From Trichocoleus desertorum ATA4-8-CV12 (lineage in GTDB: Bacteria; Cyanobacteriota; Cyanobacteriia; FACHB-46): DNA of 64,000 nt. Position 1 is the first letter of the stretch. Each line of letters begins with the position of its first letter. The notes beneath the pieces are model-generated. The model made no database searches, had not been told where the DNA came from, and was given only the letters and a program-made list of their open reading frames with translations. The stretch lies in contig JAHHIL010000001.1 of the NCBI GenBank assembly GCA_019358975.1, positions 372,001 through 436,000 of the forward strand. The letters run 5' to 3'. The translations under genes were made by a program, and so were the position numbers. Below, piece after piece: positions 1-64,000 of this stretch.

Positions 1-95
1 CCAGACTGATGACCCAGACTGAGCATCTCGACTGAGCACTTAGATTCATTTCTCCGCTTTAACAGCTTCACCTTAAAAAGCAGTGCTTATTCGCT

Positions 96-1400
96 ATGTA
101 CGACCAATCGACCGGATTCATTTTGATTGTGGATGACAACTCGACTAATTTGTCGGTGTTGTCTCAAGCGCTTAAACAAGTGGGTCTAAAAGTGCGGGTG
201 GCAATGGATGGAGCGATCGCCCTAAATATTGCTCAGCAACAATCGCCTGAACTCATTTTGTTAGACATTCAAATGCCAGGGATGGATGGTTTTGAAACTT
301 GTGCTCACTTGAAAGCGCATCCATCTACCCAATCCGTGCCCGTGATTTTTATGACGGCCTTGGCAGACAGTGATAGCAAGCTCAAAGGGTTGTCATTAGG
401 GGCAGTCGATTACATCACCAAACCCTTTGAAGAACAGGAAGTCATTGCTAGAGTCAACAATCATTTGCAGTTACGACGACTGACAAAAACTCTGGAACAG
501 AAAAATCAAGAACTCCAGCAGTGGAATGAGGTTCTAGAGCAGCGCGTCACTGAACGAACAGTGAGACTGACCCAAGCCTTAGAAGATTTGCAACGTTTTC
601 AACTGCAACTCGTGCAAAGCGAAAAAATGTCTGCTTTGGGTCAATTAGTTGCAGGTATTGCTCATGAACTCAACAATCCCATTGGCTGTATTGCTAGCAA
701 CCTAGCTCCGGCGTTTGAGTATGTGAGCGATGTGACGAAGGTGATTGAATTTTATCGCCAGTCTTGTCCCGAAGCCGCATCGCAACTAGATCGAGCCTTA
801 GGGGATATTGATATCGACTTTGCCTTAGAAGATTTGCCGAAGCTGCTTAACTCCATGCGATTAAGCACCGAGCGCATCAAAGACCTCTCGATTTCCTTGA
901 GAAATTTTTCACGTTCTGATGCCACAACGAAGATGCGAGCCAATTTGCATGATGGGTTAGAAAGCACCTTAACGATTTTGCGTCATCGCTTAAAGGCGGT
1001 AGGGCCTCGTCCAGCGATCGCAATTGTGAAAGATTATGGAGAGTTGCCTGAGTTAGAGTGCTATCCGGGGTTGCTCAACCAAGTCTTCATGAATGTTTTG
1101 GCTAATGCGATTGATGCTTTGGAGGAAGCTTTACCAACCACACCCCAAATCTCGATTCAAACAACTTTTGTGGATCAACAAATTGTCGTCCATATTTCCG
1201 ATAATGGCAGAGGGATACCAGCGGAAATACAGCAGAGAGCTTTTCAACCTTTTTTTACGACTAAAGGAGTGGGGAAGGGTACGGGCCTAGGACTTTCAAT
1301 CGCTCGACAAATTGTGGAAGAGAAACACGAAGGCCGACTCAGCGTGACCTCTGAACTGGGGCAAGGCACAGAGTTTGCGATCGCCTTACCCGTGAGTTGA
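96..1400 (+). CDS. Response regulator fused to a histidine kinase
   Basis: Two-component signalling protein of 434 residues, probably cytosolic because no membrane segment is visible. An N-terminal receiver domain (about 8-125) has the acidic pair D13/D14, the phosphoacceptor D57 in LLDIQMPGMDG and the conserved Lys of the ITKPF motif. A coiled coil (about 125-180) leads to a dimerisation/H-box segment with H190 in AGIAHELNNP. The C-terminal ATPase domain has an N box (NVLANAID) and G boxes (DNGRGIP, GTGLGLS). The order receiver-then-kinase is common in cyanobacteria and means the kinase may be controlled by phosphorylation of its own receiver. No partner regulator lies next to it, so the output is unknown. 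The ATG at 96 places the receiver at the expected distance from the N terminus. Confidence 0.9.
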   Translation: MYDQSTGFILIVDDNSTNLSVLSQALKQVGLKVRVAMDGAIALNIAQQQSPELILLDIQMPGMDGFETCAHLKAHPSTQSVPVIFMTALADSDSKLKGLSLGAVDYITKPFEEQEVIARVNNHLQLRRLTKTLEQKNQELQQWNEVLEQRVTERTVRLTQALEDLQRFQLQLVQSEKMSALGQLVAGIAHELNNPIGCIASNLAPAFEYVSDVTKVIEFYRQSCPEAASQLDRALGDIDIDFALEDLPKLLNSMRLSTERIKDLSISLRNFSRSDATTKMRANLHDGLESTLTILRHRLKAVGPRPAIAIVKDYGELPELECYPGLLNQVFMNVLANAIDALEEALPTTPQISIQTTFVDQQIVVHISDNGRGIPAEIQQRAFQPFFTTKGVGKGTGLGLSIARQIVEEKHEGRLSVTSELGQGTEFAIALPVS

Positions 1401-1413
1401 ACAGTGAATTCCT

Positions 1414-4359
1414 CTAGGGCCTTAGGGATTGATTGGCAGCACGGTTGGAAGAGGAACTAAAGGTGACTCGCTCTCCGTAATTGAGGAGAGTATCAATACT
1501 TTCTAGGCGGTGTTCCCAGGCCTCCACTTGGTAACCGTGCTCTAGGGCGTATAGATTCATCCAACTGCGGAACTGGGCGCGGTAATTGGTTAATTCTCGT
1601 CTGGCTACTTTTAAGCGATCGCGTCCGGGTCGTTCGGCCAGTGCTTGCAGAGACTGGTTTAGGGCTTTAGATTGGTTTTGCCAGCGGCTCAATGTGGGTT
1701 CACGCATCCAGAGTTGCCTTTGTGCTTGCAGAAAACTCCACTCCCGTTGCATGGTGGCGTAACGGACAGCAGCAGCGGCAAAGGGTTGACGATAGGGAAT
1801 AGGCTCTCTCGGAATGCGCTGAACGGGTCCCTGAGTTTTTTGGAAAATCGTTTGCAGGCGATCGTTGAAATTCTCAGCCGCAAATAGAGAATAACCGCCG
1901 GAGGGCAAGTCCCGCAGCGCTTGAATTTGATCGATCGCGACGGCTTCTGGTAAATTCAGCAACCGAATTCCTGGCAGGATTAAAGTGGAATTGAGTTTGC
2001 TAGAAGTCAAGTAAGGCTGAACCAGACGTTGGAAGCGATTGGTGTCCATCGCGTAGGCCATTGGCACGACCAAATTGATATCTCCTCGCTCCGCCCAGAC
2101 TTCCCAGTGCTGTTGTAGTTTTTGAATGCGTTCATGCTGCGGTAGCGGAAACACTGCAACCGACATGACTAAACTAGGTTTCACCCGACGTACGCTCTGA
2201 GCGGCTTCTGCCACAAAGCTGTCAATCTGTTGGGTGCGGAAGTTAGTCCAGCGCTGCCATAAGTTGCGATCGCTGGGGGAAATCTTCAGGGGGTCAACAC
2301 CTGCCAACTGCTGAAATTGCTCCCGAGCCGCCTTGCCATAGCCGTAAGTCCTGCCAGCGCTGGGATCTTGGAAAGGATAGCGAATGTAGTCTAACTGAAT
2401 GCCATCGACTTGATAGCGGCTGGCAATCTCTCCTAAGAGCTGTAGTAAGTAGCGCCGAACCTCTGGATTAGCAGGGTCGAGAAAGGGCTTACCTTGGCCT
2501 GCGGGAACGGTGCGGCCTCGATTGTCATAATTGGCCCAGTCTGGATGGGCAGAAATGACTGGCCCTGGGTAATCCAGAGGAAGATTCAACAGGGCGTTGT
2601 GGCGATCGTTGCCAGCCGCAAAAGCCCAAACCCATGCATGCAATTCCATCCCTCTAGCATGAGCCAGCTTTACAGCCGACGCCAATGGGTCCCAGCCACG
2701 GGTTAAGGGATTTTGTTGTGGAGCGACTTGGCTGGGGTAAATTGTATAGCCCGCATTGACAGTTTCGAAGAAGATCGTGTTGATGCCTGATGCTGCCAAG
2801 CGATCGAACAAGGTGCTCAGTCCTTGCTCAGAGCCAGCCCGGACAATGGTGCCTCGATCTAGCCAGATGGCACGAACTTCGGGTTGGGTGCGTAAGCGCT
2901 CAGTGGGGTAGTTATCCCAAAGAAAACGCCGAGTTTGCAGCCATTGAGAGCGAGCATTGCGGTAATCTCCTTGAGCTACTAGCTGAGAAAACTTTCGCAA
3001 TCCTTGCCGTGCTTCAGCCACAACTTGCTCAGTGGTGGAAATGGCCTTAGAATTGCTTGCTTCAGCGGCGGTAGCCACACCCAGTTCTTGGGAGCTGGCG
3101 ACTAAATTGGCCTCAGAGGAATTGGCAGGCAGATTTAAGTTCGCAGTGGAGTTGTTGGTGCTGTTGATAGCATCAGCAGCAAGCAAAGCACTGGAGACTC
3201 TACCGATCAAGTTTTCTAACTCCTGGCGCATCGCGATCGCTTCTAGGGTGGCGATCGGCAATGCACCAGCCTCCACCTCTATCCCTGGAGGCGCTACCTG
3301 CTCAGCTGGGTCGTTAGTAGACTGCGCGCGGGGTTGAAAAACAGTGGCAGGTGCTTGACGCAGCGCTGTAGACCCTGTGGGTGAGACAGAAGTGAGAGGA
3401 ATGCTAAGGGTGCTGGTACCCACCGTTGGTTTAGGCACGGTGCTGTTCGCTGTAGTTGCGGGGGATGGCGCTGCTGCGACTGGAACTGTCACGATTGGCA
3501 CCTCACCATAACGACTCAAAGCGGCCCGTAACCAGGTGCCATCAAACTCAGGCGACCCTGAGGAACGCCGTCCCCAATTCCAGCCAAAGAATGTGGAGCG
3601 TTCGGTGGTGACGATCGCTGGGGGGGTATCACTAGGAGCCCCAGTGGCAGTGGCGGCGGGGTTAGTGCCTGTGGCATTTTTCCAGGTGGCAATGGTTTGG
3701 CTGCTGAGGCTAGAAGGCATAATCACCCCTCCCCAGAGCCCAGTAGCAGCTTGACCTTTACGAGCCCAAGACTGGGGTTGCATTGTAATAGTCTGTAAGC
3801 TGTTGGGCTCGGAGAGAGGATAGGCCCAATAAGCCCCCAGGAGCGATCGCAAAGCTTGGCGTACCCCCAAAGGCGACAACCGACCAACCGGGCCACTTAC
3901 GACAACCCGACCGCCTCGGCTCATCCACTCTTCTAAGGCGATCGCTTGGGTTTCCGTAACGGTCTCTACATTGGGCAAAAAGAGCACGCTGATGCCGTTG
4001 AGGTCAGCGGCTCGTTGTACCTGCTGAAAATCCACCACGCGATAGCCGACTTTAGCGGCTTGCAGTCGAGTGGTAATACTCTCCCAGTCAGCCGCGTTAT
4101 CTGAGCTACGGACTACTCCGAGTGACACTCGCTCAGCCGCTGCCGGAGAAAGCAGCACGAGACATTGCAGCAACAAGCCCAAACAAACACTGGTCGCTAG
4201 CCGACTCGTGCTTGCTAGATTTAGAAGAAAACGAGTTGAACTAGTTGAGCGTCTTTGATGCATCAGATCGGCAACATCCAAAACAACTGACTGAGGGCAA
4301 AGCGATCGCTGGAACCAGGGCCACAGCTTCTGTTGCAGATTGCTATGAAAACCACGCAT
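1414..4359 (-). CDS. Secreted GH10-like (DUF187-type) glycoside hydrolase family protein
   Basis: Large protein (981 residues from this start) with a hydrophobic export signal ending in SPAAAERVS at about residue 76. The N-terminal part (about 77-175) looks like a Rossmann/GATase-like fold with LFLPN and GGRVVVSG strands. A long Pro/Ser/Thr/Ala-rich linker follows. The C-terminal half holds the DUF187/GH10-like barrel: AIWLDRG, INTIFFETVNAGYTIYPS, MELHAWVWAF, VDGIQLDYIRYP and MSVAVFP. The family is thought to act on polysaccharide in the periplasm or at the surface; the substrate is unknown. An ATG at 4263 would give a more typical signal peptide (MHQRRSTSS...), and no good ribosome site separates the two starts. 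The gene is transcribed alone. Confidence 0.82.
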   Translation of the reverse strand: MRGFHSNLQQKLWPWFQRSLCPQSVVLDVADLMHQRRSTSSTRFLLNLASTSRLATSVCLGLLLQCLVLLSPAAAERVSLGVVRSSDNAADWESITTRLQAAKVGYRVVDFQQVQRAADLNGISVLFLPNVETVTETQAIALEEWMSRGGRVVVSGPVGRLSPLGVRQALRSLLGAYWAYPLSEPNSLQTITMQPQSWARKGQAATGLWGGVIMPSSLSSQTIATWKNATGTNPAATATGAPSDTPPAIVTTERSTFFGWNWGRRSSGSPEFDGTWLRAALSRYGEVPIVTVPVAAAPSPATTANSTVPKPTVGTSTLSIPLTSVSPTGSTALRQAPATVFQPRAQSTNDPAEQVAPPGIEVEAGALPIATLEAIAMRQELENLIGRVSSALLAADAINSTNNSTANLNLPANSSEANLVASSQELGVATAAEASNSKAISTTEQVVAEARQGLRKFSQLVAQGDYRNARSQWLQTRRFLWDNYPTERLRTQPEVRAIWLDRGTIVRAGSEQGLSTLFDRLAASGINTIFFETVNAGYTIYPSQVAPQQNPLTRGWDPLASAVKLAHARGMELHAWVWAFAAGNDRHNALLNLPLDYPGPVISAHPDWANYDNRGRTVPAGQGKPFLDPANPEVRRYLLQLLGEIASRYQVDGIQLDYIRYPFQDPSAGRTYGYGKAAREQFQQLAGVDPLKISPSDRNLWQRWTNFRTQQIDSFVAEAAQSVRRVKPSLVMSVAVFPLPQHERIQKLQQHWEVWAERGDINLVVPMAYAMDTNRFQRLVQPYLTSSKLNSTLILPGIRLLNLPEAVAIDQIQALRDLPSGGYSLFAAENFNDRLQTIFQKTQGPVQRIPREPIPYRQPFAAAAVRYATMQREWSFLQAQRQLWMREPTLSRWQNQSKALNQSLQALAERPGRDRLKVARRELTNYRAQFRSWMNLYALEHGYQVEAWEHRLESIDTLLNYGERVTFSSSSNRAANQSLRP

Positions 4360-4662
4360 GCGGAAAAATCGGCTCCTAAAGCAGATATGGCAGTCCTAAA
4401 CCATTTCTCTCAGCTATTGCAGCTAAAGAGAAACTGGAGCCTTTCAAGAGCAAGATTTCAAGACTTGTTTCAATATGAAGGGTTCCCTAAAGGGGGTTAA
4501 AAGCTCAAAAAGATACCTGCACCCTTGTCTAATTAAACTCTGTATAGAGCTTTACCCTGTCGTTTATCCTACCTTTGCTAGTTCCTGGGTGCAAACCGTA
4601 GCATCGCCCAAGCAGAGCTTGACATCAAACACTCAGGGTTTTGACCAATTGCCATGTGCCTA
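4360..4662. other. Gene-less spacer upstream of the GH10-like gene
   Basis: 303 bases between the start of the GH10-like gene and the stop of the helicase, both on the minus strand. It must hold the promoter of the former and the end of the latter transcript. I see no clear terminator, tRNA or conserved small gene; a short plus-strand open frame here has no recognisable features. Confidence 0.5.
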
Positions 4663-7320
4663 CTAGGCGACTGCCTCATTAACCGGGAAGCGATCGATCA
4701 GTTGGATAGCTCGATAGGCATTCTGGCGTAGTGAATTTGGCACATGTGGGACATAGGGAATTTGAGACAGAAAATCTAAAGTTCGCCGCAAAATCCGCAC
4801 CACGTCGCCTTCATCTAAGCTGGTGTTTTCTCCCAGTTCCGCCCATTCCACCCCCAAAGCCCACTGCTCAACTAAAGCAATCAGCTCGTCTTCTAGCCAA
4901 ACGGGGAGCGCGACTTGATGCCGTCGTTGTACTTGGAACAACTGCCGTCGTAAGCCCCGCAACCCGCCTAAAGCTTCCTGGACTTCTGGGGAAGCATGAT
5001 AGCGAGTCCAACTATCAGGACGAGAAACTTCCGTGACTAATGCCGCACAAGTGGCTGCCAAATGGTGTGGGTCTAGATCATCGAGTTCTCCAGACATTAG
5101 AGAGAGACCTAGCCACAGCTCGTTGTCGCCCCGAATCGCTGCTGCTGCTTGCCCTAAAGGAGTTGGTATCAAGCCATCTAGACCCCCAAAGGTTTGCAAA
5201 ATCTCGATCAAATGGACAAATTCTTCCCAGTGCTGATGGGAGAGCTGCTCTAATTTGGCTTGGCGCTGAGCAATATCTTCTTGCAAATTCTGCACTCGGC
5301 GCTGCCGCTTTAACAGCGTGGCAGAATTACCCCATTGATGCAGAGGATGGGTTTCTACTTGAGCCTGGACAGCTTGTAAGCGTTCGAGTTGGGCCTGGAC
5401 TTCGGGGGCGGTTTCTGCAAGGGAGGGCACAGGGGGAATTTGCCGCGCGATCGCTCCAGTTTCTTCGTTGCCTTTGCGGCTTTGTCCCGGTTTCAACGGC
5501 ATCTCGGCTGGGGGCATCAGGTTGTCTACTGCCTTAATGCGAGGGATCTCTGCTCGCAAGCTGACCACATCTCCGACCGCTACGACATACCAGCGATTAT
5601 CTTGCCCCAGGCAAACGAGATAAGGGAATTGGCCCGAACCTGGAGTTTTCATCACCAGGGCGGCAGGTATCGGTTCGGCAGTAGGAACGTTCTCTCCCTT
5701 CAGCCCTAACACGGTGCCTGCGATCGCAAATGAAAGCGCGACTGCGATGTCACCCGATTGCATTTCCTGGGCTTGGTGCTGCAAGATTTTGAGCAGGCGG
5801 CGTTCTTCTTTCAGGCGCTCTTGCAGCTTTTCGTAACTAGAAAACAGTTGTGGGTCTACAAGTTCGAGTTGGGCTTGGAGTTGCTCCAGTTCTTTGTTCA
5901 GGTCCGCGATCGCCTGTTGTTGAGGTCGCAAAGACAGGGTAGCCAGATATTGCCCAAAACTGCGCTCCACTAGCTCTTGCGCTTCCTCTAAGGTGTGGGT
6001 TTGCAGCAAGTTCAAGACCATGCCATAGCTGGGGGTGAATTGGCTGATCAACGGGTCAGCCCCGATGGTGGCCAAGTAAGCCGCTTCTTTAGCCCCCTCA
6101 AAGGGAGTTTGCACCGTCACCACATGCCCCAACTCATCCATGCCCCGCCGACCTGCCCGACCTGACATCTGGAGAAATTCCGAAGGATTGAGCAAACGAT
6201 GTCCCAAGTCAGTGCGCTTGGAGAGGCTGGAAATCACGGTGGTGCGGGCAGGCATGTTGATGCCCGCAGCTAAGGTTTCGGTGGCAAAAACCACTTTGAT
6301 CAACCCTTGCTGAAAAAGCTCTTCGACTAAGCCCTTCCAGGCAGGCAAAATTCCGGCGTGGTGAGCGGCAATACCCCGGTAGAGCGGCTCAATTTGTCCA
6401 GCCCGCCCTGCATCAGGATGTCGCATCAAAAATTCATCAATCAGGTGTTTCAGCTTTGCTGCTTCTGCCTCGTTGACCAGCGACAAATGCTCGACTTGGG
6501 TAATGGCGCGATCGCAGTTGCGGCGGCTAAAGATGAAGTAGATTGCTGGAAGCATGTCCCGTTGCTGCAACTGGCTAACCACATAAGCCAGACTCGGTTC
6601 ATCCTCACGCTTGCGCTGACCTCGGCCCCCCTTAGGTTTTAGGCGAGGGCTGATTTTTTTTTGGTCTTGAGATAGGAGAGGAAATAAGCCCTTGGGATTG
6701 CAGAAGTGAAAGCGTAAGGGAACAGGTCGGAAGTCAGAGTAAATCAGCTCTGTGGGGCCATGTACCCGACCGATCCAGTCTGTGAGTTGATCGCTGTTGG
6801 CAACGGTGGCCGATAGCGCCACTAACTGGACATCTGGGGGGCAATAGATGATCGATTCTTCCCAGACCGTGCCCCGCTGGCGATCGTTCATGTAGTGGCA
6901 CTCGTCTAAGACTACCGCCTCTACCCCCACCATTGAGGTGCCGACTTCTCCGATGGGAGTGCCGTAGAGCATGTTTCGGAAGATTTCGGTCGTCATGACT
7001 AAAATCGGGGCTTCTCGGTTGATCGACACATCTCCCGTCAGCAGGCCGACTTGCTCAGCTCCAAAGCGATCGCGAAAATCTCGCAACTTCTGGTTAGATA
7101 GCGCTTTAAGGGGAGTTGTGTACAACACCCGCTTACCTTGGGCTAAAGCGCGATAGATGGCATACTCGCCAATTAACGTTTTGCCTGACCCCGTCGGCGC
7201 ACAGACCACGACCGAGCGTCCTGCATTCAGAGCTGCGATCGCTTGATACTGAAACGCATCTAATTCGAAGGGAAACAGCTCTCGTAAATTTAGTTCTGGC
7301 AGAGTAGAGGAAACGTTCAC
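4663..7320 (-). CDS. DEAD/DEAH-box RNA helicase of the Ski2/Mtr4 type
   Basis: ATP-dependent superfamily 2 helicase, 885 residues, likely acting on structured RNA during decay or maturation. Visible motifs: motif I APTGSGKT (about 41-48), motif Ia TTPLKALSNQK, motif II DECHYMND, motif III ALSATVAN, motif IV region YFIFSRRNC, motif V ATETLAAGINMPARTTV and motif VI QMSGRAGRRGMD. These are the signatures of the Ski2/Mtr4/Brr2 branch, and the C-terminal region resembles the DSHCT domain. A Gln/Glu-rich coiled-coil segment lies in the middle. The start is GTG at 7320, with no ATG before the helicase core. Cyanobacteria commonly encode one such protein; its RNA substrate is not established. Monocistronic here. 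Confidence 0.9.
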   Translation of the reverse strand: MNVSSTLPELNLRELFPFELDAFQYQAIAALNAGRSVVVCAPTGSGKTLIGEYAIYRALAQGKRVLYTTPLKALSNQKLRDFRDRFGAEQVGLLTGDVSINREAPILVMTTEIFRNMLYGTPIGEVGTSMVGVEAVVLDECHYMNDRQRGTVWEESIIYCPPDVQLVALSATVANSDQLTDWIGRVHGPTELIYSDFRPVPLRFHFCNPKGLFPLLSQDQKKISPRLKPKGGRGQRKREDEPSLAYVVSQLQQRDMLPAIYFIFSRRNCDRAITQVEHLSLVNEAEAAKLKHLIDEFLMRHPDAGRAGQIEPLYRGIAAHHAGILPAWKGLVEELFQQGLIKVVFATETLAAGINMPARTTVISSLSKRTDLGHRLLNPSEFLQMSGRAGRRGMDELGHVVTVQTPFEGAKEAAYLATIGADPLISQFTPSYGMVLNLLQTHTLEEAQELVERSFGQYLATLSLRPQQQAIADLNKELEQLQAQLELVDPQLFSSYEKLQERLKEERRLLKILQHQAQEMQSGDIAVALSFAIAGTVLGLKGENVPTAEPIPAALVMKTPGSGQFPYLVCLGQDNRWYVVAVGDVVSLRAEIPRIKAVDNLMPPAEMPLKPGQSRKGNEETGAIARQIPPVPSLAETAPEVQAQLERLQAVQAQVETHPLHQWGNSATLLKRQRRVQNLQEDIAQRQAKLEQLSHQHWEEFVHLIEILQTFGGLDGLIPTPLGQAAAAIRGDNELWLGLSLMSGELDDLDPHHLAATCAALVTEVSRPDSWTRYHASPEVQEALGGLRGLRRQLFQVQRRHQVALPVWLEDELIALVEQWALGVEWAELGENTSLDEGDVVRILRRTLDFLSQIPYVPHVPNSLRQNAYRAIQLIDRFPVNEAVA

Positions 7321-7869
7321 GCACTAAGTTCCAATCAGGTTGCGATCTATCTCAAGCGGCAAAATTTCTTGCGAAATTGGCCTACAATTCATCTTTTTAA
7401 TTGTAAACCGCAGCTACTAAAGCTGTTTGCTAGGATCGGCATCGTTGCCTTAAGAGAGAGCCAAGCTGAGCCAACTGTTACATTCAATAATCTTAATAAT
7501 TGATTGTGATTAAAAGCTGACCTTTATGAAGCTTAATCTAGGACAAATTAAAGCGCGATCGCCACTGCCTGACTGGATTCCTAAGGAATAGCAACCAAGG
7601 ATACAGCAGTAAATAGTTAATTGATCGTAAACTTGGCTACTGCTTTTAGGTAGATGACCATGAAGTTGAACGTGGGCTATAGTGTCTCAAGGATGAAGGG
7701 TTCCATCAACCTGAGTAAGTAATTCCTAATGCAACTGTGTTGATGTAGGAATTTCTTGATGTTATTTAGATAACACTCAAACATCATCTTTGCTCTGAAA
7801 TCGAACCGTCTTTTGATGACATTTTCCCCATCAAAAGGGCGTTGATTAAAACATTCAGTGGGTAGCCTA
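7321..7869. other. Long AT-rich gene-less stretch
   Basis: About 550 bases between the divergently transcribed helicase gene and the riboswitch leader. It should contain the helicase promoter (minus) and the promoter of the riboswitch transcript (plus). No tRNA or conserved gene seen. A minus-strand 67-codon open frame at 7677-7880 runs into the riboswitch and is not convincing as a gene. Confidence 0.5.
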
Positions 7870-8025
7870 ATCCGGATCAAAAGGCGTTAGGGTGAAAACC
7901 TGGTGCAGTTTGGTCTGGAACGGAGGAACCGATTTTTGGGGCTAATCTCAAAATTCAATTTGAGAGAGACACCTTCCAGTCTTAGCCCGTCAGCTAACTC
8001 CGTCGGCAGTGGGAGGAGTACCTAG
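7870..8025 (+). promoter_or_regulatory. c-di-AMP riboswitch (ydaO-yuaA type)
   Basis: The blocks conserved in the ydaO-yuaA class appear in order. At about 7913-7931 is TCTGGAACGGAGGAACCGA, matching the family's ...GAACcgGGGGAaCC segment. At about 7938-7949 is GGGGCTAATCTC, matching GGGGugAAUC. At about 7982-8006 is a block containing AGCCCGTCAGCTAACTCCGT then CGGC, matching the near-invariant CCGUCAGCUAACcuCGuAaGC. The family binds cyclic di-AMP and usually lowers downstream expression when ligand is high. The next gene on the same strand, a universal stress protein, starts about 125 bases downstream. Boundaries are approximate; I could not fold the RNA or define the expression platform, though CTAGGA and TCCTAG at about 8022 and 8060 could pair. 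Confidence 0.82.
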
Positions 8026-8149
8026 GACGCAGGCTTTTGATAGCAATGGTCGTTGCGGTCTCCTAGCAGATGTCAGATTTCTCTGGAAGTTGATGATGTC
8101 TGTTTCCTGGCCCACCTCTCGAAACAAGTAGTCTGGAGAGGTTTTCATC

Positions 8150-9001
8150 GTGAATATTATGCCAATGTTGGTGCGGCTCCAAGGCGCACTGGGTTCAACT
8201 GACTTAATCGATCAAATTTTGCTTTTGCCTCAGCGACCCAAAGGCGATCGCTCCTCTAGTAAGCTGCATCTCCCAGGCCGAACTCGGCGTGCTGCCAAAC
8301 GACACGTACAAGCCAACCACGCTACAGAAGTAGTCTCTGGAGCCGATGCCGAAATTAATTTAGTGGTGGGCTATAACAGCTCTCCCAAGAGTCAGACAGC
8401 TCTGGACTTGACCCTTTGGATCGCTCACCAAACCCGCTTAGCAACTCGTCGGCAAGTGACAGTTCAGGTGGTTTACGTCATCAACCCCGCCGATTGTTTA
8501 GATAGTATTCCCACTACGACTGATTTTCGTCAAGTCAGAGCTAGCAAAAAATCTGCTGCCAAACGTGCTGCCCAAATGCCTACCTTAGGGTCTGGCCTAG
8601 CGGTGGAATCCGATACCTATTCCGATACTTATAGTGATAGTGCAACTTTGGCTCGCGTCGGAGCGATCGCTACTTTGAATGAACCAACCCTAGAGGATGC
8701 TGGGCTACCCCTGAGCAAGTACCCAATGGGTCAGGCGCAGCAATTTGAGCAGGCAGACCAGATTTTGTGGCAAGCTCGCTGTCTCGCCAATGAGTGGCGC
8801 GGTTCCCTCAAAACGCACCTGCGCTTTGGGCAGGTCGCTCAAGAGTTGCGGAGTGTCGCGAAAGCAGAATCGGCAGTGCTGTTGTGGTTAGGTTGTGATT
8901 CCCCCAAGAATCCTATCGTGCGGACTCTAAGTGCTAACAGCCCTTGCCCGGTGCTAGGGGTGCCACCTGCACTCCACCGCGATCGCTACTTTGATGCCTA
9001 A
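8150..9001 (+). CDS. Universal stress protein family protein behind a c-di-AMP riboswitch
   Basis: 283 residues. A USP-like strand (INLVVGYNSSPKSQTALDLTLWIA, about 67-90) opens the domain, and the C-terminal part (about 200-280) has the USP second half: ILWQARCLANEW, LRFGQVAQELRSVAKAESAVLLWLGC, then SPCPVLGVPP. The middle (about 125-200) is a long low-complexity insert. The usual ATP-binding glycine signature G-2x-G-9x-G(S/T) is not intact, so it may bind no nucleotide or a different one. The GTG at 8150 follows TGGAGAGG by about 8 bases; ATG at 8159 is the alternative. The upstream riboswitch places it under c-di-AMP control, which in other bacteria relates to potassium and osmotic balance; a role there is inference. 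Confidence 0.75.
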   Translation: MNIMPMLVRLQGALGSTDLIDQILLLPQRPKGDRSSSKLHLPGRTRRAAKRHVQANHATEVVSGADAEINLVVGYNSSPKSQTALDLTLWIAHQTRLATRRQVTVQVVYVINPADCLDSIPTTTDFRQVRASKKSAAKRAAQMPTLGSGLAVESDTYSDTYSDSATLARVGAIATLNEPTLEDAGLPLSKYPMGQAQQFEQADQILWQARCLANEWRGSLKTHLRFGQVAQELRSVAKAESAVLLWLGCDSPKNPIVRTLSANSPCPVLGVPPALHRDRYFDA

Positions 9002-9013
9002 GCTGATTGGTAT

Positions 9014-11587
9014 CTACAGTCGTGGCAGAATTTCGGGTAGCAAATGACCTGGCAATAGAGATAGCGCTAAGTTCTGGCCTTGCAGACCGCACTCGCTGTA
9101 AAAAGCCCGTACTGTTTGTAGAACATAGCCTAGCGCTGTCTGGTGAAACTCAGGTTGTTGCTGCCATCCCTGTAAGGCTTGGAGATGGTGGCGCAGAGAT
9201 GCTTCTAAATGAGCAGACCGAGCAGGGACAGGGATAGCACCTGCTTGGTTAGTCGCCACTTGGTAGTGGGCTAAACCCAGATTGTTGTGAGTGGCATACA
9301 AATCAAACGTGAGCTTAGTGCCAGCGCCCTGAGGAGTTTGGTTCAGTTGTTCTACGGTGCTTAAAGCGGTTTCATAAGCTGCGATCGCCGATCGTAATGC
9401 TGCCTGATAAGCTTCAGGTTGGTCTTTAGAGCGGTTAGCGAGGTGCCAGTAAGCTGTGCCTAAATTGTTTTGTGTCGCAGCATAGGCGGCGGGATTTACC
9501 TCGGCAGTGCGATAAATCAGGGCAATGCGGTAGCAACTAATAGCCAAATTGAGAAACTCTTCCGGTTGCTCGTGCTGGGCCAAATTCCAGTAAGCCGTGC
9601 CCAAATTGTTTTGGATCATGGCGTAGTGCAATGGCTCTTGCTCTGGATTGTAGAAGCTGAGCGATTCGTTGTAGGCGACAATGGCTTGCTTGAGATGCAA
9701 GGCGGGTTGATGGTGTTGCGCCAAGTGCCAGTAAGCCGTACCCAGATTATTTTGGGTTGAAGCATACTTTGACGGTTCTGACTCTGGCTTGCGATGGCGC
9801 AGTGCTTCCTCGTAGGCGGTAATCGAGCATTGCAAATTCTCGATTGGTTCTCGGTAGCGGGCTAAGTCTCCATAGGCTGCCCCTAGGTTGTTCTGAATCA
9901 TGGCGTAGGATTGCGGCTGCTGCTCCGAACTAATGTGAGTCAGCGCTAAGTGGTAAGCAGCAATGCCTTGCTCCAAATAAAGCAACCGTTGTTCGGGGGT
10001 GGGAGGAAACCGAGACAACATCCAATAGAGATTGCCTAGGTCATTGAGAATATCGGGAACTAAAGCCGAAGATTCTTCCAAATGAATTAAAGCTTGTTCG
10101 TAGGCTTGAATTGCGATCGCCAACTGTTGGGGAGAATTGTGTCCTTGCTCAATGCGATCGCGATAAAAATTACCCAGAGTGCGATAGTTAACGGCTAGTG
10201 CGGTAGTTTCAGCTTGCTGCTGATGTAATTGCTCTAGATGCCGCAACATCCGTAAAGGTGGAAAGTCTTCTAAAGCGGCAACTAAGGGAGCAGGTAAAGT
10301 AGTGTGGAGGCGGGAGAGAGAGGGAACTGGAGTATTGGCTGGTAGCGCTGCCGTTCCCCCTATCTCTTGGATCGCCGCTGTCAGAATCAAATTGACAAGT
10401 TCGGTGGCAATCGCTGGGAGCAGACCCTCCGGCGCGGAATTGGTTAACTCTGATTGGTTTGCTGTTGGGCTTGGTATTGGGCTTGCTGTCGGGGCAACAG
10501 ACGCTTGAGATTTAGGCTCCGGTGCAACCGTAGGAACTGGCTGCGGTTCTGAAGCGGGTGGTTCTGAGTGGAACCCAGAGCGAGCGGGTAGGTTGTTGAC
10601 TGTGAACTGGCTCGTCGGCGTGGCACCACTAGAAACATGAACGCTCCAAGAGTTGGGTGCAGAAGAGACTGGAGCAGTAGCTAAACGATCGTTTGTCGTT
10701 TCTCCTGTCGTTGCCTCTGGGGCTGCATCCGACTCGTCCCCCAAGTTGCCAAAGGCTAACTCTTCCGCCAATAAATCCCGTAAACTAATTGGTGCATCTG
10801 CGGGCTGCTGGTTGGCAGGTGTGACCGAAAGAGGCGTAGCGGGAGCTGCGATCGCGGGTTGGGAGCGCTTTGGAGTGGGCTGAGCGGGGAGAGTGGCTGA
10901 CTGGCCTGAATGACTGTGTTTGGGTTGGGAAGCAATGACTGAAAGCGGTGTGGGTTCTCCGACAAACTCAAATACGCCAGTACGCCAACCCCAAAATTCT
11001 GGAGCAGACTGTTGAATTGCTCGAAACCAGGGATGAGGCACCCACAGCAACAAGCTGGCTTCCAAAGTGGGTAAGCTGCGATCGCACCCTTGGAGGTAGC
11101 TGAGAAACAGCCGCTGTACCGCAGCCGATTGTCGCGTCAGGCGCTCAGTCCCCAAAATCTGGAAGCTGGGGGTCAATGACTCTGTTCCCGATCCTTTCGG
11201 TAACGGATGACGAGCTAACCACTGACCCACCTGAGCGATCGGATTGGGGTCGTTGAGGTTGAGGTTGAGCGTGACGAGTTGAGGGTAATCTGAAGCAGGC
11301 CCAGCCTCTACAGGGTGACGTGCGGTTGCCGAGGCAGCAGGATAGGCGAGTTCAGCATGGAGCCGAGCTGCTAAGCGATTCCGTAGGGCTAGATCATCGC
11401 AGACCGCCACAAAAATTTGACGGCGTAAGTGTAAACTCAGCGCTCGCTTTAAACGCTGATAACTTTGCCGATTCAAATGTGAACTGGTTTGATTCGGCCC
11501 AGTCATGCGGAGCAATGGGGAGTGGCGATCAGCTAGTTGCACCAACAATACCCTTAATCGTGGCGAGGAAATCTGGAGGTATAACAC
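9014..11587 (-). CDS. Large tetratricopeptide-repeat protein with degenerate NTPase-like N-terminus
   Basis: 857 residues in three parts. Residues about 38-205 look like a P-loop-type fold (QIFVAVCDDLALRNRLAARL, LVTLNLNLND, FQILGTERLT, ASLLLWVPHPWF, APEFWGWRTGVFEF) but have no Walker A glycine loop. The APEFWGWRTGVFEF segment resembles the end of the NTPase region in some cyanobacterial STAND-type proteins. Residues about 210-400 are a Pro/Ser/Ala/Thr-rich linker. The rest contains at least six TPRs with the recurring NNLGTAYWHLAQ and AIAAYEEAL signatures, so it probably scaffolds other proteins. GTG at 11587 has GAGGAA upstream; ATG at 11506 is the alternative. It converges with the USP gene, stop codons about 12 bases apart. 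Function unknown. Confidence 0.75.
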   Translation of the reverse strand: MLYLQISSPRLRVLLVQLADRHSPLLRMTGPNQTSSHLNRQSYQRLKRALSLHLRRQIFVAVCDDLALRNRLAARLHAELAYPAASATARHPVEAGPASDYPQLVTLNLNLNDPNPIAQVGQWLARHPLPKGSGTESLTPSFQILGTERLTRQSAAVQRLFLSYLQGCDRSLPTLEASLLLWVPHPWFRAIQQSAPEFWGWRTGVFEFVGEPTPLSVIASQPKHSHSGQSATLPAQPTPKRSQPAIAAPATPLSVTPANQQPADAPISLRDLLAEELAFGNLGDESDAAPEATTGETTNDRLATAPVSSAPNSWSVHVSSGATPTSQFTVNNLPARSGFHSEPPASEPQPVPTVAPEPKSQASVAPTASPIPSPTANQSELTNSAPEGLLPAIATELVNLILTAAIQEIGGTAALPANTPVPSLSRLHTTLPAPLVAALEDFPPLRMLRHLEQLHQQQAETTALAVNYRTLGNFYRDRIEQGHNSPQQLAIAIQAYEQALIHLEESSALVPDILNDLGNLYWMLSRFPPTPEQRLLYLEQGIAAYHLALTHISSEQQPQSYAMIQNNLGAAYGDLARYREPIENLQCSITAYEEALRHRKPESEPSKYASTQNNLGTAYWHLAQHHQPALHLKQAIVAYNESLSFYNPEQEPLHYAMIQNNLGTAYWNLAQHEQPEEFLNLAISCYRIALIYRTAEVNPAAYAATQNNLGTAYWHLANRSKDQPEAYQAALRSAIAAYETALSTVEQLNQTPQGAGTKLTFDLYATHNNLGLAHYQVATNQAGAIPVPARSAHLEASLRHHLQALQGWQQQPEFHQTALGYVLQTVRAFYSECGLQGQNLALSLLPGHLLPEILPRL

Positions 11588-11770
11588 TCTTCAAATTCCT
11601 CAAGCTCGATTCAGGACTAAAGCTTGATTTTGACGAAGTTTTAACGTAATGCGATCGCAATAATCAATAAACTTGGGGTGGCAACCCATAGCAAAAAGCC
11701 AGGTCGCCCAAAATAAGCAATACCTGACCTATCTTTATATTTTATGTAAGCTTTGAAGCTTAGTTTTTTA

Positions 11771-11950
11771 CTAACTTAGGTTGGATACAGAGAAGGCGAC
11801 GAAGATTAACCCACTAACTAACACCGCTCCTACAACTCCCAAAATAAAGAAGTTTCTTTGCTGGGTTTTAGTTGGGGGTTCTGCTTGATACATCTTTGGC
11901 TCAACGGCGAAGTTATTTAAGCGTCCACCTTCCTCGGTCGTATAACGCAT
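11771..11950 (-). CDS. psb34: Photosystem II assembly protein Psb34
   Basis: A 59-residue protein starting MRYTTEEGGRLNNFAVEPK. That N-terminus is nearly identical to the Synechocystis Ssl1498/Psb34 family as I recall it. The cytosolic N-terminal arm is followed by one membrane helix (about 34-54, FFILGVVGAVLVSGLIFVAF). Psb34 binds photosystem II assembly intermediates near CP47 during the step from RC47 to complete PSII. The ATG is at 11950 and the TAA at 11771-11773. It stands alone between the TPR gene and thiO-thiG with its own spacers on both sides. Confidence 0.93.
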   Translation of the reverse strand: MRYTTEEGGRLNNFAVEPKMYQAEPPTKTQQRNFFILGVVGAVLVSGLIFVAFSVSNLS

Positions 11951-12063
11951 GAATAGAACCCTCAGTTTTTGTATTAACTAACTGTAACAAAAATTAGGAA
12001 AATACTCTCGCTCCTAAGTTAGAAAGAGTTAGAAACTGAAAAATGCTCAAATTTACTTCAGAT

Positions 12064-14097
12064 CTACTGAGTAATGGTGCCTGTGAGAGGTGAGCTAGCG
12101 CTGGCGTAGCTTTTCACCGGAATACGGCCTGCTAGGTAAGCTAACCGACCTGCTTCCGCTGCTAATCCCATGCCTCTCGCCATTGCTACCGGATTTTGCG
12201 CTTCGGCGATCGCGGTGTTAATCAATAAAGCTGAAGCTCCCATTTCCATTGCCTGAGCGGCTTCGCTAGGTGCGCCTAAACCTGCATCTACCACGACAGG
12301 CACTTGGGCGTTCTCAATAATGATCTGGATATTGGCAGCATTTTTGATGCCTTGCCCAGAGCCAATTGGGGAACCTAAAGGCATTACCGTGGCACAGCCT
12401 ACTTCTTCCAACCGTTTAGCCAAAAGGGGGTCAGCGTTGATGTAGGGCAACACGGCAAACCCTTCTTTGACCAGTTGCTCTGCCGCTTCTAGAGTGCCAA
12501 TGGGGTCGGGTAGCAGGTATTTGGTATCTGGAATCACTTCCAATTTGACAAAATTATTATCTTCCTGGCCCAAGAGTTTTGCCATTTCTCGGCCTAAACG
12601 GGCGACCCGAATCGCTTCCTCTGCCGTTTTGCAGCCTGCAGTGTTGGGCAACATCCAGATTTTGCTCCAGTCCAGTGCTTCGGCTAAGCCTTCATGGCCT
12701 GGGGCTTTAGTTTGCACTCGTCGCACTGCCACCGTCACAATTTCACAACCACTCGCCACGACACTCTGCTGCATGTCGGCAATGCTGCGATATTTGCCAG
12801 TCCCCGTCATCAGTCGGGAGCGAAAGGATCGCCCAGCAATTACTAAGGGGCTATCTAGCGTCGTGATATCGGCTTGGGGTAAAGGAGGAGCAGCGTGAGT
12901 TAACACAGAATTAGACCTTGGGAGAACGTGGGTAGAAGAACTAAGGGCAGCAGGAGTTAAAGCTGCTAACGAAACAGGGGGAGTCGAGGGTTTCGTTTGA
13001 TGAAAGCGCTGCCAACTAAAATGCTCCAGCAATGGATCGAGTTGTTGGGCGATCGCATCGGCAATCAGTTGAGCGGTGATTGGGGCTAATAAAATACCAT
13101 TCCGGTATTGCCCTGTGGCAAGTAGCAGGTTAGCGCAACCACTGGTTCCTAAAATTGGCAGCTCATCAGGCGTTGCGGGCCGAAAACCCCACCACAACTC
13201 TTGTAAGGCGAACTCTTGTAAGGCTGGATACAGTCGGATGGCTTGTGCAAGTAGCTGCTGAATGCCTGCGGGGGTATTGTTGGGAGTAAAACCAACCTCT
13301 TCACTGGTAGCTCCAATAATAATGCGACCATCTTGGCGCGGCACGATGTAAAGATCGGAGCCAAACAGAACTCGTCGTAATGCTAAGCCCTGAGGTGAGT
13401 CAGGTGACTTTACCGCTAACATTTGGCCTTTGCGAGGCTGCACTGGAATCGGCAGTAGTTCATTCGACCAAGCCCCTGTGGCTAAGACGTAATGTTTGGC
13501 TTGCCAATCTCCTACAGAAGTTTGGACGCTGACGACTTGGCGCTGTTGCTGCTGAATGGCTTGGACGCTGACGCCATCCTGAATATTCACGCCGAGGGTT
13601 TGGGCGGCAATCCACAAAGTTTGGGTGAGGGCGCGGTTATCGACTTGGGCATCTTCTGGAAACCACCAACCGCCCACTACCTCTGAGCCTAAACCTGCCT
13701 GGTATTGGTGAATTACAGCTTGATCTAGCCATTGCGCTTCGGTTCCGGAGGCTTGGGCGATCGCAGCGGCCTCTCTTAGAGCTGCTCTGGCATCTGTTGC
13801 GTAGACGGGAGCCAAAATGCCACAAGGCCAATAGCCTGTCTTGGCACCCGTCAGTTCCTCCAGCTTGCGAATCCACTCTGGGTAAAGTTGGCGCGATCGC
13901 AAGCACAACTCCAGCATTGCCCCTGGAGGAATGCCTTCGGCTTGAGGTGCTAACATCCCCGCAGCGGCGTGAGCGGCGGCTTGCTTAAAGTCACGGCTGA
14001 GAATTGTCACCGTTGCTCCCCGCAATTTCAGCTCAATCGCGATCGCAAGGCCAACGATGCCGCCGCCAATGATAAGAACGTCACTGGTTGTATTCAT
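12064..14097 (-). CDS. thiO-thiG: Bifunctional glycine oxidase ThiO / thiazole synthase ThiG
   Basis: A fusion that makes the thiazole half of thiamin. The N-terminal ThiO domain (about 1-350) has the FAD-binding [18 protein letters not shown] motif and family motifs [12 protein letters not shown] and RKGQMLAV; it oxidises glycine to iminoglycine. A Ser/Thr/Pro linker follows. The C-terminal ThiG domain begins at [23 protein letters not shown] and contains [36 protein letters not shown] and [10 protein letters not shown]; it condenses iminoglycine, deoxyxylulose phosphate and ThiS thiocarboxylate. The fusion is known in cyanobacteria and would channel unstable iminoglycine. I place the start at ATG 14097 because the upstream in-frame start at 14172 would run into the preceding gene. 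thiS is not adjacent. Confidence 0.93.
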
Positions 14098-14137
14098 GCA
14101 ACAAGCTGAAATTGAGTCACAATTAACCAAGTTAGGA

Positions 14138-14551
14138 TTACCAAAGCGCTGGAACTGGCTTACTACCTGCACCTACAGCCCTAGGAGCGGTTGTAGTAGT
14201 GCCGCCACCAGCACTCGATCCGGTGGTGCCTGTAGCGGATGTACCACTGGGTTGGGTGGTCGTTGTGGTGGTTGTGGTGCCAGAAGTACCTGTACCAGAA
14301 GCAGCGGTACCAGAAGCACCTGTATTAGAAGTACCTGTTTGGCTGGCAGGGACTGATCGGGTGGGTTGATTCGTTGAACCTTGAGTAGTTTGGCCCACAC
14401 TCCGCACTTGACCCGCAGGAGCAGCACTGGAAGAAGGATCGGCTGGCCCTCCAATCTGTTGAGCCGAGTTGCGAGAGCGCAAGGCAATGAATGCTCCCAG
14501 CAAGATAGCAAAAACTATCAGTCCAATTACCGCTTTTAGTAAGTCATTCAT
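14138..14551 (-). CDS. Membrane-anchored Thr/Ser/Gly-rich low-complexity protein
   Basis: 137 residues. One N-terminal membrane helix (about 5-24, [20 protein letters not shown]) is followed by a basic RSR stop-transfer and a tail of Ser, Thr, Gly, Pro and Ala with runs of Thr and SGT/GTS near-repeats. No catalytic motif. The tail probably is disordered and lies outside the cytoplasm or in a thylakoid lumen, but topology is inferred only. A good ribosome site (AAGGAAAA) precedes the ATG. It lies between the ferredoxin gene and thiO-thiG on the same strand, so the three could share a transcript. Not a family I recognise; the composition makes homology weak evidence. Confidence 0.65.
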
Positions 14552-14583
14552 TGGTGTTTTCCTTCCCCAAACCTTTCTTCAGT

Positions 14584-14922
14584 CTATCCTTCTGGAGTCC
14601 ACAGCGGTTGAGTGCCTTGGCCCCAAAATCCATCAAACTTGGTGACTCGAATATCCCCTAGCACTTTGGTTTGACAGGCCAGTCGGCGATTTTGGCTAGT
14701 GTCATGGGGTGGCAAAGACCGCCGAGTGCGATCGCGCCAGTTGGGTTCCGCAACCTCGCCCTCAACCTCAACGGCACAAGTACCGCAGCTACCTAAACCA
14801 TGACAGTTGATGAAGCTGGCGTTGCCATTATGCAAAGCAACGTTATTTTGAAGCAAAACCTGACGGAGATTGGCTCCGCGATCGCAGATAAATGTTTTCC
14901 CTTGAGCTGTAATCTGCGGCAT
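14584..14922 (-). CDS. 2Fe-2S ferredoxin-like protein
   Basis: 112-residue soluble electron carrier of the beta-grasp ferredoxin fold. The cluster ligands are visible as INCHGLGSCGTCAVEVEG (C-x5-C-x2-C spacing) with the fourth Cys in RRLACQTKVLGD. It differs from photosynthetic PetF ferredoxin (C-x4-C-x2-C) and resembles the adrenodoxin/chlorosome-type 2Fe-2S proteins often annotated only as ferredoxin in cyanobacteria. The extra tail KFDGFWGQGTQPLWTPEG is Trp-rich. It is divergent from citramalate synthase, with a roughly 100-base shared promoter region. Redox partner unknown. Confidence 0.85.
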   Translation of the reverse strand: MPQITAQGKTFICDRGANLRQVLLQNNVALHNGNASFINCHGLGSCGTCAVEVEGEVAEPNWRDRTRRSLPPHDTSQNRRLACQTKVLGDIRVTKFDGFWGQGTQPLWTPEG

Positions 14923-15030
14923 AATTTTGAGCTACGTGAACCAACGATCACCTTACAGCTTTAAAGTTTAAATTTCTCTACGCTTTTTGAAACATTTTAA
15001 TTCCATCCTTCCTCAGCTTTGGCTTCTTCC

Positions 15031-16695
15031 ATGACCTCACCATCTTCTCCCCAGCTTTGGATCTACGACACTACCTTGCGAGATGGGGCTCAACGCGAAG
15101 GGCTATCTCTATCCTTAGAAGATAAACTCCGCATTGCCCGCCAACTCGACCAACTAGGAGTGCCGTTTATTGAGGGAGGATGGCCCGGAGCGAATCCCAA
15201 GGATGTGCAGTTCTTCTGGCAAATCAAAGAAACACCACTGGCTCAAGCGGAAGTGGTGGCGTTTTGTTTTACCCGTCGTCCCGGAAAAACTGCGGCCACT
15301 GACCCGATGCTGCAACCCTTGCTAGCCGCAGGCACTCACTGGGTGACGATTGTGGGCAAATCCTGGGATCTGCATGTGACTGAAGGGCTAAAAACGACGC
15401 TAGAAGAAAATCTAGCGATGATCCAGGACACGATCGCCTACCTCCGCAGCCAAGAGCGACGAGTGATCTACGATGCGGAGCACTGGTTTGATGGCTATAA
15501 GCACAACCCCGACTATGCCCTAGAAACTCTAGAAACAGCGATCGCGGCGGGGGCTGAGTGGTTGGTTTTGTGTGACACCAACGGTGGAAGCTTGCCCCAC
15601 GAAATTAGTCAAACTTTGCGAGAGGTCAAACAGCGCTTAAGGGAACGGCAGGTCGCTAGTGGCCAAGGTGTTAATGCTCCCTTACCCCCTTTGGGCATTC
15701 ATACCCACAACGATACAGAGATGGCCGTAGCCAATGCGATCGCAGCAGTGATGGAAGGGGCACAGATGGTACAGGGTACGATCAACGGCTATGGCGAACG
15801 CTGCGGTAATGCCAACCTTTGCTCTCTGATTCCTAACCTGCAACTGAAACTGGGCTACTCCTGCCTAGCACCGGAAAAACTGGCAACTTTGGCTCAGATG
15901 AGTCGGTTTGTCAGTGAAGTGGTGAACTTGGCTCCCGATGACCATGCTCCTTATGTAGGACTGTCTGCCTTTGCCCATAAAGGGGGCTTGCATGTCAGCG
16001 CCGTAGAGCGCAATCCCATCACTTACGAGCATATCCAGCCAGAGTTAGTCGGCAACAACCGCCGGATTGTCATCTCTGACCAAGCAGGGCTGAGCAATAT
16101 TTTGGCGAAGGCCCGGAGCCTCAGCATTGAACTTGACCCTCAAGACCCCACCTATCGCCAAATTCTGCAACACCTGAAAAATTTGGAGCATGAAGGCTAT
16201 CAATTTGAAGCCGCCGAAGCCAGCTTTGAGCTATTGATGCGGGAAGCGCTAGGCCAACGACAGCAGCCATTTCAACTAAAGAGTTGGCAAGTTCACTACC
16301 ACATGATGCCTGACACCGATCCCGCTCAAAGTTTGTCTCTGGCGACGGTGAAATTAGCAGTAGATGGCCAAGATATCCTAGAAGCAGCAGAGGGAAATGG
16401 TCCAGTGTCAGCTCTCGATACCGCTCTGCGTAAAGCCTTGGTGAACTTTTACCCAGAAATTGAGAGTTTTTACCTCACCGATTACAAGGTGCGGATTTTG
16501 GATGGCGGGTCGGGCACGTCTGCCAAAACTCGCGTGCTGATTGAATCGAGCAACGGCTATCAACGCTGGACGACGGTCGGCGTCTCGACCAATATTCTGC
16601 AAGCGTCTTACCAGGCTGTGGTGGAAGGGTTAGAGTACGGCCTGCTACTGCAATGCCCCGCTAAGCTAGCGCTCCCCACAGCCCCACAAATCTAA
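15031..16695 (+). CDS. cimA: (R)-citramalate synthase
   Basis: Condenses acetyl-CoA with pyruvate to (R)-citramalate, the entry to the threonine-independent isoleucine route. The N-terminal TIM-barrel catalytic domain has IYDTTLRDGAQREG, the metal-binding HTHND motif and the conserved GTINGYGERCGNANL loop. The C-terminal LeuA-type regulatory domain (about 420-540) includes LDTALRKAL and LTDYKVRILDGGSGTSAKTRV. The length fits CimA/AksA-type enzymes better than 2-isopropylmalate synthase, and the spacing of GGWPGANPKD supports citramalate. I choose ATG 15031 over an in-frame TTG at 15019. C-terminal domains of this kind usually give feedback inhibition by isoleucine. Confidence 0.9.
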   Translation: MTSPSSPQLWIYDTTLRDGAQREGLSLSLEDKLRIARQLDQLGVPFIEGGWPGANPKDVQFFWQIKETPLAQAEVVAFCFTRRPGKTAATDPMLQPLLAAGTHWVTIVGKSWDLHVTEGLKTTLEENLAMIQDTIAYLRSQERRVIYDAEHWFDGYKHNPDYALETLETAIAAGAEWLVLCDTNGGSLPHEISQTLREVKQRLRERQVASGQGVNAPLPPLGIHTHNDTEMAVANAIAAVMEGAQMVQGTINGYGERCGNANLCSLIPNLQLKLGYSCLAPEKLATLAQMSRFVSEVVNLAPDDHAPYVGLSAFAHKGGLHVSAVERNPITYEHIQPELVGNNRRIVISDQAGLSNILAKARSLSIELDPQDPTYRQILQHLKNLEHEGYQFEAAEASFELLMREALGQRQQPFQLKSWQVHYHMMPDTDPAQSLSLATVKLAVDGQDILEAAEGNGPVSALDTALRKALVNFYPEIESFYLTDYKVRILDGGSGTSAKTRVLIESSNGYQRWTTVGVSTNILQASYQAVVEGLEYGLLLQCPAKLALPTAPQI

Positions 16696-16866
16696 CGGGG
16701 TGAAGTAGTGGTAACTTCGTTGAGAAACAAAATCGGAAAGGCTCCAACCCCTGGTGCTAGCCCCGCTACAAGGCTACCGAGCACTCCCAAATAAAACACA
16801 GGCAGTTGAGCGAGGCTTTAGGCTTTGGAGCATGGCAGTAAAGCTAGAGGAACTCAAGGAAGTCGG

Positions 16867-18114
16867 CTACGTTTGACTGTAAGTCCGCCCGCGCCACTGA
16901 ATTGAGGTTTGGGTAGACGACAACCAAATGCGGAGCACTGCCAAGGGGTCGGCTAAGGGAGAGAGCCAGAATAGCCAAGCTGCTTTAGCCTGGGTGAAAT
17001 CGTAAGAAGGTGCGATCGCCCAGAGCAATCCAACCCGCATGACTAGCAAGCCCAGGTTTAAGCCTAAAGCCGCAACCACAGGTAAAGAACCAATTCCCAG
17101 ACTGACCCAGCTCAGCAAAATCAGCGTTAAGGGCACTGGTAATCCCTGCACAGCGGCGAGTAGCCATAGGTCACCCCAAATCTGACCACGGGCTGCTGCA
17201 TCCTTGAGGTCGAGCGATCGCCCCCATTCGCGCCAAGTCTCCGCTGCTCCTTCGTACATTCGTACCTTCAGCAACTTGGAGCCATCAAAGAATCCCACCT
17301 TGGCGCCTTGGGCAGCCGCATAACGAGCCAGCGTGACATCATCACAGAAGGAGTTGCGAGCACTACTGTAACCGCCTAGCGCTGCCAAAACCGATCGACG
17401 GCTCAGGAAGCATTGCCCATTCGCCATGACTCGCTCGGCTGAATTGTTAGTTTCTCCGGCAGGACCAAAGCGATACACCAACGTCATCAATAGAGCGGGT
17501 TGCAGCCACAGCTCTCCCGGATACTTCAAGATGAATTGGGGTGCCAAGGAAAGAATGTCGTAGCCTTCCGCGATCGCGGTCTTCACCAAACTGCTAACTA
17601 AGCCAGGGTTTAGGTGAGTATCAGCATCTATCCCTACTACCCAATCGCTTTGTTCCGAGCTTTGGACGAAGCCCGTATGTAAAGCCCAAGGCCGCCCTAC
17701 CCAACCCGGAGGTAACGGATCATCCGTCAGCAACCGGAAGCGCGGATCTGCTTGACCCGCTCGTTTAACCAGATCTGGAGTGCCATCTTGAGAACGGCTG
17801 TCCACCACCAAAACTTCTCGCACTTCATAGCTTTGCTGGCTCAAACTGGCGAGACAAGGCCCAATTCGTTCTGCTTCGTTGAGCGTAGGAACGACAATGC
17901 TGACCTTTCCCAGCAGTTCTGGACTAGGTTTCTGAGGCTGTAAGGGAGGGTGACGATTGGGACCGCGCAGCAAACGGGACAGCAAAATCGCGACAGCAGG
18001 AACTTGTAGCAGTAGCAGGACAAGGGCGATCGCTCCGGTAACAGAACCATCTCCTTGTCCACTGAACGCTACCGGAGTCAAAGCGAATCCATACAAAACG
18101 AAACTGAGATTCAC
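16867..18114 (-). CDS. cruG: Carotenoid 2-O-glycosyltransferase CruG-like
   Basis: Family 2 glycosyltransferase, 415 residues, membrane-bound. One N-terminal helix precedes the catalytic domain: SIVVPTLNEAERIGPCLASL, EVLVVDSRSQDGT, the metal-binding IDADTHLNPG and the CDDVTLARYA acceptor-site motif. Two to three hydrophobic helices close the protein. The ATG overlaps the stop of the CruF-type gene by 4 bases, giving translational coupling. CruF and CruG are adjacent in cyanobacteria that make myxoxanthophyll; CruG adds the sugar to the 2' hydroxyl after CruF hydrates the 1',2' double bond. The assignment rests on this pairing plus the GT2 motifs; the sugar added cannot be told from sequence. 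Confidence 0.83.
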   Translation of the reverse strand: MNLSFVLYGFALTPVAFSGQGDGSVTGAIALVLLLLQVPAVAILLSRLLRGPNRHPPLQPQKPSPELLGKVSIVVPTLNEAERIGPCLASLSQQSYEVREVLVVDSRSQDGTPDLVKRAGQADPRFRLLTDDPLPPGWVGRPWALHTGFVQSSEQSDWVVGIDADTHLNPGLVSSLVKTAIAEGYDILSLAPQFILKYPGELWLQPALLMTLVYRFGPAGETNNSAERVMANGQCFLSRRSVLAALGGYSSARNSFCDDVTLARYAAAQGAKVGFFDGSKLLKVRMYEGAAETWREWGRSLDLKDAAARGQIWGDLWLLAAVQGLPVPLTLILLSWVSLGIGSLPVVAALGLNLGLLVMRVGLLWAIAPSYDFTQAKAAWLFWLSPLADPLAVLRIWLSSTQTSIQWRGRTYSQT

Positions 18115-19079
18115 TTCGAGCCGAGTTCCATAGGCGCAACAGACAAGTCACTTGCCAGACTAATCGCTGGTTCGCTGACTTCGCCGACAAAAGGTAGCAC
18201 TGCCTCTGTCGTATCCCCAAGCTGGGCAATGCTAGTAGCGGGGGCCATGCGCCATAGAATCAATGCTGGAGCTACGCCAAGCGCCAAGCCTAATAGCACT
18301 GGAATCCAGATGCCTGCGGCCAAGCTCATAATCATCGCGAAGGCGAAATTGCTGAGGTAAATAGCCAAAGGTAGCTGTAACTGTTGCCGATTCAAGGCGA
18401 TGGGAGCTTTACCCCACAGTAGAGCTGCCACACTCATGAAGACCGCTCCAGTTCCCCACCAACCCGCAAAGTTTTGGTAAGGCATGCCAAAGAACGCGCC
18501 CGGTTGCTTCCATTCCCAGAAAGGAACTGCCGTTTGGCTCATGGCAGGGTCTAGCACAAAGTCCCAAGAGGTAAGCAGCAAGGCACCTAGGGCGATCGCT
18601 AACCCACTCCGTACCCATCTGGGTAACTTGGTCTGTTGGCTGGCTTCCAAACCCACGCGGGCCAATAAATAAGAAGCGCAACCGAGGTAAAACCAAGACA
18701 AAGGAATCGTGAACGGCACCAAGCCCGCAATCTTGTAACCTAAACCGCTCAGATAACCGTAGTCACCAAAGGGGAAACCAGTGCTAGTGCCCAAAAGCTC
18801 ACTAGAAAGAGAAATGCAGACAGAAGGCACCATAAACGCCAGCCAACGCTGCCAGCCCAAGGTCCGATAGGTGTAGATGGCAACGGCGATCGCTCCTAGC
18901 AGAATGTAAACTACGCCGCCCCCAGCCATACTCCACTGAAACAGGGTTTGCCCTGCCGGAGGTAACATCAGAACAAACTCTGGGTGGGGTAAAACCAAGA
19001 GCAATCCAGCTAGTCCAAAGGCCATGGCTACGACATGGGCAATTAAACTGGAGCGCTCAGCAGTCACAAGTTGCTTCAT
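18111..19079 (-). CDS. cruF: Gamma-carotene 1'-hydroxylase CruF-like
   Basis: 322-residue integral membrane protein with about seven to eight hydrophobic helices. It carries the CruF/DUF422 pattern: SLSSELLGTSTGFPFGDYGYLSGLGYKIAGLVPFTIPLSWF, then TSWDFVLDPAMS with an acidic pair likely at the active site. CruF-type enzymes add water across the terminal double bond of the psi end group in myxoxanthophyll and related carotenoids. It is the first gene of a two-gene operon with cruG (4-base ATGA overlap). The Ala/Leu-rich C-terminal tail after about residue 280 is variable. Distinguishing CruF from other DUF422 proteins relies on the CruG neighbour. Confidence 0.85.
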   Translation of the reverse strand: MKQLVTAERSSLIAHVVAMAFGLAGLLLVLPHPEFVLMLPPAGQTLFQWSMAGGGVVYILLGAIAVAIYTYRTLGWQRWLAFMVPSVCISLSSELLGTSTGFPFGDYGYLSGLGYKIAGLVPFTIPLSWFYLGCASYLLARVGLEASQQTKLPRWVRSGLAIALGALLLTSWDFVLDPAMSQTAVPFWEWKQPGAFFGMPYQNFAGWWGTGAVFMSVAALLWGKAPIALNRQQLQLPLAIYLSNFAFAMIMSLAAGIWIPVLLGLALGVAPALILWRMAPATSIAQLGDTTEAVLPFVGEVSEPAISLASDLSVAPMELGSK

Positions 19080-19560
19080 ACAGACTCCTCAGAAACCAAA
19101 GCACTCTGTGAGTGCATCCTAAAAGTTTACAAACGTTTAAGAAAAATCTATCGACTCAGTTCGCCAGGTTCGAGCCAGCACAGAAGCTATACGGACAAAT
19201 TTGGATCAACTCCAAGCTCTGCTAGTTATAGCAATCTCCAGCCGCTCAAACTTGATTCACTCATCATAATAAGTTTTGTAAACCTAAGGCGAGAAAAAAG
19301 CTGTTCGTTTCGGAACATCTGATACTGGCTTGAATAATGAGGCTATCCGCTAAAGGCTTCAGTCTAGGGGGAAACTTGCCAAAGATTGCGATTTTTCCCA
19401 CTGTCAAGAACTCATTTGTTCTATAGACTTAAAGACGCATTGCTTGAGTTCGTGGCCTTGGTTAGATCTCAGGCTGCCTTAAAGTGGTTTGATTGCAACC
19501 AATTTGCACTAGTTAGTTTTAGTTAATTGATTTAGTTAATTGATCGAGGGTTGGGCGACT
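19080..19560. other. Divergent promoter region with a 13-bp tandem duplication
   Basis: About 480 bases between cruF (minus) and the CofE-like gene (plus), with promoters for both. Directly before the latter, TTAGTTAATTGAT occurs twice in tandem (19519-19531 and 19532-19544). No RNA gene seen. A plus-strand open frame at 19071-19322 overlaps the cruF start and lacks any family features. Confidence 0.55.
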
Positions 19561-20760
19561 GTGGGGAGTATCGGAATTGGTTTAGGAGCAGCAGCGCTAC
19601 TCGTTGGCCTGGGAGGCTTAGCGCTAGAGAGTCAATACCGTCGTCGTCCTGGAAATGACCTAGATCTGACCTCAGGCAACTGGCAACTAGAGGTGTACGA
19701 ACCTCAACGGTATGTTCTGGTTGGTGAGTTGGAGCTGTGCAATCGTACTCGCAGCTTAGAAATTATGGTGCCAGAAGTTCAGGCTCAGGTGAAATTGCTG
19801 TCCAAGGCGAGCCTAGAGGGCGTGACCTACACCACAAGGGTGGTGCCCAATCATGCGGATGTCCCCGCTAGGCCTGATGACTACTGGTTTGGCTACATCG
19901 TTAAAATTGGCAAGTCTACCCGTCTGCAAGTTGTTGTGGAGATGCAAGGTGAAGACCTAACACCCCTTCAAGTTGCCTGGATTCAAATTCGCTACGTCAC
20001 CTATGGTCCAGAGGGACGCATTCCTAAAGTGCGGCATGTGATTGTGCCTCTGCAATTCCCGACCCCTGAAACCGCTCCCTCGCGCTGGCGACCTGCCACC
20101 AATGCCGATGTGTTACCCATCCGTACGCATCTTCTGACCCACTTAGATGATCCGGTTGAGGTGATCAAGCGCTACGTCGCGCCTTACTCGCAACCCGGAG
20201 ATGTGGTTACCCTCGGAGAAAGCCCAGTGGCAATTATGCAAGGGCGATTTCGACACCCCACACAAGTTAAGCCTGGTTGGGTTGCTAAGCGATTGTGTTA
20301 CTTCTTCTTGCCCACTTCTAGCTTGGCGACTGCTTGTGGGTTGCAAGCCTTGGTGGATATTGTGGGGCCTGGGCGAGTGGTCTTTGCGTTTGTGGTGGGC
20401 GCGATCGCCAAAATCTTTGGTAAACCGGGGATGTTTTACCAACTGGCTGGGGAGCAAGCTCGCCTGATCGACGATGTAACGGGCACTCTGCCTCCTTACG
20501 ACCAATTTATTGTCATGGGGCCAGAAAACCCGCAGCAAGTGGTTGACGAGATCTACCGGGAAACAGGGTTACTGGCTGCGATCGTAGACGTGAACGATTT
20601 AAAAGCAGTTAAGATATTGGCAGCATCCCCTGGCCTAACTCAAACCTTTTTGGAGCAGGCATTAATCAGTAATCCCGCCGGAAATTCTGACGAACAAACG
20701 CCCATCGTTTTGATTCGACCCACTGATGCCAACGGAAGCGTCAAGCCAGCAGTTAGCTGA
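19561..20760 (+). CDS. CofE-like (F420-0:gamma-glutamyl ligase family) membrane protein
   Basis: About 399 residues. One N-terminal helix (GIGLGAAALLVGLGGLAL) is followed by an Ig-like/unknown region to about residue 180. The C-terminal half resembles the CofE fold: VIKRYVAPYSQPGDVVTLGESPVAIMQGR parallels the CofE segment that begins the nucleotide- and metal-binding site, and LIDDVTGTLPPYDQF and LAAIVDVNDLK follow. CofE adds glutamate to coenzyme F420-0. Cyanobacteria are not known for F420 of the methanogen type, so the substrate is uncertain. I prefer GTG at 19561 because GAGGG lies 10 bases upstream; TTG at 19540 falls inside a tandem repeat. Conserved in cyanobacteria as far as I recall. 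Confidence 0.68.
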   Translation: MGSIGIGLGAAALLVGLGGLALESQYRRRPGNDLDLTSGNWQLEVYEPQRYVLVGELELCNRTRSLEIMVPEVQAQVKLLSKASLEGVTYTTRVVPNHADVPARPDDYWFGYIVKIGKSTRLQVVVEMQGEDLTPLQVAWIQIRYVTYGPEGRIPKVRHVIVPLQFPTPETAPSRWRPATNADVLPIRTHLLTHLDDPVEVIKRYVAPYSQPGDVVTLGESPVAIMQGRFRHPTQVKPGWVAKRLCYFFLPTSSLATACGLQALVDIVGPGRVVFAFVVGAIAKIFGKPGMFYQLAGEQARLIDDVTGTLPPYDQFIVMGPENPQQVVDEIYRETGLLAAIVDVNDLKAVKILAASPGLTQTFLEQALISNPAGNSDEQTPIVLIRPTDANGSVKPAVS

Positions 20761-20916
20761 GTCAATTGATGGCTCTTTGACTGCTTCTATTCGTTCAGTC
20801 TGGTTGTCTCGGCGACTTAGAGCCGTGAGTTTGGGTTGATGAAAAAGCTCTACAGGGGTAGATGAAGACTTCGGGCCTTAGCTGTTACCCTAGGCTTAAC
20901 TGTAGCCTTACCTGTC

Positions 20917-22311
20917 ATGACTTCAGTCTCCCAAAACTCCAACTCTGTGATTCGTCCAGTCCAGCACCAAGACCTGGATATTGTTGAGCCGTTGTTTGTG
21001 GAGGCTGCGATCGCAGACAATCACAGCAACTTGGATGCCGTGCAGCGACGTTTGCAGCAAGTGCGGCGTTGGTATGGGCTGTTCAAATTTCTCAGCTTGT
21101 TTCCCAATCCGTTTCAATATCGTTTCTTTACCTATGTGGCGGAGCAAGATCATCAAGTGCGAGGTGCCATTCAAGTGTCGCCGTTTAATCGCACTCGTAG
21201 CACTTGGCGGGTAGAGCGAGTGGGAGTGGTGGAGACGGAATCTCAGACTCAAGGGACAGGCTCCCAACTGCTGCGGTCTTGCTTTGAGGCGATTTGGGAA
21301 GCGCGAACTTGGCTGCTAGAAGTCAACGTCAATAACAAAACGGCTTTAGCCCTCTATCGCCAAAATGGGTTTCAGCCGTTGGCTCAACTGACTCACTGGG
21401 CGATCGCGCCAGAGTTACTGCAAGAGCTAGCTGAGCGCGAACCGGATCTACCTAACTTGCTACCTGTGAGTAATGCTGATGCGCAGTTGCTGTACCAACT
21501 TGATACAGCAGCAATGCCACCTTTGGTACGACAGGTGTTCGATCGCCACCTACACGACTTCAAAACCAGCTTGTTTGGGGCGCTGCTAGAAGGCGTCAAG
21601 CAATGGGTTAATCAGACTGAAGTGGTCAGCGGTTACGTATTTGAACCCCAGCGCAAAGCTGCGATTGGTTATTTCCAAATTCAACTGTGTCGCGATAGTT
21701 CCCAAAACCACCAGGGGCAGTTAACTGTTCATCCCGCCTACACCTGGCTGTATCCAGAGCTATTATCTCAGATGGCCCGGATTGCCCAAGATTTTCCGGC
21801 GCAAGCGTTGCTCTTGTCTTCGGCTGACTACCAACCCGAACGCGAAGAATATTTAGAGCGGATTGGCGCAACTCGCACCGAGCATACGCTGATGATGTCG
21901 CGTTCTGTCTGGCACAAATTGCGAGAAGCTAAACCAGTCTCACTAGAAGGGTTGCAGCTATCCGATGTTTTGCAAGGCTTTCAACCTGCGCGTAAGCCTG
22001 TGCCTGGTCGGATGTCTCTCCCCAACCTGTGGCAAAGCGACAAAACTGCTGATCCAGCCGAAGCTCCTTTAGCTTACAGCGAGACTCCTGACGCTGAAAC
22101 CGCAGCGCGATCGCTTTCTACACCAGAGCTATCTGCCGTAACACCTCCATCTCCACCTGTTCCAGAAGCACCTGCCCGCAAGTTAGGCTTTTCGATCGGT
22201 CGAAACTTTTGGGGCAAACGCCGCATCTTCACTAGCAAAAAAGAGCTAAAGCTCAACCCGGTGCCAGAAATTCATTTTCCTCAGGGACATCAAAATGATT
22301 CCTGGTGCTAA
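20917..22311 (+). CDS. GNAT-family N-acetyltransferase with long C-terminal extension
   Basis: 464 residues. The N-terminal GNAT domain (about 8-165) shows VIRPVQHQDLDIVEPLF, the acetyl-CoA loop region VETESQTQGTGSQLLRSCFEA and the closing strand VNNKTALALYRQNGFQPL. A second region (about 190-330) looks like a diverged GNAT-like half (YPELLSQMARIAQDFPAQALLLSSADYQPEREEYLERIGATRTEHTLMMSRS). A Pro/Ser/Ala-rich basic tail ends the protein. The acceptor is unknown. Just upstream of ruvX on the same strand, 65 bases apart, so it may be the first gene of that transcript. Confidence 0.8.
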   Translation: MTSVSQNSNSVIRPVQHQDLDIVEPLFVEAAIADNHSNLDAVQRRLQQVRRWYGLFKFLSLFPNPFQYRFFTYVAEQDHQVRGAIQVSPFNRTRSTWRVERVGVVETESQTQGTGSQLLRSCFEAIWEARTWLLEVNVNNKTALALYRQNGFQPLAQLTHWAIAPELLQELAEREPDLPNLLPVSNADAQLLYQLDTAAMPPLVRQVFDRHLHDFKTSLFGALLEGVKQWVNQTEVVSGYVFEPQRKAAIGYFQIQLCRDSSQNHQGQLTVHPAYTWLYPELLSQMARIAQDFPAQALLLSSADYQPEREEYLERIGATRTEHTLMMSRSVWHKLREAKPVSLEGLQLSDVLQGFQPARKPVPGRMSLPNLWQSDKTADPAEAPLAYSETPDAETAARSLSTPELSAVTPPSPPVPEAPARKLGFSIGRNFWGKRRIFTSKKELKLNPVPEIHFPQGHQNDSWC

Positions 22312-22376
22312 GCTGGCTGAGTTGATGCAGTTCACTCCAGCCAAATCGCTAAGGCTGCCCTAGGAATTAACCAAGC

Positions 22377-22847
22377 ATGGCGAGGATTTCAGCTCTAGGT
22401 TTAGATGTCGGTAGAAAACGCATTGGCGTGGCGGGTTGTGATGGCACGGGGCTGATTGCAACTGGGCTAACGACGATTGAGTACAAATCCTTTGCTCAGG
22501 TATTAGACCAGCTGAGAGACTTAATCCAGCAGCGTCAGGTAGAAGTTTTAGTTGTAGGTTTGCCCTATTCGATGGATGGAAGCTTGGGTTTTCAAGCCAA
22601 GCAGGTGCAAAAGTTTGCCAAACGGCTCACGGCTGCTCTGCAACTGCCAGTGGAATATATGGATGAACGACTCACGTCATTCCAAGCGGAGCAGTTGTTG
22701 CAGGCTGAAAATATTTCCCCATCGCGGAATAAAGCATTAATCGATCGCAAAGCTGCGGCCATAATTCTGCAACAATGGTTAGATCAGCGCCGCTCCCAAA
22801 AATTCCTGGATTCTGCCATGACAACCCCAAACTCTGCACTGATGTAG
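22377..22847 (+). CDS. ruvX: RuvX/YqgF-type RNase H-fold nuclease (putative Holliday junction resolvase)
   Basis: 156 residues, the normal length of the family. The RNase H-like fold motifs are GLDVGRKRIGVAG at the N-terminus with the catalytic Asp, LVVGLPYSMDGSLG, VEYMDERLTSFQAE with the second acidic site, and IDRKAAAIILQQWLD with the last Asp. Family members process branched DNA or the 5' end of pre-16S rRNA; the latter is the better supported role in E. coli. It precedes DUF3727, mltG, yqeG and proB, and linkage of yqgF with mltG is common across bacteria. Confidence 0.92.
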   Translation: MARISALGLDVGRKRIGVAGCDGTGLIATGLTTIEYKSFAQVLDQLRDLIQQRQVEVLVVGLPYSMDGSLGFQAKQVQKFAKRLTAALQLPVEYMDERLTSFQAEQLLQAENISPSRNKALIDRKAAAIILQQWLDQRRSQKFLDSAMTTPNSALM

Positions 22848-23012
22848 TATGCTGGCTTCGCCACTTCTACGTTGCAGTACTTGGTTTTTCAACCTCATTC
22901 ATAGGGTTGGACTTAAAATGCTGGCGGCTCAATGGCGGTCAACCATGCTGCAAAGTGTCTGCGTAGGCGATACTTTTCAGAGGAAAGCGCGAATAATTGC
23001 AGGAGAAATCCG

Positions 23013-23600
23013 ATGACTGAGTCAAATATGGATCGAGAAGGCGCAGGCATGCCCGAAGAAGATTTTGATGCTCCTACTGTCGTTCTCACAGATGACACCG
23101 GGCGATCGCTAAACTGCTATATCGAGCATTCGATCGATATTGAGGAACAAGAGTACGTATTTCTTCTCCCCATTGACTCTCCCGTCGAAATTTTTGCTTG
23201 GCAAGAAGAAGGAGATGAGGAAGAAGCCATTCCAGTCGAAGACGAGGCAGAAATCGAGCGAATTTTTCCCATCGCCCGTGCGGTTTTGCAAGAGCAGAAC
23301 TTGGAACTCAAGCGGACTGCCGTCACTCTTACGGTTGAGGGAGATTTGCCCGAACTCAATGAGGAAGATGTAGAGGTGGCTGACGAAGGGGATTCGGGTG
23401 AGCACGAAGAGTTGCAGCTGCTTGCTAGCTTCTATGATGAAGAGCAAGAGTATGCCATTTATGCACCGCTTGACCCATTTTTTATTCTGGCTAAGATGGA
23501 TGCCGAAGGGCAGCCCAAATTACTCTCTCCAGAAGAATTAAGCAAGATTGAACCGATGTTGCCCATGATCGAAGATCAACTCTTTGATGAGATGGAATAA
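23013..23600 (+). CDS. DUF3727 family acidic protein
   Basis: 195 residues from ATG 23013, which has AGGAGA about 7 bases upstream; an earlier in-frame ATG at 22932 lacks such a site. Very acidic (runs such as EEGDEEEAIPVEDEAE). Two repeated halves are visible: VVLTDDTGRSLNCYIEHSIDIEEQEYVFLLPID near residue 23 and LLASFYDEEQEYAIYAPLDPFFILA near residue 134, each ending with an E-rich P-x-I helix. That internal duplication is typical of DUF3727/DUF1292-like proteins. Function unknown. Position between ruvX and mltG is a recurrent cyanobacterial arrangement to my knowledge. Confidence 0.85.
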   Translation: MTESNMDREGAGMPEEDFDAPTVVLTDDTGRSLNCYIEHSIDIEEQEYVFLLPIDSPVEIFAWQEEGDEEEAIPVEDEAEIERIFPIARAVLQEQNLELKRTAVTLTVEGDLPELNEEDVEVADEGDSGEHEELQLLASFYDEEQEYAIYAPLDPFFILAKMDAEGQPKLLSPEELSKIEPMLPMIEDQLFDEME

Positions 23601-23656
23601 GGCTGAGTTGAGCCTTGCACGCACCTACCGGGAAACGTGATTCACTCAACCAAACC

Positions 23657-24787
23657 ATGAAAGCAGTCCAACGTATTTCCAAGTGGTCATTTTACTTATT
23701 ACTCCTGCCTGCAGTTCTAGGTTTGTCTGCCTGGCAGGGGTGGGCCTGGTGGAGTTGGGCCAGCGCCCCGCCCTTGAAGGTGACGGCCTCAACCCCAACT
23801 TCGACCACAGCTGTAGAAGGTAATAAAGCGGTTCGAATTCAAATTCCACCTGGCACGCCAGCGCAACAAATTGGCCGCGACTTAGAGGGGGCAGGATTAA
23901 TTCGTTCGGCCACTGCTTGGGATTTATGGACGCGCTGGTTATCTTTCCAAAATCGTCAGGGTGGCTTTCAAGCAGGAACCTATGAGCTGTCGCCTGCACA
24001 GCCTTTGCCCGCGATCGCCGACAAAATTTGGGCTGGGGAGGTAGTACAAGCTAGCTTTACCATTCCTGAAGGCTGGTCGCTCCAACAAATGGCTGCTTAC
24101 TTTGAATCGCAGGGTTTTTTCAAAGCTCAAGAATTTCTCACCGCTGCTAGCCAAATTCCCCAAAATCAATATCCTTGGTTGCCAGTAGGGTTGCCCCACT
24201 TGGAAGGCTTTTTGTACCCTGACACCTATCAGTTGTCGGACGACCAAATTACGCCTCAAGCTGTGTTGGAACAGATGCTCAACCGTTTTGAGCAAGCTGC
24301 CTTACCCCTTTACCAAGGAACTCAGCAACAAACCAAACTGAGTTTGCTGGAGTGGGTAACTTTAGCCAGCATTGTGGAACGAGAAGCAGTGATTCCTGCC
24401 GAACGGCCCCGGATTTCTGGGGTATTTACTCAGCGTCTGCAACAAGGCATTCCCCTAGGCGCTGATCCAACGGTGGAATACGGCTTGGGAATTCAACAAA
24501 CACCTGACCAGCCCCTGACGCTAGCTCAAGTCAATACAGCGTCGCCCTACAACACTTACCTCAATGCAGGACTACCACCCACACCCATCGGCAGTCCTGG
24601 CCTAGCAAGTCTAGAGGCAACTCTGAAGCCTGAAAAAACGGAGTATCTCTACTTCGTGGCTCGCTATGATGGCACGCATGTGTTCAGCCGTACGTTAGCA
24701 GAGCATGAGGCTGCCCAAGCTCAAATTCAGGATGGGCGGGCTGCTGCACGTAATGCCGAGGCAGAAAACCCCTCGAAAACACCCTAG
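23657..24787 (+). CDS. mltG: Endolytic murein transglycosylase MltG
   Basis: 376 residues from ATG 23657. One N-terminal membrane helix (WSFYLLLLPAVLGLSAWQGWAWW) is followed by a LysM-like segment (VRIQIPPGTPAQQIGRDLEGAGLI) and the YceG catalytic domain: LEGFLYPDTYQL, TLASIVEREAV with the catalytic Glu, RISGVFTQRLQQGIPLGADPTVEYGLG and ASPYNTYLNAGLPPTPIGSPG. MltG cleaves nascent glycan strands and sets chain length in peptidoglycan. It starts 56 bases after DUF3727 and is likely co-transcribed with it. Length and motifs are complete. Confidence 0.95.
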   Translation: MKAVQRISKWSFYLLLLPAVLGLSAWQGWAWWSWASAPPLKVTASTPTSTTAVEGNKAVRIQIPPGTPAQQIGRDLEGAGLIRSATAWDLWTRWLSFQNRQGGFQAGTYELSPAQPLPAIADKIWAGEVVQASFTIPEGWSLQQMAAYFESQGFFKAQEFLTAASQIPQNQYPWLPVGLPHLEGFLYPDTYQLSDDQITPQAVLEQMLNRFEQAALPLYQGTQQQTKLSLLEWVTLASIVEREAVIPAERPRISGVFTQRLQQGIPLGADPTVEYGLGIQQTPDQPLTLAQVNTASPYNTYLNAGLPPTPIGSPGLASLEATLKPEKTEYLYFVARYDGTHVFSRTLAEHEAAQAQIQDGRAAARNAEAENPSKTP

Positions 24788-24914
24788 AGCCGTGAGTAGC
24801 CTTCTCACACGCCGTCAGTTGGGTTAGAGCGAGTCAAGCGCTGATTAAGATCTGTCAGCCTACTCTTTCACTTTTAATATCTGTATTTTAGTTAGCGCTA
24901 TCCTGTTTTGATTT

Positions 24915-25436
24915 ATGTCCTGGGGTTCCCTGTTACAGCCTGATTTGGTTTTGGAAGGCTCGATTTTGACGCTGACACCGCAAATTGTGCAGCAGTACAG
25001 CCTGAAAGGTTTGATTCTGGATGTGGATGAGACTCTCGTGCCGTTCAGAATGACGCAAGCTTCGACAGAATTGCTGAGTTGGGTAGAAGATATCCAAGAA
25101 GTCACCACGCTTTGGCTGGTAAGCAATAACCTGAGTGAGAGTCGCATTCGTGGCATTGCTCAATCGCTGAAATTGCCCTACCTGTTTGGAGCGGGCAAAC
25201 CCTCTCGTCGCAAGTTGAGGCAAGCTGTGACCGCGATGGATCTGCCTGTAGAACAGGTGGCAATGGTGGGCGATCGCTTGTTCACCGATGTTCTAGCAGG
25301 GAATCGATTTGGGATGTTTACCATTTTGGTAGAACCGATGGTGGACCCTACTCAAGTTGTCCGTCGTCATCCTGTGCGTACGTTTGAAGTTTGGCTTTCG
25401 CAAGCGCTCGGTGCTTCTCTAGCGTCGAAACAATAG
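24915..25436 (+). CDS. YqeG-family HAD IIIA phosphatase
   Basis: 173 residues. HAD motifs: LILDVDETLVPF (nucleophile in DVDET), LVSNNLSES, then KPSRRKL with the conserved Lys and MVGDRLFTDVLAGNRFGM with the acidic pair region. The YqeG subfamily is small and lacks a large cap domain. Its substrate is not established here; mitochondrial/yeast relatives (Gep4) dephosphorylate phosphatidylglycerol phosphate, and a PGP phosphatase role has been proposed for plant and cyanobacterial relatives. It lies between mltG and proB on the same strand. Confidence 0.87.
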   Translation: MSWGSLLQPDLVLEGSILTLTPQIVQQYSLKGLILDVDETLVPFRMTQASTELLSWVEDIQEVTTLWLVSNNLSESRIRGIAQSLKLPYLFGAGKPSRRKLRQAVTAMDLPVEQVAMVGDRLFTDVLAGNRFGMFTILVEPMVDPTQVVRRHPVRTFEVWLSQALGASLASKQ

Positions 25437-25605
25437 CTGTCCACAAATCTTTGTAGAGCGTGATAAATCTAATAAATCAAAAATATAAAGAAAATATTAT
25501 GAGATCCGAGCTCTGCTAAAAAGTTCTGGCATTCTATATAAAGTTCAATTGGGGTCAGCGAAGATAAAGACCCTAATCCATAAATCCCTGTGAATAATTA
25601 TGTAG

Positions 25606-25650
25606 AGCGCCAGCCTCATGAATAGAGGACCTGGCGCTTTACACTTTCTC
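25606..25650 (+). terminator. Stem-loop between yqeG and proB
   Basis: AGCGCCAG (25606-25613) pairs with CTGGCGCT (25631-25638), extended outward by GTA/TAC with one G-U pair; a loop of 17 bases and a moderately T-rich tail (TTTACACTTTCTC) follow. It could end the yqeG transcript or act as a leader hairpin for proB, 44 bases downstream. Confidence 0.45.
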
Positions 25651-25681
25651 TAGTGATGCCTGCGAAATCCCGTCTGCTTCC

Positions 25682-26854
25682 ATGCCTCAAACCCTAGTTA
25701 TCAAAATTGGAACTTCGAGCTTGACGAATCCCGATACTGGGTATTTAGCTCTGTCTACGATCGCGGCTTTGGTCGAAACGTTAAGCCAATTACGGCAACT
25801 GGGCCACTCCGTGATTTTGGTATCTTCGGGAGCTGTTGGAGTTGGCTGTGCGCGCTTAGGGATGACCGAGAGACCCCGCACGATCGCGCTCAAGCAAGCA
25901 GTCGCTGCCGTAGGTCAGGGCCGATTGATGCGGGTTTATGATGACTTTTTCACCTCTCTACAACAGCCTATCGCTCAAGTGCTGCTGACTCGGACTGACT
26001 TAGTGCAGCGCAGTCGCTACCTGAATGCTTACGGCACTTTCCAAGAACTGCTGCGGTTGGGCGTGATTCCGATAGTCAACGAAAATGACACCGTCGCCGT
26101 GGACGAGTTGAAGTTTGGCGACAATGATACGCTGTCTGCTTTAGTCGCTAGCTTGGTAGAAGCAGATTGGCTGTTTTTGTTAACCGATGTCGATCGCTTG
26201 TACTCAGCTGATCCCCGTAGCAATCCAGATGCCCAACCGATTAGTTTGGTGCAATCGATCGAACAACTAGAAGCGCTACAGGTGCAAGTCGGCGATCGCG
26301 GCTCTCGTTGGGGAACAGGGGGGATGGTCACCAAGATCACAGCAGCCCGTATTGCCACAGGCGCAGGAGTACGGACGGTGATTACAGAAGGGCGATCGCC
26401 CCAGAATCTACTCAAAATTTTGCAGGGAGAACCGATTGGCACCCATTTCGAGCCTCAGCCTCAAGCGGCCAGTGCTCGCAAGCGTTGGATTGCTCACGGT
26501 TTATTGCCCGCAGGCAAGCTCTATTTAGACGATGGTGCCGTCAAGGTGATCCGTCAGTCAGGCAAATCTCTACTCGCCGCTGGGATTGTGGAGGTGGAAG
26601 GGGAGTTTCAGAGTCAAGACGCGGTGCAGTTGTGCGATCGCAATGGCCGTGAAATCGCTAGAGGGCTTGTCAACTACAACAGCACAGAACTACAACAAAT
26701 TCGGGGCTGTCGTTCCGAAGCGATTCCTGGCATTTTGGGCTACGATGCACCGGAGACTGTGGTGCATCGAGACAACTTAGTGCTGAGTGGACAACCCAGC
26801 GATCGCTCTCCTTCGCTTAGTTCGCTGGTCGAAGAACCGGATATTACCCTTTAG
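25682..26854 (+). CDS. proB: Glutamate 5-kinase
   Basis: First enzyme of proline synthesis, phosphorylating glutamate with ATP. 390 residues with the amino acid kinase domain ([74 protein letters not shown]) and a C-terminal PUA domain from about 280 ([46 protein letters not shown]). PUA-bearing ProB is the E. coli-like form and is usually feedback-inhibited by proline. proA is not adjacent. Confidence 0.96.
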
Positions 26855-26959
26855 CGAATTAGGTTACCTCTCACCTCTATAAAATGCGACGAAGAAGATG
26901 TGACAAAGGGCGAATGGTGATCCGCCCCTCCATAGCCCTGTGCTGAGTGCTGCTGAGTA

Positions 26960-28084
26960 TCAGTTAGAGAACGCTTCGGGTGGGGCAATATCTGGTCCAG
27001 CCACAGCCCCAATCTTGCTCGCTTTTAGACCAGGAGTAGTCTTAGGCGTTTGCTGACGAGCGGAAGGCGTCACTGAAGCTTGTTCTGGAAAGACCTGAGT
27101 GGTGTCAATAGCCGCTTCTGGGGCATTTTGGTGCGACAGCCAGGTTAAGCCACCCACTGCACCCGCCATGAGGGCTGCATAACCCACATATAAGTGCACT
27201 GGACGCAGGCATAATCCGCCGGACTCAGCTTCCGGATGATACCAAGATGGTAAAACTGCCTTGACGGGATCAGGGGCTGGGATTGCAGCTACAAGATTAT
27301 TGCCATCTAAGCCTAAGGCGTTGCCAATGCGCCGGATGAAGCCCCGGACATAGACATCTTCGGGCAAACGATCAATATCACCTGCTTCGAGGGCTTGAAG
27401 TTGATGAATCGGTACCAATGTTAGGTTGTGGAGTTGGTGCAGCGAGAGCGATCGCGCCTGTCGAGCCGTCCGAATATCGTGGCCAACTTGGCGCAGGCTT
27501 TCCTCTCTCTCTTGAGCAAACTTCTGCGCTGCCAACTCTGCCTTGGTAAGTTTCTTCGCTGGCTTACCCATCATTCCTAAAAGGATGGGTGGCTCTTCTA
27601 CGGGAGTCGATTTAATGCTTTCAATTGGGGCTGCTTCTAGAGGAGCGTCCTCTACGACCACAATCGTGTCCTGGTGAGTGGCGTTCTCGTCAGTGGTGGT
27701 AGAAGTTGCTAAGGCTTCAAGTTCCATAGGGTTGGCAATAGGGTCAGTAGAGGCAACTGTAGAGGGTAAGTCACTTACTGCGCCTGCGGCTTCATCTGGA
27801 ATCGCGTCGTCTTGCTTGAGCGAAGCAGAAATGGCTCGATATTGCTTAAAAAATTGCCGGAATGCAAGTCGAATGGCTTCTCTGCTCACTGCTTTGACGA
27901 GGGTCTGTGCCCCGCCAGCAGTTTCGCCCAGCATGGTCTGTAGGCCAGCTAACACTCGACGATAGACTTCACTGTGATAGAGTTCGGACTCTATTTGGCT
28001 GAGGATGGTTCGCAATTCTTCTTGGGAAATCTCAATTGCGATATTTCCAGTAGCGTCTGAGCAATACACAGGTTTTAGTACCAC
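26960..28084 (-). CDS. RodZ-like helix-turn-helix membrane protein
   Basis: 374 residues, GTG start. The N-terminal about 75 residues form helices (ISQEELRTILSQIESELYHSEVYRRVLAGLQTML). A charged linker leads to a RodZ-type HTH (about 195-265: VGHDIRTARQARSLSLHQLHNLTLVPIHQLQALEAGDIDRLPEDVYVRGFIRRIGNALGLD), then a single membrane helix (VGYAALMAGAVGGLTWL) and a short tail. RodZ links MreB filaments to the elongasome, but the classical RodZ has its HTH at the extreme N-terminus and a periplasmic beta domain; here the HTH is internal and the outer domain is only about 55 residues. So a RodZ role is not certain. Convergent with proB. Confidence 0.7.
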   Translation of the reverse strand: MVLKPVYCSDATGNIAIEISQEELRTILSQIESELYHSEVYRRVLAGLQTMLGETAGGAQTLVKAVSREAIRLAFRQFFKQYRAISASLKQDDAIPDEAAGAVSDLPSTVASTDPIANPMELEALATSTTTDENATHQDTIVVVEDAPLEAAPIESIKSTPVEEPPILLGMMGKPAKKLTKAELAAQKFAQEREESLRQVGHDIRTARQARSLSLHQLHNLTLVPIHQLQALEAGDIDRLPEDVYVRGFIRRIGNALGLDGNNLVAAIPAPDPVKAVLPSWYHPEAESGGLCLRPVHLYVGYAALMAGAVGGLTWLSHQNAPEAAIDTTQVFPEQASVTPSARQQTPKTTPGLKASKIGAVAGPDIAPPEAFSN

Positions 28085-29283
28085 GATGTCTCGAATCTCC
28101 TTGCTTAAGTAGAGATAGGGCTGAACTGACTAAGCGATCAGGATGCAGCAAGGGACTCAGCCCCCGTGTGTTGGTCCTGTTGATTAACTTTTTGCAGAAG
28201 ATATTTGCAGGGGAACAATCAATCTTGGCAAAAGGTTGATTCAATCAGTCACAGGTGTCAGTGCATCGACCCTCTATCCAATCATTTCTTCGCTCAGCTG
28301 GTACTAATTCCGGACAAGCCTTGAGATTATTATCAGTTGTGGATTTAGCTGTGAGATTTAGCTGTGAAGTTTGGCGATCGCGACCTAGCAAAATGCGAGC
28401 CCTGAGATCACTAAGACTCAGAACTCGCATTTCTGTATTTATAAACCGCATCCCTAGTTTAGGGAGTGTATGAATGATGACAATCAAAATCTGGCAGATG
28501 CGGCGATTTTAATCATAAGTAAAAAATTATGGCTGCTCGGAAAAATGATCAGTTCCTGAGAGCAAACCCTTCTAACGACGGCCTTCTGGTTCATAAGCTC
28601 TAGACCAGCAGCGCTCTAGCACTTCAACTTTATGCACATGCCAGAAACGCTGGGGGTTCAAAATTACTTTATGGCTGGAGGAGAAGACGGGCTGATTGAG
28701 GAATTGCCAGAAGGGGAAACTCATTTTCATGGGGTTGTGCTCTTGAGGTGTAGGGCGGAGGTAAGGAAGCAGGTGTCAGAAGATACCGACGTTTTATTCT
28801 GCCGCGCTGTTTGGTGTTGTTATTAACATGCCAGAAGTCACTACTAAATTTCCTAGTGAGGATTGCGGAATCTTAGAGGCTATTTTTTCAGGCTCCGTAT
28901 TTTCACGAGGTAAAGAACGCGACAATACTGAAATATCGGTGGTGGGTAATGCTGTTGAACTGCACTAAATGGGCTGTCTGTAGTCATGCTGTGAGAGTTC
29001 TATTTCATAAATCGCTCCGAAGGAATCAAAACCAGATCTCTATCTTTAGATTCCGCAATGGTAAGAGCTAATCCGCACTGTTATAGATGAAAAGTCGATG
29101 TTTAAATGCATTTAAAAAAGATTTCTTTATGTAGTTGAGGATGTGGCAAGGGGCAGCGATCGCTGTAGCGCCAAAGTAGGGATTTCCTCAAATCCGTTTG
29201 GGATGCGTCCGCCCGGATTCTTCCCAGGGTAAACTGGTGAAATTGGCTGGTACTTGGCCGCTTGACGTTTGAAATGGGGCGCT
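28085..29283. other. 1.2-kb stretch without a convincing gene
   Basis: Between the RodZ-like gene (minus) and glyS (plus). It must contain both promoters. Only short open frames are present (e.g. 28632-28826 and a 46-codon frame at 28828-28968), none with a recognisable motif or clear ribosome site. A strong stem-loop lies at 28391-28432. The region may hold decayed genes or an unannotated RNA. Confidence 0.55.
28391..28432. repeat. Long imperfect inverted repeat
   Basis: AAATGCGAG (28391-28399) pairs with CTCGCATTT (28424-28432), and inside it CTGAG (28402-28406) pairs with CTCAG (28417-28421), around a 10-base loop. The A-rich/T-rich flanks would allow termination in either direction. No gene is close enough to tell which transcript it ends. 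Confidence 0.6.
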
Positions 29284-31458
29284 ATGGCGACGTTTTTGTT
29301 AGAAGTAGGCACGGAGGAGTTGCCTGCAAGTTTTGTGGATTCAGCTTTGGAGCAGTGGCGATCGCGGATTCCTCAAAGCCTGACTGAGCGCCACTTATTA
29401 ACTAAAGACTTAGCGACTGAAGCGGTTGAGGTCTATGGCACACCCCGGCGCTTAGCTGTGTTGATTAAAGGTTTACCGACTCAACAACCGGACCAAGAAG
29501 AAGAAGTAAAAGGCCCTCCGGTTCAGGCAGCTTTTAAGGATGGCAAGCCCACCAAAGCCGCAGAAGGTTTTGCCCAGAAGCAAGGGGTGTCTCTAGAAGC
29601 GCTGGAAATCCGGGCGACGGAGAAGGGAGAATTTGTTTTTGTCCAGAAGGTGATTCCAGGACGACCCACGGCTGATCTGCTAACAGAACTAGTGCTGCGC
29701 TGGATCAACAGTCTCGAAGGTAAGCGATTTATGCGCTGGGGAGATGGTGACCTAAAGTTTCCCCGCCCGATTCGCTGGCTGGTGACTTTGCTAGATGAAA
29801 CTGTATTACCTCTCCAAATTGTAAGTGGTTCAGAAGCGGTGACGAGCGATCGCGTTTCGCGTGGTCATCGGGTGTTGCATCCCCAACCTGTAACGATTCA
29901 GCAGCCTGGAGATTATTTAGCCACGATGCGGGCTGCTTCGGTGGAGCCTGATCCAGAACAGCGTCGAGCGACAATTCAATCACAGGTGCAAGCAGCAGCC
30001 CAAAAGGTTGGCGGTTGGGCCTCAATCTCGCCCAGTCTATTGACAGAAGTGACGAATTTAGTGGAATGGCCTTCCGCTGTGGTCGGGAAGTTTGATGCGG
30101 AGTTTTTGGAGCTACCCTCGGAAGTGAGTATCACCGAAATGGAGAGCCATCAGCGCTACTTCCCGGTGTTTCAAAGTGAAGGTTCGTCCAAACTCCTGCC
30201 GTATTTCATCACTGCTTCTAATGGTGACCCTGCCAAAGCTGATATTATCGCGGCGGGGAATCAGCGGGTGATTCGGGCGCGGCTCTCTGATGGCAAATTC
30301 TTCTTTGATGCCGACCGCGCCAATCCTTTAGAGAGTTATCTGCTACGTCTGGAAACCGTCACTTTTCAAGAAGCGTTGGGTTCAGTCCGGGATAAAGTCA
30401 CGCGAATTTGTCAGATTGCCGATCGCATTGCCGAGCAGTTGCAGGTGCAGGAAAGCGATCGCAGCCAAATCCAGCGAGCAGCGCTTCTGTGTAAGGCAGA
30501 TTTGGTAACTCAGATGGTGGGCGAATTCCCGGAACTGCAAGGGGTGATGGGCGAAAAATATGCCCTAGCCAGCGGTGAACCTGAAGCAGTGGCGACGGCG
30601 ATTGTGGAGCATTACTTACCCAAGGGAGCAGGCGATCGCTTGCCGCAATCTCTGGCGGGTCAAGTGGTGGGTTTGGCCGATCGCTTGGATACGCTGGTAG
30701 GCATTTTTAGCTTGGGAATGATGCCCAGTGGTTCCTCTGACCCCTTTGCCCTGCGTCGAGCTGCCAATGCGGTGGTGAACATTACTTGGGCGGCTAGCTT
30801 ACCTTTGAATTTGCTGCAATTACTAGAGCAAGTTACCACTGATTTTGCCGCCAGTCATACAGCGGTTTTGAAGGTGACAGCACCAGAACTCTTTCAACAG
30901 CTCAAGGACTTTTTCTTGCAACGGATTCGGACGCTGCTGCAAGAAGACCGCCACATCGATTACGACTTGGTGAATGCGGTGCTGGGAGAAAATGACCCCG
31001 AATATACAGAGCGGGCCTTGAAAGATTTGCTGGATGTCCGCGATCGCGCCCTCTTCTTGCAATCTCTTCGCAACGATGGCACGCTGGCCAAGATTTACGA
31101 GACAGTAAATCGGGCTTCGCGTTTGGCAGCTCAGGGAGATCTAGATACGAAGTCGTTAGATCCAGCATCTCTAGTTAATTCTGGTTTGTTCAAGCAACCT
31201 TCTGAGCAGGCGTTTTATCAAGCGTTGGTGCAGCTTGTACCGCAAACTCAAACGGCTCAGGTGGAGCGAGATTACCAGAAGTTGGTGGCGGGGTTAAGCC
31301 AAATTGCGCCGACGGTTAGCAATTTTTTTGATGGCCCGGAGAGTGTTTTGGTGATGGACCCTGACCCTGAGATTAAGCGGAATCGGCTGAATCTATTGGG
31401 TTTGCTGCGGAATCATGCGCGGGTGTTGGCGGATTTTGGGGCGATTGTGAAGGGGTAG
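29284..31458 (+). CDS. glyS: Glycyl-tRNA synthetase beta subunit
   Basis: 724 residues, beta chain of the bacterial alpha2-beta2 glycyl-tRNA synthetase; it binds tRNA-Gly. Family signature [18 protein letters not shown] at the start, then [95 protein letters not shown], and a C-terminal anticodon-binding region ending [22 protein letters not shown]. The ATG at 29284 fits the family N-terminus better than an upstream in-frame ATG at 29269. glyQ (alpha) is not in the window. Confidence 0.97.
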
Positions 31459-31489
31459 GGGGTTCTACTTTGCTGCCAAGAACCGAGCC

Positions 31490-31560
31490 TTGGGGGCACT
31501 CGCCCCCAAACCCCCGCTGAAGGACGGTTGCGTCCTCCAGACCTCCTCCAAAAGGGGATT
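31490..31560. repeat. Two short palindromes downstream of glyS
   Basis: TTGGGGGC/GCCCCCAA with a 4-base loop (31490-31509) and AGGACG/CGTCCT with a GTTG loop (31521-31536), followed by a purine-rich stretch. The G/C-run palindromes with short linkers look like the dispersed intergenic repeats of filamentous cyanobacteria. They may also end the glyS transcript, although no T tract follows. Confidence 0.6.
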
Positions 31561-31590
31561 GAGGGTTGGAGGTGAAGGATAGGGCGAGTT

Positions 31591-31815
31591 ATGGGTAGGT
31601 TTATGGGTGGTTCTGAGTTTGAGGGTAGAAGGCGATCGCGGTGGCGGTTGTGGTTGTTAATTGTGGGCAGTGGGGTGCTGGTGCCTGGGGCGATCGCTTT
31701 GACGGACTCGAAGTTGGTTTTGTTGGGGGCGCTGATTGGCTTGGGTCTTTATCAAGTGCGTCGCTATCGGGCTGCTTCAATGGCGGGTTTGCCTCAGCGG
31801 AAAGCGGAAGATTGA
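31591..31815 (+). CDS. Small membrane protein, unknown function
   Basis: 74 residues. Basic N-terminus (EGRRRSRWR), two short hydrophobic segments (LWLLIVGSGVLVPGAIAL and LVLLGALIGLGLYQV) and a basic tail (RRYRAASMAGLPQRKAED). The pattern fits a two-helix membrane hairpin. Same strand as glyS and murD, 84 bases before murD. No recognised family; the reading frame is supported only by composition and the lack of another gene. Confidence 0.5.
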   Translation: MGRFMGGSEFEGRRRSRWRLWLLIVGSGVLVPGAIALTDSKLVLLGALIGLGLYQVRRYRAASMAGLPQRKAED

Positions 31816-31899
31816 GGGGGATGTTGTAGCTCTCCCTGGGGGTTCCGTTCCGCAGTACCATAAGGGTTGCTCTTTTAGGAATGCTGACCTACTGCCAAT

Positions 31900-33264
31900 A
31901 TGCCTAACGCTTATGTGATTGGTTTGGGAAAATCGGGGATTGCTTCAGCAAAGCTTTTACAGCGGGAAGGTTGGCAGGTAACGGTAAGCGATCGCGGCAA
32001 TTCTTCGGATTTACAACAGCAGCGGCAAGCTCTTGTCAGTGAGGGGATTGCGGTTGAGTTAGGGAGCAGTTTTGATCCAGATGCTGTGACTCCTGAGTTG
32101 GTGGTGGTCAGCCCTGGAGTTCCTTGGGATGTGCCTGGATTGGTGCGGGCGAGAGCGCTGGGGATTGATACGATTGGTGAAATTGAGTTGGCTTGGCGCT
32201 ATCTGCCACAGCCTTGGGTCTGTATCACGGGCACCAATGGCAAAACGACAACGACGGCCCTGATTGCAGCGATTTTTCAGGCGGCTGGGTTTAATGCACC
32301 TGCGTTTGGCAATATTGGCTATGCAGCCTGTGAGGTGGCGATCGCTGATCCGCAACCTGATTGGGCGATCGCTGAGTTGAGCAGTTACCAAATTGAGTCT
32401 TCTCCCGCTGTGGCTCCTCGGATCGGTGTTTGGACGACATTCACCCCTGACCATCTAGCCCGCCATAAGACTCTGGAGAACTACTACAACATCAAGGCTC
32501 ATCTATTGCGCCAGTCTCAGCATCAAGTGTTTAACGGGGATGATCCTTTTCTGAGGCAGATTGGGCCTAGTCAGTGGCCCAATGCGGGTTGGACAAGTGT
32601 GAGCGGGAAGGTTGACTTGATTGGCGATCTAGCTCTAGGTACCTATATTGAGGATGGCTGGGTAATTGCCCAAGGAGAACCGATTCTCCCTGCTCACACT
32701 CTACGGATGCCCGGAGCGCATAATCAGCAAAATCTGTTGATGGCGGTAGCGGCGGCTCGGCTAGCAGGCATTGGCAAAGAGGCCATTACTCAGGCGATCG
32801 CTAACTTCCCTGGTGTCTCCCACCGCTTAGAACATATTTGTGATTGGCGGGGTATTGAATTTATCAATGACAGTAAAGCCACGAACTATGATGCGGCTGA
32901 GGTAGGGCTAGCTTCAGTGGAGAGTCCCGCTATTTTGATCGCAGGTGGCGAAGCTAAAGAAGGTGAGGACAAAGGTTGGTTGCGAGTCATCCAAACGAAG
33001 GCGGTGGCTGTGCTGCTAATTGGTACTGCTGCCCCTACGTTTGCTCAGCGCTTGGAGCAAGTGGGTTATACCCAATTTGAAATTGTGGAAACGATGGATC
33101 GGGCGGTGGTGCGAGGCGCAGAGCTAGCTCAAAAATATCAAGCCAAAGTCGTATTACTCTCACCTGCCTGTGCCAGTTTTGACCAATACGCTAACTTTGA
33201 GCAACGTGGCGACCACTTCCGCCAGCTCTGTGAAACTTTTGTGGCAGAACATCCCGCAGCCTAA
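31900..33264 (+). CDS. murD: UDP-N-acetylmuramoylalanine-D-glutamate ligase
   Basis: Cytoplasmic Mur ligase that adds D-Glu to UDP-MurNAc-L-Ala. 454 residues. Domain 1 Rossmann: [17 protein letters not shown]; domain 2 ATP site: [49 protein letters not shown]; domain 3: [53 protein letters not shown]. All catalytic motifs are intact. Its stop overlaps the stop of the convergent isochorismatase gene by 4 bases, so the two transcripts must overlap. Confidence 0.97.
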
Positions 33265-33797
33265 GCAGATGGAGCCGCTAACATGCCTTCACTCAGACCC
33301 GCATCACAAAGTCTTTGGGCTCCGATGTTACGACTCAGCACCGCCAATCCTGCGAGATGAGCTTGCAATCCGGCGGTACTAGCACAGCAATCGGTAAGGA
33401 CAATTGGCTCAATGCCGCGATCGAACAAATCCATTGCAATCTTCAGCACGCACATATCGGTGTCGATGCCCACCACATTGATCCGTTGGATCTGGCGCTG
33501 CTCCAAGCATTGAATCAGGTTATTGGGCAAGCCACAAAGCCCCGGTTTTGTGTAAACACATTCTGGTTTGGTGTAAGGTTGCAACTCTGGAACCAAGCTG
33601 GTTTCGGGTTCGCGATCGCAATTATGCCAGTTTAGTAACTGAGAGTAAGGCCCATCAGCTTGATTCACAAACCGAGTAAACAGGATGGGCGCATAATCTC
33701 CTTGCTTAATCAAGCGAGCGACACGCTGCGGAATATGGTGTGTAAATTCGTTGATAAACCCTTGCTGCACATCAACGACAAGTAATGGCACGGACAT
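33261..33797 (-). CDS. Isochorismatase-like cysteine hydrolase
   Basis: 178 residues with the family's catalytic triad: Asp in [13 protein letters not shown], Lys in [10 protein letters not shown] and Cys in [19 protein letters not shown]. Members include isochorismatase, nicotinamidase and N-carbamoylsarcosine amidase; the substrate is not clear. The short C-terminus and lack of extra metal-site His residues make classical nicotinamidase less likely. Convergent with murD, overlapping its stop. Confidence 0.85.
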
Positions 33798-33981
33798 GGT
33801 GAAACCCTGCTGAACTAACTACCAATCAACCTACTGCTGAGGTTGGGGTGATACATCAGTCAGGAGATGAGTTATGGTAGCCAGTCTCTAGAAGTTTTTG
33901 ATCATCCAAAATAGAAAGCCCCCATTCCGAATTTTTGTTTCAGAAAAGGGGACAGAATTGTTGCCAGATGTAGCTAGTCTT

Positions 33982-35070
33982 TTACGCCCACTCAAACCAT
34001 TTCTTTAGGTCATTGCAGTAGTTTTGAGGAAGAATTCCTTCGTGCTGAAGTCGTCCCACCACAATTCCGGGAGTGATTCCAATTTCGCTTGCAAATTTTT
34101 GAATAGCTAGCTTGCTGCGCTGACCTAACTCAACAAATCGTTTCAATTCCGCTGGAGGAACTAAAAAATCTGCGGCAAATCGGTTTGCCTCTTCCTCTTT
34201 ATCTAACTTTCCTGCCTTGTTGTTCAGTTCAAGGAAAATTTCCTTTTTACCATGCAAAAGAATATGACCTGCCTCGTGAAAAAAGGAAAACCACAAGTGG
34301 TCATCTGACTTGTAACGTAGGCTGAGCTGAATAAGTGCTTTATCTGGCGTTAGCCATCGAGTTGCTCCACTTGCTCTAGTTTTAGGTAATTGAGGTACGA
34401 AAACTAAAGCAACACCAGCCTCTGAACATAGCTGAACCATTATTGGTTGAAAAAGTTCTGGTGGCTCAATAGTTAAATTTCTGATTTGATGTAGAGCTTG
34501 CCTGAATTGGTCTGCTTGATAGGAAGCACAGTTGATTTTTTGTGCTTCTAGCTCTCCTTTACGTAACCATGCAGAAAGAGCGCCAGGATCACTTTCAAAG
34601 GCAGCAGATTTACGAAACTCAACTGTTCTGGTACTCCAAAATTCCTGCCATTGCTCTGGTGAAGCAACTCCAAAGAAAGTTAGGACAATTTCTAACTGAG
34701 CAATATTGTCTTTGTTAGAGTCAATCCAACCCCTCGTAATCATTTCTTGCAATGGGATTTGTCTGAGCCATTCCACTTTACTTTTGAGGCGTTCCTGCTC
34801 CTCCTTCTTTGCTAAAGCTTCTCGATACTGCTGTTCACGCTTATTCCAAAATTGAGCTGGTATGCCTAAAACTCGCTCTAATTGAATTGCTGTTTCAGGA
34901 GTGAGGGCTGCTTTACCTTTGATAATCTCGTTGATAGTTTTCCTAGGCCGACCTGTTCGTTCTGACAGTTCAGCTTGAGTCATTCCTTGCTCTTCTAAAA
35001 TCTCTAACAATGTTTCACCCGGAGGGGAAACATAATCTGGTGTGTACCTATTTTGTACTGCTTTACTCAT
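33982..35070 (-). CDS. HigA-type antitoxin: XRE HTH fused to an ImmA/IrrE peptidase domain
   Basis: 362 residues. The N-terminal XRE/HigA DNA-binding domain (about 12-75) reads PGETLLEILEEQGMTQAELSERTGRPRKTINEIIKGKAALTPETAIQLERVLG. A charged coiled-coil linker and a helical region follow. The C-terminal ImmA/IrrE metallopeptidase domain has the zinc motif HEAGH at about 263-267 (FFHEAGHILLHGKKE) followed by EEEANRFAADFLVPP. It overlaps the upstream toxin gene by 8 bases. Most HigA proteins are about 100 residues; this long form could couple autorepression to proteolysis, as ImmA does for phage repressors. Whether it cleaves itself or another protein is unknown. Confidence 0.85.
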   Translation of the reverse strand: MSKAVQNRYTPDYVSPPGETLLEILEEQGMTQAELSERTGRPRKTINEIIKGKAALTPETAIQLERVLGIPAQFWNKREQQYREALAKKEEQERLKSKVEWLRQIPLQEMITRGWIDSNKDNIAQLEIVLTFFGVASPEQWQEFWSTRTVEFRKSAAFESDPGALSAWLRKGELEAQKINCASYQADQFRQALHQIRNLTIEPPELFQPIMVQLCSEAGVALVFVPQLPKTRASGATRWLTPDKALIQLSLRYKSDDHLWFSFFHEAGHILLHGKKEIFLELNNKAGKLDKEEEANRFAADFLVPPAELKRFVELGQRSKLAIQKFASEIGITPGIVVGRLQHEGILPQNYCNDLKKWFEWA

Positions 35071-35398
35071 GGGTATCCTCTATGCCCAAAATTGTGACGG
35101 CAGTTACCTTCGTCCAATCAAGACCTCCATCTGGCTTAGTTGGAATAGGCTCATCTGCTGGTTCGAAGATCAGCCGATAGGGATGATCTAAATCCAGTGA
35201 TAATTGCCCTGCACGATCATATTTCAGTTCATGGCAGCGCCCTGGCAGATATCGCATATCCTCAAGCACAGTAGCAGCACGGAGATCATCAAGCCGTCGC
35301 CGAATTCGTTTAGCGCGATTTTGACCATGCCGTTTTTCTAGGAGATTCTGATTGTTACACTCCTCCTCAAATTTACTGTCTTTAAATACTATATCCAT
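35063..35398 (-). CDS. HigB/RelE-like toxin
   Basis: 111 residues, first gene of the toxin-antitoxin pair. It has RelE/ParE-superfamily features: basic helices (RHGQNRAKRIRRRLDDLRAA), then strands with CHELKYDRAGQLSLDLDHPYRLIFEP, the usual site of the mRNA-cutting residues in HigB. The order toxin-then-antitoxin is characteristic of hig modules. The overlap with the antitoxin gives coupled translation. The target mRNA site cannot be read from sequence. Confidence 0.85.
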   Translation of the reverse strand: MDIVFKDSKFEEECNNQNLLEKRHGQNRAKRIRRRLDDLRAATVLEDMRYLPGRCHELKYDRAGQLSLDLDHPYRLIFEPADEPIPTKPDGGLDWTKVTAVTILGIEDTHE

Positions 35399-35421
35399 TT
35401 TACCAGGGCGAGCTAGTATTA

Positions 35422-35438
35422 TTAACCCATAAGGTTAA
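35422..35438. promoter_or_regulatory. Palindrome upstream of the hig module, likely operator
   Basis: TTAACC (35422-35427) and GGTTAA (35433-35438) form an inverted repeat with a 5-base centre, 24 bases before the toxin ATG on the minus strand. A -10-like TAATAC lies next to it. Autorepression by the HTH antitoxin at such a site would be normal for the family. Confidence 0.5.
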
Positions 35439-35807
35439 CAGATTTTTCGTAGCACAACTAATCTCTGAAGTAAAAAATGTATATTTAGTGTTTTAAGCTA
35501 GGAAATTTAGAGTTAAACGCTAGATATGTGAGTTCGTTTCTTCCAAGTTTTGATAGGCTACGGCTAAATTATCTTAAGTTCTTGATGAATCGAAACTTGG
35601 GCCTTTGGGAACTCGGATTTCTGCGTAAATTTTGATACAACCTAATAGGGTTTTCGCAAATTGGCAGTAGTGGCGTTACTCCAAACTGGTGTGCTGGAAT
35701 AGCACCGGCAAATTCTGCGCCCTGATCTAGTGGCGAATGTTATCTGGAGTAATTTGTACAGCGAGGATATCTACTTTCCCGTGGCTACCGTAACGCTTAT
35801 AGGTTCT
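35439..35807. other. Gene-less stretch, possible gene remnant
   Basis: About 370 bases between the hig promoter and the stop of the MHYT kinase. A plus-strand frame at about 35658-35850 can be read with one stop codon (KLAVVALLQTGVLE, stop, then QILRPDLVANVIWSNLYSED). It could be a decayed gene but I cannot identify a family. Confidence 0.35.
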
Positions 35808-38800
35808 CTAGCCCTGGCTGGTTTCGCTGTGGAGCGATCGCGCTAGTTTAACGATTTGGTCGAAGCGAAAATCTGAAACCAACTCAGCTAAAGTACAGCT
35901 AAGAGCAGCATGCTCTCCAGGAATTTGCTGAATGAGTTTCAGGACGAGGAGATCGCTTCCTTGCAAAGCCGCAAGATGTAATTGTTCTACCCAATCTGGC
36001 GGCATCATTTTGAGGCTATTTAGGCTGAGTTGTCCCGAAGCTAAGTGAATGACAGATCCATCTGCCTGAGTAGTGCGAGGAAAAGCTACTACAGAATGGC
36101 TATCCGCAGGGTTCGCGTAGATGTATTGCACGCCTAGATATTGGCTGATTTTGGCTAATAACTCTTCTCGATTGAAAGGTTTGCCCATAAAGTCATCGCA
36201 TCCAGCCAATAAGATTGACTGACGCTGTTCCTCAAATGCACTGGCAGTCAAGGCAATGATTATCGTTGCTTCTCCTTTCAGCGAAGCCCGGATACATTGA
36301 GTGGCTTCATAGCCACTCATCACTGGCATCCGCATATCCATCCAGATCAGATGTGGAGCCCAGCTTTCCCATAGAGCGATCGCTTCTTGGCCGTTAGTCG
36401 CTTCCCTGACCTCAAACCCTACAGCACTGAGGAGCCTGCTGAGCAGAAGCCGATTGGTGCGCTGATCCTCAGCAATTAGAATGCGGTAAGTGGGCTGATC
36501 GGGTGCAATGCCAATGACTTTATGAGGAGTCCGATGAGAGATAGCTACCTGATCGGCTCGTACTAGATACACAGGCAATGTAAAGCAGAACTGAGAACCC
36601 TGAGCGATCGTGCTACTAATGGTAATTTCTCCGCCCATGAGTTGCACAAATTTCTGACTAATAGCCAAGCCTAAACCCGTTCCCTGCTGGGATTTTAGGC
36701 CAGTAGTGGTTTGGGCAAAAGCTGTGAACAAATTGTTCAGTTCGCTAGACCCTATCCCAGGGCCTGTATCGATGATTTCAAAAGAGAGCGCTAGGGGTTG
36801 CTCGCTGCTAGCATTCCCGCCGCCTGAGTTCATGAGGGACGTGGCTTCAGTGTCTTGACTTCTGCCTTCTAAATCCTGGCTCCTGATTCTAACTTCCTGT
36901 CTCCCTGCTCTCTTGACTCGCAAGGTCACACTCCCTTGCTGCGTAAACTTGATGGCATTGCCTAAAAGATTGATCAAGACCTGACGCAGTTTGCTCTCAT
37001 CAGCTCTGATGTACTGAGGGACTTGAGGATCGCAGTCGTAGATCAGCTTCAAGCTTTTAGCGGTGGCGGCAAGTTGCAACATCTCTTGGAGGTTTTGCAG
37101 CAGACGATGGAGATCGAAGTCGTTGTCATTGAGCATCGAGCGTCCTGCTTCAATTTTCGACATCTCTAAAATGTCATTGATCAACCGCAACAGATGTTCG
37201 CCACTCCGATTGATGATGCTGAGATGCTCCTGATTTTGAGCTGACAGATCAGTGTCGCCACTCATGAGTTGGGTGAAGCCAAGAATGGCATTGAGGGGCG
37301 TGCGTAACTCATGGCTCATGTTGGCCAGAAACTCACTTTTGGCTCGGTTTGCCTGATCTGCTGCTTCTTTGGCCTGTTGTAAAGCTTCCTCGGCCCGCTT
37401 GCGCTCAGTGATGTCGTTAACGATGCTGAGGAGACAAGCTTCCTCTCTCACTTCGATCATTTCAAACGAACAGAGTCCTTCCCGGATTTCGCCTGAACTA
37501 GTGCGAAAGGGGGCGTCTACCATTTGAGCTGAGCGATCGCGTTGCAGCATTTGAATCACGCGATCGCGGTCTTTGAGATCGGCCCATATCTGTAACTCCC
37601 TCGAAGTGCAGCCAATCAAATGTTCGCGCGTGTAACCAAACAACTTGAGAAAACTGCTGTTGGCATCGACAAAGCGGCCTTCGGCGACAGTCGTGATACA
37701 ACTCGCGACAGGGTTGGAGTGAAAAGCTTTGGCAAATTGGTCTTGGCTTTGCTGAAAGTCTTCTTCCGCTTGCTTTTGTTGAGTAATATCGCTAAACGTA
37801 CAGACAATTCGTTCTAGAGTTCCATTTTCTGTAAACTGCGGATCGGCATTGACTAGCATCCAAGTGCGCTCGGAATCCTGGGTCTGCTCAATGCCCATCA
37901 CCACATTCCGGATCGGTTGGCATTGAGCGATCGCCTGCTGTACAGGTAGTTCTGCCGTGGCGAAGCAAGTGCCGTCTTCGCGCAGCCAACGCTGGCTAGT
38001 CCCAAATACAGACGGGGAATCATCGCTTTGCTCCAATTGCTCCAAGTGCAGAAGTGCGATCGCGGCTTGATTACTGATGAGAATTTCTGCATCAGCATTC
38101 AAGAACAGCACACCCACCTGCATCTCCCGAATTAGAGTTCGAAACCGCTTTTCGCTCTCTAGCAACGCTTGTTGGCGGTTCAGTTGAATTGTAAATTGTT
38201 GATCAACCAAAGACGCAATCAAGCTCAAGCTCAGAACAAATAGCGTGCCAATGACAACGGCGATCGCCACCGAGGAAGCGTGAACTGTGGAAGAAGAATT
38301 GCCGCTAGCAAATACGGGTTCGGGCACAAAGCATGTCGCGGCCATGCCAGTGTAGTGCATACTGCTAATGCCGATTCCCATGACAAAAGCACTGCCTAAC
38401 TTCTGCCAGAAGGGTGCTTGGAGGGATTTGTTTTGTAGTCGAAAGGCTAGCCAAAGAGCTGTGAGAGAAGTAAAGATGGCAACTGCTACTGATACACCCA
38501 CTAAGCCAGAGTGATACTCAATCTTGGCTGGAAGTCGCATTGCGGACATCCCTGTGTAGTGCATCCAAGCGATCGCAGCGCCCATGCAAACACCGCCGCA
38601 CAGTAGTAACGGTAGCTTTGAATCAGGACGGCTCCAGAGCCACAAAGCAATGCCAGAAGCAATAATGGCATAGAGCAGCGAAACCAAGGTGCTCAGGAGA
38701 TCGTAGCCAACGACCACAGAGAGGTGAAAAGCTAGAATAGCCACAAAGTGCATCGACCAAATGCCAGTGCCCATTGCCACAGCTCCACCCAACAACCAAA

Positions 38801-38933
38801 TCCAGTGGGTCGGTCTTGCGGTTGGCCGTACTCGTCCAGACAGGTCGAGTGCTGTGTAGGAAGCAAAGACGGCGATCGCGAACGAAAGCGCAACTAGGCT
38901 GAAGCTATAGCTGCCAGTCAAGCCATGATTCAT
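35808..38933 (-). CDS. Membrane hybrid histidine kinase with MHYT sensor, PAS domains and receiver
   Basis: 1041 residues. N-terminal MHYT sensor of about seven membrane helices (1-250), with the metal-site motifs GIWSMHF, IAWMHYTGMSAM and ISSMHYTGMAAT; MHYT domains are proposed to bind copper and sense a diatomic gas or redox state. Two PAS domains follow (about 265-385 and 395-515), then the H-box FLANMSHELRTPLNAILGFT (His near 540), the ATPase domain (NLLGNAIKFT, DTGPGIG, GTGLGLAIS) and a receiver with its phospho-Asp in WMDMRMPVMSG (about 864). The last 65 residues are helical and resemble a cut-down output or Hpt-like segment without an obvious phosphorylatable His. A repeat-like insert (RIRSQDLEGRSQDTEATS) sits inside the ATPase domain. 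Confidence 0.92.
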   Translation of the reverse strand: MNHGLTGSYSFSLVALSFAIAVFASYTALDLSGRVRPTARPTHWIWLLGGAVAMGTGIWSMHFVAILAFHLSVVVGYDLLSTLVSLLYAIIASGIALWLWSRPDSKLPLLLCGGVCMGAAIAWMHYTGMSAMRLPAKIEYHSGLVGVSVAVAIFTSLTALWLAFRLQNKSLQAPFWQKLGSAFVMGIGISSMHYTGMAATCFVPEPVFASGNSSSTVHASSVAIAVVIGTLFVLSLSLIASLVDQQFTIQLNRQQALLESEKRFRTLIREMQVGVLFLNADAEILISNQAAIALLHLEQLEQSDDSPSVFGTSQRWLREDGTCFATAELPVQQAIAQCQPIRNVVMGIEQTQDSERTWMLVNADPQFTENGTLERIVCTFSDITQQKQAEEDFQQSQDQFAKAFHSNPVASCITTVAEGRFVDANSSFLKLFGYTREHLIGCTSRELQIWADLKDRDRVIQMLQRDRSAQMVDAPFRTSSGEIREGLCSFEMIEVREEACLLSIVNDITERKRAEEALQQAKEAADQANRAKSEFLANMSHELRTPLNAILGFTQLMSGDTDLSAQNQEHLSIINRSGEHLLRLINDILEMSKIEAGRSMLNDNDFDLHRLLQNLQEMLQLAATAKSLKLIYDCDPQVPQYIRADESKLRQVLINLLGNAIKFTQQGSVTLRVKRAGRQEVRIRSQDLEGRSQDTEATSLMNSGGGNASSEQPLALSFEIIDTGPGIGSSELNNLFTAFAQTTTGLKSQQGTGLGLAISQKFVQLMGGEITISSTIAQGSQFCFTLPVYLVRADQVAISHRTPHKVIGIAPDQPTYRILIAEDQRTNRLLLSRLLSAVGFEVREATNGQEAIALWESWAPHLIWMDMRMPVMSGYEATQCIRASLKGEATIIIALTASAFEEQRQSILLAGCDDFMGKPFNREELLAKISQYLGVQYIYANPADSHSVVAFPRTTQADGSVIHLASGQLSLNSLKMMPPDWVEQLHLAALQGSDLLVLKLIQQIPGEHAALSCTLAELVSDFRFDQIVKLARSLHSETSQG

Positions 38934-39394
38934 GGTGCTTCAAGCAAGTTTCTGTAATGACTTTTTCGTTCTCTTAACTCTAATGAAGAAGCCTGAGAAG
39001 CTCGCAGCTTCTTACCTGTCACTTCTTAACTATAAAGTTCCCTTTTGTTAAAGTAGTTACACCCTGAAGCGCCTCTTTAAACTAGCGAAGCGGGCGTCTA
39101 GAGGGGGAAAATTGACAAATTTTAATTTTTTTGGATGTTGTAACTGTGATCGTCTGGGAAGCGATACTGGCGATCGCAAGTTGCACTGCCATTGTCAGAA
39201 GTCAAGCATGATTAAAAGTCAAGCGGCCTAATTGTTATCTAAATAACAGCTTCAAGGTTCTGATTCAGGAACTGCAAGGATCTAATGTACTTAGCGCATT
39301 TCCGGGTGGAGCTTCTTGGCTAACCCTTTTAAGATGTGGACAGGGTGAGTAGTTCGCTGCACGCTCTTTGTCAGTTCTCCAGGCACCGATTTCC
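38934..39394. other. Gene-less spacer with divergent promoters
   Basis: 461 bases between the MHYT kinase (minus) and a small plus-strand gene. AT-rich, with several HIP1-like sites near 39140-39180. I see no RNA gene and no clear terminator. Confidence 0.5.
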
Positions 39395-39553
39395 ATGGAA
39401 ACCAAAACTAAGAAACCGCAAACTCCTCCCGACGAGGCAGTGGCAGATAGCAATGTAGAAAAGATCGGCTTTGACTCTTGGGCCGCTCAAGTCAGGCAGC
39501 AAATGCTAGCTTCATTGCGAAAACGAGGAGTAAACCCAGACGAAATTGAATGA
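39395..39553 (+). CDS. Small conserved-looking protein of unknown function
   Basis: 52 residues starting METKTKKPQTPPDEAV, with an amphipathic helix WAAQVRQQMLASLRKRGVNPDEIE at the end. I chose the ATG at 39395 over an in-frame ATG at 39368 because the helix-bearing part then makes up the whole product. No membrane segment, no cysteines. It resembles short cyanobacterial proteins annotated as hypothetical. An AT-rich hairpin follows it. Confidence 0.5.
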   Translation: METKTKKPQTPPDEAVADSNVEKIGFDSWAAQVRQQMLASLRKRGVNPDEIE

Positions 39554-39607
39554 ATCTAATTTCGAGTTTCGTAAATGTTGCGATCGCAGCTCATCAAGTC
39601 CTTCCGC

Positions 39608-39640
39608 ATATGCTTAAACACGACCTCAAGCATATTTAAA
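39608..39640. terminator. Short hairpin between converging genes
   Basis: ATATGCTT (39608-39615) pairs with AAGCATAT (39628-39635), followed by TTTAAA. It lies between the 52-residue gene and the convergent Uma2 gene and could end both, though the stem is AT-rich and the T run is short. Confidence 0.4.
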
Positions 39641-40190
39641 GGGTTAGCCAATCAAATATCTGATTCACCTTCAGCTCCAATCCAATGCCGCTGAGAATTG
39701 GTAGCTGGCTTTCTCCTTGCAAGATCTGGACTCTTTGTTGCGGCAAGATAACCAGGATGCTTTCGTCTTCTGGATCAATCAGCCAGCCTAACTCTGTTCC
39801 GTGTTGGGAGCAATGTAGCAGTTTGCCTAGCACCTTGGTTTGGCTTTGTTCAGGTGAAAGGATTTCAATAGCCCAGTCGGGATGCAGCTCAAAACGGTTG
39901 GCGATGCGCCCAGATGTTGTGCGGGGAATACGCTCCCAACGAAACACAGCAACATCTGGAACGATCGCATCACCACCAAACACACAGCGCAACTCTGGGA
40001 AGGCGTAGGCAATTTTCTGTGATTCTGTTACCTGGTTGACCTCTGCGCAGAATTTACTTTGAATTCGGCTATGTTCCCCTTGTGGCATTGGCTTTTGAAT
40101 CACAGCTCCGTCGATAAACTCTGAGGCGGGTTGGGTTTCTGGTAGTTGCAGAAACGCTTCCAGAGTCATGGGTTGGGCGAGCGTGCTCAT
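39636..40190 (-). CDS. Uma2 family (DUF820) restriction-endonuclease-fold protein
   Basis: 184 residues. DUF820/Uma2 pattern: MTLEAFLQLPETQPASEFIDGAVIQKPMPQGEHSRIQSKFCAEV at the start; PELRCVFGGDAIVPDVAVFRWERIP, with a D of the PD-(D/E)xK site; DWAIEILSPEQSQTKVLGKLLHCSQHGTELGWLIDPEDESILV with the E and K positions. Cyanobacteria carry many copies. The nuclease activity and role are not established; the family is suspected to be mobile or defence-linked. No partner gene is adjacent. Confidence 0.9.
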   Translation of the reverse strand: MSTLAQPMTLEAFLQLPETQPASEFIDGAVIQKPMPQGEHSRIQSKFCAEVNQVTESQKIAYAFPELRCVFGGDAIVPDVAVFRWERIPRTTSGRIANRFELHPDWAIEILSPEQSQTKVLGKLLHCSQHGTELGWLIDPEDESILVILPQQRVQILQGESQLPILSGIGLELKVNQIFDWLTL

Positions 40191-40381
40191 GGCATCCCTT
40201 CAACAAATTACCTTACGTCGATTTTACCTATGACCAGATGGCAAAGCTATTGTTTTTTACAGCCGGACAGTTAGCGTTGATAGAAGCGGTTTGATCTCTT
40301 AGCTCGCGATCGCCCTTAACGCAAGCTCTCAAAGCTAAAAGATCAGGCAGTAAATGCGAGCTTTATGGCCAAATTGCAAAG

Positions 40382-40864
40382 TTACTCAAGCGGCTTGAGG
40401 GTCACAGGATCTTCTCGAAGCGGCTTAACAAAATTGCTGTTGGCACGGACGAAGCAATGGCCCTTGCTAGTGTAGACAGCCATCCAAGGTTTGCCTTGTT
40501 GGTCGGTCAACGTGATGTGATTGTCCATATTGCCAGTCACTGCTTGCAAGCGCTGACCTCGCTTAAAGGCAAATACCACAGACCACTGCGAGATATTGTA
40601 TTTGTTGCGTGTATACAATTCTGGTGGAGCATCGGAGCCATCTACTGAGATGCCTTGAAATTGTCTAGCCATTCGGCAGTTGAGTCCCCTGGGGTCTGAA
40701 TCGACAACTTGCCAATTGACATGCCTAGCCCCTCGCTGTCTTTGAACCGGGGCTGGGTAGTCTCCTTGTTGGTTAGGTGCAGGTATGGCTAAGGCAAGGT
40801 TGGCACCTAAGCCTAATAGAGCGCAGGTTAGGGAGAGCGTAATGGTTGCAAGCTTTTTTTGCAT
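40382..40864 (-). CDS. Secreted SH3-like domain protein, unknown function
   Basis: About 160 residues from ATG 40864, where the product begins with a clear signal peptide (MQKKLATITLSLTCALLGLGANLALA). An upstream in-frame ATG at 40936 would bury that signal. The mature part has the beta-rich look of a bacterial SH3 domain: NWQVVDSDPRGLNCRMA near its start, then VVFAFKRGQRLQAVTGN and GKPWMAVYTSKGHCFVRANSNFVKPL. The two Cys residues could form a disulfide. Likely periplasmic. Monocistronic. Confidence 0.7.
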   Translation of the reverse strand: MQKKLATITLSLTCALLGLGANLALAIPAPNQQGDYPAPVQRQRGARHVNWQVVDSDPRGLNCRMARQFQGISVDGSDAPPELYTRNKYNISQWSVVFAFKRGQRLQAVTGNMDNHITLTDQQGKPWMAVYTSKGHCFVRANSNFVKPLREDPVTLKPLE

Positions 40865-41180
40865 AGTGAGTCCTTGATGGCAATGCTGAAGTGTTTGGTT
40901 CAACGACAAGAACATCAGCTCATAGCTCAACCCCACTTCGGGAATTAGCCAGAGCTGTTAGTCGCTGATAAGAACTACACAACTCATTGCCTCATTTCGT
41001 ACAGCGGTAAAATTTGCGATCGCTCTTCCCACACTCAGCCCTATTTGGCAAAGGGCGATCGCTCAGCAGAGATGGAGTTGAATGCAGGGGACGATCGGGA
41101 ATTTTAGGTTACAGCAGAGAATGGTAATCGAAGCGTGGGGCCGGAGATGTATCCAGATTGGTCAATGATGATTGATTAGC

Positions 41181-41522
41181 TCAGAGATCTGCTTTCAGTG
41201 CCGTGATGCAATCGTGCAGTCTAGCCAGCTTCGTTTGGACAATATCCCAAATAATCTCATCATCAACCAAAAAATAAGCATGAGCGAGAATATCTCGTAA
41301 GCCAGCAATTTTGCGCCATTCTATTTGAGGGTAGCGATCGCGCAGTCCATCTGGAATATTCTTGACCGCTTCGCCAATCATTTGTAGGTTATAGGCCACC
41401 GCATCAAAAGTCCGCTCATCGGCAGCAAAGCTTTCTCGTGTGAGGTTATCGGTGTAACGTTCAATCTTGCTGATGCTGTTGAGGATGTCATCCAAGTAAA
41501 GGGCAATATTACGTGACATCAA
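41181..41522 (-). CDS. hepT: HepT-like (DUF86) toxin
   Basis: 113 residues, all-helical HEPN-type ribonuclease. The catalytic RX4HXY motif is complete as RDILAHAY at about residues 78-85. Together with the upstream nucleotidyltransferase it forms a HepT/MntA (type VII) toxin-antitoxin module, in which MntA silences HepT by adding AMP to the Tyr of that motif. It overlaps mntA by 14 bases, so translation is coupled. Confidence 0.88.
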   Translation of the reverse strand: MMSRNIALYLDDILNSISKIERYTDNLTRESFAADERTFDAVAYNLQMIGEAVKNIPDGLRDRYPQIEWRKIAGLRDILAHAYFLVDDEIIWDIVQTKLARLHDCITALKADL

Positions 41523-41814
41523 TCGCTTCTTCTAAGACAGTCTGGCTAATTTGTGGTTTGAGCGATCGCTTAGTAACGAGATCGACAGGTTTGCCAAATA
41601 GATCTTCTAGAAAAAACTTCAGATCCATGTAGCGATCGAACGTAGCAGCGCCTTCAAATTCCACCAGAAAGTCGAGATCGCTGATTTCGCTAGCTTCATC
41701 ACGAGCAACCGAACCAAAGAGAGCAAGAGACTGCACACCAAACCCACGAATGGTATCTAGGCGATCGCGTAGTTGCTTAAGTACCACTTGACGGTAAGAA
41801 GGTTGAGCCATCAT
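41509..41814 (-). CDS. mntA: MntA-like minimal nucleotidyltransferase antitoxin
   Basis: About 101 residues from ATG 41814 (or 41811). The catalytic motif is LFGSVARDEASEISDLDFLVEF, i.e. GSx10DxD with both Asp residues. The third acidic residue is in KPVDLVTKR. The family AMPylates HepT. An earlier in-frame start at 41868 would read through the 3' part of the tRNA-Gly gene and is rejected. The gene begins only about 25 bases after the tRNA 3' end on the same strand, so it may be transcribed from the tRNA promoter. Confidence 0.87.
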   Translation of the reverse strand: MMAQPSYRQVVLKQLRDRLDTIRGFGVQSLALFGSVARDEASEISDLDFLVEFEGAATFDRYMDLKFFLEDLFGKPVDLVTKRSLKPQISQTVLEEAIDVT

Positions 41815-41839
41815 GGTTTTTGCTCTAGCTCTCTTAAAA

Positions 41840-41910
41840 GCGGGTGATGGGACTCGAACCCACGACATTCAGCTTGGGAAGCTGACGTTCTACCACTGAA
41901 CTACACCCGC
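41840..41910 (-). tRNA. tRNA-Gly (anticodon CCC)
   Basis: 71 bases without encoded CCA. Acceptor stem GCGGGTG/CACCCGC pairs perfectly; D arm GTTC-AGTGGTAG-GAAC; anticodon arm TCAGC-TTCCCAA-GCTGA with anticodon CCC; T arm GTGGG-TTCGAGT-CCCAT. It reads GGG glycine codons, a minor isoacceptor. Immediately followed by the MntA/HepT genes. Confidence 0.96.
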
Positions 41911-41998
41911 AACAGGCTCAGCTAATTAATTGCTGAACGCTTATTATAGACCGATCGCGCGAGAGGATGCTAGAGGTGGGAGGAATCTGAGGTGGTGG

Positions 41999-42718
41999 CT
42001 AGGAGGTCGTGAGTTGCTGCAACATCTGCTCAATTTGTTGAACTGCTTCTAGATTGCCTTCGGTTTGGTAGAGGGTTTTGGCTTTTTGCAAGGCTGCGAT
42101 CGCCGCTTTAGTTTGCTTTTGCCGAGCGTAGGCAATGCCCATATTCAGATAAGCACTGGCATTGTTGGGTTCTAGTTCAATCGCTTTTTGATACGCTGCA
42201 ATCGCGGGTGGAAATTTTCCGAGATCGTCTAAAGCGTTGCCCAGACTGATGAAACCTGAGACAAACTGTGGAGCAAGTTGGGTGGTTTTTTCAAAAGCGG
42301 TTACGGCTTCAGCATAATTGTTGAGACGGTAGTGAGTGACACCCAAGTTGTAATGGGCGATCGCATCTTTAGGGCGTAGGCGTAGGGCTTGTTGATAAGC
42401 AGCGATCGCTTGTTCTGTATCTCCGTTGTCATCCAAGGCATTGCCTAAACCGACATAAGCTTCCACATACTTCGCATTTAGTTTGATTGCTTGGCGATAA
42501 GCGGCGATCGCTTCAGCTAGCTTTCCTTGGTGATAAAGTTCGTTTCCTTGCTGATAGTAAGAAGCAGCATTGTTAGAATCCAATGGGACGCTTTGGTTTT
42601 GATTGGGTTTAGAACTGTCTTGTGCAGCGAAAGTTGGTTCTATCGCGGTGGCCCAAACCAAGCTTGCTATCCCCACAGTAAGCAGTTGCCTAGCGTAACG
42701 AACTGGGGCGTGCCTCAT
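41999..42718 (-). CDS. Secreted tetratricopeptide-repeat protein
   Basis: 239 residues. Signal peptide (MRHAPVRYARQLLTVGIASLVWATAIEPTFA) followed by a short polar linker and five to six TPRs with the consensus pattern: YYQQGNELYHQGKLAEAIAAYRQAIKLNAKYVEAYVGLGNAL, then AIAHYNLGVTHYRLNNYAEAVTAFEKTTQLAP and AYLNMGIAYARQKQTKAAIAALQKAK. TPRs bind proteins; the partner is unknown. Alone on its strand. Confidence 0.87.
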   Translation of the reverse strand: MRHAPVRYARQLLTVGIASLVWATAIEPTFAAQDSSKPNQNQSVPLDSNNAASYYQQGNELYHQGKLAEAIAAYRQAIKLNAKYVEAYVGLGNALDDNGDTEQAIAAYQQALRLRPKDAIAHYNLGVTHYRLNNYAEAVTAFEKTTQLAPQFVSGFISLGNALDDLGKFPPAIAAYQKAIELEPNNASAYLNMGIAYARQKQTKAAIAALQKAKTLYQTEGNLEAVQQIEQMLQQLTTS

Positions 42719-42909
42719 GGGGATTACCTACTCTTGAGTGGAAATAAATAGAAAAAGTCTGTACTAAGACTCGTATGCCACCACCATAACCGGGAAAGCT
42801 AGAGGTGATGTCCAGCGGATTATAGATATTTATGAATCGAGCAGCTGGCTCAAGATTTTGTAATCTTCACTCATGCCCAGCTTGGGATTGGTCTATTTAA
42901 TTAATCTAT
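42719..42909. other. Gene-less spacer before the repeat element
   Basis: Upstream region of the TPR gene with no visible gene; together with the MITE-like element and the following 140 bases it makes a 430-base gene-less stretch before the HD-domain gene. Confidence 0.45.
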
Positions 42910-43012
42910 CTATAGCAATCCTTTTTGATTCTTGAATGGGGTGCAGGGGTAAAACCCTTGCGTAGGGGCTTCGCCCCACCCCCTGTTTCCAATCCATTTA
43001 GGATTGCTATAG
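42910..43012. repeat. MITE-like element with 13-bp terminal inverted repeats
   Basis: CTATAGCAATCCT (42910-42922) and AGGATTGCTATAG (43000-43012) are perfect inverted ends of a 103-base unit. Similarity continues inward (TTTTGATT against AAATGGATT). The interior has a GGGGC-TTC-GCCCC hairpin (42965-42976 region). Elements ending in TATAGCAATCCTA are common dispersed repeats in cyanobacteria as I recall. No coding capacity and no obvious target-site duplication. Confidence 0.75.
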
Positions 43013-43151
43013 GTGACAATTTCATCAAAAATCGGCACAGTTACATTACTGGTTTAAGTGTATTGCTCTAGAAAAAATAAGCATTCGTGATGTCCTGACC
43101 ACCCCACTTCACCCCTCTTACCCTGCAAGGCAGTAAAAGCGAGTATCTAGC

Positions 43152-43994
43152 ATGTTTAATGCCACTGAAATCCTGATCGATAATTTTGTTCAAAGACTTA
43201 AAGAAGGCTATCGACGGACCTATGGCGGGTGGAAGCCAGACTACGAAGACATTATTGGTTGGGCAGGCAGCATGGCCTTGGAGAATATTGCCAACAGTGA
43301 TGCCCTCTATCACAACGTCGAGCACACCATCCTCGTGACTTTAGTGGGTCAGGAAATCTTGCGAGGTAGGCATATTCGGGAGGGAGGTGTTTCTTGTGAA
43401 GATTGGCTGCACTTCATTATCTCGCTGGTCTGCCACGACATTGGTTACGTTAAAGGAGTCTGTCGCCAAGATAAAGACGGCTATTATGCCACGGGTAAAG
43501 ATGGAGCAATGGTGCCCTTAGCACCTGGATCTTCGGATGCGGGTCTGACCCCCTATCATGTCGATCGCGCCAAACTATTCATAGATGAGCGCTTTGGTGG
43601 GCATAAGCTGATCGATGCCGATGTGATCAAGTACAACATTGAGCTGACTCGTTTCCCGGTGCCTTCGGTGGAAGATCATCAAGATACAGTCAACTACCCA
43701 GGCTTAATCCGAGCCTCTGACTTGATTGGGCAACTCAGCGACCCCCGTTATTTGAAGAAAATTTGTGCGCTCTACTACGAGTTTGAAGAGACAGGGGTTA
43801 ACAAAGCCTTGGGCTATCGCAATCCTGCTGACCTACGCAAAAACTATCCCAAATTCTATTGGCATGGAGTCCATCCTTATGTCAAAGATGCCTTGCACTA
43901 TTTGTCATTAACTCAGCAAGGTAAGCAGATTATTGCCAACCTGTACTCTAATGTCTTTGTGGTAGAACACGAAGACCCGGTTCCGGTCGGCTAG
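43152..43994 (+). CDS. HD-domain metal-dependent phosphohydrolase-like protein
   Basis: 280 residues. The metal-site residues appear as YHNVEHTILV (His), LVCHDIGYVKGV (the HD pair) and later VDHAK-like YHVDRAKLFI. It resembles the cyanobacterial Npun_R2479-type HD family. HD proteins often cleave nucleotide or phosphate esters, but no signalling domain (RelA, GAF or GYP motif) is present to point to a substrate. Divergent from nothing close upstream; AI-2E exporter gene follows 25 bases downstream, so the two probably form an operon. Confidence 0.83.
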   Translation: MFNATEILIDNFVQRLKEGYRRTYGGWKPDYEDIIGWAGSMALENIANSDALYHNVEHTILVTLVGQEILRGRHIREGGVSCEDWLHFIISLVCHDIGYVKGVCRQDKDGYYATGKDGAMVPLAPGSSDAGLTPYHVDRAKLFIDERFGGHKLIDADVIKYNIELTRFPVPSVEDHQDTVNYPGLIRASDLIGQLSDPRYLKKICALYYEFEETGVNKALGYRNPADLRKNYPKFYWHGVHPYVKDALHYLSLTQQGKQIIANLYSNVFVVEHEDPVPVG

Positions 43995-44019
43995 TAGAAA
44001 CGAGATAGCTCTAACACCC

Positions 44020-45213
44020 ATGAATCGAGTTTTTTCTCCTGTGCAACAACTCCTAATCACCTGGTTACTGGTACTAGCTGCGGGTTGGGTTACACTCAAC
44101 GCTCTTAATTATTTTGGCGATCTAATTAGTATTTTGGTGACAGCAGGTTTAATTGCCTTTTTGCTGAATTACGCGGTGGCTAAGCTGCAAGCTTTCTTAC
44201 CACGAGGTTTAGCCGCAGCATTGGTCTACTTGGCGGCAGGGGTTGGGGTTACGTTGATTGGCCTGACGATCGCGCCCCCTGTCTCTGAGCAAGCGCGGCA
44301 ACTGGCAACTAATTTTCCTAGCTTGCTGGAATCGGGACGCAATCAGTTAGATCAGTTCCAGTTTTGGAGTGAGGCTCACAATCTACCCTTTGACGTCCAG
44401 ATTTTAGAGCAGCAGTTGTCGGCAGAAGTGAGAGAGCGGGCGCAGGCGATCGCAGCTCAAGGGTTTGGCTTAGTCCTAGGAACAGTCAACTGGACGCTGG
44501 ATCTAGTTTTGATCTTGGTGATTTCGTTTTATATGCTCTTGGATGGAGAGCGGGTGTGGCGAGGACTGGTCAGCCTGTTTTCGCCTCAGATCCGAACTTG
44601 CTTAACCGATTCGTTACGACGAAATCTGCGGCAATTTTTTGCGGGGCAACTCCTGCTAGGGTTGTTTATGGCTGTGGTGCTGTCCCTGGCCTTTTTGTGG
44701 CTGCGAGTGCCATTTTTCTTGTTGTTTGCCGTGTTTATTGGGGTGATGGAAGTGATCCCGTTTATCGGGGCGACCTTGGGCATTGCCACGGTGAGTGTAG
44801 TAGTGGCATTTATTGATTGGTGGCTGGCGCTGCAAGTCTTGGGGGTGGCGATCGCGACGCAACAGATAAAAGACAACTTGCTAGCTCCCCGATTGATGGG
44901 CAATTTAACGGGTTTAAGCCCAGTGATTATCTTTACGTCGTTGCTACTTGGTGCGAAGGTGGCGGGCCTATTGGGGGTGATTTTGGCGATTCCCTTGACG
45001 GGAGTTGTGAAAAGTATTGCTGAGGTGGTTCTAGACCCAACCCTGCCGCCGCAAACGGGTTCATTTTTCTACAATCCTCTCAACCCTGATCCGCTTGTTG
45101 CTCCAACGCTAGAATTGGCTAACTCAGACTCTGTGGTAGATGTGGCTGGAGTTGGTGATGGGGAAGCGGCTCCTGTTATGGTGAGTTCCGTAGGAACCCA
45201 GCGCGATCGCTAA
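44020..45213 (+). CDS. AI-2E family transporter
   Basis: 397 residues, integral membrane. About eight helices with the family layout: a first hairpin (LLITWLLVLAAGWVTLNAL, LISILVTAGLIAFLLNYAV), a large outside loop with helical SEQARQLATNFPSLLESGRNQL, then the conserved FAGQLLLGLFMAVVLSLAFLWLRVP, VIPFIGATLGI and QQIKDNLLAPRLMGNLTGLSPVIIFTSLLLG signatures. Members export autoinducer-2, or act as Na+/H+ antiporters; the solute here is unknown. The acidic C-terminal tail is not conserved. Confidence 0.9.
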   Translation: MNRVFSPVQQLLITWLLVLAAGWVTLNALNYFGDLISILVTAGLIAFLLNYAVAKLQAFLPRGLAAALVYLAAGVGVTLIGLTIAPPVSEQARQLATNFPSLLESGRNQLDQFQFWSEAHNLPFDVQILEQQLSAEVRERAQAIAAQGFGLVLGTVNWTLDLVLILVISFYMLLDGERVWRGLVSLFSPQIRTCLTDSLRRNLRQFFAGQLLLGLFMAVVLSLAFLWLRVPFFLLFAVFIGVMEVIPFIGATLGIATVSVVVAFIDWWLALQVLGVAIATQQIKDNLLAPRLMGNLTGLSPVIIFTSLLLGAKVAGLLGVILAIPLTGVVKSIAEVVLDPTLPPQTGSFFYNPLNPDPLVAPTLELANSDSVVDVAGVGDGEAAPVMVSSVGTQRDR

Positions 45214-45266
45214 GTTCTATCGCTCAATACTGGAGTTTTCGTCAGTTCGCATTAGGTAGCAGTGTT

Positions 45267-46331
45267 ATGGATTGGTGGCAGAAACTTAAAAAGAATCCTT
45301 TGGCTCGATTTGGGGCTTTAGTGCTGTTGGTTTTCTATCTCGCGGTGCTCGCTGCTGATTTTGTTGCCCCCTATGACCCCTATGCTTCACAACCGGATGG
45401 AGCGTTGCTACCCCCGACTCAAATTTACTGGCGCAATCAGACAGGTCAATTTATTGGGCCTCACGTTTATCCCACGGTTCAGGGTCCGGTGGATTTGAAT
45501 ACGGGCGATCGCCAGCTAGTGATTGACCGTAGCCAGCCATCACCGTTGCGCCCCTTCGTCGCAGGTCATCCTTACAAGATCTTGGGGCTGGAGTTGAGGC
45601 GGCATCTCTTCGGCGCAGTCGGGCCAGCCAAATTCAATCTACTCGGCACTGATGAGCAAGCGCGCGATCAGTTTAGTCGGTTGCTATATGGCGGACGTAT
45701 TAGCCTCAGCATTGGTCTGGTGGGAGTCGCAATTTCTTTTCCCCTGGGCATGTTAGTCGGCGGCATTTCTGGGTTCTTTGGGGGCTTGGCTGACAGCTTC
45801 TTGATGCGTCTTGTAGAAGTGTTGATGACGATTCCCAGCATTTATTTGTTGGTGGCACTCGCGGCAGTGTTACCGCCTGGACTGACTAGTGCTCAACGAT
45901 TTCTCTTGATTGTGTTGATTACGTCGTTCATTAGCTGGGCAGGTTTAGCGCGGGTGATTCGAGGGCAAGTGCTCTCTATCAAACAACGGGAATTTGTCCA
46001 AGCTGCTACAGCAATGGGCGGTCAACCTTTCTACATTATTGTGCGTCACATTTTGCCGCAAACCGCGACCTACGTAATCATTTCAGCCACGCTCGCCATT
46101 CCTAGCTTTATTGTGGCGGAGTCGGTGCTGAGCTTGATTGGCTTAGGAATTCAGCAGCCTGACCCCTCTTGGGGCAACATGCTCTCTGCTGCGACTAATG
46201 CTTCTATCTTGGTGCTGCAACCTTGGTTGGTCTGGCCTCCAGCGCTGCTGATTATTCTGACGGTGCTGTCGTTTAACGTCCTGGGCGACGGTTTACGGGA
46301 TGCCCTCGATCCTCGGAGTTTACAGCGATAG
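45267..46331 (+). CDS. DppC-type ABC transporter permease
   Basis: 354 residues. Six membrane helices with a first helix (FGALVLLVFYLAVLAADFVAPY), then an unusually long periplasmic segment (about 40-125) before the permease core. The EAA loop that docks the ATPase is EFVQAATAMGGQPFYIIVRHILPQ. C-terminal PSWGNMLSAA and FNVLGDGLRDALDPR are typical of oligopeptide/nickel permeases (DppC/OppC). No DppB, ATPase or binding-protein gene is adjacent, so this subunit must work with components encoded elsewhere, a common cyanobacterial situation. Confidence 0.92.
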   Translation: MDWWQKLKKNPLARFGALVLLVFYLAVLAADFVAPYDPYASQPDGALLPPTQIYWRNQTGQFIGPHVYPTVQGPVDLNTGDRQLVIDRSQPSPLRPFVAGHPYKILGLELRRHLFGAVGPAKFNLLGTDEQARDQFSRLLYGGRISLSIGLVGVAISFPLGMLVGGISGFFGGLADSFLMRLVEVLMTIPSIYLLVALAAVLPPGLTSAQRFLLIVLITSFISWAGLARVIRGQVLSIKQREFVQAATAMGGQPFYIIVRHILPQTATYVIISATLAIPSFIVAESVLSLIGLGIQQPDPSWGNMLSAATNASILVLQPWLVWPPALLIILTVLSFNVLGDGLRDALDPRSLQR

Positions 46332-46860
46332 TCAGGGGGTAGGGGCAGTAATTTTCCTGAGCTGAATTCAGAAGATCCACTTGACGCACTCCCACGGCTA
46401 AAGCACGTGGGATTCAGCGATACTAGCGAACAATGCGAGGCGAACCCCGTCTGACTTGCTCTCTCGCTCTAGACAACGCCCTGCCTAGTTGGATTGCTCC
46501 AAACAACCAGAATTGGTTTTCTCTCTTTAGGACTGACAGACAATGCGTAGCGAAGCGTGCCGAAGGCTTATCCTGGATTTTACCCCTAGCGATTCGAGTT
46601 TTCCAATTAAACTGCCAAGTCTACATTCCTGCGGTACGTTTGAGTCTTTACCCGAACAACTTCTGTTCAGAACCCGCCGAAACCCAAGTATGTTGAAGAA
46701 CTTGCTTGAATTCTATCAGAACACATGGTTCATTTGTTCGCCTCCGGCTCACCGCCTTATATCCCACGGCTAAAGCATGTGGGCTTTACGGCGATCTCTG
46801 TAAAGATCTGCCTTATCTTGATTTTTGTCACATTTTTGACTTTTATTTTCCCGGCTCTTC
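46332..46860. mobile_element. Probable insertion-sequence remnant with two end-like hairpins
   Basis: No gene is supported. Two near-identical stem-loops in the same orientation lie 372 bases apart: 46391-46411 (CCCACG - GCTAAAGCA - CGTGGG) and 46763-46783 (the same, with TGTGGG as the second arm). Hairpins of this form mark ends of IS200/IS605/IS607-group elements in cyanobacteria. The sequence between them has only short meaningless frames, so it would be a transposase-less derivative. Confidence 0.5.
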
Positions 46861-47009
46861 TAGAATTAGCTCAGTATATTCTCTATGTGACTGTATCGGT
46901 CATGCAAAGCGTCCCAGAAATACTACTGGGTTGCAATTCGTGAGCTGACTGATAGGGCAAATACTGGGTGAACAACAAAGGCAGGAAGCAGGCACTTCCT
47001 GTCTTTTTT
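46836..47009 (+). ncRNA. Candidate small RNA with promoter and terminator
   Basis: TTGACT (46836-46841) and TAGAAT (46861-46866), spaced 19 bases, resemble a sigma-70 promoter. A strong intrinsic terminator in the same direction lies at 46980-47009. The roughly 135-base transcript between them has no reading frame of note but can form a CCCAG/CTGGG hairpin (about 46911-46929). It runs toward tsaB, whose stop codon overlaps the T tract. I do not recognise it as 6S RNA or Yfr1. Confidence 0.35.
46980..47009 (+). terminator. Intrinsic terminator
   Basis: CAGGAAG (46982-46988) pairs with CTTCCTG (46995-47001), extended by G-C and G-U pairs, followed by six T residues (47004-47009). The direction is plus, so it ends something transcribed toward tsaB; it could also act weakly for tsaB itself. 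Confidence 0.75.
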
Positions 47010-47703
47010 ATGGGTTAGTGACTGGGTGTTGACCATAAAAAGGCAGTGCTGCTGACCAGTGCGATCGCACCCCTTGATTCCAATCCTGTTCAGCCAGTGC
47101 TAAAACTCCTAAAACCGATTCACCAAGCCCCCCCTCTGCTTTGACTAACTCATAGGTCGTGGGCCAGCTAGCTAAAGTTGCTTCCCAATCGGCTAGGGAC
47201 TGGATGTCATCTGCCAAGAGAGTCGTTAAACCAGTCTCTGGGTCTACTTGATAGATAGCCCCGTACACTTCCCCCCGCTGGGCTGGCATTTGCACAGCAA
47301 TCACCTGTGGCTCAAGGGCAAGTTGAGGGTGCTGGTAGGCAGAAACCCAAGCGGAGGCAGCAAGTGACGAAACTGCAAATAGGGGAAGGTCGAGCTGCTG
47401 TGCCAAGGTACGAGCCGTGACCATGCCGATGCGGGTACCTGTAAAGCCACCGGGTCCCCGTGCTACTGCAATAAAAGCTAAATCTGACCAAGTTTGTGGT
47501 GGCATGAACTCACCGAGATAGTGATGTAGGTGAGTAGATAGCCCACGGTCTAAACTCCAAACTTGATGGCGGCGATCGCCTGTGAAGTTGCCTAAAGCTA
47601 GACCCAATTCTGGGGTGCTGGTATGTAGTGCTAAGCCGTATGGGGCGGTAGAAGCGGAGGAAAGCTTAGGAGTCAAAGTTAGTTCAGGAATCACAAGTGC
47701 CAA
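47008..47703 (-). CDS. tsaB: tRNA threonylcarbamoyladenosine biosynthesis protein TsaB
   Basis: 231 residues; an ASKHA-fold partner of TsaD needed for t6A37 in ANN-decoding tRNAs. Motifs: YGLALHTSTPELGLALG, FIAVARGPGGFTGTRIGMVTARTLAQQLDLPLFAVSSLAA, and the tail typical of bacterial TsaB. No in-frame ATG is available at the expected position; TTG at 47703 or the GTG at 47694 would start it. It begins 8 bases before the end of the kinase gene on the same strand, so the pair is likely co-transcribed. Confidence 0.93.
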   Translation of the reverse strand: MALVIPELTLTPKLSSASTAPYGLALHTSTPELGLALGNFTGDRRHQVWSLDRGLSTHLHHYLGEFMPPQTWSDLAFIAVARGPGGFTGTRIGMVTARTLAQQLDLPLFAVSSLAASAWVSAYQHPQLALEPQVIAVQMPAQRGEVYGAIYQVDPETGLTTLLADDIQSLADWEATLASWPTTYELVKAEGGLGESVLGVLALAEQDWNQGVRSHWSAALPFYGQHPVTNP

Positions 47704-47710
47704 TAGTCAT

Positions 47711-49609
47711 TTAATCACGCCGCCAAATCTTGATGCTGCCATCATCACAAGCACTGGCAATAGCTTGGCCATCGGCGCTGATCGTGACTGACCAAATCCA
47801 AGCCACATGCCCCACCAATGTTTCCAGTAGGCTTCCGGTTTCAAGTTGCCAAATTTTGAGGGTTTTGTCTTGGCTGCCACTCACTAGTAGCTGTCCATCA
47901 GGGCTGATAGCGACAGCATTAACGGCGTCTGCATGACCAGTTAGGGTATGCAGTACATCTCCGGTTTTGAGTTGCCAAATCTTGAGGGTCTTGTCTTGGC
48001 TACCGCTCACCAGCAGTTTTCCGTCAGAGCTAAGCGCCAGAGAGTTGATCGCCGCAGCATGCCCTGTCAGAGTGTGGAGCACTGTTCCTGTTTCGAGCCG
48101 CCAAATCTTGATCGTGGTGTCGCGGCTACCACTGATCAGTAAAGGTGGTTTGGTAGTGGGTGAATTCTCTGTTCCTGTTGCTAGGGCGATCGCTAGTACC
48201 CAGTGCTCATGTCCCACCAACGTCTGGAGCAGTTGACCTGTTGTAATCTGCCACAGCTTGACGCTTTTATCTTGACTACCACTGGCTAGATACTGGCTGT
48301 CGAGGCTAAAGGTTACGGCTCGAACCCAGTCGGTGTGGCCGCTCAGTGTTTTTAATAAGGTTCCAGTGCTGAGTTGCCAAATTTTTACTGTTTTGTCATT
48401 GCTGCCACTGGCGACTAATTGACCATCCGGACTAATCGCCACCGATCGCACCCAGTGCTCATGACCCAATAAAGTGTGCAGCAACTGTCCAGTGGTTAAG
48501 TCCCAAATCTTGACGGTACGGTCTCCGCTGCCACTCACCATTACTCGGCTATCGGGACTAATGGCTAGCGATCGCACCCAGCGAGAATGTCCAGTCAGAG
48601 TTTGCACACAACGCCAGCCAGGGGATGTTGGAGCGCTAGGTATGGTTTGGGCTGGAATTTTAGGTGGTATTGAGTCTGTCTGTTGGGTTACGATCGCTAC
48701 GATCGGAGCTGGTGTTAGTGATAATGCTGGAGCCTGTAAGTCCTGCAAGGCGGCAATCGCAGATTGATAGCGTTTCTTGGTCGCACTCTGAAGCAAGCGA
48801 TCGAGAATTTGGCCCAAATTACCACTAATGGGGTGTTTGAGGTGGGGTTGCCACAGCCAGATGCCTTCTTCGGTGTCAAATAAATCTGACGGATGGGTAT
48901 GAGTCAACAAATAAATACAAGTGACCCCCAGACTGTAGAGATCGCTAGCAAAGATAGCTTTACCCATTGCTTGCTCTGGAGCCACAAACGCAGGGCTACC
49001 AATGCTTGTACCCGTGCGAGAGAGATCAGCGCTGCTAGCTGACTTTGCCGCCCCAAAATCTACCAACACTAATTGCTGGTCAAGGCGACGACGAATAATA
49101 TTGGTGGGTTTGATGTCGCGGTGGATGACATGGTGTTCGTGGACAAATTGCAGCACTGGTAACAAATCACTCAGCAACTGGCGAATTTGCATTTCACTAA
49201 ACACACCGTTTTGAGCCAGTTCTTGCTCCAGAGTGGCTCCATCAATCAACTCTTGAATCAAATACTGAAACTGGTCTTGCTGAAAGTACGCCAGCAACTC
49301 TGGAATTTGCGGATGGTGGCCTAATTCTTCTAGCCGAACTGCTTCTAAGCGAAATAGCTGGGCGGCTTTAATGGGGTTGCGAATGCTTTGGGGCAGAGGA
49401 AAGCACTGCTTGATTACACAGCGCGGCTTGGAAGGCTTGTAGTCGTCTAAAGCCAGAAAAGTTCTGCCAAAACCTCCCTGCCCAATGGGTTCGATGGCGC
49501 AGTAGCGATCGCCCAGCACCAACTTAAAGCCGCAAGCTTCGCAGAACTTAGCGGATTCTGCATTTTGCGGGTTTCGACAAACCGGATTGAGGCAGTAGCG
49601 CATACCCAT
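47711..49609 (-). CDS. Ser/Thr protein kinase with seven WD40 repeats
   Basis: 632 residues. An N-terminal zinc ribbon (CLNPVCRNPQNAESAKFCEACG) precedes a eukaryotic-type kinase domain (about 30-290): IGQGGFGRTFLALD, VIKQ lysine, VIHRDIKPTNII catalytic loop, VDFGAAKS and FVAPEQAMG. A linker leads to a seven-bladed WD40 propeller (about 335-632), each blade ending in a variant of SGSQDKTVKIWQL. All kinase residues are intact, so it should be active. Substrate unknown; the propeller likely recruits it. The ATG at 49609 has a second in-frame ATG at 49603. The WD40 blades are very similar to each other, so recombination is likely. Confidence 0.93.
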   Translation of the reverse strand: MGMRYCLNPVCRNPQNAESAKFCEACGFKLVLGDRYCAIEPIGQGGFGRTFLALDDYKPSKPRCVIKQCFPLPQSIRNPIKAAQLFRLEAVRLEELGHHPQIPELLAYFQQDQFQYLIQELIDGATLEQELAQNGVFSEMQIRQLLSDLLPVLQFVHEHHVIHRDIKPTNIIRRRLDQQLVLVDFGAAKSASSADLSRTGTSIGSPAFVAPEQAMGKAIFASDLYSLGVTCIYLLTHTHPSDLFDTEEGIWLWQPHLKHPISGNLGQILDRLLQSATKKRYQSAIAALQDLQAPALSLTPAPIVAIVTQQTDSIPPKIPAQTIPSAPTSPGWRCVQTLTGHSRWVRSLAISPDSRVMVSGSGDRTVKIWDLTTGQLLHTLLGHEHWVRSVAISPDGQLVASGSNDKTVKIWQLSTGTLLKTLSGHTDWVRAVTFSLDSQYLASGSQDKSVKLWQITTGQLLQTLVGHEHWVLAIALATGTENSPTTKPPLLISGSRDTTIKIWRLETGTVLHTLTGHAAAINSLALSSDGKLLVSGSQDKTLKIWQLKTGDVLHTLTGHADAVNAVAISPDGQLLVSGSQDKTLKIWQLETGSLLETLVGHVAWIWSVTISADGQAIASACDDGSIKIWRRD

Positions 49610-49723
49610 AGGAACCCAAGTCCATTGAGTTTATCCTACGCCGTCCCCCTAGATTTCCTAGTAGCTGAATGAGCTTTTGCGTTAGCAAAAAATTAAACTG
49701 AGCGCAAAATTTAAGCTGCCAAG

Positions 49724-49972
49724 TTAAGTTGGGACTAACTCACCGGGGCGCAATTTAGCCCACTTGCCTGTTTCTTGCTTAAAGCTTTGACAGCCAACCA
49801 CATCCCATTCCATCTGGATTTCATCCTCTGATGAACGGATATTTACATTGATAGTTGGTTCAACCGCTTCAAAATCTGGTGTATTTGTCAGGTGAGGCTG
49901 TTGATGCTGCCCTTCGACTGCATGATAAGTAGTGCAGCGATCTACGTAGTGGCAGTTCACACAAATGCACAT
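49724..49972 (-). CDS. ycf34: Ycf34 family iron-sulfur protein
   Basis: 82 residues starting MCICVNCHYVDRC, with the conserved cysteines that bind an Fe-S cluster in the Synechocystis homologue and a fourth in DVVGCQSF. Ycf34 affects photosynthetic electron flow and cyanobacterial iron regulation. I use ATG 49972 because the family begins at MCICVNC; an upstream in-frame start at 49999 adds nine unmatched residues. It lies just after the kinase gene start, with cca divergent. Confidence 0.93.
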   Translation of the reverse strand: MCICVNCHYVDRCTTYHAVEGQHQQPHLTNTPDFEAVEPTINVNIRSSEDEIQMEWDVVGCQSFKQETGKWAKLRPGELVPT

Positions 49973-50088
49973 GATCAGAACCTCTCCGTAGGTTGACAAG
50001 GTGGGTTTACCAGACCCCGCATGTCTTTCTGTTACTCTAGCTTAGGCGAGTCAATTCTTGGCTAGCCGCTCGATTGATTTTTGTTTCC

Positions 50089-51462
50089 ATGCACGCTTCT
50101 TCAATTTCTTTATCTGTTTTATCGCCCCAAACTTGGCCTTTTGGTTTGCAGTGGTTGCCACAGCCTGCTTATTTGGTGGGGGGTATCGTCCGTGACGCGC
50201 TGCTCGGTCGCCATGCCGACTACCTAGACCTCGACTTTGTCATGCCCGAAAAGGCAGTGGAAACGGCTCAGGCGATCGCTCACCACCATAAGGCAGGCTT
50301 TGTTTTATTAGATTCGGAGCGCCAAATTGCGCGGGTAGTGTTTGAGCAAGCCACAGCAGATTTTGCTCAGCAAATGGGGTCTAGCCTAGAAATCGACCTA
50401 CAGCGGCGGGACTTCACAGTGAATGCGATCGCTTACAACCCACATACGGAAGAGTTGATCGATCCATTACAAGGCTTTGTGGACTTGAAACAAAGCTCAA
50501 TTCGTATGGTGGCTTCCGAAAACTTACGGGAAGACCCCTTACGTCTGTTGCGGGCTTATCGCCAAGCAGCCCAATTGAGCTTTACTCTCGATGCGGAGAC
50601 GCGGGCTGTGATTCGCCAGTTTTCTCCTTATTTAAGCCAAGTCGCTGCCGAACGTATCCAGTCAGAACTTAACTATTTGTTTGGCAGCGCTCAAGGAACT
50701 CCGTGGTTGACTGCCGCTTGGCAAGATGGGCTGCTGCGAGCTTGGTTTCCCTACGCCACGGCCCAAAGTTTGGCTCAAGTCGCTGCGATTGATCAGTCGG
50801 TGTTCAGTTTGGTAGCAGCTTGTCCAAGTTTTAAGGCTGAACTTTATGCTTCGCTACGGCACACAACCAAAGCTAGCCGTAAAGGCGGTAAAAACTCATC
50901 TGGCACTACAGGAAACAAGTCTGCTACCAGCAACTGTAGTGCTGAGGCTGGAGTTGCTAAAGCCAAACTCGCAGGTGATCATCGCACCTGGATTACGGTG
51001 GCCAAGTTGGCTAGTTTGTTATCTCCAGACCTAGCGCAGGCTGAGTTAGAGTTATTGAACTTGAAATACAGTCGAGCTGAGATTCAAGCTGCATTAACAA
51101 TCCTCAAGTTTTTGCCTCAGTTGCAAGCTGTCAGACCGATGACAGGTTTGTCTTGTCGAGAGCAGTATTTTCTGTTTCAATCAGTGGGTCCGGTATTTCC
51201 AGCCCTGATGGTGCGAGCTTTAGCCGCAGGTGTGCCGATATCAGTGCTGTCAGCGCTGATCGAGCGTTTTCTAACCCCTGATGATCCGGTGGCGCATCCT
51301 GTGCCTCTCGTCAGCGGTCAAGACCTGATGACACGCCTGAAATTAGCTGCTGGCCCTCAAATTGGGCAACTTCTAGCTGAAATTCAATTGGCGAGGGCTG
51401 AGGGATGGATCACCACTCCCACCGATGCACTAGAATGGGCTGCCAAAATTGCCAAACTGTAA
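50089..51462 (+). CDS. cca: CCA tRNA nucleotidyltransferase
   Basis: 457 residues from ATG 50089 (TTG 50074 is an alternative). Class II nucleotidyltransferase: AYLVGGIVRDALLGR, the metal pair in LDLDFVM, RRDFTVNAIAYNPHTEELIDPLQG and the template-like REDPLRLLRAYRQAAQL. It adds or repairs the 3' CCA. The tRNA genes here lack an encoded CCA, so this activity is essential. A Ser/Gly/Asn-rich insert (SRKGGKNSSGTTGNKSATSN) breaks the helical C-terminal half and may be a variable loop. Confidence 0.95.
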   Translation: MHASSISLSVLSPQTWPFGLQWLPQPAYLVGGIVRDALLGRHADYLDLDFVMPEKAVETAQAIAHHHKAGFVLLDSERQIARVVFEQATADFAQQMGSSLEIDLQRRDFTVNAIAYNPHTEELIDPLQGFVDLKQSSIRMVASENLREDPLRLLRAYRQAAQLSFTLDAETRAVIRQFSPYLSQVAAERIQSELNYLFGSAQGTPWLTAAWQDGLLRAWFPYATAQSLAQVAAIDQSVFSLVAACPSFKAELYASLRHTTKASRKGGKNSSGTTGNKSATSNCSAEAGVAKAKLAGDHRTWITVAKLASLLSPDLAQAELELLNLKYSRAEIQAALTILKFLPQLQAVRPMTGLSCREQYFLFQSVGPVFPALMVRALAAGVPISVLSALIERFLTPDDPVAHPVPLVSGQDLMTRLKLAAGPQIGQLLAEIQLARAEGWITTPTDALEWAAKIAKL

Positions 51463-51706
51463 CAGTGCTTGGCTTTGAAAGCTTGGGTACTTTTTGCCAA
51501 CAGCTCTGTTAACCGCAATCCAGCAGCAATCCAGCTAAATTTAAGGCAGAGCTGCTTGGGCGAGAGTCACAGATTAGGTTAGAGTAAACATCTGACCAAT
51601 TTTTCTAGGCGTTCTGGTTTTTAGATCGCTTGTTTGAGATCGCTTCTCTTAAAAATTTGGGAAAGCGATCGCTTTTCGCGTGGCAGATAGATTCAACGAG
51701 GTAAAC

Positions 51707-51889
51707 ATGGCTAAACGCCGCAACTTAAAAAAAGAAAAAGCTCTCCGTAACGAAGCTTACGCTCGCAAATTCCGTAAGCGCACTAACAAGGGCCGTTTTG
51801 GCAAGAGACGCTACGGTAATGACAACCGGGCTGAAGAAACTGAAACCGATCAAGAGGGCGCAAGAGACGGCGCTGAAGCTACAGACTAG
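51707..51889 (+). CDS. Small basic protein, unknown function
   Basis: 60 residues. The first 40 are strongly basic (MAKRRNLKKEKALRNEAYARKFRKRTNKGRFGKRRYG) and the last 20 acidic (AEETETDQEGARDGAEATD). ATG 51707 follows a purine-rich ribosome site (ACGAGGT); an upstream in-frame start at 51680 lacks one. The basic part looks like an RNA-binding or ribosome-associated peptide. No family recognised with certainty. Confidence 0.7.
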   Translation: MAKRRNLKKEKALRNEAYARKFRKRTNKGRFGKRRYGNDNRAEETETDQEGARDGAEATD

Positions 51890-51987
51890 TCTCCCAGGGT
51901 TTCCCATTGCGATGCAGTCAAGATTGCTGACAGCCTAGGCATGAGTGGCTGGTGGCAAGACATTCCGGGTCATGGCTGAATGTTGCT

Positions 51988-52526
51988 TCAGCCTGTGAAA
52001 TCGACAGAGCGGCTGGAAATGGTATGCCAAAAACTGGTTTCTGGCAGGGGTAGATTCCGAAGCTGACGATTAATTTCGGCTGCTGCTGCCAGCCCAGAGT
52101 CCAAGGCACTCTCGATTTGCATCCCCCCACACCAATCGCCACTGCAAACGAGTGGTGGAGTGGTTGGAGCAATCAAACAAGGTGCTGGCCAAAACTGATC
52201 AGGAAGCGCATAACTCCAACGGTGAACTTGTAACCAGTCGGGGGCGTCGAGCCAGGGCCAAAACATTTGAGCCGTGTAGTCTAAGAGTTGACGCCCTATC
52301 GCTGGTAAATCAGAAGTTTCTAGGTTTTTCTGGGCAAAGCTAGCATTGCTTTGGAACACAAAAGTAGGTGGCGGCTGTTCTGGGCTTTTGCTATTCTCTA
52401 GGCTGATCCAATCGAGAATTGGGTTCTTAGGGCAGCTACTACAACAACACGATAGCCCAACTGCCGCAACTGCTGAGCGCAACTAATCCCTGCAATGCCA
52501 GCTCCAATCACAGCCACATCGAACAC
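51988..52526 (-). pseudogene. NAD(P)/FAD-dependent oxidoreductase with internal deletion
   Basis: Two pieces of one gene remain. Near 52526-52465 the minus strand reads VFDVAVIGAGIAGISCAQQLRQLGYRVVVV, the FAD-binding N-terminus. From about 52420 to 51988 it reads, in a different frame, the C-terminal half of the cyanobacterial renalase-like family: PPPTFVFQSNASFAQKNLE, WLQVHRWSYALPDQFWP, PLVCSGDWCGGMQIESALDSGLAAA. The middle of about 150-200 residues is missing and the frame shifts at the join. The product cannot fold as an intact flavoenzyme. Confidence 0.8.
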
Positions 52527-52644
52527 GAATGTTGGGTCTCCAATACTGCATCGGGCTAACAGCGAACAAAGCCACAGCGCACAGCCGATCGCTAAGAGTA
52601 GAATATGGGACAGCGGGGTTAATCGTGCAGTTGTGGAGGGATTT

Positions 52645-53502
52645 ATGGCGGACGAGCTAAGAGCAGCCTTAGAGTTAGCAACCGAAGAAGAATTGGGGGA
52701 GCTAACTGAAATTTTGTTTCGCCGTAAGTTTAACCCAATCGATTACCTGTACACCCCCGACCCAGTGGATGTGCAAAGCCAAGGGCGAAAAGCTTGGCTA
52801 GATGCCTTAGAGCAACGCTTTCGGTTTTTAGCCGCAGATGGCATCACAGTTTTGCAAGGGCAAGCCGATCGCGTTACCTATCGTCAGTGCTTAATTCAAG
52901 TCTGCCGCTATTTGAAAATTCATTACTCCCAAGAATTTTCGACCACTGACCTGGAAGCAGAAATCTTTCTCAATTTGCTAGGTCGTGCTTGGAAACAACT
53001 ATCAACTAAAGAAAAAGGGGCTCTAACTCTGCGGGTGCAACAATCGCTGGCTTGCTCGGACATTCGGGAGCAGTTACCTCTAGCGGTGCAGCAAGATCCA
53101 ATGGGATTGTTGGTTAAGGGAGGTAGCGCTTTAGCAATGAGCTCGATTGTGCGTCCGATGCTCCTGCAATTGATCGCGCGACAGTTTGCCTACCACTTTG
53201 CAACTTACCAAGTAGCCAAGCAAGCGATCGCTCAGGGTGGAGCGGTAGCAGCAACTCAGTTTCAGGGTTATGTGGCACTACAAACCGCAAAACGTGGCAT
53301 GGCTCTCAGTACAGCTCGCTATGGCGTGACTCGCAGTATTTTAGCTTTTGTGGGACCAGCCATGTGGGCGTTGTTTTTTGCGGATTTAGGCTGGCGGGCG
53401 ATCGCGACTAACTATGGCCGAGTCATTCCCACGGTGTTTGCTTTGGCACAAATTCGCCTGACTCGTGCAGATTGTCTCGAAGCTGCTTGGGAACCAGTGT
53501 AG
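52645..53502 (+). CDS. YaaW-family protein
   Basis: About 285 residues from ATG 52645, which has GGAGGG upstream; an earlier in-frame ATG at 52495 would overlap the divergent oxidoreductase remnant. Features shared with E. coli YaaW: ALELATEEELGELTEILF at the start, YRQCLIQVCRYLKIHYSQEFSTTDLEAEIFLNLLGRAWKQLSTKEKGALT in the middle, and YGRVIPTVFALAQIRLTR at the end. One or two hydrophobic stretches near the C-terminus (SILAFVGPAMWALFFADLGW). Function unknown, but YaaW is linked to zinc-ribbon and protease-related contexts elsewhere; here it precedes an O-antigen-ligase-fold gene. Confidence 0.75.
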   Translation: MADELRAALELATEEELGELTEILFRRKFNPIDYLYTPDPVDVQSQGRKAWLDALEQRFRFLAADGITVLQGQADRVTYRQCLIQVCRYLKIHYSQEFSTTDLEAEIFLNLLGRAWKQLSTKEKGALTLRVQQSLACSDIREQLPLAVQQDPMGLLVKGGSALAMSSIVRPMLLQLIARQFAYHFATYQVAKQAIAQGGAVAATQFQGYVALQTAKRGMALSTARYGVTRSILAFVGPAMWALFFADLGWRAIATNYGRVIPTVFALAQIRLTRADCLEAAWEPV

Positions 53503-53511
53503 GGAGCGATT

Positions 53512-54933
53512 TTGAACAGGTTTTTTCAGTTGCAGTCACATCCCCAACGGTCTCTGCAAACGCCTTGGGTTTGGGTTCAAATTGGTTTGTTCCTGTTTCC
53601 ATTCAGCCCTTTAGTGGGTGGTCTGAGCTTGTTGGGGGCGGCGATCGCCACTTGGGTTAAACGAGCTGCCTGGATTAAGCGGCGTCGGTTTAATCAAGGC
53701 TTGGCAATTCTGAGCCTGTGGTTTCTGGTGTCAGCTTTTCTAGCCTACGATCGCACCGCTGCACTTTTGGGCTTAGCTAACTTTCTGCCGCTATTCTTTT
53801 TGTTTGCCGCCCTGAGTGTGCTGATTCAAACTCCTGCTCAGCTACGGCAACTGGCTTGGCTCCTAGTTTTGACCTCGGTGCCTGTAGTCATCATTGGCCT
53901 GGGGCAGCAGTTTTGGGGTTGGGCAGGGCATCTACGCCTGCTGGGAATTGTGGTTGATCTAGCCCTAGAACGAGGTGGCAATCCATTAGGTCGGATGTCT
54001 TCGATCTTTACCTATGCCAACGTCCTGGCTAATTACCTGGTAATTGTATTTATTTTGGGGCTGGGCCTCTGGATGGAAGCGTTTTCAGGTCGCCGCAGCC
54101 CGTTGCATCAGGGTGTAGAAGGGATAGCGGTAGAAACATCTTCTGATTCTAAGCTTGCTCTTAACGCTCTACCCACTTCTCCTAGGGCCTCAACTCAAAC
54201 ATGGTGGCGTTGGTGGTTTTTAACTGTGGTAGTGCTGGGGAATGCGATCGCACTTCTCCTGACAAACTCTCGCAATGCTTGGGTTGTAGCGGGCTTGGCT
54301 TGCCTAACCTACGCTTTATATCTTGGTTGGCGCTGGCTGGTGATTGCGGTTGGAGCGGTGGGAGCAGGTATCGCTGGAGCGGCGTTTGGCCCTGCAATTG
54401 TGAAAGCTCCACTCAGGCTGATCGTTCCAGCATTTTTTTGGGCGAGGTTATCCGATGAGTCATATCCCAATCGCCCCGTAGCTACCCTCCGCGCGACTCA
54501 GTGGCAATTTGCTTGGTCTTTAGCTGAGCAGCGTCCTCTCACGGGTTGGGGCTTACGCAACTTTACGCCGCTGTATCAAGCCAAGTGGCAAGTTTTTATG
54601 GGGCATCCTCACAACTTGCCGTTGATGTTGATCGCAGAGACAGGATTACCCGCCACATTGCTATTCGTAGGTCTGGTGGGCTGGATAGTCTATCGTGGCG
54701 TCCGGTTATTGCAGTCTTGGACTCCTGCCTCAGAACCTTTACAAGAAAGCGATCGCTTGATCTTATTCACCTACCTAGTGGCATTTTTAGGTTGTAGCTT
54801 ATTCAACTTATTTGATGTGACTTTGTTTGATATCCGCATCAACGTTCTTGGCTGGTTGCTATTAGCTGCAATTTGTGGCTTGGTAGAGCGGCAGCAATCG
54901 GGATCTAAGAATTTTAGCGAGGAACCTGGTTAA
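53512..54933 (+). CDS. O-antigen ligase-fold (WaaL/IctB-like) membrane protein
   Basis: 473 residues with about 11-12 membrane helices. The family signatures are LANYLVIVFILG with GRMSSIFTYANVLANYLV before it, LLTNSRNAWVVAGLACLTYA and the large outside loop ending RPLTGWGLRNFTPLYQ, then MGHPHNLPLMLIAETGLPATLLFVG with the conserved H. It belongs to the same superfamily as IctB but does not match that protein closely. Members attach glycans or act in polysaccharide polymerisation. TTG 53512 starts it, 9 bases after the YaaW stop. Confidence 0.85.
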   Translation: MNRFFQLQSHPQRSLQTPWVWVQIGLFLFPFSPLVGGLSLLGAAIATWVKRAAWIKRRRFNQGLAILSLWFLVSAFLAYDRTAALLGLANFLPLFFLFAALSVLIQTPAQLRQLAWLLVLTSVPVVIIGLGQQFWGWAGHLRLLGIVVDLALERGGNPLGRMSSIFTYANVLANYLVIVFILGLGLWMEAFSGRRSPLHQGVEGIAVETSSDSKLALNALPTSPRASTQTWWRWWFLTVVVLGNAIALLLTNSRNAWVVAGLACLTYALYLGWRWLVIAVGAVGAGIAGAAFGPAIVKAPLRLIVPAFFWARLSDESYPNRPVATLRATQWQFAWSLAEQRPLTGWGLRNFTPLYQAKWQVFMGHPHNLPLMLIAETGLPATLLFVGLVGWIVYRGVRLLQSWTPASEPLQESDRLILFTYLVAFLGCSLFNLFDVTLFDIRINVLGWLLLAAICGLVERQQSGSKNFSEEPG

Positions 54934-54966
54934 AATAATCAAAAGCTAGGTAAAGTAGGAACTCGC

Positions 54967-55608
54967 GTGACTCAAGACGGAGCAACGCCACATCAAGCTA
55001 ATTCAGGAGTGCCCCCTCTTAAGTCTGCGGCTCCAAACTACTATGCTCTGCTAGGGCTACATCCTTCGGCATCTCCCCAACAGATCCGTCGCGCCTATCG
55101 AGAACTCAGTAAGGTGCTTCATCCCGATACCACGACCCTGCCTCCCGCGATCGCGACTGCGAAATTCCAGCAACTCAATGAAGCCTACGCTGTCGTCAGT
55201 AATCCGGAGCGTCGTCTCGCTTACGATCGCAAAATCGGCTATTCGCGTTTGCATGTGATGCAAGCCCCTGCTGATCTCAACGGCCCCGTCTCCCAATCTC
55301 GGCGTTATTCCTCCTCTGCCTATTTGGACCCCACAGATCGGCCCCTATCCCCTGGAGAAATCTTTGCCTTGTTTATTTTGGGCGTCACATTTGTGGCTTG
55401 TTTAGTGTTGGCGATCGCGATTGGTTTAACCAGAGGAGATGCTGCCTTTCAACCCTTGAAATTACAGACCCAGACCGCTCCCATTGAGCGAGTTGAGGTG
55501 GTTAGATCACAACAGGTTGCCCCATCTGCTAAGGTTTTAGATTCTGACACCAATCAAGAATCCGCAGCAGATTTTGTCTCTAAACCTAAGCTGATTCCCC
55601 CTGTATAG
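54967..55608 (+). CDS. J-domain membrane protein
   Basis: 213 residues, GTG start. The J domain lies at about 24-85: YYALLGLHPSASPQQIRRAYRELSKVLHPDTTTLPPAIATAKFQQLNEAYAVVSNPERRLAYDRKIG, with an intact HPD motif for stimulating Hsp70. A membrane helix (FALFILGVTFVACLVLAIAIGLT, about 133-155) and a short variable tail follow. No zinc-finger or C-terminal client domain, so it probably recruits DnaK to the membrane. The DUF3143 gene follows on the same strand. Confidence 0.88.
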   Translation: MTQDGATPHQANSGVPPLKSAAPNYYALLGLHPSASPQQIRRAYRELSKVLHPDTTTLPPAIATAKFQQLNEAYAVVSNPERRLAYDRKIGYSRLHVMQAPADLNGPVSQSRRYSSSAYLDPTDRPLSPGEIFALFILGVTFVACLVLAIAIGLTRGDAAFQPLKLQTQTAPIERVEVVRSQQVAPSAKVLDSDTNQESAADFVSKPKLIPPV

Positions 55609-55670
55609 TGATGGCTGATTTTTAAGCTACTCTCAGTGCAAACTTTTGGTTTACGCAATCTTTGAGATTT

Positions 55671-55934
55671 ATGCCTCTTCCCTCTAGTGACACTCCTCTT
55701 TATAACCACTCCCTACCCGATATTGAGACTTGGCTGACTGAACAGGGTTGCAAACAAGACCCCGCAGAACTCCACTGCTGGCGTCTAGCAAGACCTGCTT
55801 GGAAAGCGGAGTTGTGTTTAGACGTAGACCAACTGACAGTGCGCTACTTGACCGAAGGAGAAGAGATTCAGCGCTCCTTCAAATATTTGCTCAGTCGGCA
55901 AGATATTGAAGATGCTGTTTTCTCTGGGCCCTAG
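55671..55934 (+). CDS. DUF3143 family protein
   Basis: 87 residues from ATG 55671. Conserved block LPDIETWLTEQGCKQDPAELHCWRLARPAWKAELCLDVDQLTVRYL, typical of DUF3143 in cyanobacteria and plants. No motifs that show an activity. It is 62 bases downstream of the J-domain gene; the two are often adjacent in cyanobacteria as I recall. Confidence 0.85.
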   Translation: MPLPSSDTPLYNHSLPDIETWLTEQGCKQDPAELHCWRLARPAWKAELCLDVDQLTVRYLTEGEEIQRSFKYLLSRQDIEDAVFSGP

Positions 55935-55969
55935 GGAGATCAAAACTCCGGTTGATTGAGGCTAGCAAT

Positions 55970-56719
55970 TTAGACCTTACCAAAGCGGCGATGTCGTTGC
56001 TGGTAGGCACATAAAGCTTGGTGAAACTCGGCGCGATCGAAGTCAGGCCAGAGTGTCTCTGTCACGTAAAGCTCAGAGTACGCCATTTGCCAGAGCAGAA
56101 AATTGCTCAACCTCATCTCGCCGCTGGTTCGAATCAGCAAGTCAGGATCACCGACTCCTGCCGTATAAAGGTGGCGCTCAAACACCGCCTCATCAATATC
56201 TTCTGGTTGCAAGTGTCCCTGCTGGACTTGAGTGGCGATCGCCCGACAAGCTTGCACAATTTCCTGCCGCCCTCCGTAATTAGTGGCGACTGTAAAGTGA
56301 ATTCCCGAATTATGCAGGGTTTCAGTCATAGAGCGCTCAATTTCGGTGCGCAAAGACTGCGGCAGAGCGTCCAAATTACCCACAAAGGTAATCCGCACGT
56401 TTTCTTCCATCATTTCGCGGAGTTCTTGCCGCAGCACCCGCTCAAACAGCGTCATTAAGAAGTCAACTTCCTCGAACGGGCGTCCCCAATTCTCGGTAGA
56501 AAAGGCATAAGCTGTGAGACCTTGCACCCCCCAATCTCGACAGCAGCGCAGCAGATCCTTCAGCGCGTCAACTCCTCGGCGGTGCCCCATAATGCGCGGT
56601 AGGCCCTGGCGCTTGGCCCAGCGACCATTACCATCCATAATCACAGCGACATGCTTAGGTAGCCGCTCTCGCTCTAGATCAGTGGGCAGATCTTGTAAGA
56701 TGGTTGGCTTTGCAGTCAT
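55970..56719 (-). CDS. uppS: Isoprenyl transferase (undecaprenyl diphosphate synthase)
   Basis: 249 residues, a cis-prenyltransferase that builds the C55 lipid carrier for cell-wall synthesis. Motifs: [26 protein letters not shown] with the catalytic Asp, [30 protein letters not shown] and the end [37 protein letters not shown]. The ATG overlaps the cdaA stop by 4 bases. The order lysA-cdaA-uppS is often conserved in cyanobacteria. Confidence 0.96.
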
Positions 56720-57639
56720 TTTTTCTCCCGAGGAGCCGACGAGGGCAGACGAAATAAACGTGAAATGATGGCCAATCCTTGAGACCTGATTTGGCGACCA
56801 AAGTTGCGTAAATCTGAGGCGACTGCTTCACGATCAACTGAGGGAGAGAAGCTCGCTTCTAATAATTCTTTCAGTTTACTGCTGGTCAGAGGCCGATTCA
56901 GTGTTCCCCGTTCCGCTAACGAAATTGAACCTGTTTCTTCAGATACAACAATACACATACAATTTTCGATCCGCTCTGTGATCCCCATTGCAGCTCGGTG
57001 GCGTGTCCCCAACTGCCGGGAAGCAGTGCGTTCAGAAATTGGCAAAATGACACCCGCTGCGACGATGCGAGAGGCTCGGATTAAAACGGCACCATCGTGG
57101 AGCAGGGTGGTGGGTTGAAATAGAGTTTGGATCAGTTCTTTCGAGACTTCGGCGTTCAGCCTCACCCCTGGTACTGAGAAATCACGCTCATCGATGGGGC
57201 CGCTGGTTTCTAGAATCAGTAAGGCACCAATACGGCTCTGAGACAGCTCCTTCACAGCATCCACAATTTCATCAATCACGTTGTCAGGTTTGGGAATGGC
57301 CCGACGTGAGGGCTGAAATAATTGCAGAATTTCACCCCGCCCCAACTGTTCGAGGAGACGGCGAAATTCTGCTTGCAGAATAAATGCCATCGAGACAGCA
57401 GAGCCAATCACCAAACTGTTTAAAACGAAACTCAAGAGCTTGAGCTTCAAGTTGGCACTGACGGCTGCGGCTAGCATGAGGATAATGAATCCCCGTACCA
57501 TCCAGAGTGTCCGGCGCTCGCCAATAATGATGAGCACCATATACGTCAGGACGAGTACTAATCCAATATCAATAATTTGAAGCAGCAAAGACTGAGTCCA
57601 ACTTGGATCAGCCAGCCATCGCTTCCACAATTGTCCCAT
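56716..57639 (-). CDS. cdaA: Diadenylate cyclase CdaA
   Basis: Makes the second messenger c-di-AMP from two ATP. 307 residues: three N-terminal membrane helices ([59 protein letters not shown]), then the DAC domain (about 120-255) with the ATP-binding LLHDGAVLI (DGA, near 181) and [20 protein letters not shown] (RHR, near 212). Both motifs are intact. It lies between lysA (174 bases upstream) and uppS (4-base overlap). c-di-AMP controls potassium and osmolyte uptake and links to cell-wall precursor supply; the riboswitch near 7870 is a likely target. Confidence 0.95.
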
Positions 57640-57812
57640 CAGAACCTGAATGACGCTTGTGCCTCAACGTGGAGAACTGAGAGGCTTGCAGTCTTCTAGC
57701 CTCCCAGTTGCCAGTCAAGAATATCTCGGTTGAGCCTTGTGTAACTCACTGCGTGGTCTCCTGAGAGTGGAAGAACTAGCCAACAAGCTAGCTCCCAATC
57801 AGGTTTGCGGGG

Positions 57813-59219
57813 TTAGGCCGTCAATCCGCCTAGGCGCTCTGGTAGGCGATCCTGTCGAATTAAATCTTGGTAAGTTTCCCGCTGCAGGATCAGGTTGGCT
57901 TCTCCAGCTCTCACTAAAACTGCTGCCGGACGGGGCAACCGATTGTAGTTAGAAGCCATGCTGTAATTGTAGGCTCCTGTGCCCATTACGACGAGAGTGT
58001 CACCGGGTTCTGTTTGGGGAAGGCGGGCTTCCTTGATCAAGATATCGCCTGATTCGCAGTGCTTCCCTGCGATCGCCACTGTCTCAGACATCGCTGCTGA
58101 CATTTTGTTCGCAACCACAGCTCGGTAAACCGATTGGTACGTAATGGGGCGGGGGTTGTCAGACATGCCACCATCTACGGTGACATAGGTGCGAATATCG
58201 GGCACAGTCTTTTGGCTACCCATTGTGTAAGCGGTGACGCAGGTTGGGCCAACGAGCGATCGCCCTGGTTCGGAAAGCAATTTGGGTAGAGCGATATTTT
58301 GCGCTTGGCAAGCCGCCGCGATCGCCTCACTAATCACTTTTACCCAGGCACTGATGCTGGGGGGATCATCCGATTCGGTGTAGCGAATGCCTAAACCACC
58401 CCCAATATTGAGTTCTTGAATGGAGAGACCGTAACCTGCGGCTTTGCTCAGCCATTGCACCATCACCCCTGCTAAATCTTGGTGAGGTTGCAGTTCAAAA
58501 ATTTGGGAGCCAATATGAGCATGCAAACCAGCACAATTTAGGGTGGGTTGCTGGCTGACAAAGGTGAATACTTCATCCAGTTGGTTAGGATCAAAGCCGA
58601 ACTTGCTGTCTAGATGTCCAGTGCGAATGTATTCGTGAGTGTGGCACTCGATTCCAGGGGTCAAGCGCAACAAAATGCGGATGGGTGTTTCTCTAGCAGG
58701 CATGCCTGCGAGGGTTTGCAACTCTAGCCAGTTATCAACCACAATGTTGCAGCCGGAATCCACGGCAAACTCTAGTTCTGCCACGGATTTGTTGTTGCCA
58801 TGAAAATAAATTTTGTCAGGGCTGACTCCTGCTTGCAGCGCTGTGTACAGCTCACCGCCAGAAACCACATCAATGCCCAATCCTTCGCTGGCCGCGATCG
58901 CGCAGATAGCTAGACAACTCCAAGCTTTGGAGGCATAAAGAACCTGAGACTCACCAGGGTAGTATTGCTTAAAAGCCTCGCGGTATTGACGGCAAGTTGC
59001 CCGCAGCGTTTCTTCGTCCACGATGTAAAGTGGCGAGCCAAATTGCTGCACCAAGTTTGTAACATCACAACCCCCAATTTCCAGGTGATCTTGCTCGTTG
59101 ACTTGAGCCGTGAGGGGCAGAAGAAATTGGTTGGGGGATCGGGTAGCCGCAGCATCTCCAGGGGCAGGTAAATACTGACGGCCAGAGTTCTGAACCTCCA
59201 CAGAGTAAGTCGATACCAT
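57813..59219 (-). CDS. lysA: Diaminopimelate decarboxylase
   Basis: 468 residues, PLP enzyme converting meso-DAP to lysine. Motifs: VLYASKAWSCLAICAIAASEGLGIDVVSGGELYTAL with the PLP-binding Lys, KIYFHGNNKS, GLHAHIGSQIFE, LNIGGGLGIRY, LSEPGRSLVG and the CESGDIL catalytic Cys-loop, then TGAYNYSMASNYNRLPRPAAVLV. The N-terminal about 40 residues are unconserved. It lies first in a lysA-cdaA-uppS series. A hairpin in the gap to cdaA (ACTG/CAGT and GAGGCT/AGCCTC at 57676-57708) could tune read-through. Confidence 0.96.
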   Translation of the reverse strand: MVSTYSVEVQNSGRQYLPAPGDAAATRSPNQFLLPLTAQVNEQDHLEIGGCDVTNLVQQFGSPLYIVDEETLRATCRQYREAFKQYYPGESQVLYASKAWSCLAICAIAASEGLGIDVVSGGELYTALQAGVSPDKIYFHGNNKSVAELEFAVDSGCNIVVDNWLELQTLAGMPARETPIRILLRLTPGIECHTHEYIRTGHLDSKFGFDPNQLDEVFTFVSQQPTLNCAGLHAHIGSQIFELQPHQDLAGVMVQWLSKAAGYGLSIQELNIGGGLGIRYTESDDPPSISAWVKVISEAIAAACQAQNIALPKLLSEPGRSLVGPTCVTAYTMGSQKTVPDIRTYVTVDGGMSDNPRPITYQSVYRAVVANKMSAAMSETVAIAGKHCESGDILIKEARLPQTEPGDTLVVMGTGAYNYSMASNYNRLPRPAAVLVRAGEANLILQRETYQDLIRQDRLPERLGGLTA

Positions 59220-59322
59220 TGCTTAGTAGTTGTCCTTGGCTTAGTTGACAGGCATGAGTGCGTCCTGTCTCTCAGTGTACAATTGAGGGCTGTGCATCCA
59301 GAGCTTTCAACCCAGACTTCTT

Positions 59323-59931
59323 GTGAATTTCCTGGATCTCAAAACTTTAACTCCAGAATTGCTACCTGCCACCTTAGCCCTCGACCAGTTGTGCTTTGGG
59401 GGCTTGTGGACCTTAGAGGGTTACCAAAGAGAATTAGATAGCCCGAATAGTGAATTGTTAGTTTTACAAACTAGGCCAACTAAACCCAACAGACTGGGGG
59501 GACAGCCAGTAGAACTGATACCTACCGTTGATCCCACCGCTCCGCTAGTCGGTTTGGGCTGCTTTTGGGCGATCGTGGATGAAGCTCACATTACTATCCT
59601 GGCGGTGCATCCCGACTTTCAAGGCCAAGGATTGGGGCAAGCACTCCTCTATGCGTTGCTGCAAAAGGCCCAGCAGCGTGGCTTAGAGCGGGCCACTTTA
59701 GAAGTCCGCGCTTCTAACCAACCTGCATTGTTACTTTATGAGAAGTTTGGTTTCCGAGAAGCGGGGCGGCGGCGGCGTTATTACGAAGATACCGGGGAAG
59801 ATGCCTTGATTTTGTGGCGAGGTAGGCTACAATCACCTGAGTTTGATCAAGCGCTAACGAATTGGCAACACCAAGTTCAAGCCCGATTGAACCAAGCGGG
59901 TTGGTGCCTGTCTGAATCTGGCAACTCTTGA
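59323..59931 (+). CDS. rimI: Ribosomal protein alanine N-acetyltransferase RimI-like
   Basis: 202 residues, GNAT fold. Motifs: LPATLALDQLCFGGLWTLEGYQREL at the start, ITILAVHPDFQGQGLGQALLYALLQKAQQRGLERATLEVRASNQPALLLYEKFGFREAGRRRRYYEDTGEDALILW in the acetyl-CoA half. RimI acetylates the N-terminal Ala of ribosomal protein S18; the spacing fits RimI better than other GNATs. GTG start at 59323. A 40-residue C-terminal extension is not conserved. Confidence 0.85.
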   Translation: MNFLDLKTLTPELLPATLALDQLCFGGLWTLEGYQRELDSPNSELLVLQTRPTKPNRLGGQPVELIPTVDPTAPLVGLGCFWAIVDEAHITILAVHPDFQGQGLGQALLYALLQKAQQRGLERATLEVRASNQPALLLYEKFGFREAGRRRRYYEDTGEDALILWRGRLQSPEFDQALTNWQHQVQARLNQAGWCLSESGNS

Positions 59932-60068
59932 AGTTAGGGAGTTTGAGCTTAACTCTTGGCTTTGTGGCTTGACTTTGCAGTAGATTTTTGTCGAAAATCT
60001 CCCCTCGGATGTAGATATTCAAAAATTTAGGCGATCGCAACCCTGATTCGGGATCGCTCTGTCTGTAT

Positions 60069-60098
60069 TGCTGCTATCTTGCGGATGATAGCAGCAAA
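60069..60098. repeat. Perfect 11-bp inverted repeat in the clpC leader
   Basis: TTGCTGCTATC (60069-60079) and GATAGCAGCAA (60088-60098) pair without mismatch around an 8-base loop. It lies 57 bases before the clpC ATG, with a -10-like TATGCT (60106) just after. It could end the rimI transcript, although no T run follows on the plus strand, or be a repressor or attenuator site for clpC. Confidence 0.5.
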
Positions 60099-60154
60099 AT
60101 TTCCCTATGCTAAAATCAGCGTACCGGCAACGCAGCAGGTGATGGATACACGCC

Positions 60155-62623
60155 ATGTTTGAACGCTTTACAGAGAAGGCCATTAAGGTAATCATGTTGG
60201 CCCAAGAAGAGGCTCGCCGCCTTGGGCACAACTTTGTAGGTACAGAACAGATCCTCCTGGGTCTAATTGGAGAAGGGACCGGCGTCGCCGCCAAAGTACT
60301 CAAGTCTATGGGTGTCAATCTCAAAGACGCTCGGATTGAAGTAGAGAAAATCATTGGTCGAGGTTCTGGCTTCGTTGCTGTAGAAATTCCGTTCACTCCT
60401 CGCGCCAAACGTGTCTTGGAACTGTCCTTGGAAGAAGCTCGGCAGTTGGGACACAACTACATTGGCACTGAACACCTGCTCTTAGGTCTGATTCGGGAGG
60501 GCGAAGGCGTTGCAGCTAGAGTGCTGGAAAATCTTGGAGTTGACCTCTCCAAGGTACGGACTCAAGTCATTCGCATGCTGGGTGAAACCGCAGAGGTTTC
60601 CACCACGCCAGGGGGCGGTCGCACCAAGACTCCTACCCTGGATGAATTTGGCTCTAACCTGACCCAAATGGCGGCGGAAGGGAAGCTTGATCCCGTTGTG
60701 GGTCGTCAGAAAGAGATTGAGCGCGTCATCCAAATCTTGGGTCGTCGGACCAAAAACAACCCAGTCTTGATTGGGGAGCCAGGGGTCGGTAAGACGGCGA
60801 TCGCTGAAGGTTTGGCCCAGCGCATTGCTAACAACGATATTCCAGACATTCTGGAAGACAAGCGCGTGGTCACGCTCGATATTGGTTTGCTGGTAGCAGG
60901 CACCAAGTATCGAGGTGAGTTTGAAGAACGCTTGAAGAAAATCATGGATGAAATCCGTTCTGCCGGAAATGTCATCCTGGTGATCGACGAAGTTCACACC
61001 TTGATTGGCGCAGGGGCGGCTGAAGGCGCGATCGACGCAGCCAACATCCTCAAACCTGCCTTGGCAAGAGGTGAGCTGCAATGTATTGGTGCCACCACTT
61101 TGGATGAATACCGCAAGCACATTGAGCGGGATGCAGCGCTAGAGCGTCGCTTCCAGCCTGTGATGGTGGGTGAACCCAGCGTGGATGAGACCATCGAAAT
61201 TCTGCGCGGTTTGCGTGAGCGCTACGAACAGCACCATAAGCTAAAAATTTCTGATGCTGCCCTAGATGCTGCGGCTAAGCTGTCGGATCGCTACATTTCC
61301 GATCGCTTCCTGCCTGACAAGGCAATTGACTTGATTGATGAAGCGGGCTCTCGGGTTCGTTTACTTAACTCGCAATTACCTCCTGCTGCTAAAGAACTCG
61401 ATAAAGAACTTCGTCAAGTTCTGAAAGAGAAAGATGATGCAGTGCGGGCACAGGACTTTGATCGGGCGGGTGAGTTGCGCGATCGCGAAATGGAAATCAA
61501 AACTGAAATCCGGGCGATCGCTCAAACCAAGAAGGCCGAACCTGGCAATGAAGACGCTTCTCCAATGGTGGATGAAGAAGACATTGCTCATATCGTCGCT
61601 TCTTGGACAGGTGTCCCTGTTAATAAGCTCACCGAATCTGAGTCTGAAAAGCTGCTCCACATGGAAGACACCTTGCATGGGCGCTTGATTGGTCAGGATG
61701 AAGCGGTTAAGGCCGTGTCTCGTGCCATTCGTCGGGCACGGGTTGGCTTGAAGAACCCCAACCGTCCGATCGCCAGCTTTATTTTCTCTGGTCCTACTGG
61801 GGTAGGTAAAACTGAGTTGACTAAGTCGTTGGCGGCTTACTTCTTCGGTTCCGAGGATGCCATGATCCGGCTTGACATGTCGGAATACATGGAGCGGCAC
61901 ACCGTTTCCAAGCTGATCGGTTCGCCTCCGGGCTACGTTGGCTACAACGAAGGCGGTCAGTTGACTGAAGCAGTGCGTCGTCGGCCTTATACCGTGGTGC
62001 TCTTCGATGAAATCGAGAAAGCCCACCCCGACGTGTTCAATATGCTGTTGCAAATCTTGGAAGATGGTCGCCTGACCGATGCCAAGGGCCGCACAGTAGA
62101 CTTCAAGAACACGCTGCTGATCATGACTTCCAACATCGGTTCCAAGGTGATTGAGAAGGGTGGTGGTGGTCTTGGCTTCGAGTTCTCTGCCGAGAGCCAA
62201 GCTGATTCCCAATACAACCGCATCCGCTCTCTGGTCAACGAAGAACTGAAGCAGTACTTCCGCCCAGAGTTCCTCAACCGTCTCGACGAGATTATTGTCT
62301 TCCGTCAACTGACGAAGGACGAGGTCAAGGAAATCGCCGACATCATGCTGAACGAGGTCTTCCGTCGTCTCGGCGAGCAAGGCATCACGCTGGAAGTCAC
62401 TGAGCGGTTCAAGGATCGGTTAGTGGAAGAAGGCTACAACCCCAGCTATGGTGCCCGACCATTACGTCGAGCCATCATGCGGTTGTTGGAAGACAGCCTT
62501 GCTGAGGAAATCCTCTCTGGCCGCGTCCAGGATGGCGACACTGCCATTATGGATGTGGATGAAGGTCAGGTGAAGGTGTTGAAAGGTGAAAAGCGCGAGT
62601 TGTTGCCTCAAGCAGCTGAGTAA
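60155..62623 (+). CDS. clpC: ATP-dependent Clp protease ATP-binding subunit ClpC
   Basis: 822 residues, AAA+ unfoldase feeding ClpP and, in cyanobacteria, essential. Tandem N-domain repeats (about 5-75 and 80-145) bear the [19 protein letters not shown] and [19 protein letters not shown] motifs. D1 Walker A GEPGVGKT (near 207) and [15 protein letters not shown]; the UVR/middle region [23 protein letters not shown] (near 421); D2 Walker A GPTGVGKT (near 546), [12 protein letters not shown], and a GYVGYNEGG pore loop. The C-terminus has the ClpP-docking IGF-type loop region. The plus-strand gene is intact, and minus-strand frames inside it are shadows. Confidence 0.97.
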
Positions 62624-62655
62624 CTTCTAGTTCCGAGAAATAATTAATAGTTAAG

Positions 62656-62690
62656 CGGTAGAGCGTTAAATCCTCTACCGTTTTTTTGTT
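62656..62690 (+). terminator. Intrinsic terminator of clpC
   Basis: CGGTAGAG (62656-62663) pairs with CTCTACCG (62673-62680) around a 9-base loop, followed by seven T residues, 33 bases after the clpC stop. Confidence 0.9.
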
Positions 62691-62719
62691 TTTGCTGAAG
62701 GAAGAAGCAAGGAGGATCT

Positions 62720-63616
62720 GTGAAAGTTGCAATTATTGGCTGTGGATATGTCGGCATGGCAACCGCTCGATGCTGGCGACAAGCAGGTTGCACCGTTACC
62801 GCTACCACAACTAGCGTGCCGCGCTTGTCAGAACTAGAAGCGATCGCAGACCATGCCGTTTTAGCCCAAGGCAATGATGAAACCTCACTAGCTGAGGCTT
62901 TAGCGGATCAACAAGTCGTGTTGCTGAGTGTGGGGGCGCGTAGCCCTAGCAGTTACGAAGAAACCTATCTACAAACAGCCAAAACTTTAGTGAAGGTTCT
63001 AGCTCAAACACCGAGCGTGCAACAACTTATCTATACAGGCAGCTATGCGGTTTATGGTGACCAGCAGGGCAATTGGGTAGATGAAACCTCACCCGTTAAA
63101 CCTGCTAACCGCAACGGTGAAATTTTGGCCGAAACTGAACAAGTATTGCTGAATGCTCAGTTACAGCCGTTCTCACAGGAATCTGTTGCCCCTGAAAATT
63201 CTGGTTCCCCCCAAAATTGGGGGGCTAGGGGGGCGACAAGTGCTGTCAAGGTGTGTGTCTTGCGGTTGGGTGGCATCTATGGCCCAGGACGAGAACTCCA
63301 GCGAATTTTTGGGCGAGCTGCGGGCACCACAAGACCAGGAACAGGGGCAGAACCGAGTAACTGGATTCACCTGGATGACATTGTGGGCGCGATCGCTTTT
63401 GCCCAAGAGCACCAACTCCAGGGAATTTATAATCTGGTGCAAGAAGTGACGCTAACCAGTCGAGAACTGATTGAGCAGGTGTGTCAGCGCTACAACCTAG
63501 CCCCTGTGAATTGGGACGAATCGCAACCCAGTGCCCGCCCCTACAATGCCAAGGTATCTAACCAAAAACTGAAATCCGCCGGATATCAATTTATTTATCC
63601 AGAGCTGCAAGTGTAG
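62720..63616 (+). CDS. NAD-dependent epimerase/dehydratase with an in-frame palindromic insert
   Basis: 298 residues, GTG start. Rossmann motif VAIIGCGYVGMATARCW, then LIYTGSYAVYGDQQGNWVDETSPVKP, VLRLGGIYGPGRELQR, NWIHLDDIVGAIAFA and IYNLVQEVTLTSRELIEQVC, as in the extended SDR family. Instead of the usual YxxxK catalytic pair the sequence reads ANRNGEILAETEQ. Between about residues 148 and 178 a segment SQESVAPENSGSPQNWGARGATS is encoded by DNA containing a perfect CCCCCC-AAAATT-GGGGGG palindrome (63207-63224), a type of dispersed cyanobacterial repeat. It preserves frame, so the enzyme may still be made. Confidence 0.82.
   Translation: MKVAIIGCGYVGMATARCWRQAGCTVTATTTSVPRLSELEAIADHAVLAQGNDETSLAEALADQQVVLLSVGARSPSSYEETYLQTAKTLVKVLAQTPSVQQLIYTGSYAVYGDQQGNWVDETSPVKPANRNGEILAETEQVLLNAQLQPFSQESVAPENSGSPQNWGARGATSAVKVCVLRLGGIYGPGRELQRIFGRAAGTTRPGTGAEPSNWIHLDDIVGAIAFAQEHQLQGIYNLVQEVTLTSRELIEQVCQRYNLAPVNWDESQPSARPYNAKVSNQKLKSAGYQFIYPELQV
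63207..63224. repeat. Perfect palindrome inside the epimerase coding frame
   Basis: CCCCCCAAAATTGGGGGG is followed by CTAGGGGGGC. The repeat-type DNA extends over about 63195-63235. Similar G/C-run palindromes elsewhere are intergenic; here it is translated. Confidence 0.8.
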
Positions 63617-63689
63617 CCCGCGAAGGTGGGCTTGGTATCTGTAACCTCAGGCTTCAGTCTGTAGGTTCATTGAGAAATGGTTGGTTTAA

Positions 63690-64000
<311 letters not shown>

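Follow-up and report, generated by a model that had tools for sequence, protein, structure and literature searches.

A c-di-AMP riboswitch precedes a universal stress protein gene in Trichocoleus desertorum and other cyanobacteria and likely acts on translation

Does a c-di-AMP riboswitch control a universal stress protein (USP) gene in cyanobacteria, and if so, by what mechanism and to what end? The question is raised by a locus in a 64-kb stretch of Trichocoleus desertorum ATA4-8-CV12 DNA (the window), in which an element of the ydaO-yuaA type stands ahead of a USP-family gene. To our knowledge, the list of c-di-AMP effectors in cyanobacteria is short. In our main reading, to which we give a probability of roughly 0.6, the leader of the USP gene would be a translational c-di-AMP riboswitch that switches OFF via a hairpin over the ribosome site (H3), braced by a further helix (P0), and the USP would be an effector of the osmotic regulon.

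The Rfam scan of the window gave two matches above the cut-off, one tRNA and one c-di-AMP riboswitch (RF00379) at 7887-8020 on the plus strand (64.0 bits, E 1.6e-12). The latter spans positions 1-134 of the 134 in the model, with the conserved core, and lies well above the gathering score of 38. Downstream, the ORF at 8150-9001 on the plus strand, which encodes a protein of 283 aa from a GTG start, matched PF00582 (Usp) at 30.1 bits, above the cut-off of 24. The sequence-only reading, which had placed a ydaO-yuaA riboswitch ahead of a USP-family gene, was thus correct about both elements.

Rfam misplaces the 5' end of this aptamer because of its long P2 insert, and the Rfam alignment holds two non-standard P1 pairs. 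The P1 5' strand, GCCUAAUC, lies at 7865-7872, a placement shared by roughly 90 of the 127 relatives from cyanobacteria, and GCC at 7865-7867 pairs with GGC at 8005-8007. In most of the relatives, the P1 strand GCC(U)AAU stands about 24-73 nt 5' of the core GGAGGAACC, with a long P2 hairpin in between. The region 7862-8010 folds as expected for the full aptamer (-54.1 kcal/mol, z -3.7), and none of 200 shuffles folded as well. From the RF00379 match, the P1 strand (GCCTAA in relatives), and the fold z, the aptamer was placed at 7865-8009 on the plus strand. Judged by its sequence, the element is a genuine c-di-AMP riboswitch with predicted ligand binding. The aptamer itself is ordinary, since it passes the gathering score and contains the conserved core of the ydaO/yuaA family (RF00379). 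It is the target and the platform that are unusual: the riboswitch faces a stand-alone USP, and its platform is a Shine-Dalgarno (SD)-sequestering hairpin with a leader-specific 5' bracket strand, unlike the terminators of Bacillus ydaO/yuaA.

The genes that flank the USP gene both run on the opposite, minus strand; one encodes a DSHCT-type helicase (4663-7320) and the other a TPR protein (9014-11587). The USP gene is therefore a single-gene unit. A CdaA-type diadenylate cyclase, a source of the ligand, had also been noticed in the window from the letters alone; its DAC domain was recovered at 56716-57639 (PF02457, E 3.3e-38), on the minus strand. This gene lies 48 kb from the USP gene within an ordinary-looking lysA-cdaA-uppS neighborhood (55970-59219, minus strand), where the genes for a lysA-like PLP-dependent decarboxylase, CdaA, and undecaprenyl diphosphate synthase adjoin. 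Cyanobacteria generally carry a diadenylate cyclase, so the presence of CdaA in the same window adds little.

For the expression platform, 28 leaders were aligned from the aptamer to the start codon. In hairpin H1 (8014-8064, plus strand), the aptamer tail AGGAG (8014-8018) pairs with CUCCU (8060-8064); 95% of the cells are paired, with 10 double-sided changes, all at one pair. In hairpin H3 (8114-8142, plus strand; -11.5 kcal/mol), ACCUCUC (8114-8120) pairs with GAGAGGU (8136-8142); 96.9% of the cells are paired, with compensatory C-G to U-A changes. H3 contains the SD sequence GAGAGG (8136-8141, plus strand), located 8 nt before the GTG, and the spacing from SD to start is 6-9 nt in all 44 GTDB leaders with H3. 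Jointly, H1 and H3 showed 96.1% standard pairs and 17 compensatory cells, which none of 500 shuffles equaled, and slid control versions of the pairing dropped to 37-58%. Both hairpins were recovered unprompted by RNAalifold. A covarying H3 that buries the SD suggests that the USP is most likely controlled at the level of translation. We considered and rejected an anti-sequester helix between GGGAGG of the aptamer tail and CCUCUC, the 5' arm of H3: 92% of the cells pair, but covariation did not exceed that of shuffles, and at one position the pair is broken in 12 of the 28 leaders.

The anti-SD arm of H3 was present in 40 of the 49 leaders with an adjacent riboswitch, compared with 1 of the 18 whose riboswitch is far upstream (Fisher p 1e-8, a value inflated by the relatedness of the leaders). 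A far-upstream riboswitch typically stands before an ABC operon, and the USP leader there often keeps GAGAGG with the arm missing. On the USP tree, this association amounts to about two supported independent changes, mostly concordant but too few for significance.

A possible connection between the aptamer and H3 was found immediately 5' of P1. The strand GUGGGU at 7858-7863 (plus strand), beside P1, is complementary to GCCCAC at 8110-8115, and in general to (A/G)CCCAC running straight into the anti-SD arm. This candidate helix, P0, comprises 4 general pairs (GGGU with ACCC) and 6 in the window; Nostoc-type leaders keep only 4 of the 6. The motif G[TC]GGG was present in 25 of the 37 USP-class riboswitches but in 0 of 21 permease and 0 of 40 ABC leaders. 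Among 77 distinct leaders, 58 had both the P0 5' strand and the CCC-hairpin arm, 16 had neither, and 3 were discordant; on the USP tree, the association of P0 with H3 reflects about two supported independent changes, nearly all as expected, and is not significant. The 4-pair P0 abuts H3 without a gap, and the two could therefore stack as one helix. These features suggest that P0 probably couples the aptamer to the ribosome site, which would be a simple RNA mechanism, in which a bracket helix connects the aptamer with a remote ribosome site. Thermodynamic folding closed H3 with or without an available aptamer tail and did not reveal the route from ligand to SD: in the USP leaders, the SD was unpaired at 0.16 with the tail present and 0.14 with it withheld, compared with 0.41 and 0.19 in 11 permease leaders.

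The permease leaders, presumably of the type of the Synechocystis slr0753 riboswitch (same phylum and same aptamer; PMC10117731), also have an SD hairpin, but of a compact kind. In L078 (G012:C3:103659) and L091 (G059:C352:46339), for example, a compact AUCUCCUGG...CCAGGAGAU lies directly before the ATG, so that the H1 strand can double as the SD mask; by inspection, this is a clean two-state translational switch. The anti-SD arm of the permease leaders is apparently the H1 strand, whereas the USP leaders have the extra hairpin and P0.

In the proposed mechanism, high c-di-AMP would close P1 of the aptamer, and the adjacent 7858-7863 would then pair with 8110-8115. P0 would stack end to end on H3 and keep the ribosome site shut. 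At low c-di-AMP, the P0 brace would be lost and H3 weakened, and the USP would be made, to act as an effector in the c-di-AMP osmotic regulon. The validated c-di-AMP riboswitches of Bacillus are OFF switches, and by analogy with these we guess that the sign here is likely also OFF. The reverse, in which c-di-AMP binding opens H3 and the USP is made at high c-di-AMP, seems rather unlikely to us, although some features would suit it. For example, P0 can extend to take A8114/C8115 from H3, weakening the SD hairpin, and H3 is closed by default in folding, where a default-closed site needs an opener. Besides the Bacillus precedent, two observations argue against an ON switch. In the permease-class leaders, it is the freed tail that opens the SD, as an OFF switch would, and the conserved P0 core lies outside H3, which favors stacking over competition.

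Control might also be transcriptional, if H3 or H1 terminated transcription or caused a Rho/NusA-dependent pause; the riboswitch would then set the length of the mRNA. Bacillus c-di-AMP riboswitches act by termination, and UUUU follows H3 in the window. However, the search for an intrinsic terminator 3' of the aptamer was negative, and five or more T within the 8 nt after H3 occurred in only 3 of the 44 leaders, so H3 is not a terminator. H3 also overlaps the SD at a fixed distance from the start. These observations make transcriptional control improbable, and we retain the translational OFF switch as the preferred reading.

The USP itself comprises an N-terminal segment (1-27) and a core (about 66-112 and 193-273) that is split by a disordered insert (about 113-192). 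Within the family, the N-terminal segment (V/M-N-I-x-P-M-L-x-R-L-Q...) is conserved and the insert variable; near-invariant residues include Y75, S81, Y109, W216, H223, R225, and G248-C249. The AlphaFold2 model had a mean pLDDT of 71, with about 88-95 in the core, and its fold matched MJ0577 (1mjh; Z 15.6), TeaD (Z 14.2), and the c-di-AMP-bound USP domain of KdpD (7ji4; Z 11.7). PF00582 was matched at E 0.01 or better by 30 of the 31 family members examined. In the T. desertorum genome, the general model gave 15 Usp-domain matches, and the riboswitch-linked USP is not among the matches listed, which indicates how divergent this USP is. NCBIfam holds no family for it, and a PDB sequence search with the protein and its profile returned chance matches only.

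Is the USP itself a receptor for a nucleotide? From the letters alone, it had been credited with a degenerate ATP signature and a long insert, both of which proved real in the alignment and the AlphaFold2 model, and it had been suggested that it might bind another nucleotide, even c-di-AMP. USP domains of KdpD do bind c-di-AMP (PMC4686210, PMC8214093), and the motif for this is (A/G/C)xSxSxxN(Y/F) (PMC8214093). If the USP bound c-di-AMP or another adenine nucleotide, the riboswitch would be a feedback on its own sensor, and the fold match to 7ji4 and the conservation of G248, the Gly that opens the nucleotide loop, with nearby Cys and His would agree with this. However, the KdpD-type motif was found in 0 of 36 aligned members, and the Walker-type ATP loop GxxGx9G(S/T), the criterion for ATP-binding USPFG members, in 0 of the 67 alignment rows. 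Because both motifs are absent, ligand binding by the USP is not supported, and we regard the feedback as quite improbable. The protein resembles the KdpD domain (7ji4, PMC8214093) in having a USP fold without a Walker motif and in belonging to a c-di-AMP network, but the latter is a domain of a histidine kinase and carries the motif that is missing here.

The pairing of riboswitch and USP was then surveyed in a sample of 291 genomes of the class. RF00379 was detected in 156 and the USP family in 108 (about 37%); an RF00379 element anywhere was found in 104 of the 108 genomes with the USP, compared with 52 of the 183 without it. In 95 of the 108, the element was upstream of the USP on the same strand, adjacent (<1.5 kb) in 85 and at 1.5-8 kb in 10. 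No RF00379 was detected upstream of the USP in 13 of the 108, so the link appears dispensable in some lineages; in at least two of these (G122, G158), a contig end lies no more than about 3 kb upstream. A scan of GTDB contigs gave 235 USP relatives. All 80 loci that were kept are cyanobacterial by title, including Nostoc, Anabaena, Microcoleus, Leptolyngbya, and Fischerella, and 67 of the 80 have the aptamer motif upstream of the USP. The RF00379-USP pairing recurs in dozens of cyanobacterial genera. That the adjacency is incidental, with a leftover riboswitch ahead of a gene no longer controlled, would accord with the 13 genomes without a detected element but is hardly credible, given the adjacency retained in 85 genomes, the covarying platform hairpin, and the leader-specific P0 strand.

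Cyanobacterial c-di-AMP riboswitches have been described for slr0753 and osmoprotectant genes (PMC10117731, PMC5986932). The sequence-only reading had called direct control of a USP-family gene little described. This held insofar as no USP was named among the cyanobacterial targets in the literature searched, although earlier target supplements may already list one; as for occurrence, the arrangement is the commonest one for this family.

Genes up to about 8 kb downstream of 141 riboswitches were surveyed, and three groups made up most of the targets: the USP (58 regions), a CitMHS/ArsB-like permease of 447 aa (47), and an ABC transporter (about 45) with an NrtB-like permease, an NMT1_2 binding protein, and an NrtCD-like ATPase. 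By kind and size, the CitMHS/ArsB-like permease is probably of the type of Synechocystis Slr0753, for which riboswitch control has been reported (PMC10117731). RF00379 was upstream of 73 of the 97 ABC transporters of this kind. In 28 genomes, the USP gene comes just 3' of the ABC genes, without exception in the same orientation, and the odds ratio for the co-occurrence of USP and transporter is 14; 35 genomes have the USP without the transporter, and 24 the transporter without the USP. The genomes counted here, like the leaders, are related and so do not represent independent cases. In the T. desertorum genome, the ABC genes are on another contig than the USP, behind their own riboswitch, which is the second and only further RF00379 element of the genome (G000:C12:24570-24727; L001, L168). 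No match to the Slr0753-type permease was found in this genome, and its regulon therefore seems to consist of the USP and the ABC transporter only. The window USP may be the regulator of this transporter.

A precedent is TeaD, the USP of the ectoine transporter TeaABC in Halomonas elongata. Its gene stands beside that of the osmolyte transporter, for whose regulation by TeaD there is evidence (PMC5549992), and the fold of the USP studied here, transporter-linked in the 28 genomes, matches that of TeaD. On the other hand, TeaABC is a TRAP transporter and the linked transporter here an ABC transporter, and the window USP differs from TeaD in its missing nucleotide motif and its riboswitch. Because of the gene linkage and this precedent, a transporter-regulating role is our best guess: by analogy, the NrtBCD-like ABC transporter most likely has the USP as a regulatory partner. 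A more far-reaching proposal, possible but doubtful, is that of a cyanobacterial riboswitch subclass that acts on translation by means of P0, a helix enclosing the entire leader and stacked on the SD hairpin; its target would be a dedicated USP lineage that tunes the ABC transporter, itself under c-di-AMP control. If true, one second messenger would set the amounts of both an osmolyte-type transporter and its protein regulator. The pairing ties the USP to c-di-AMP signaling in salt and osmotic responses, and would add a soluble regulator to a c-di-AMP regulon of permeases and osmolyte uptake. The tight link to a riboswitch also gives an otherwise anonymous, uncharacterized USP family a testable function.

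Several further arrangements were seen around these riboswitches. Clusters with two riboswitches, one before the ABC genes and one between ABC and USP, occur in G086, G096, G106, and G115, and also in G126, G190, G211, G224, and others. Divergent pairs about 300 bp apart were found in L108 (G246:C351:16898 minus and 17378 plus) and L149 (G065:C3:2587 minus and 3056 plus), where one riboswitch faces the USP and its partner a protein of 259 aa (cluster c23) with a seemingly S4-type RNA-binding end. An NsiR1 small RNA (RF02399; L201, 4556-4620) lies a few kilobases from the riboswitch-USP locus in one genome (G024). In L089 (G195:C19:100868) and L109 (G183:C1:4752153), the riboswitch precedes a fusion of a Na+/H+ exchanger with Usp and PTS EIIA_2 domains, a further link from c-di-AMP to a Usp domain; in G195, a second small Usp gene precedes the exchanger fusion. 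Finally, the riboswitch stands before an apparent M23-type peptidase in L119 (G103:C104:9423) and L147 (G093:C1:1448089), which recalls the cell-wall targets of Firmicutes and Actinobacteria.
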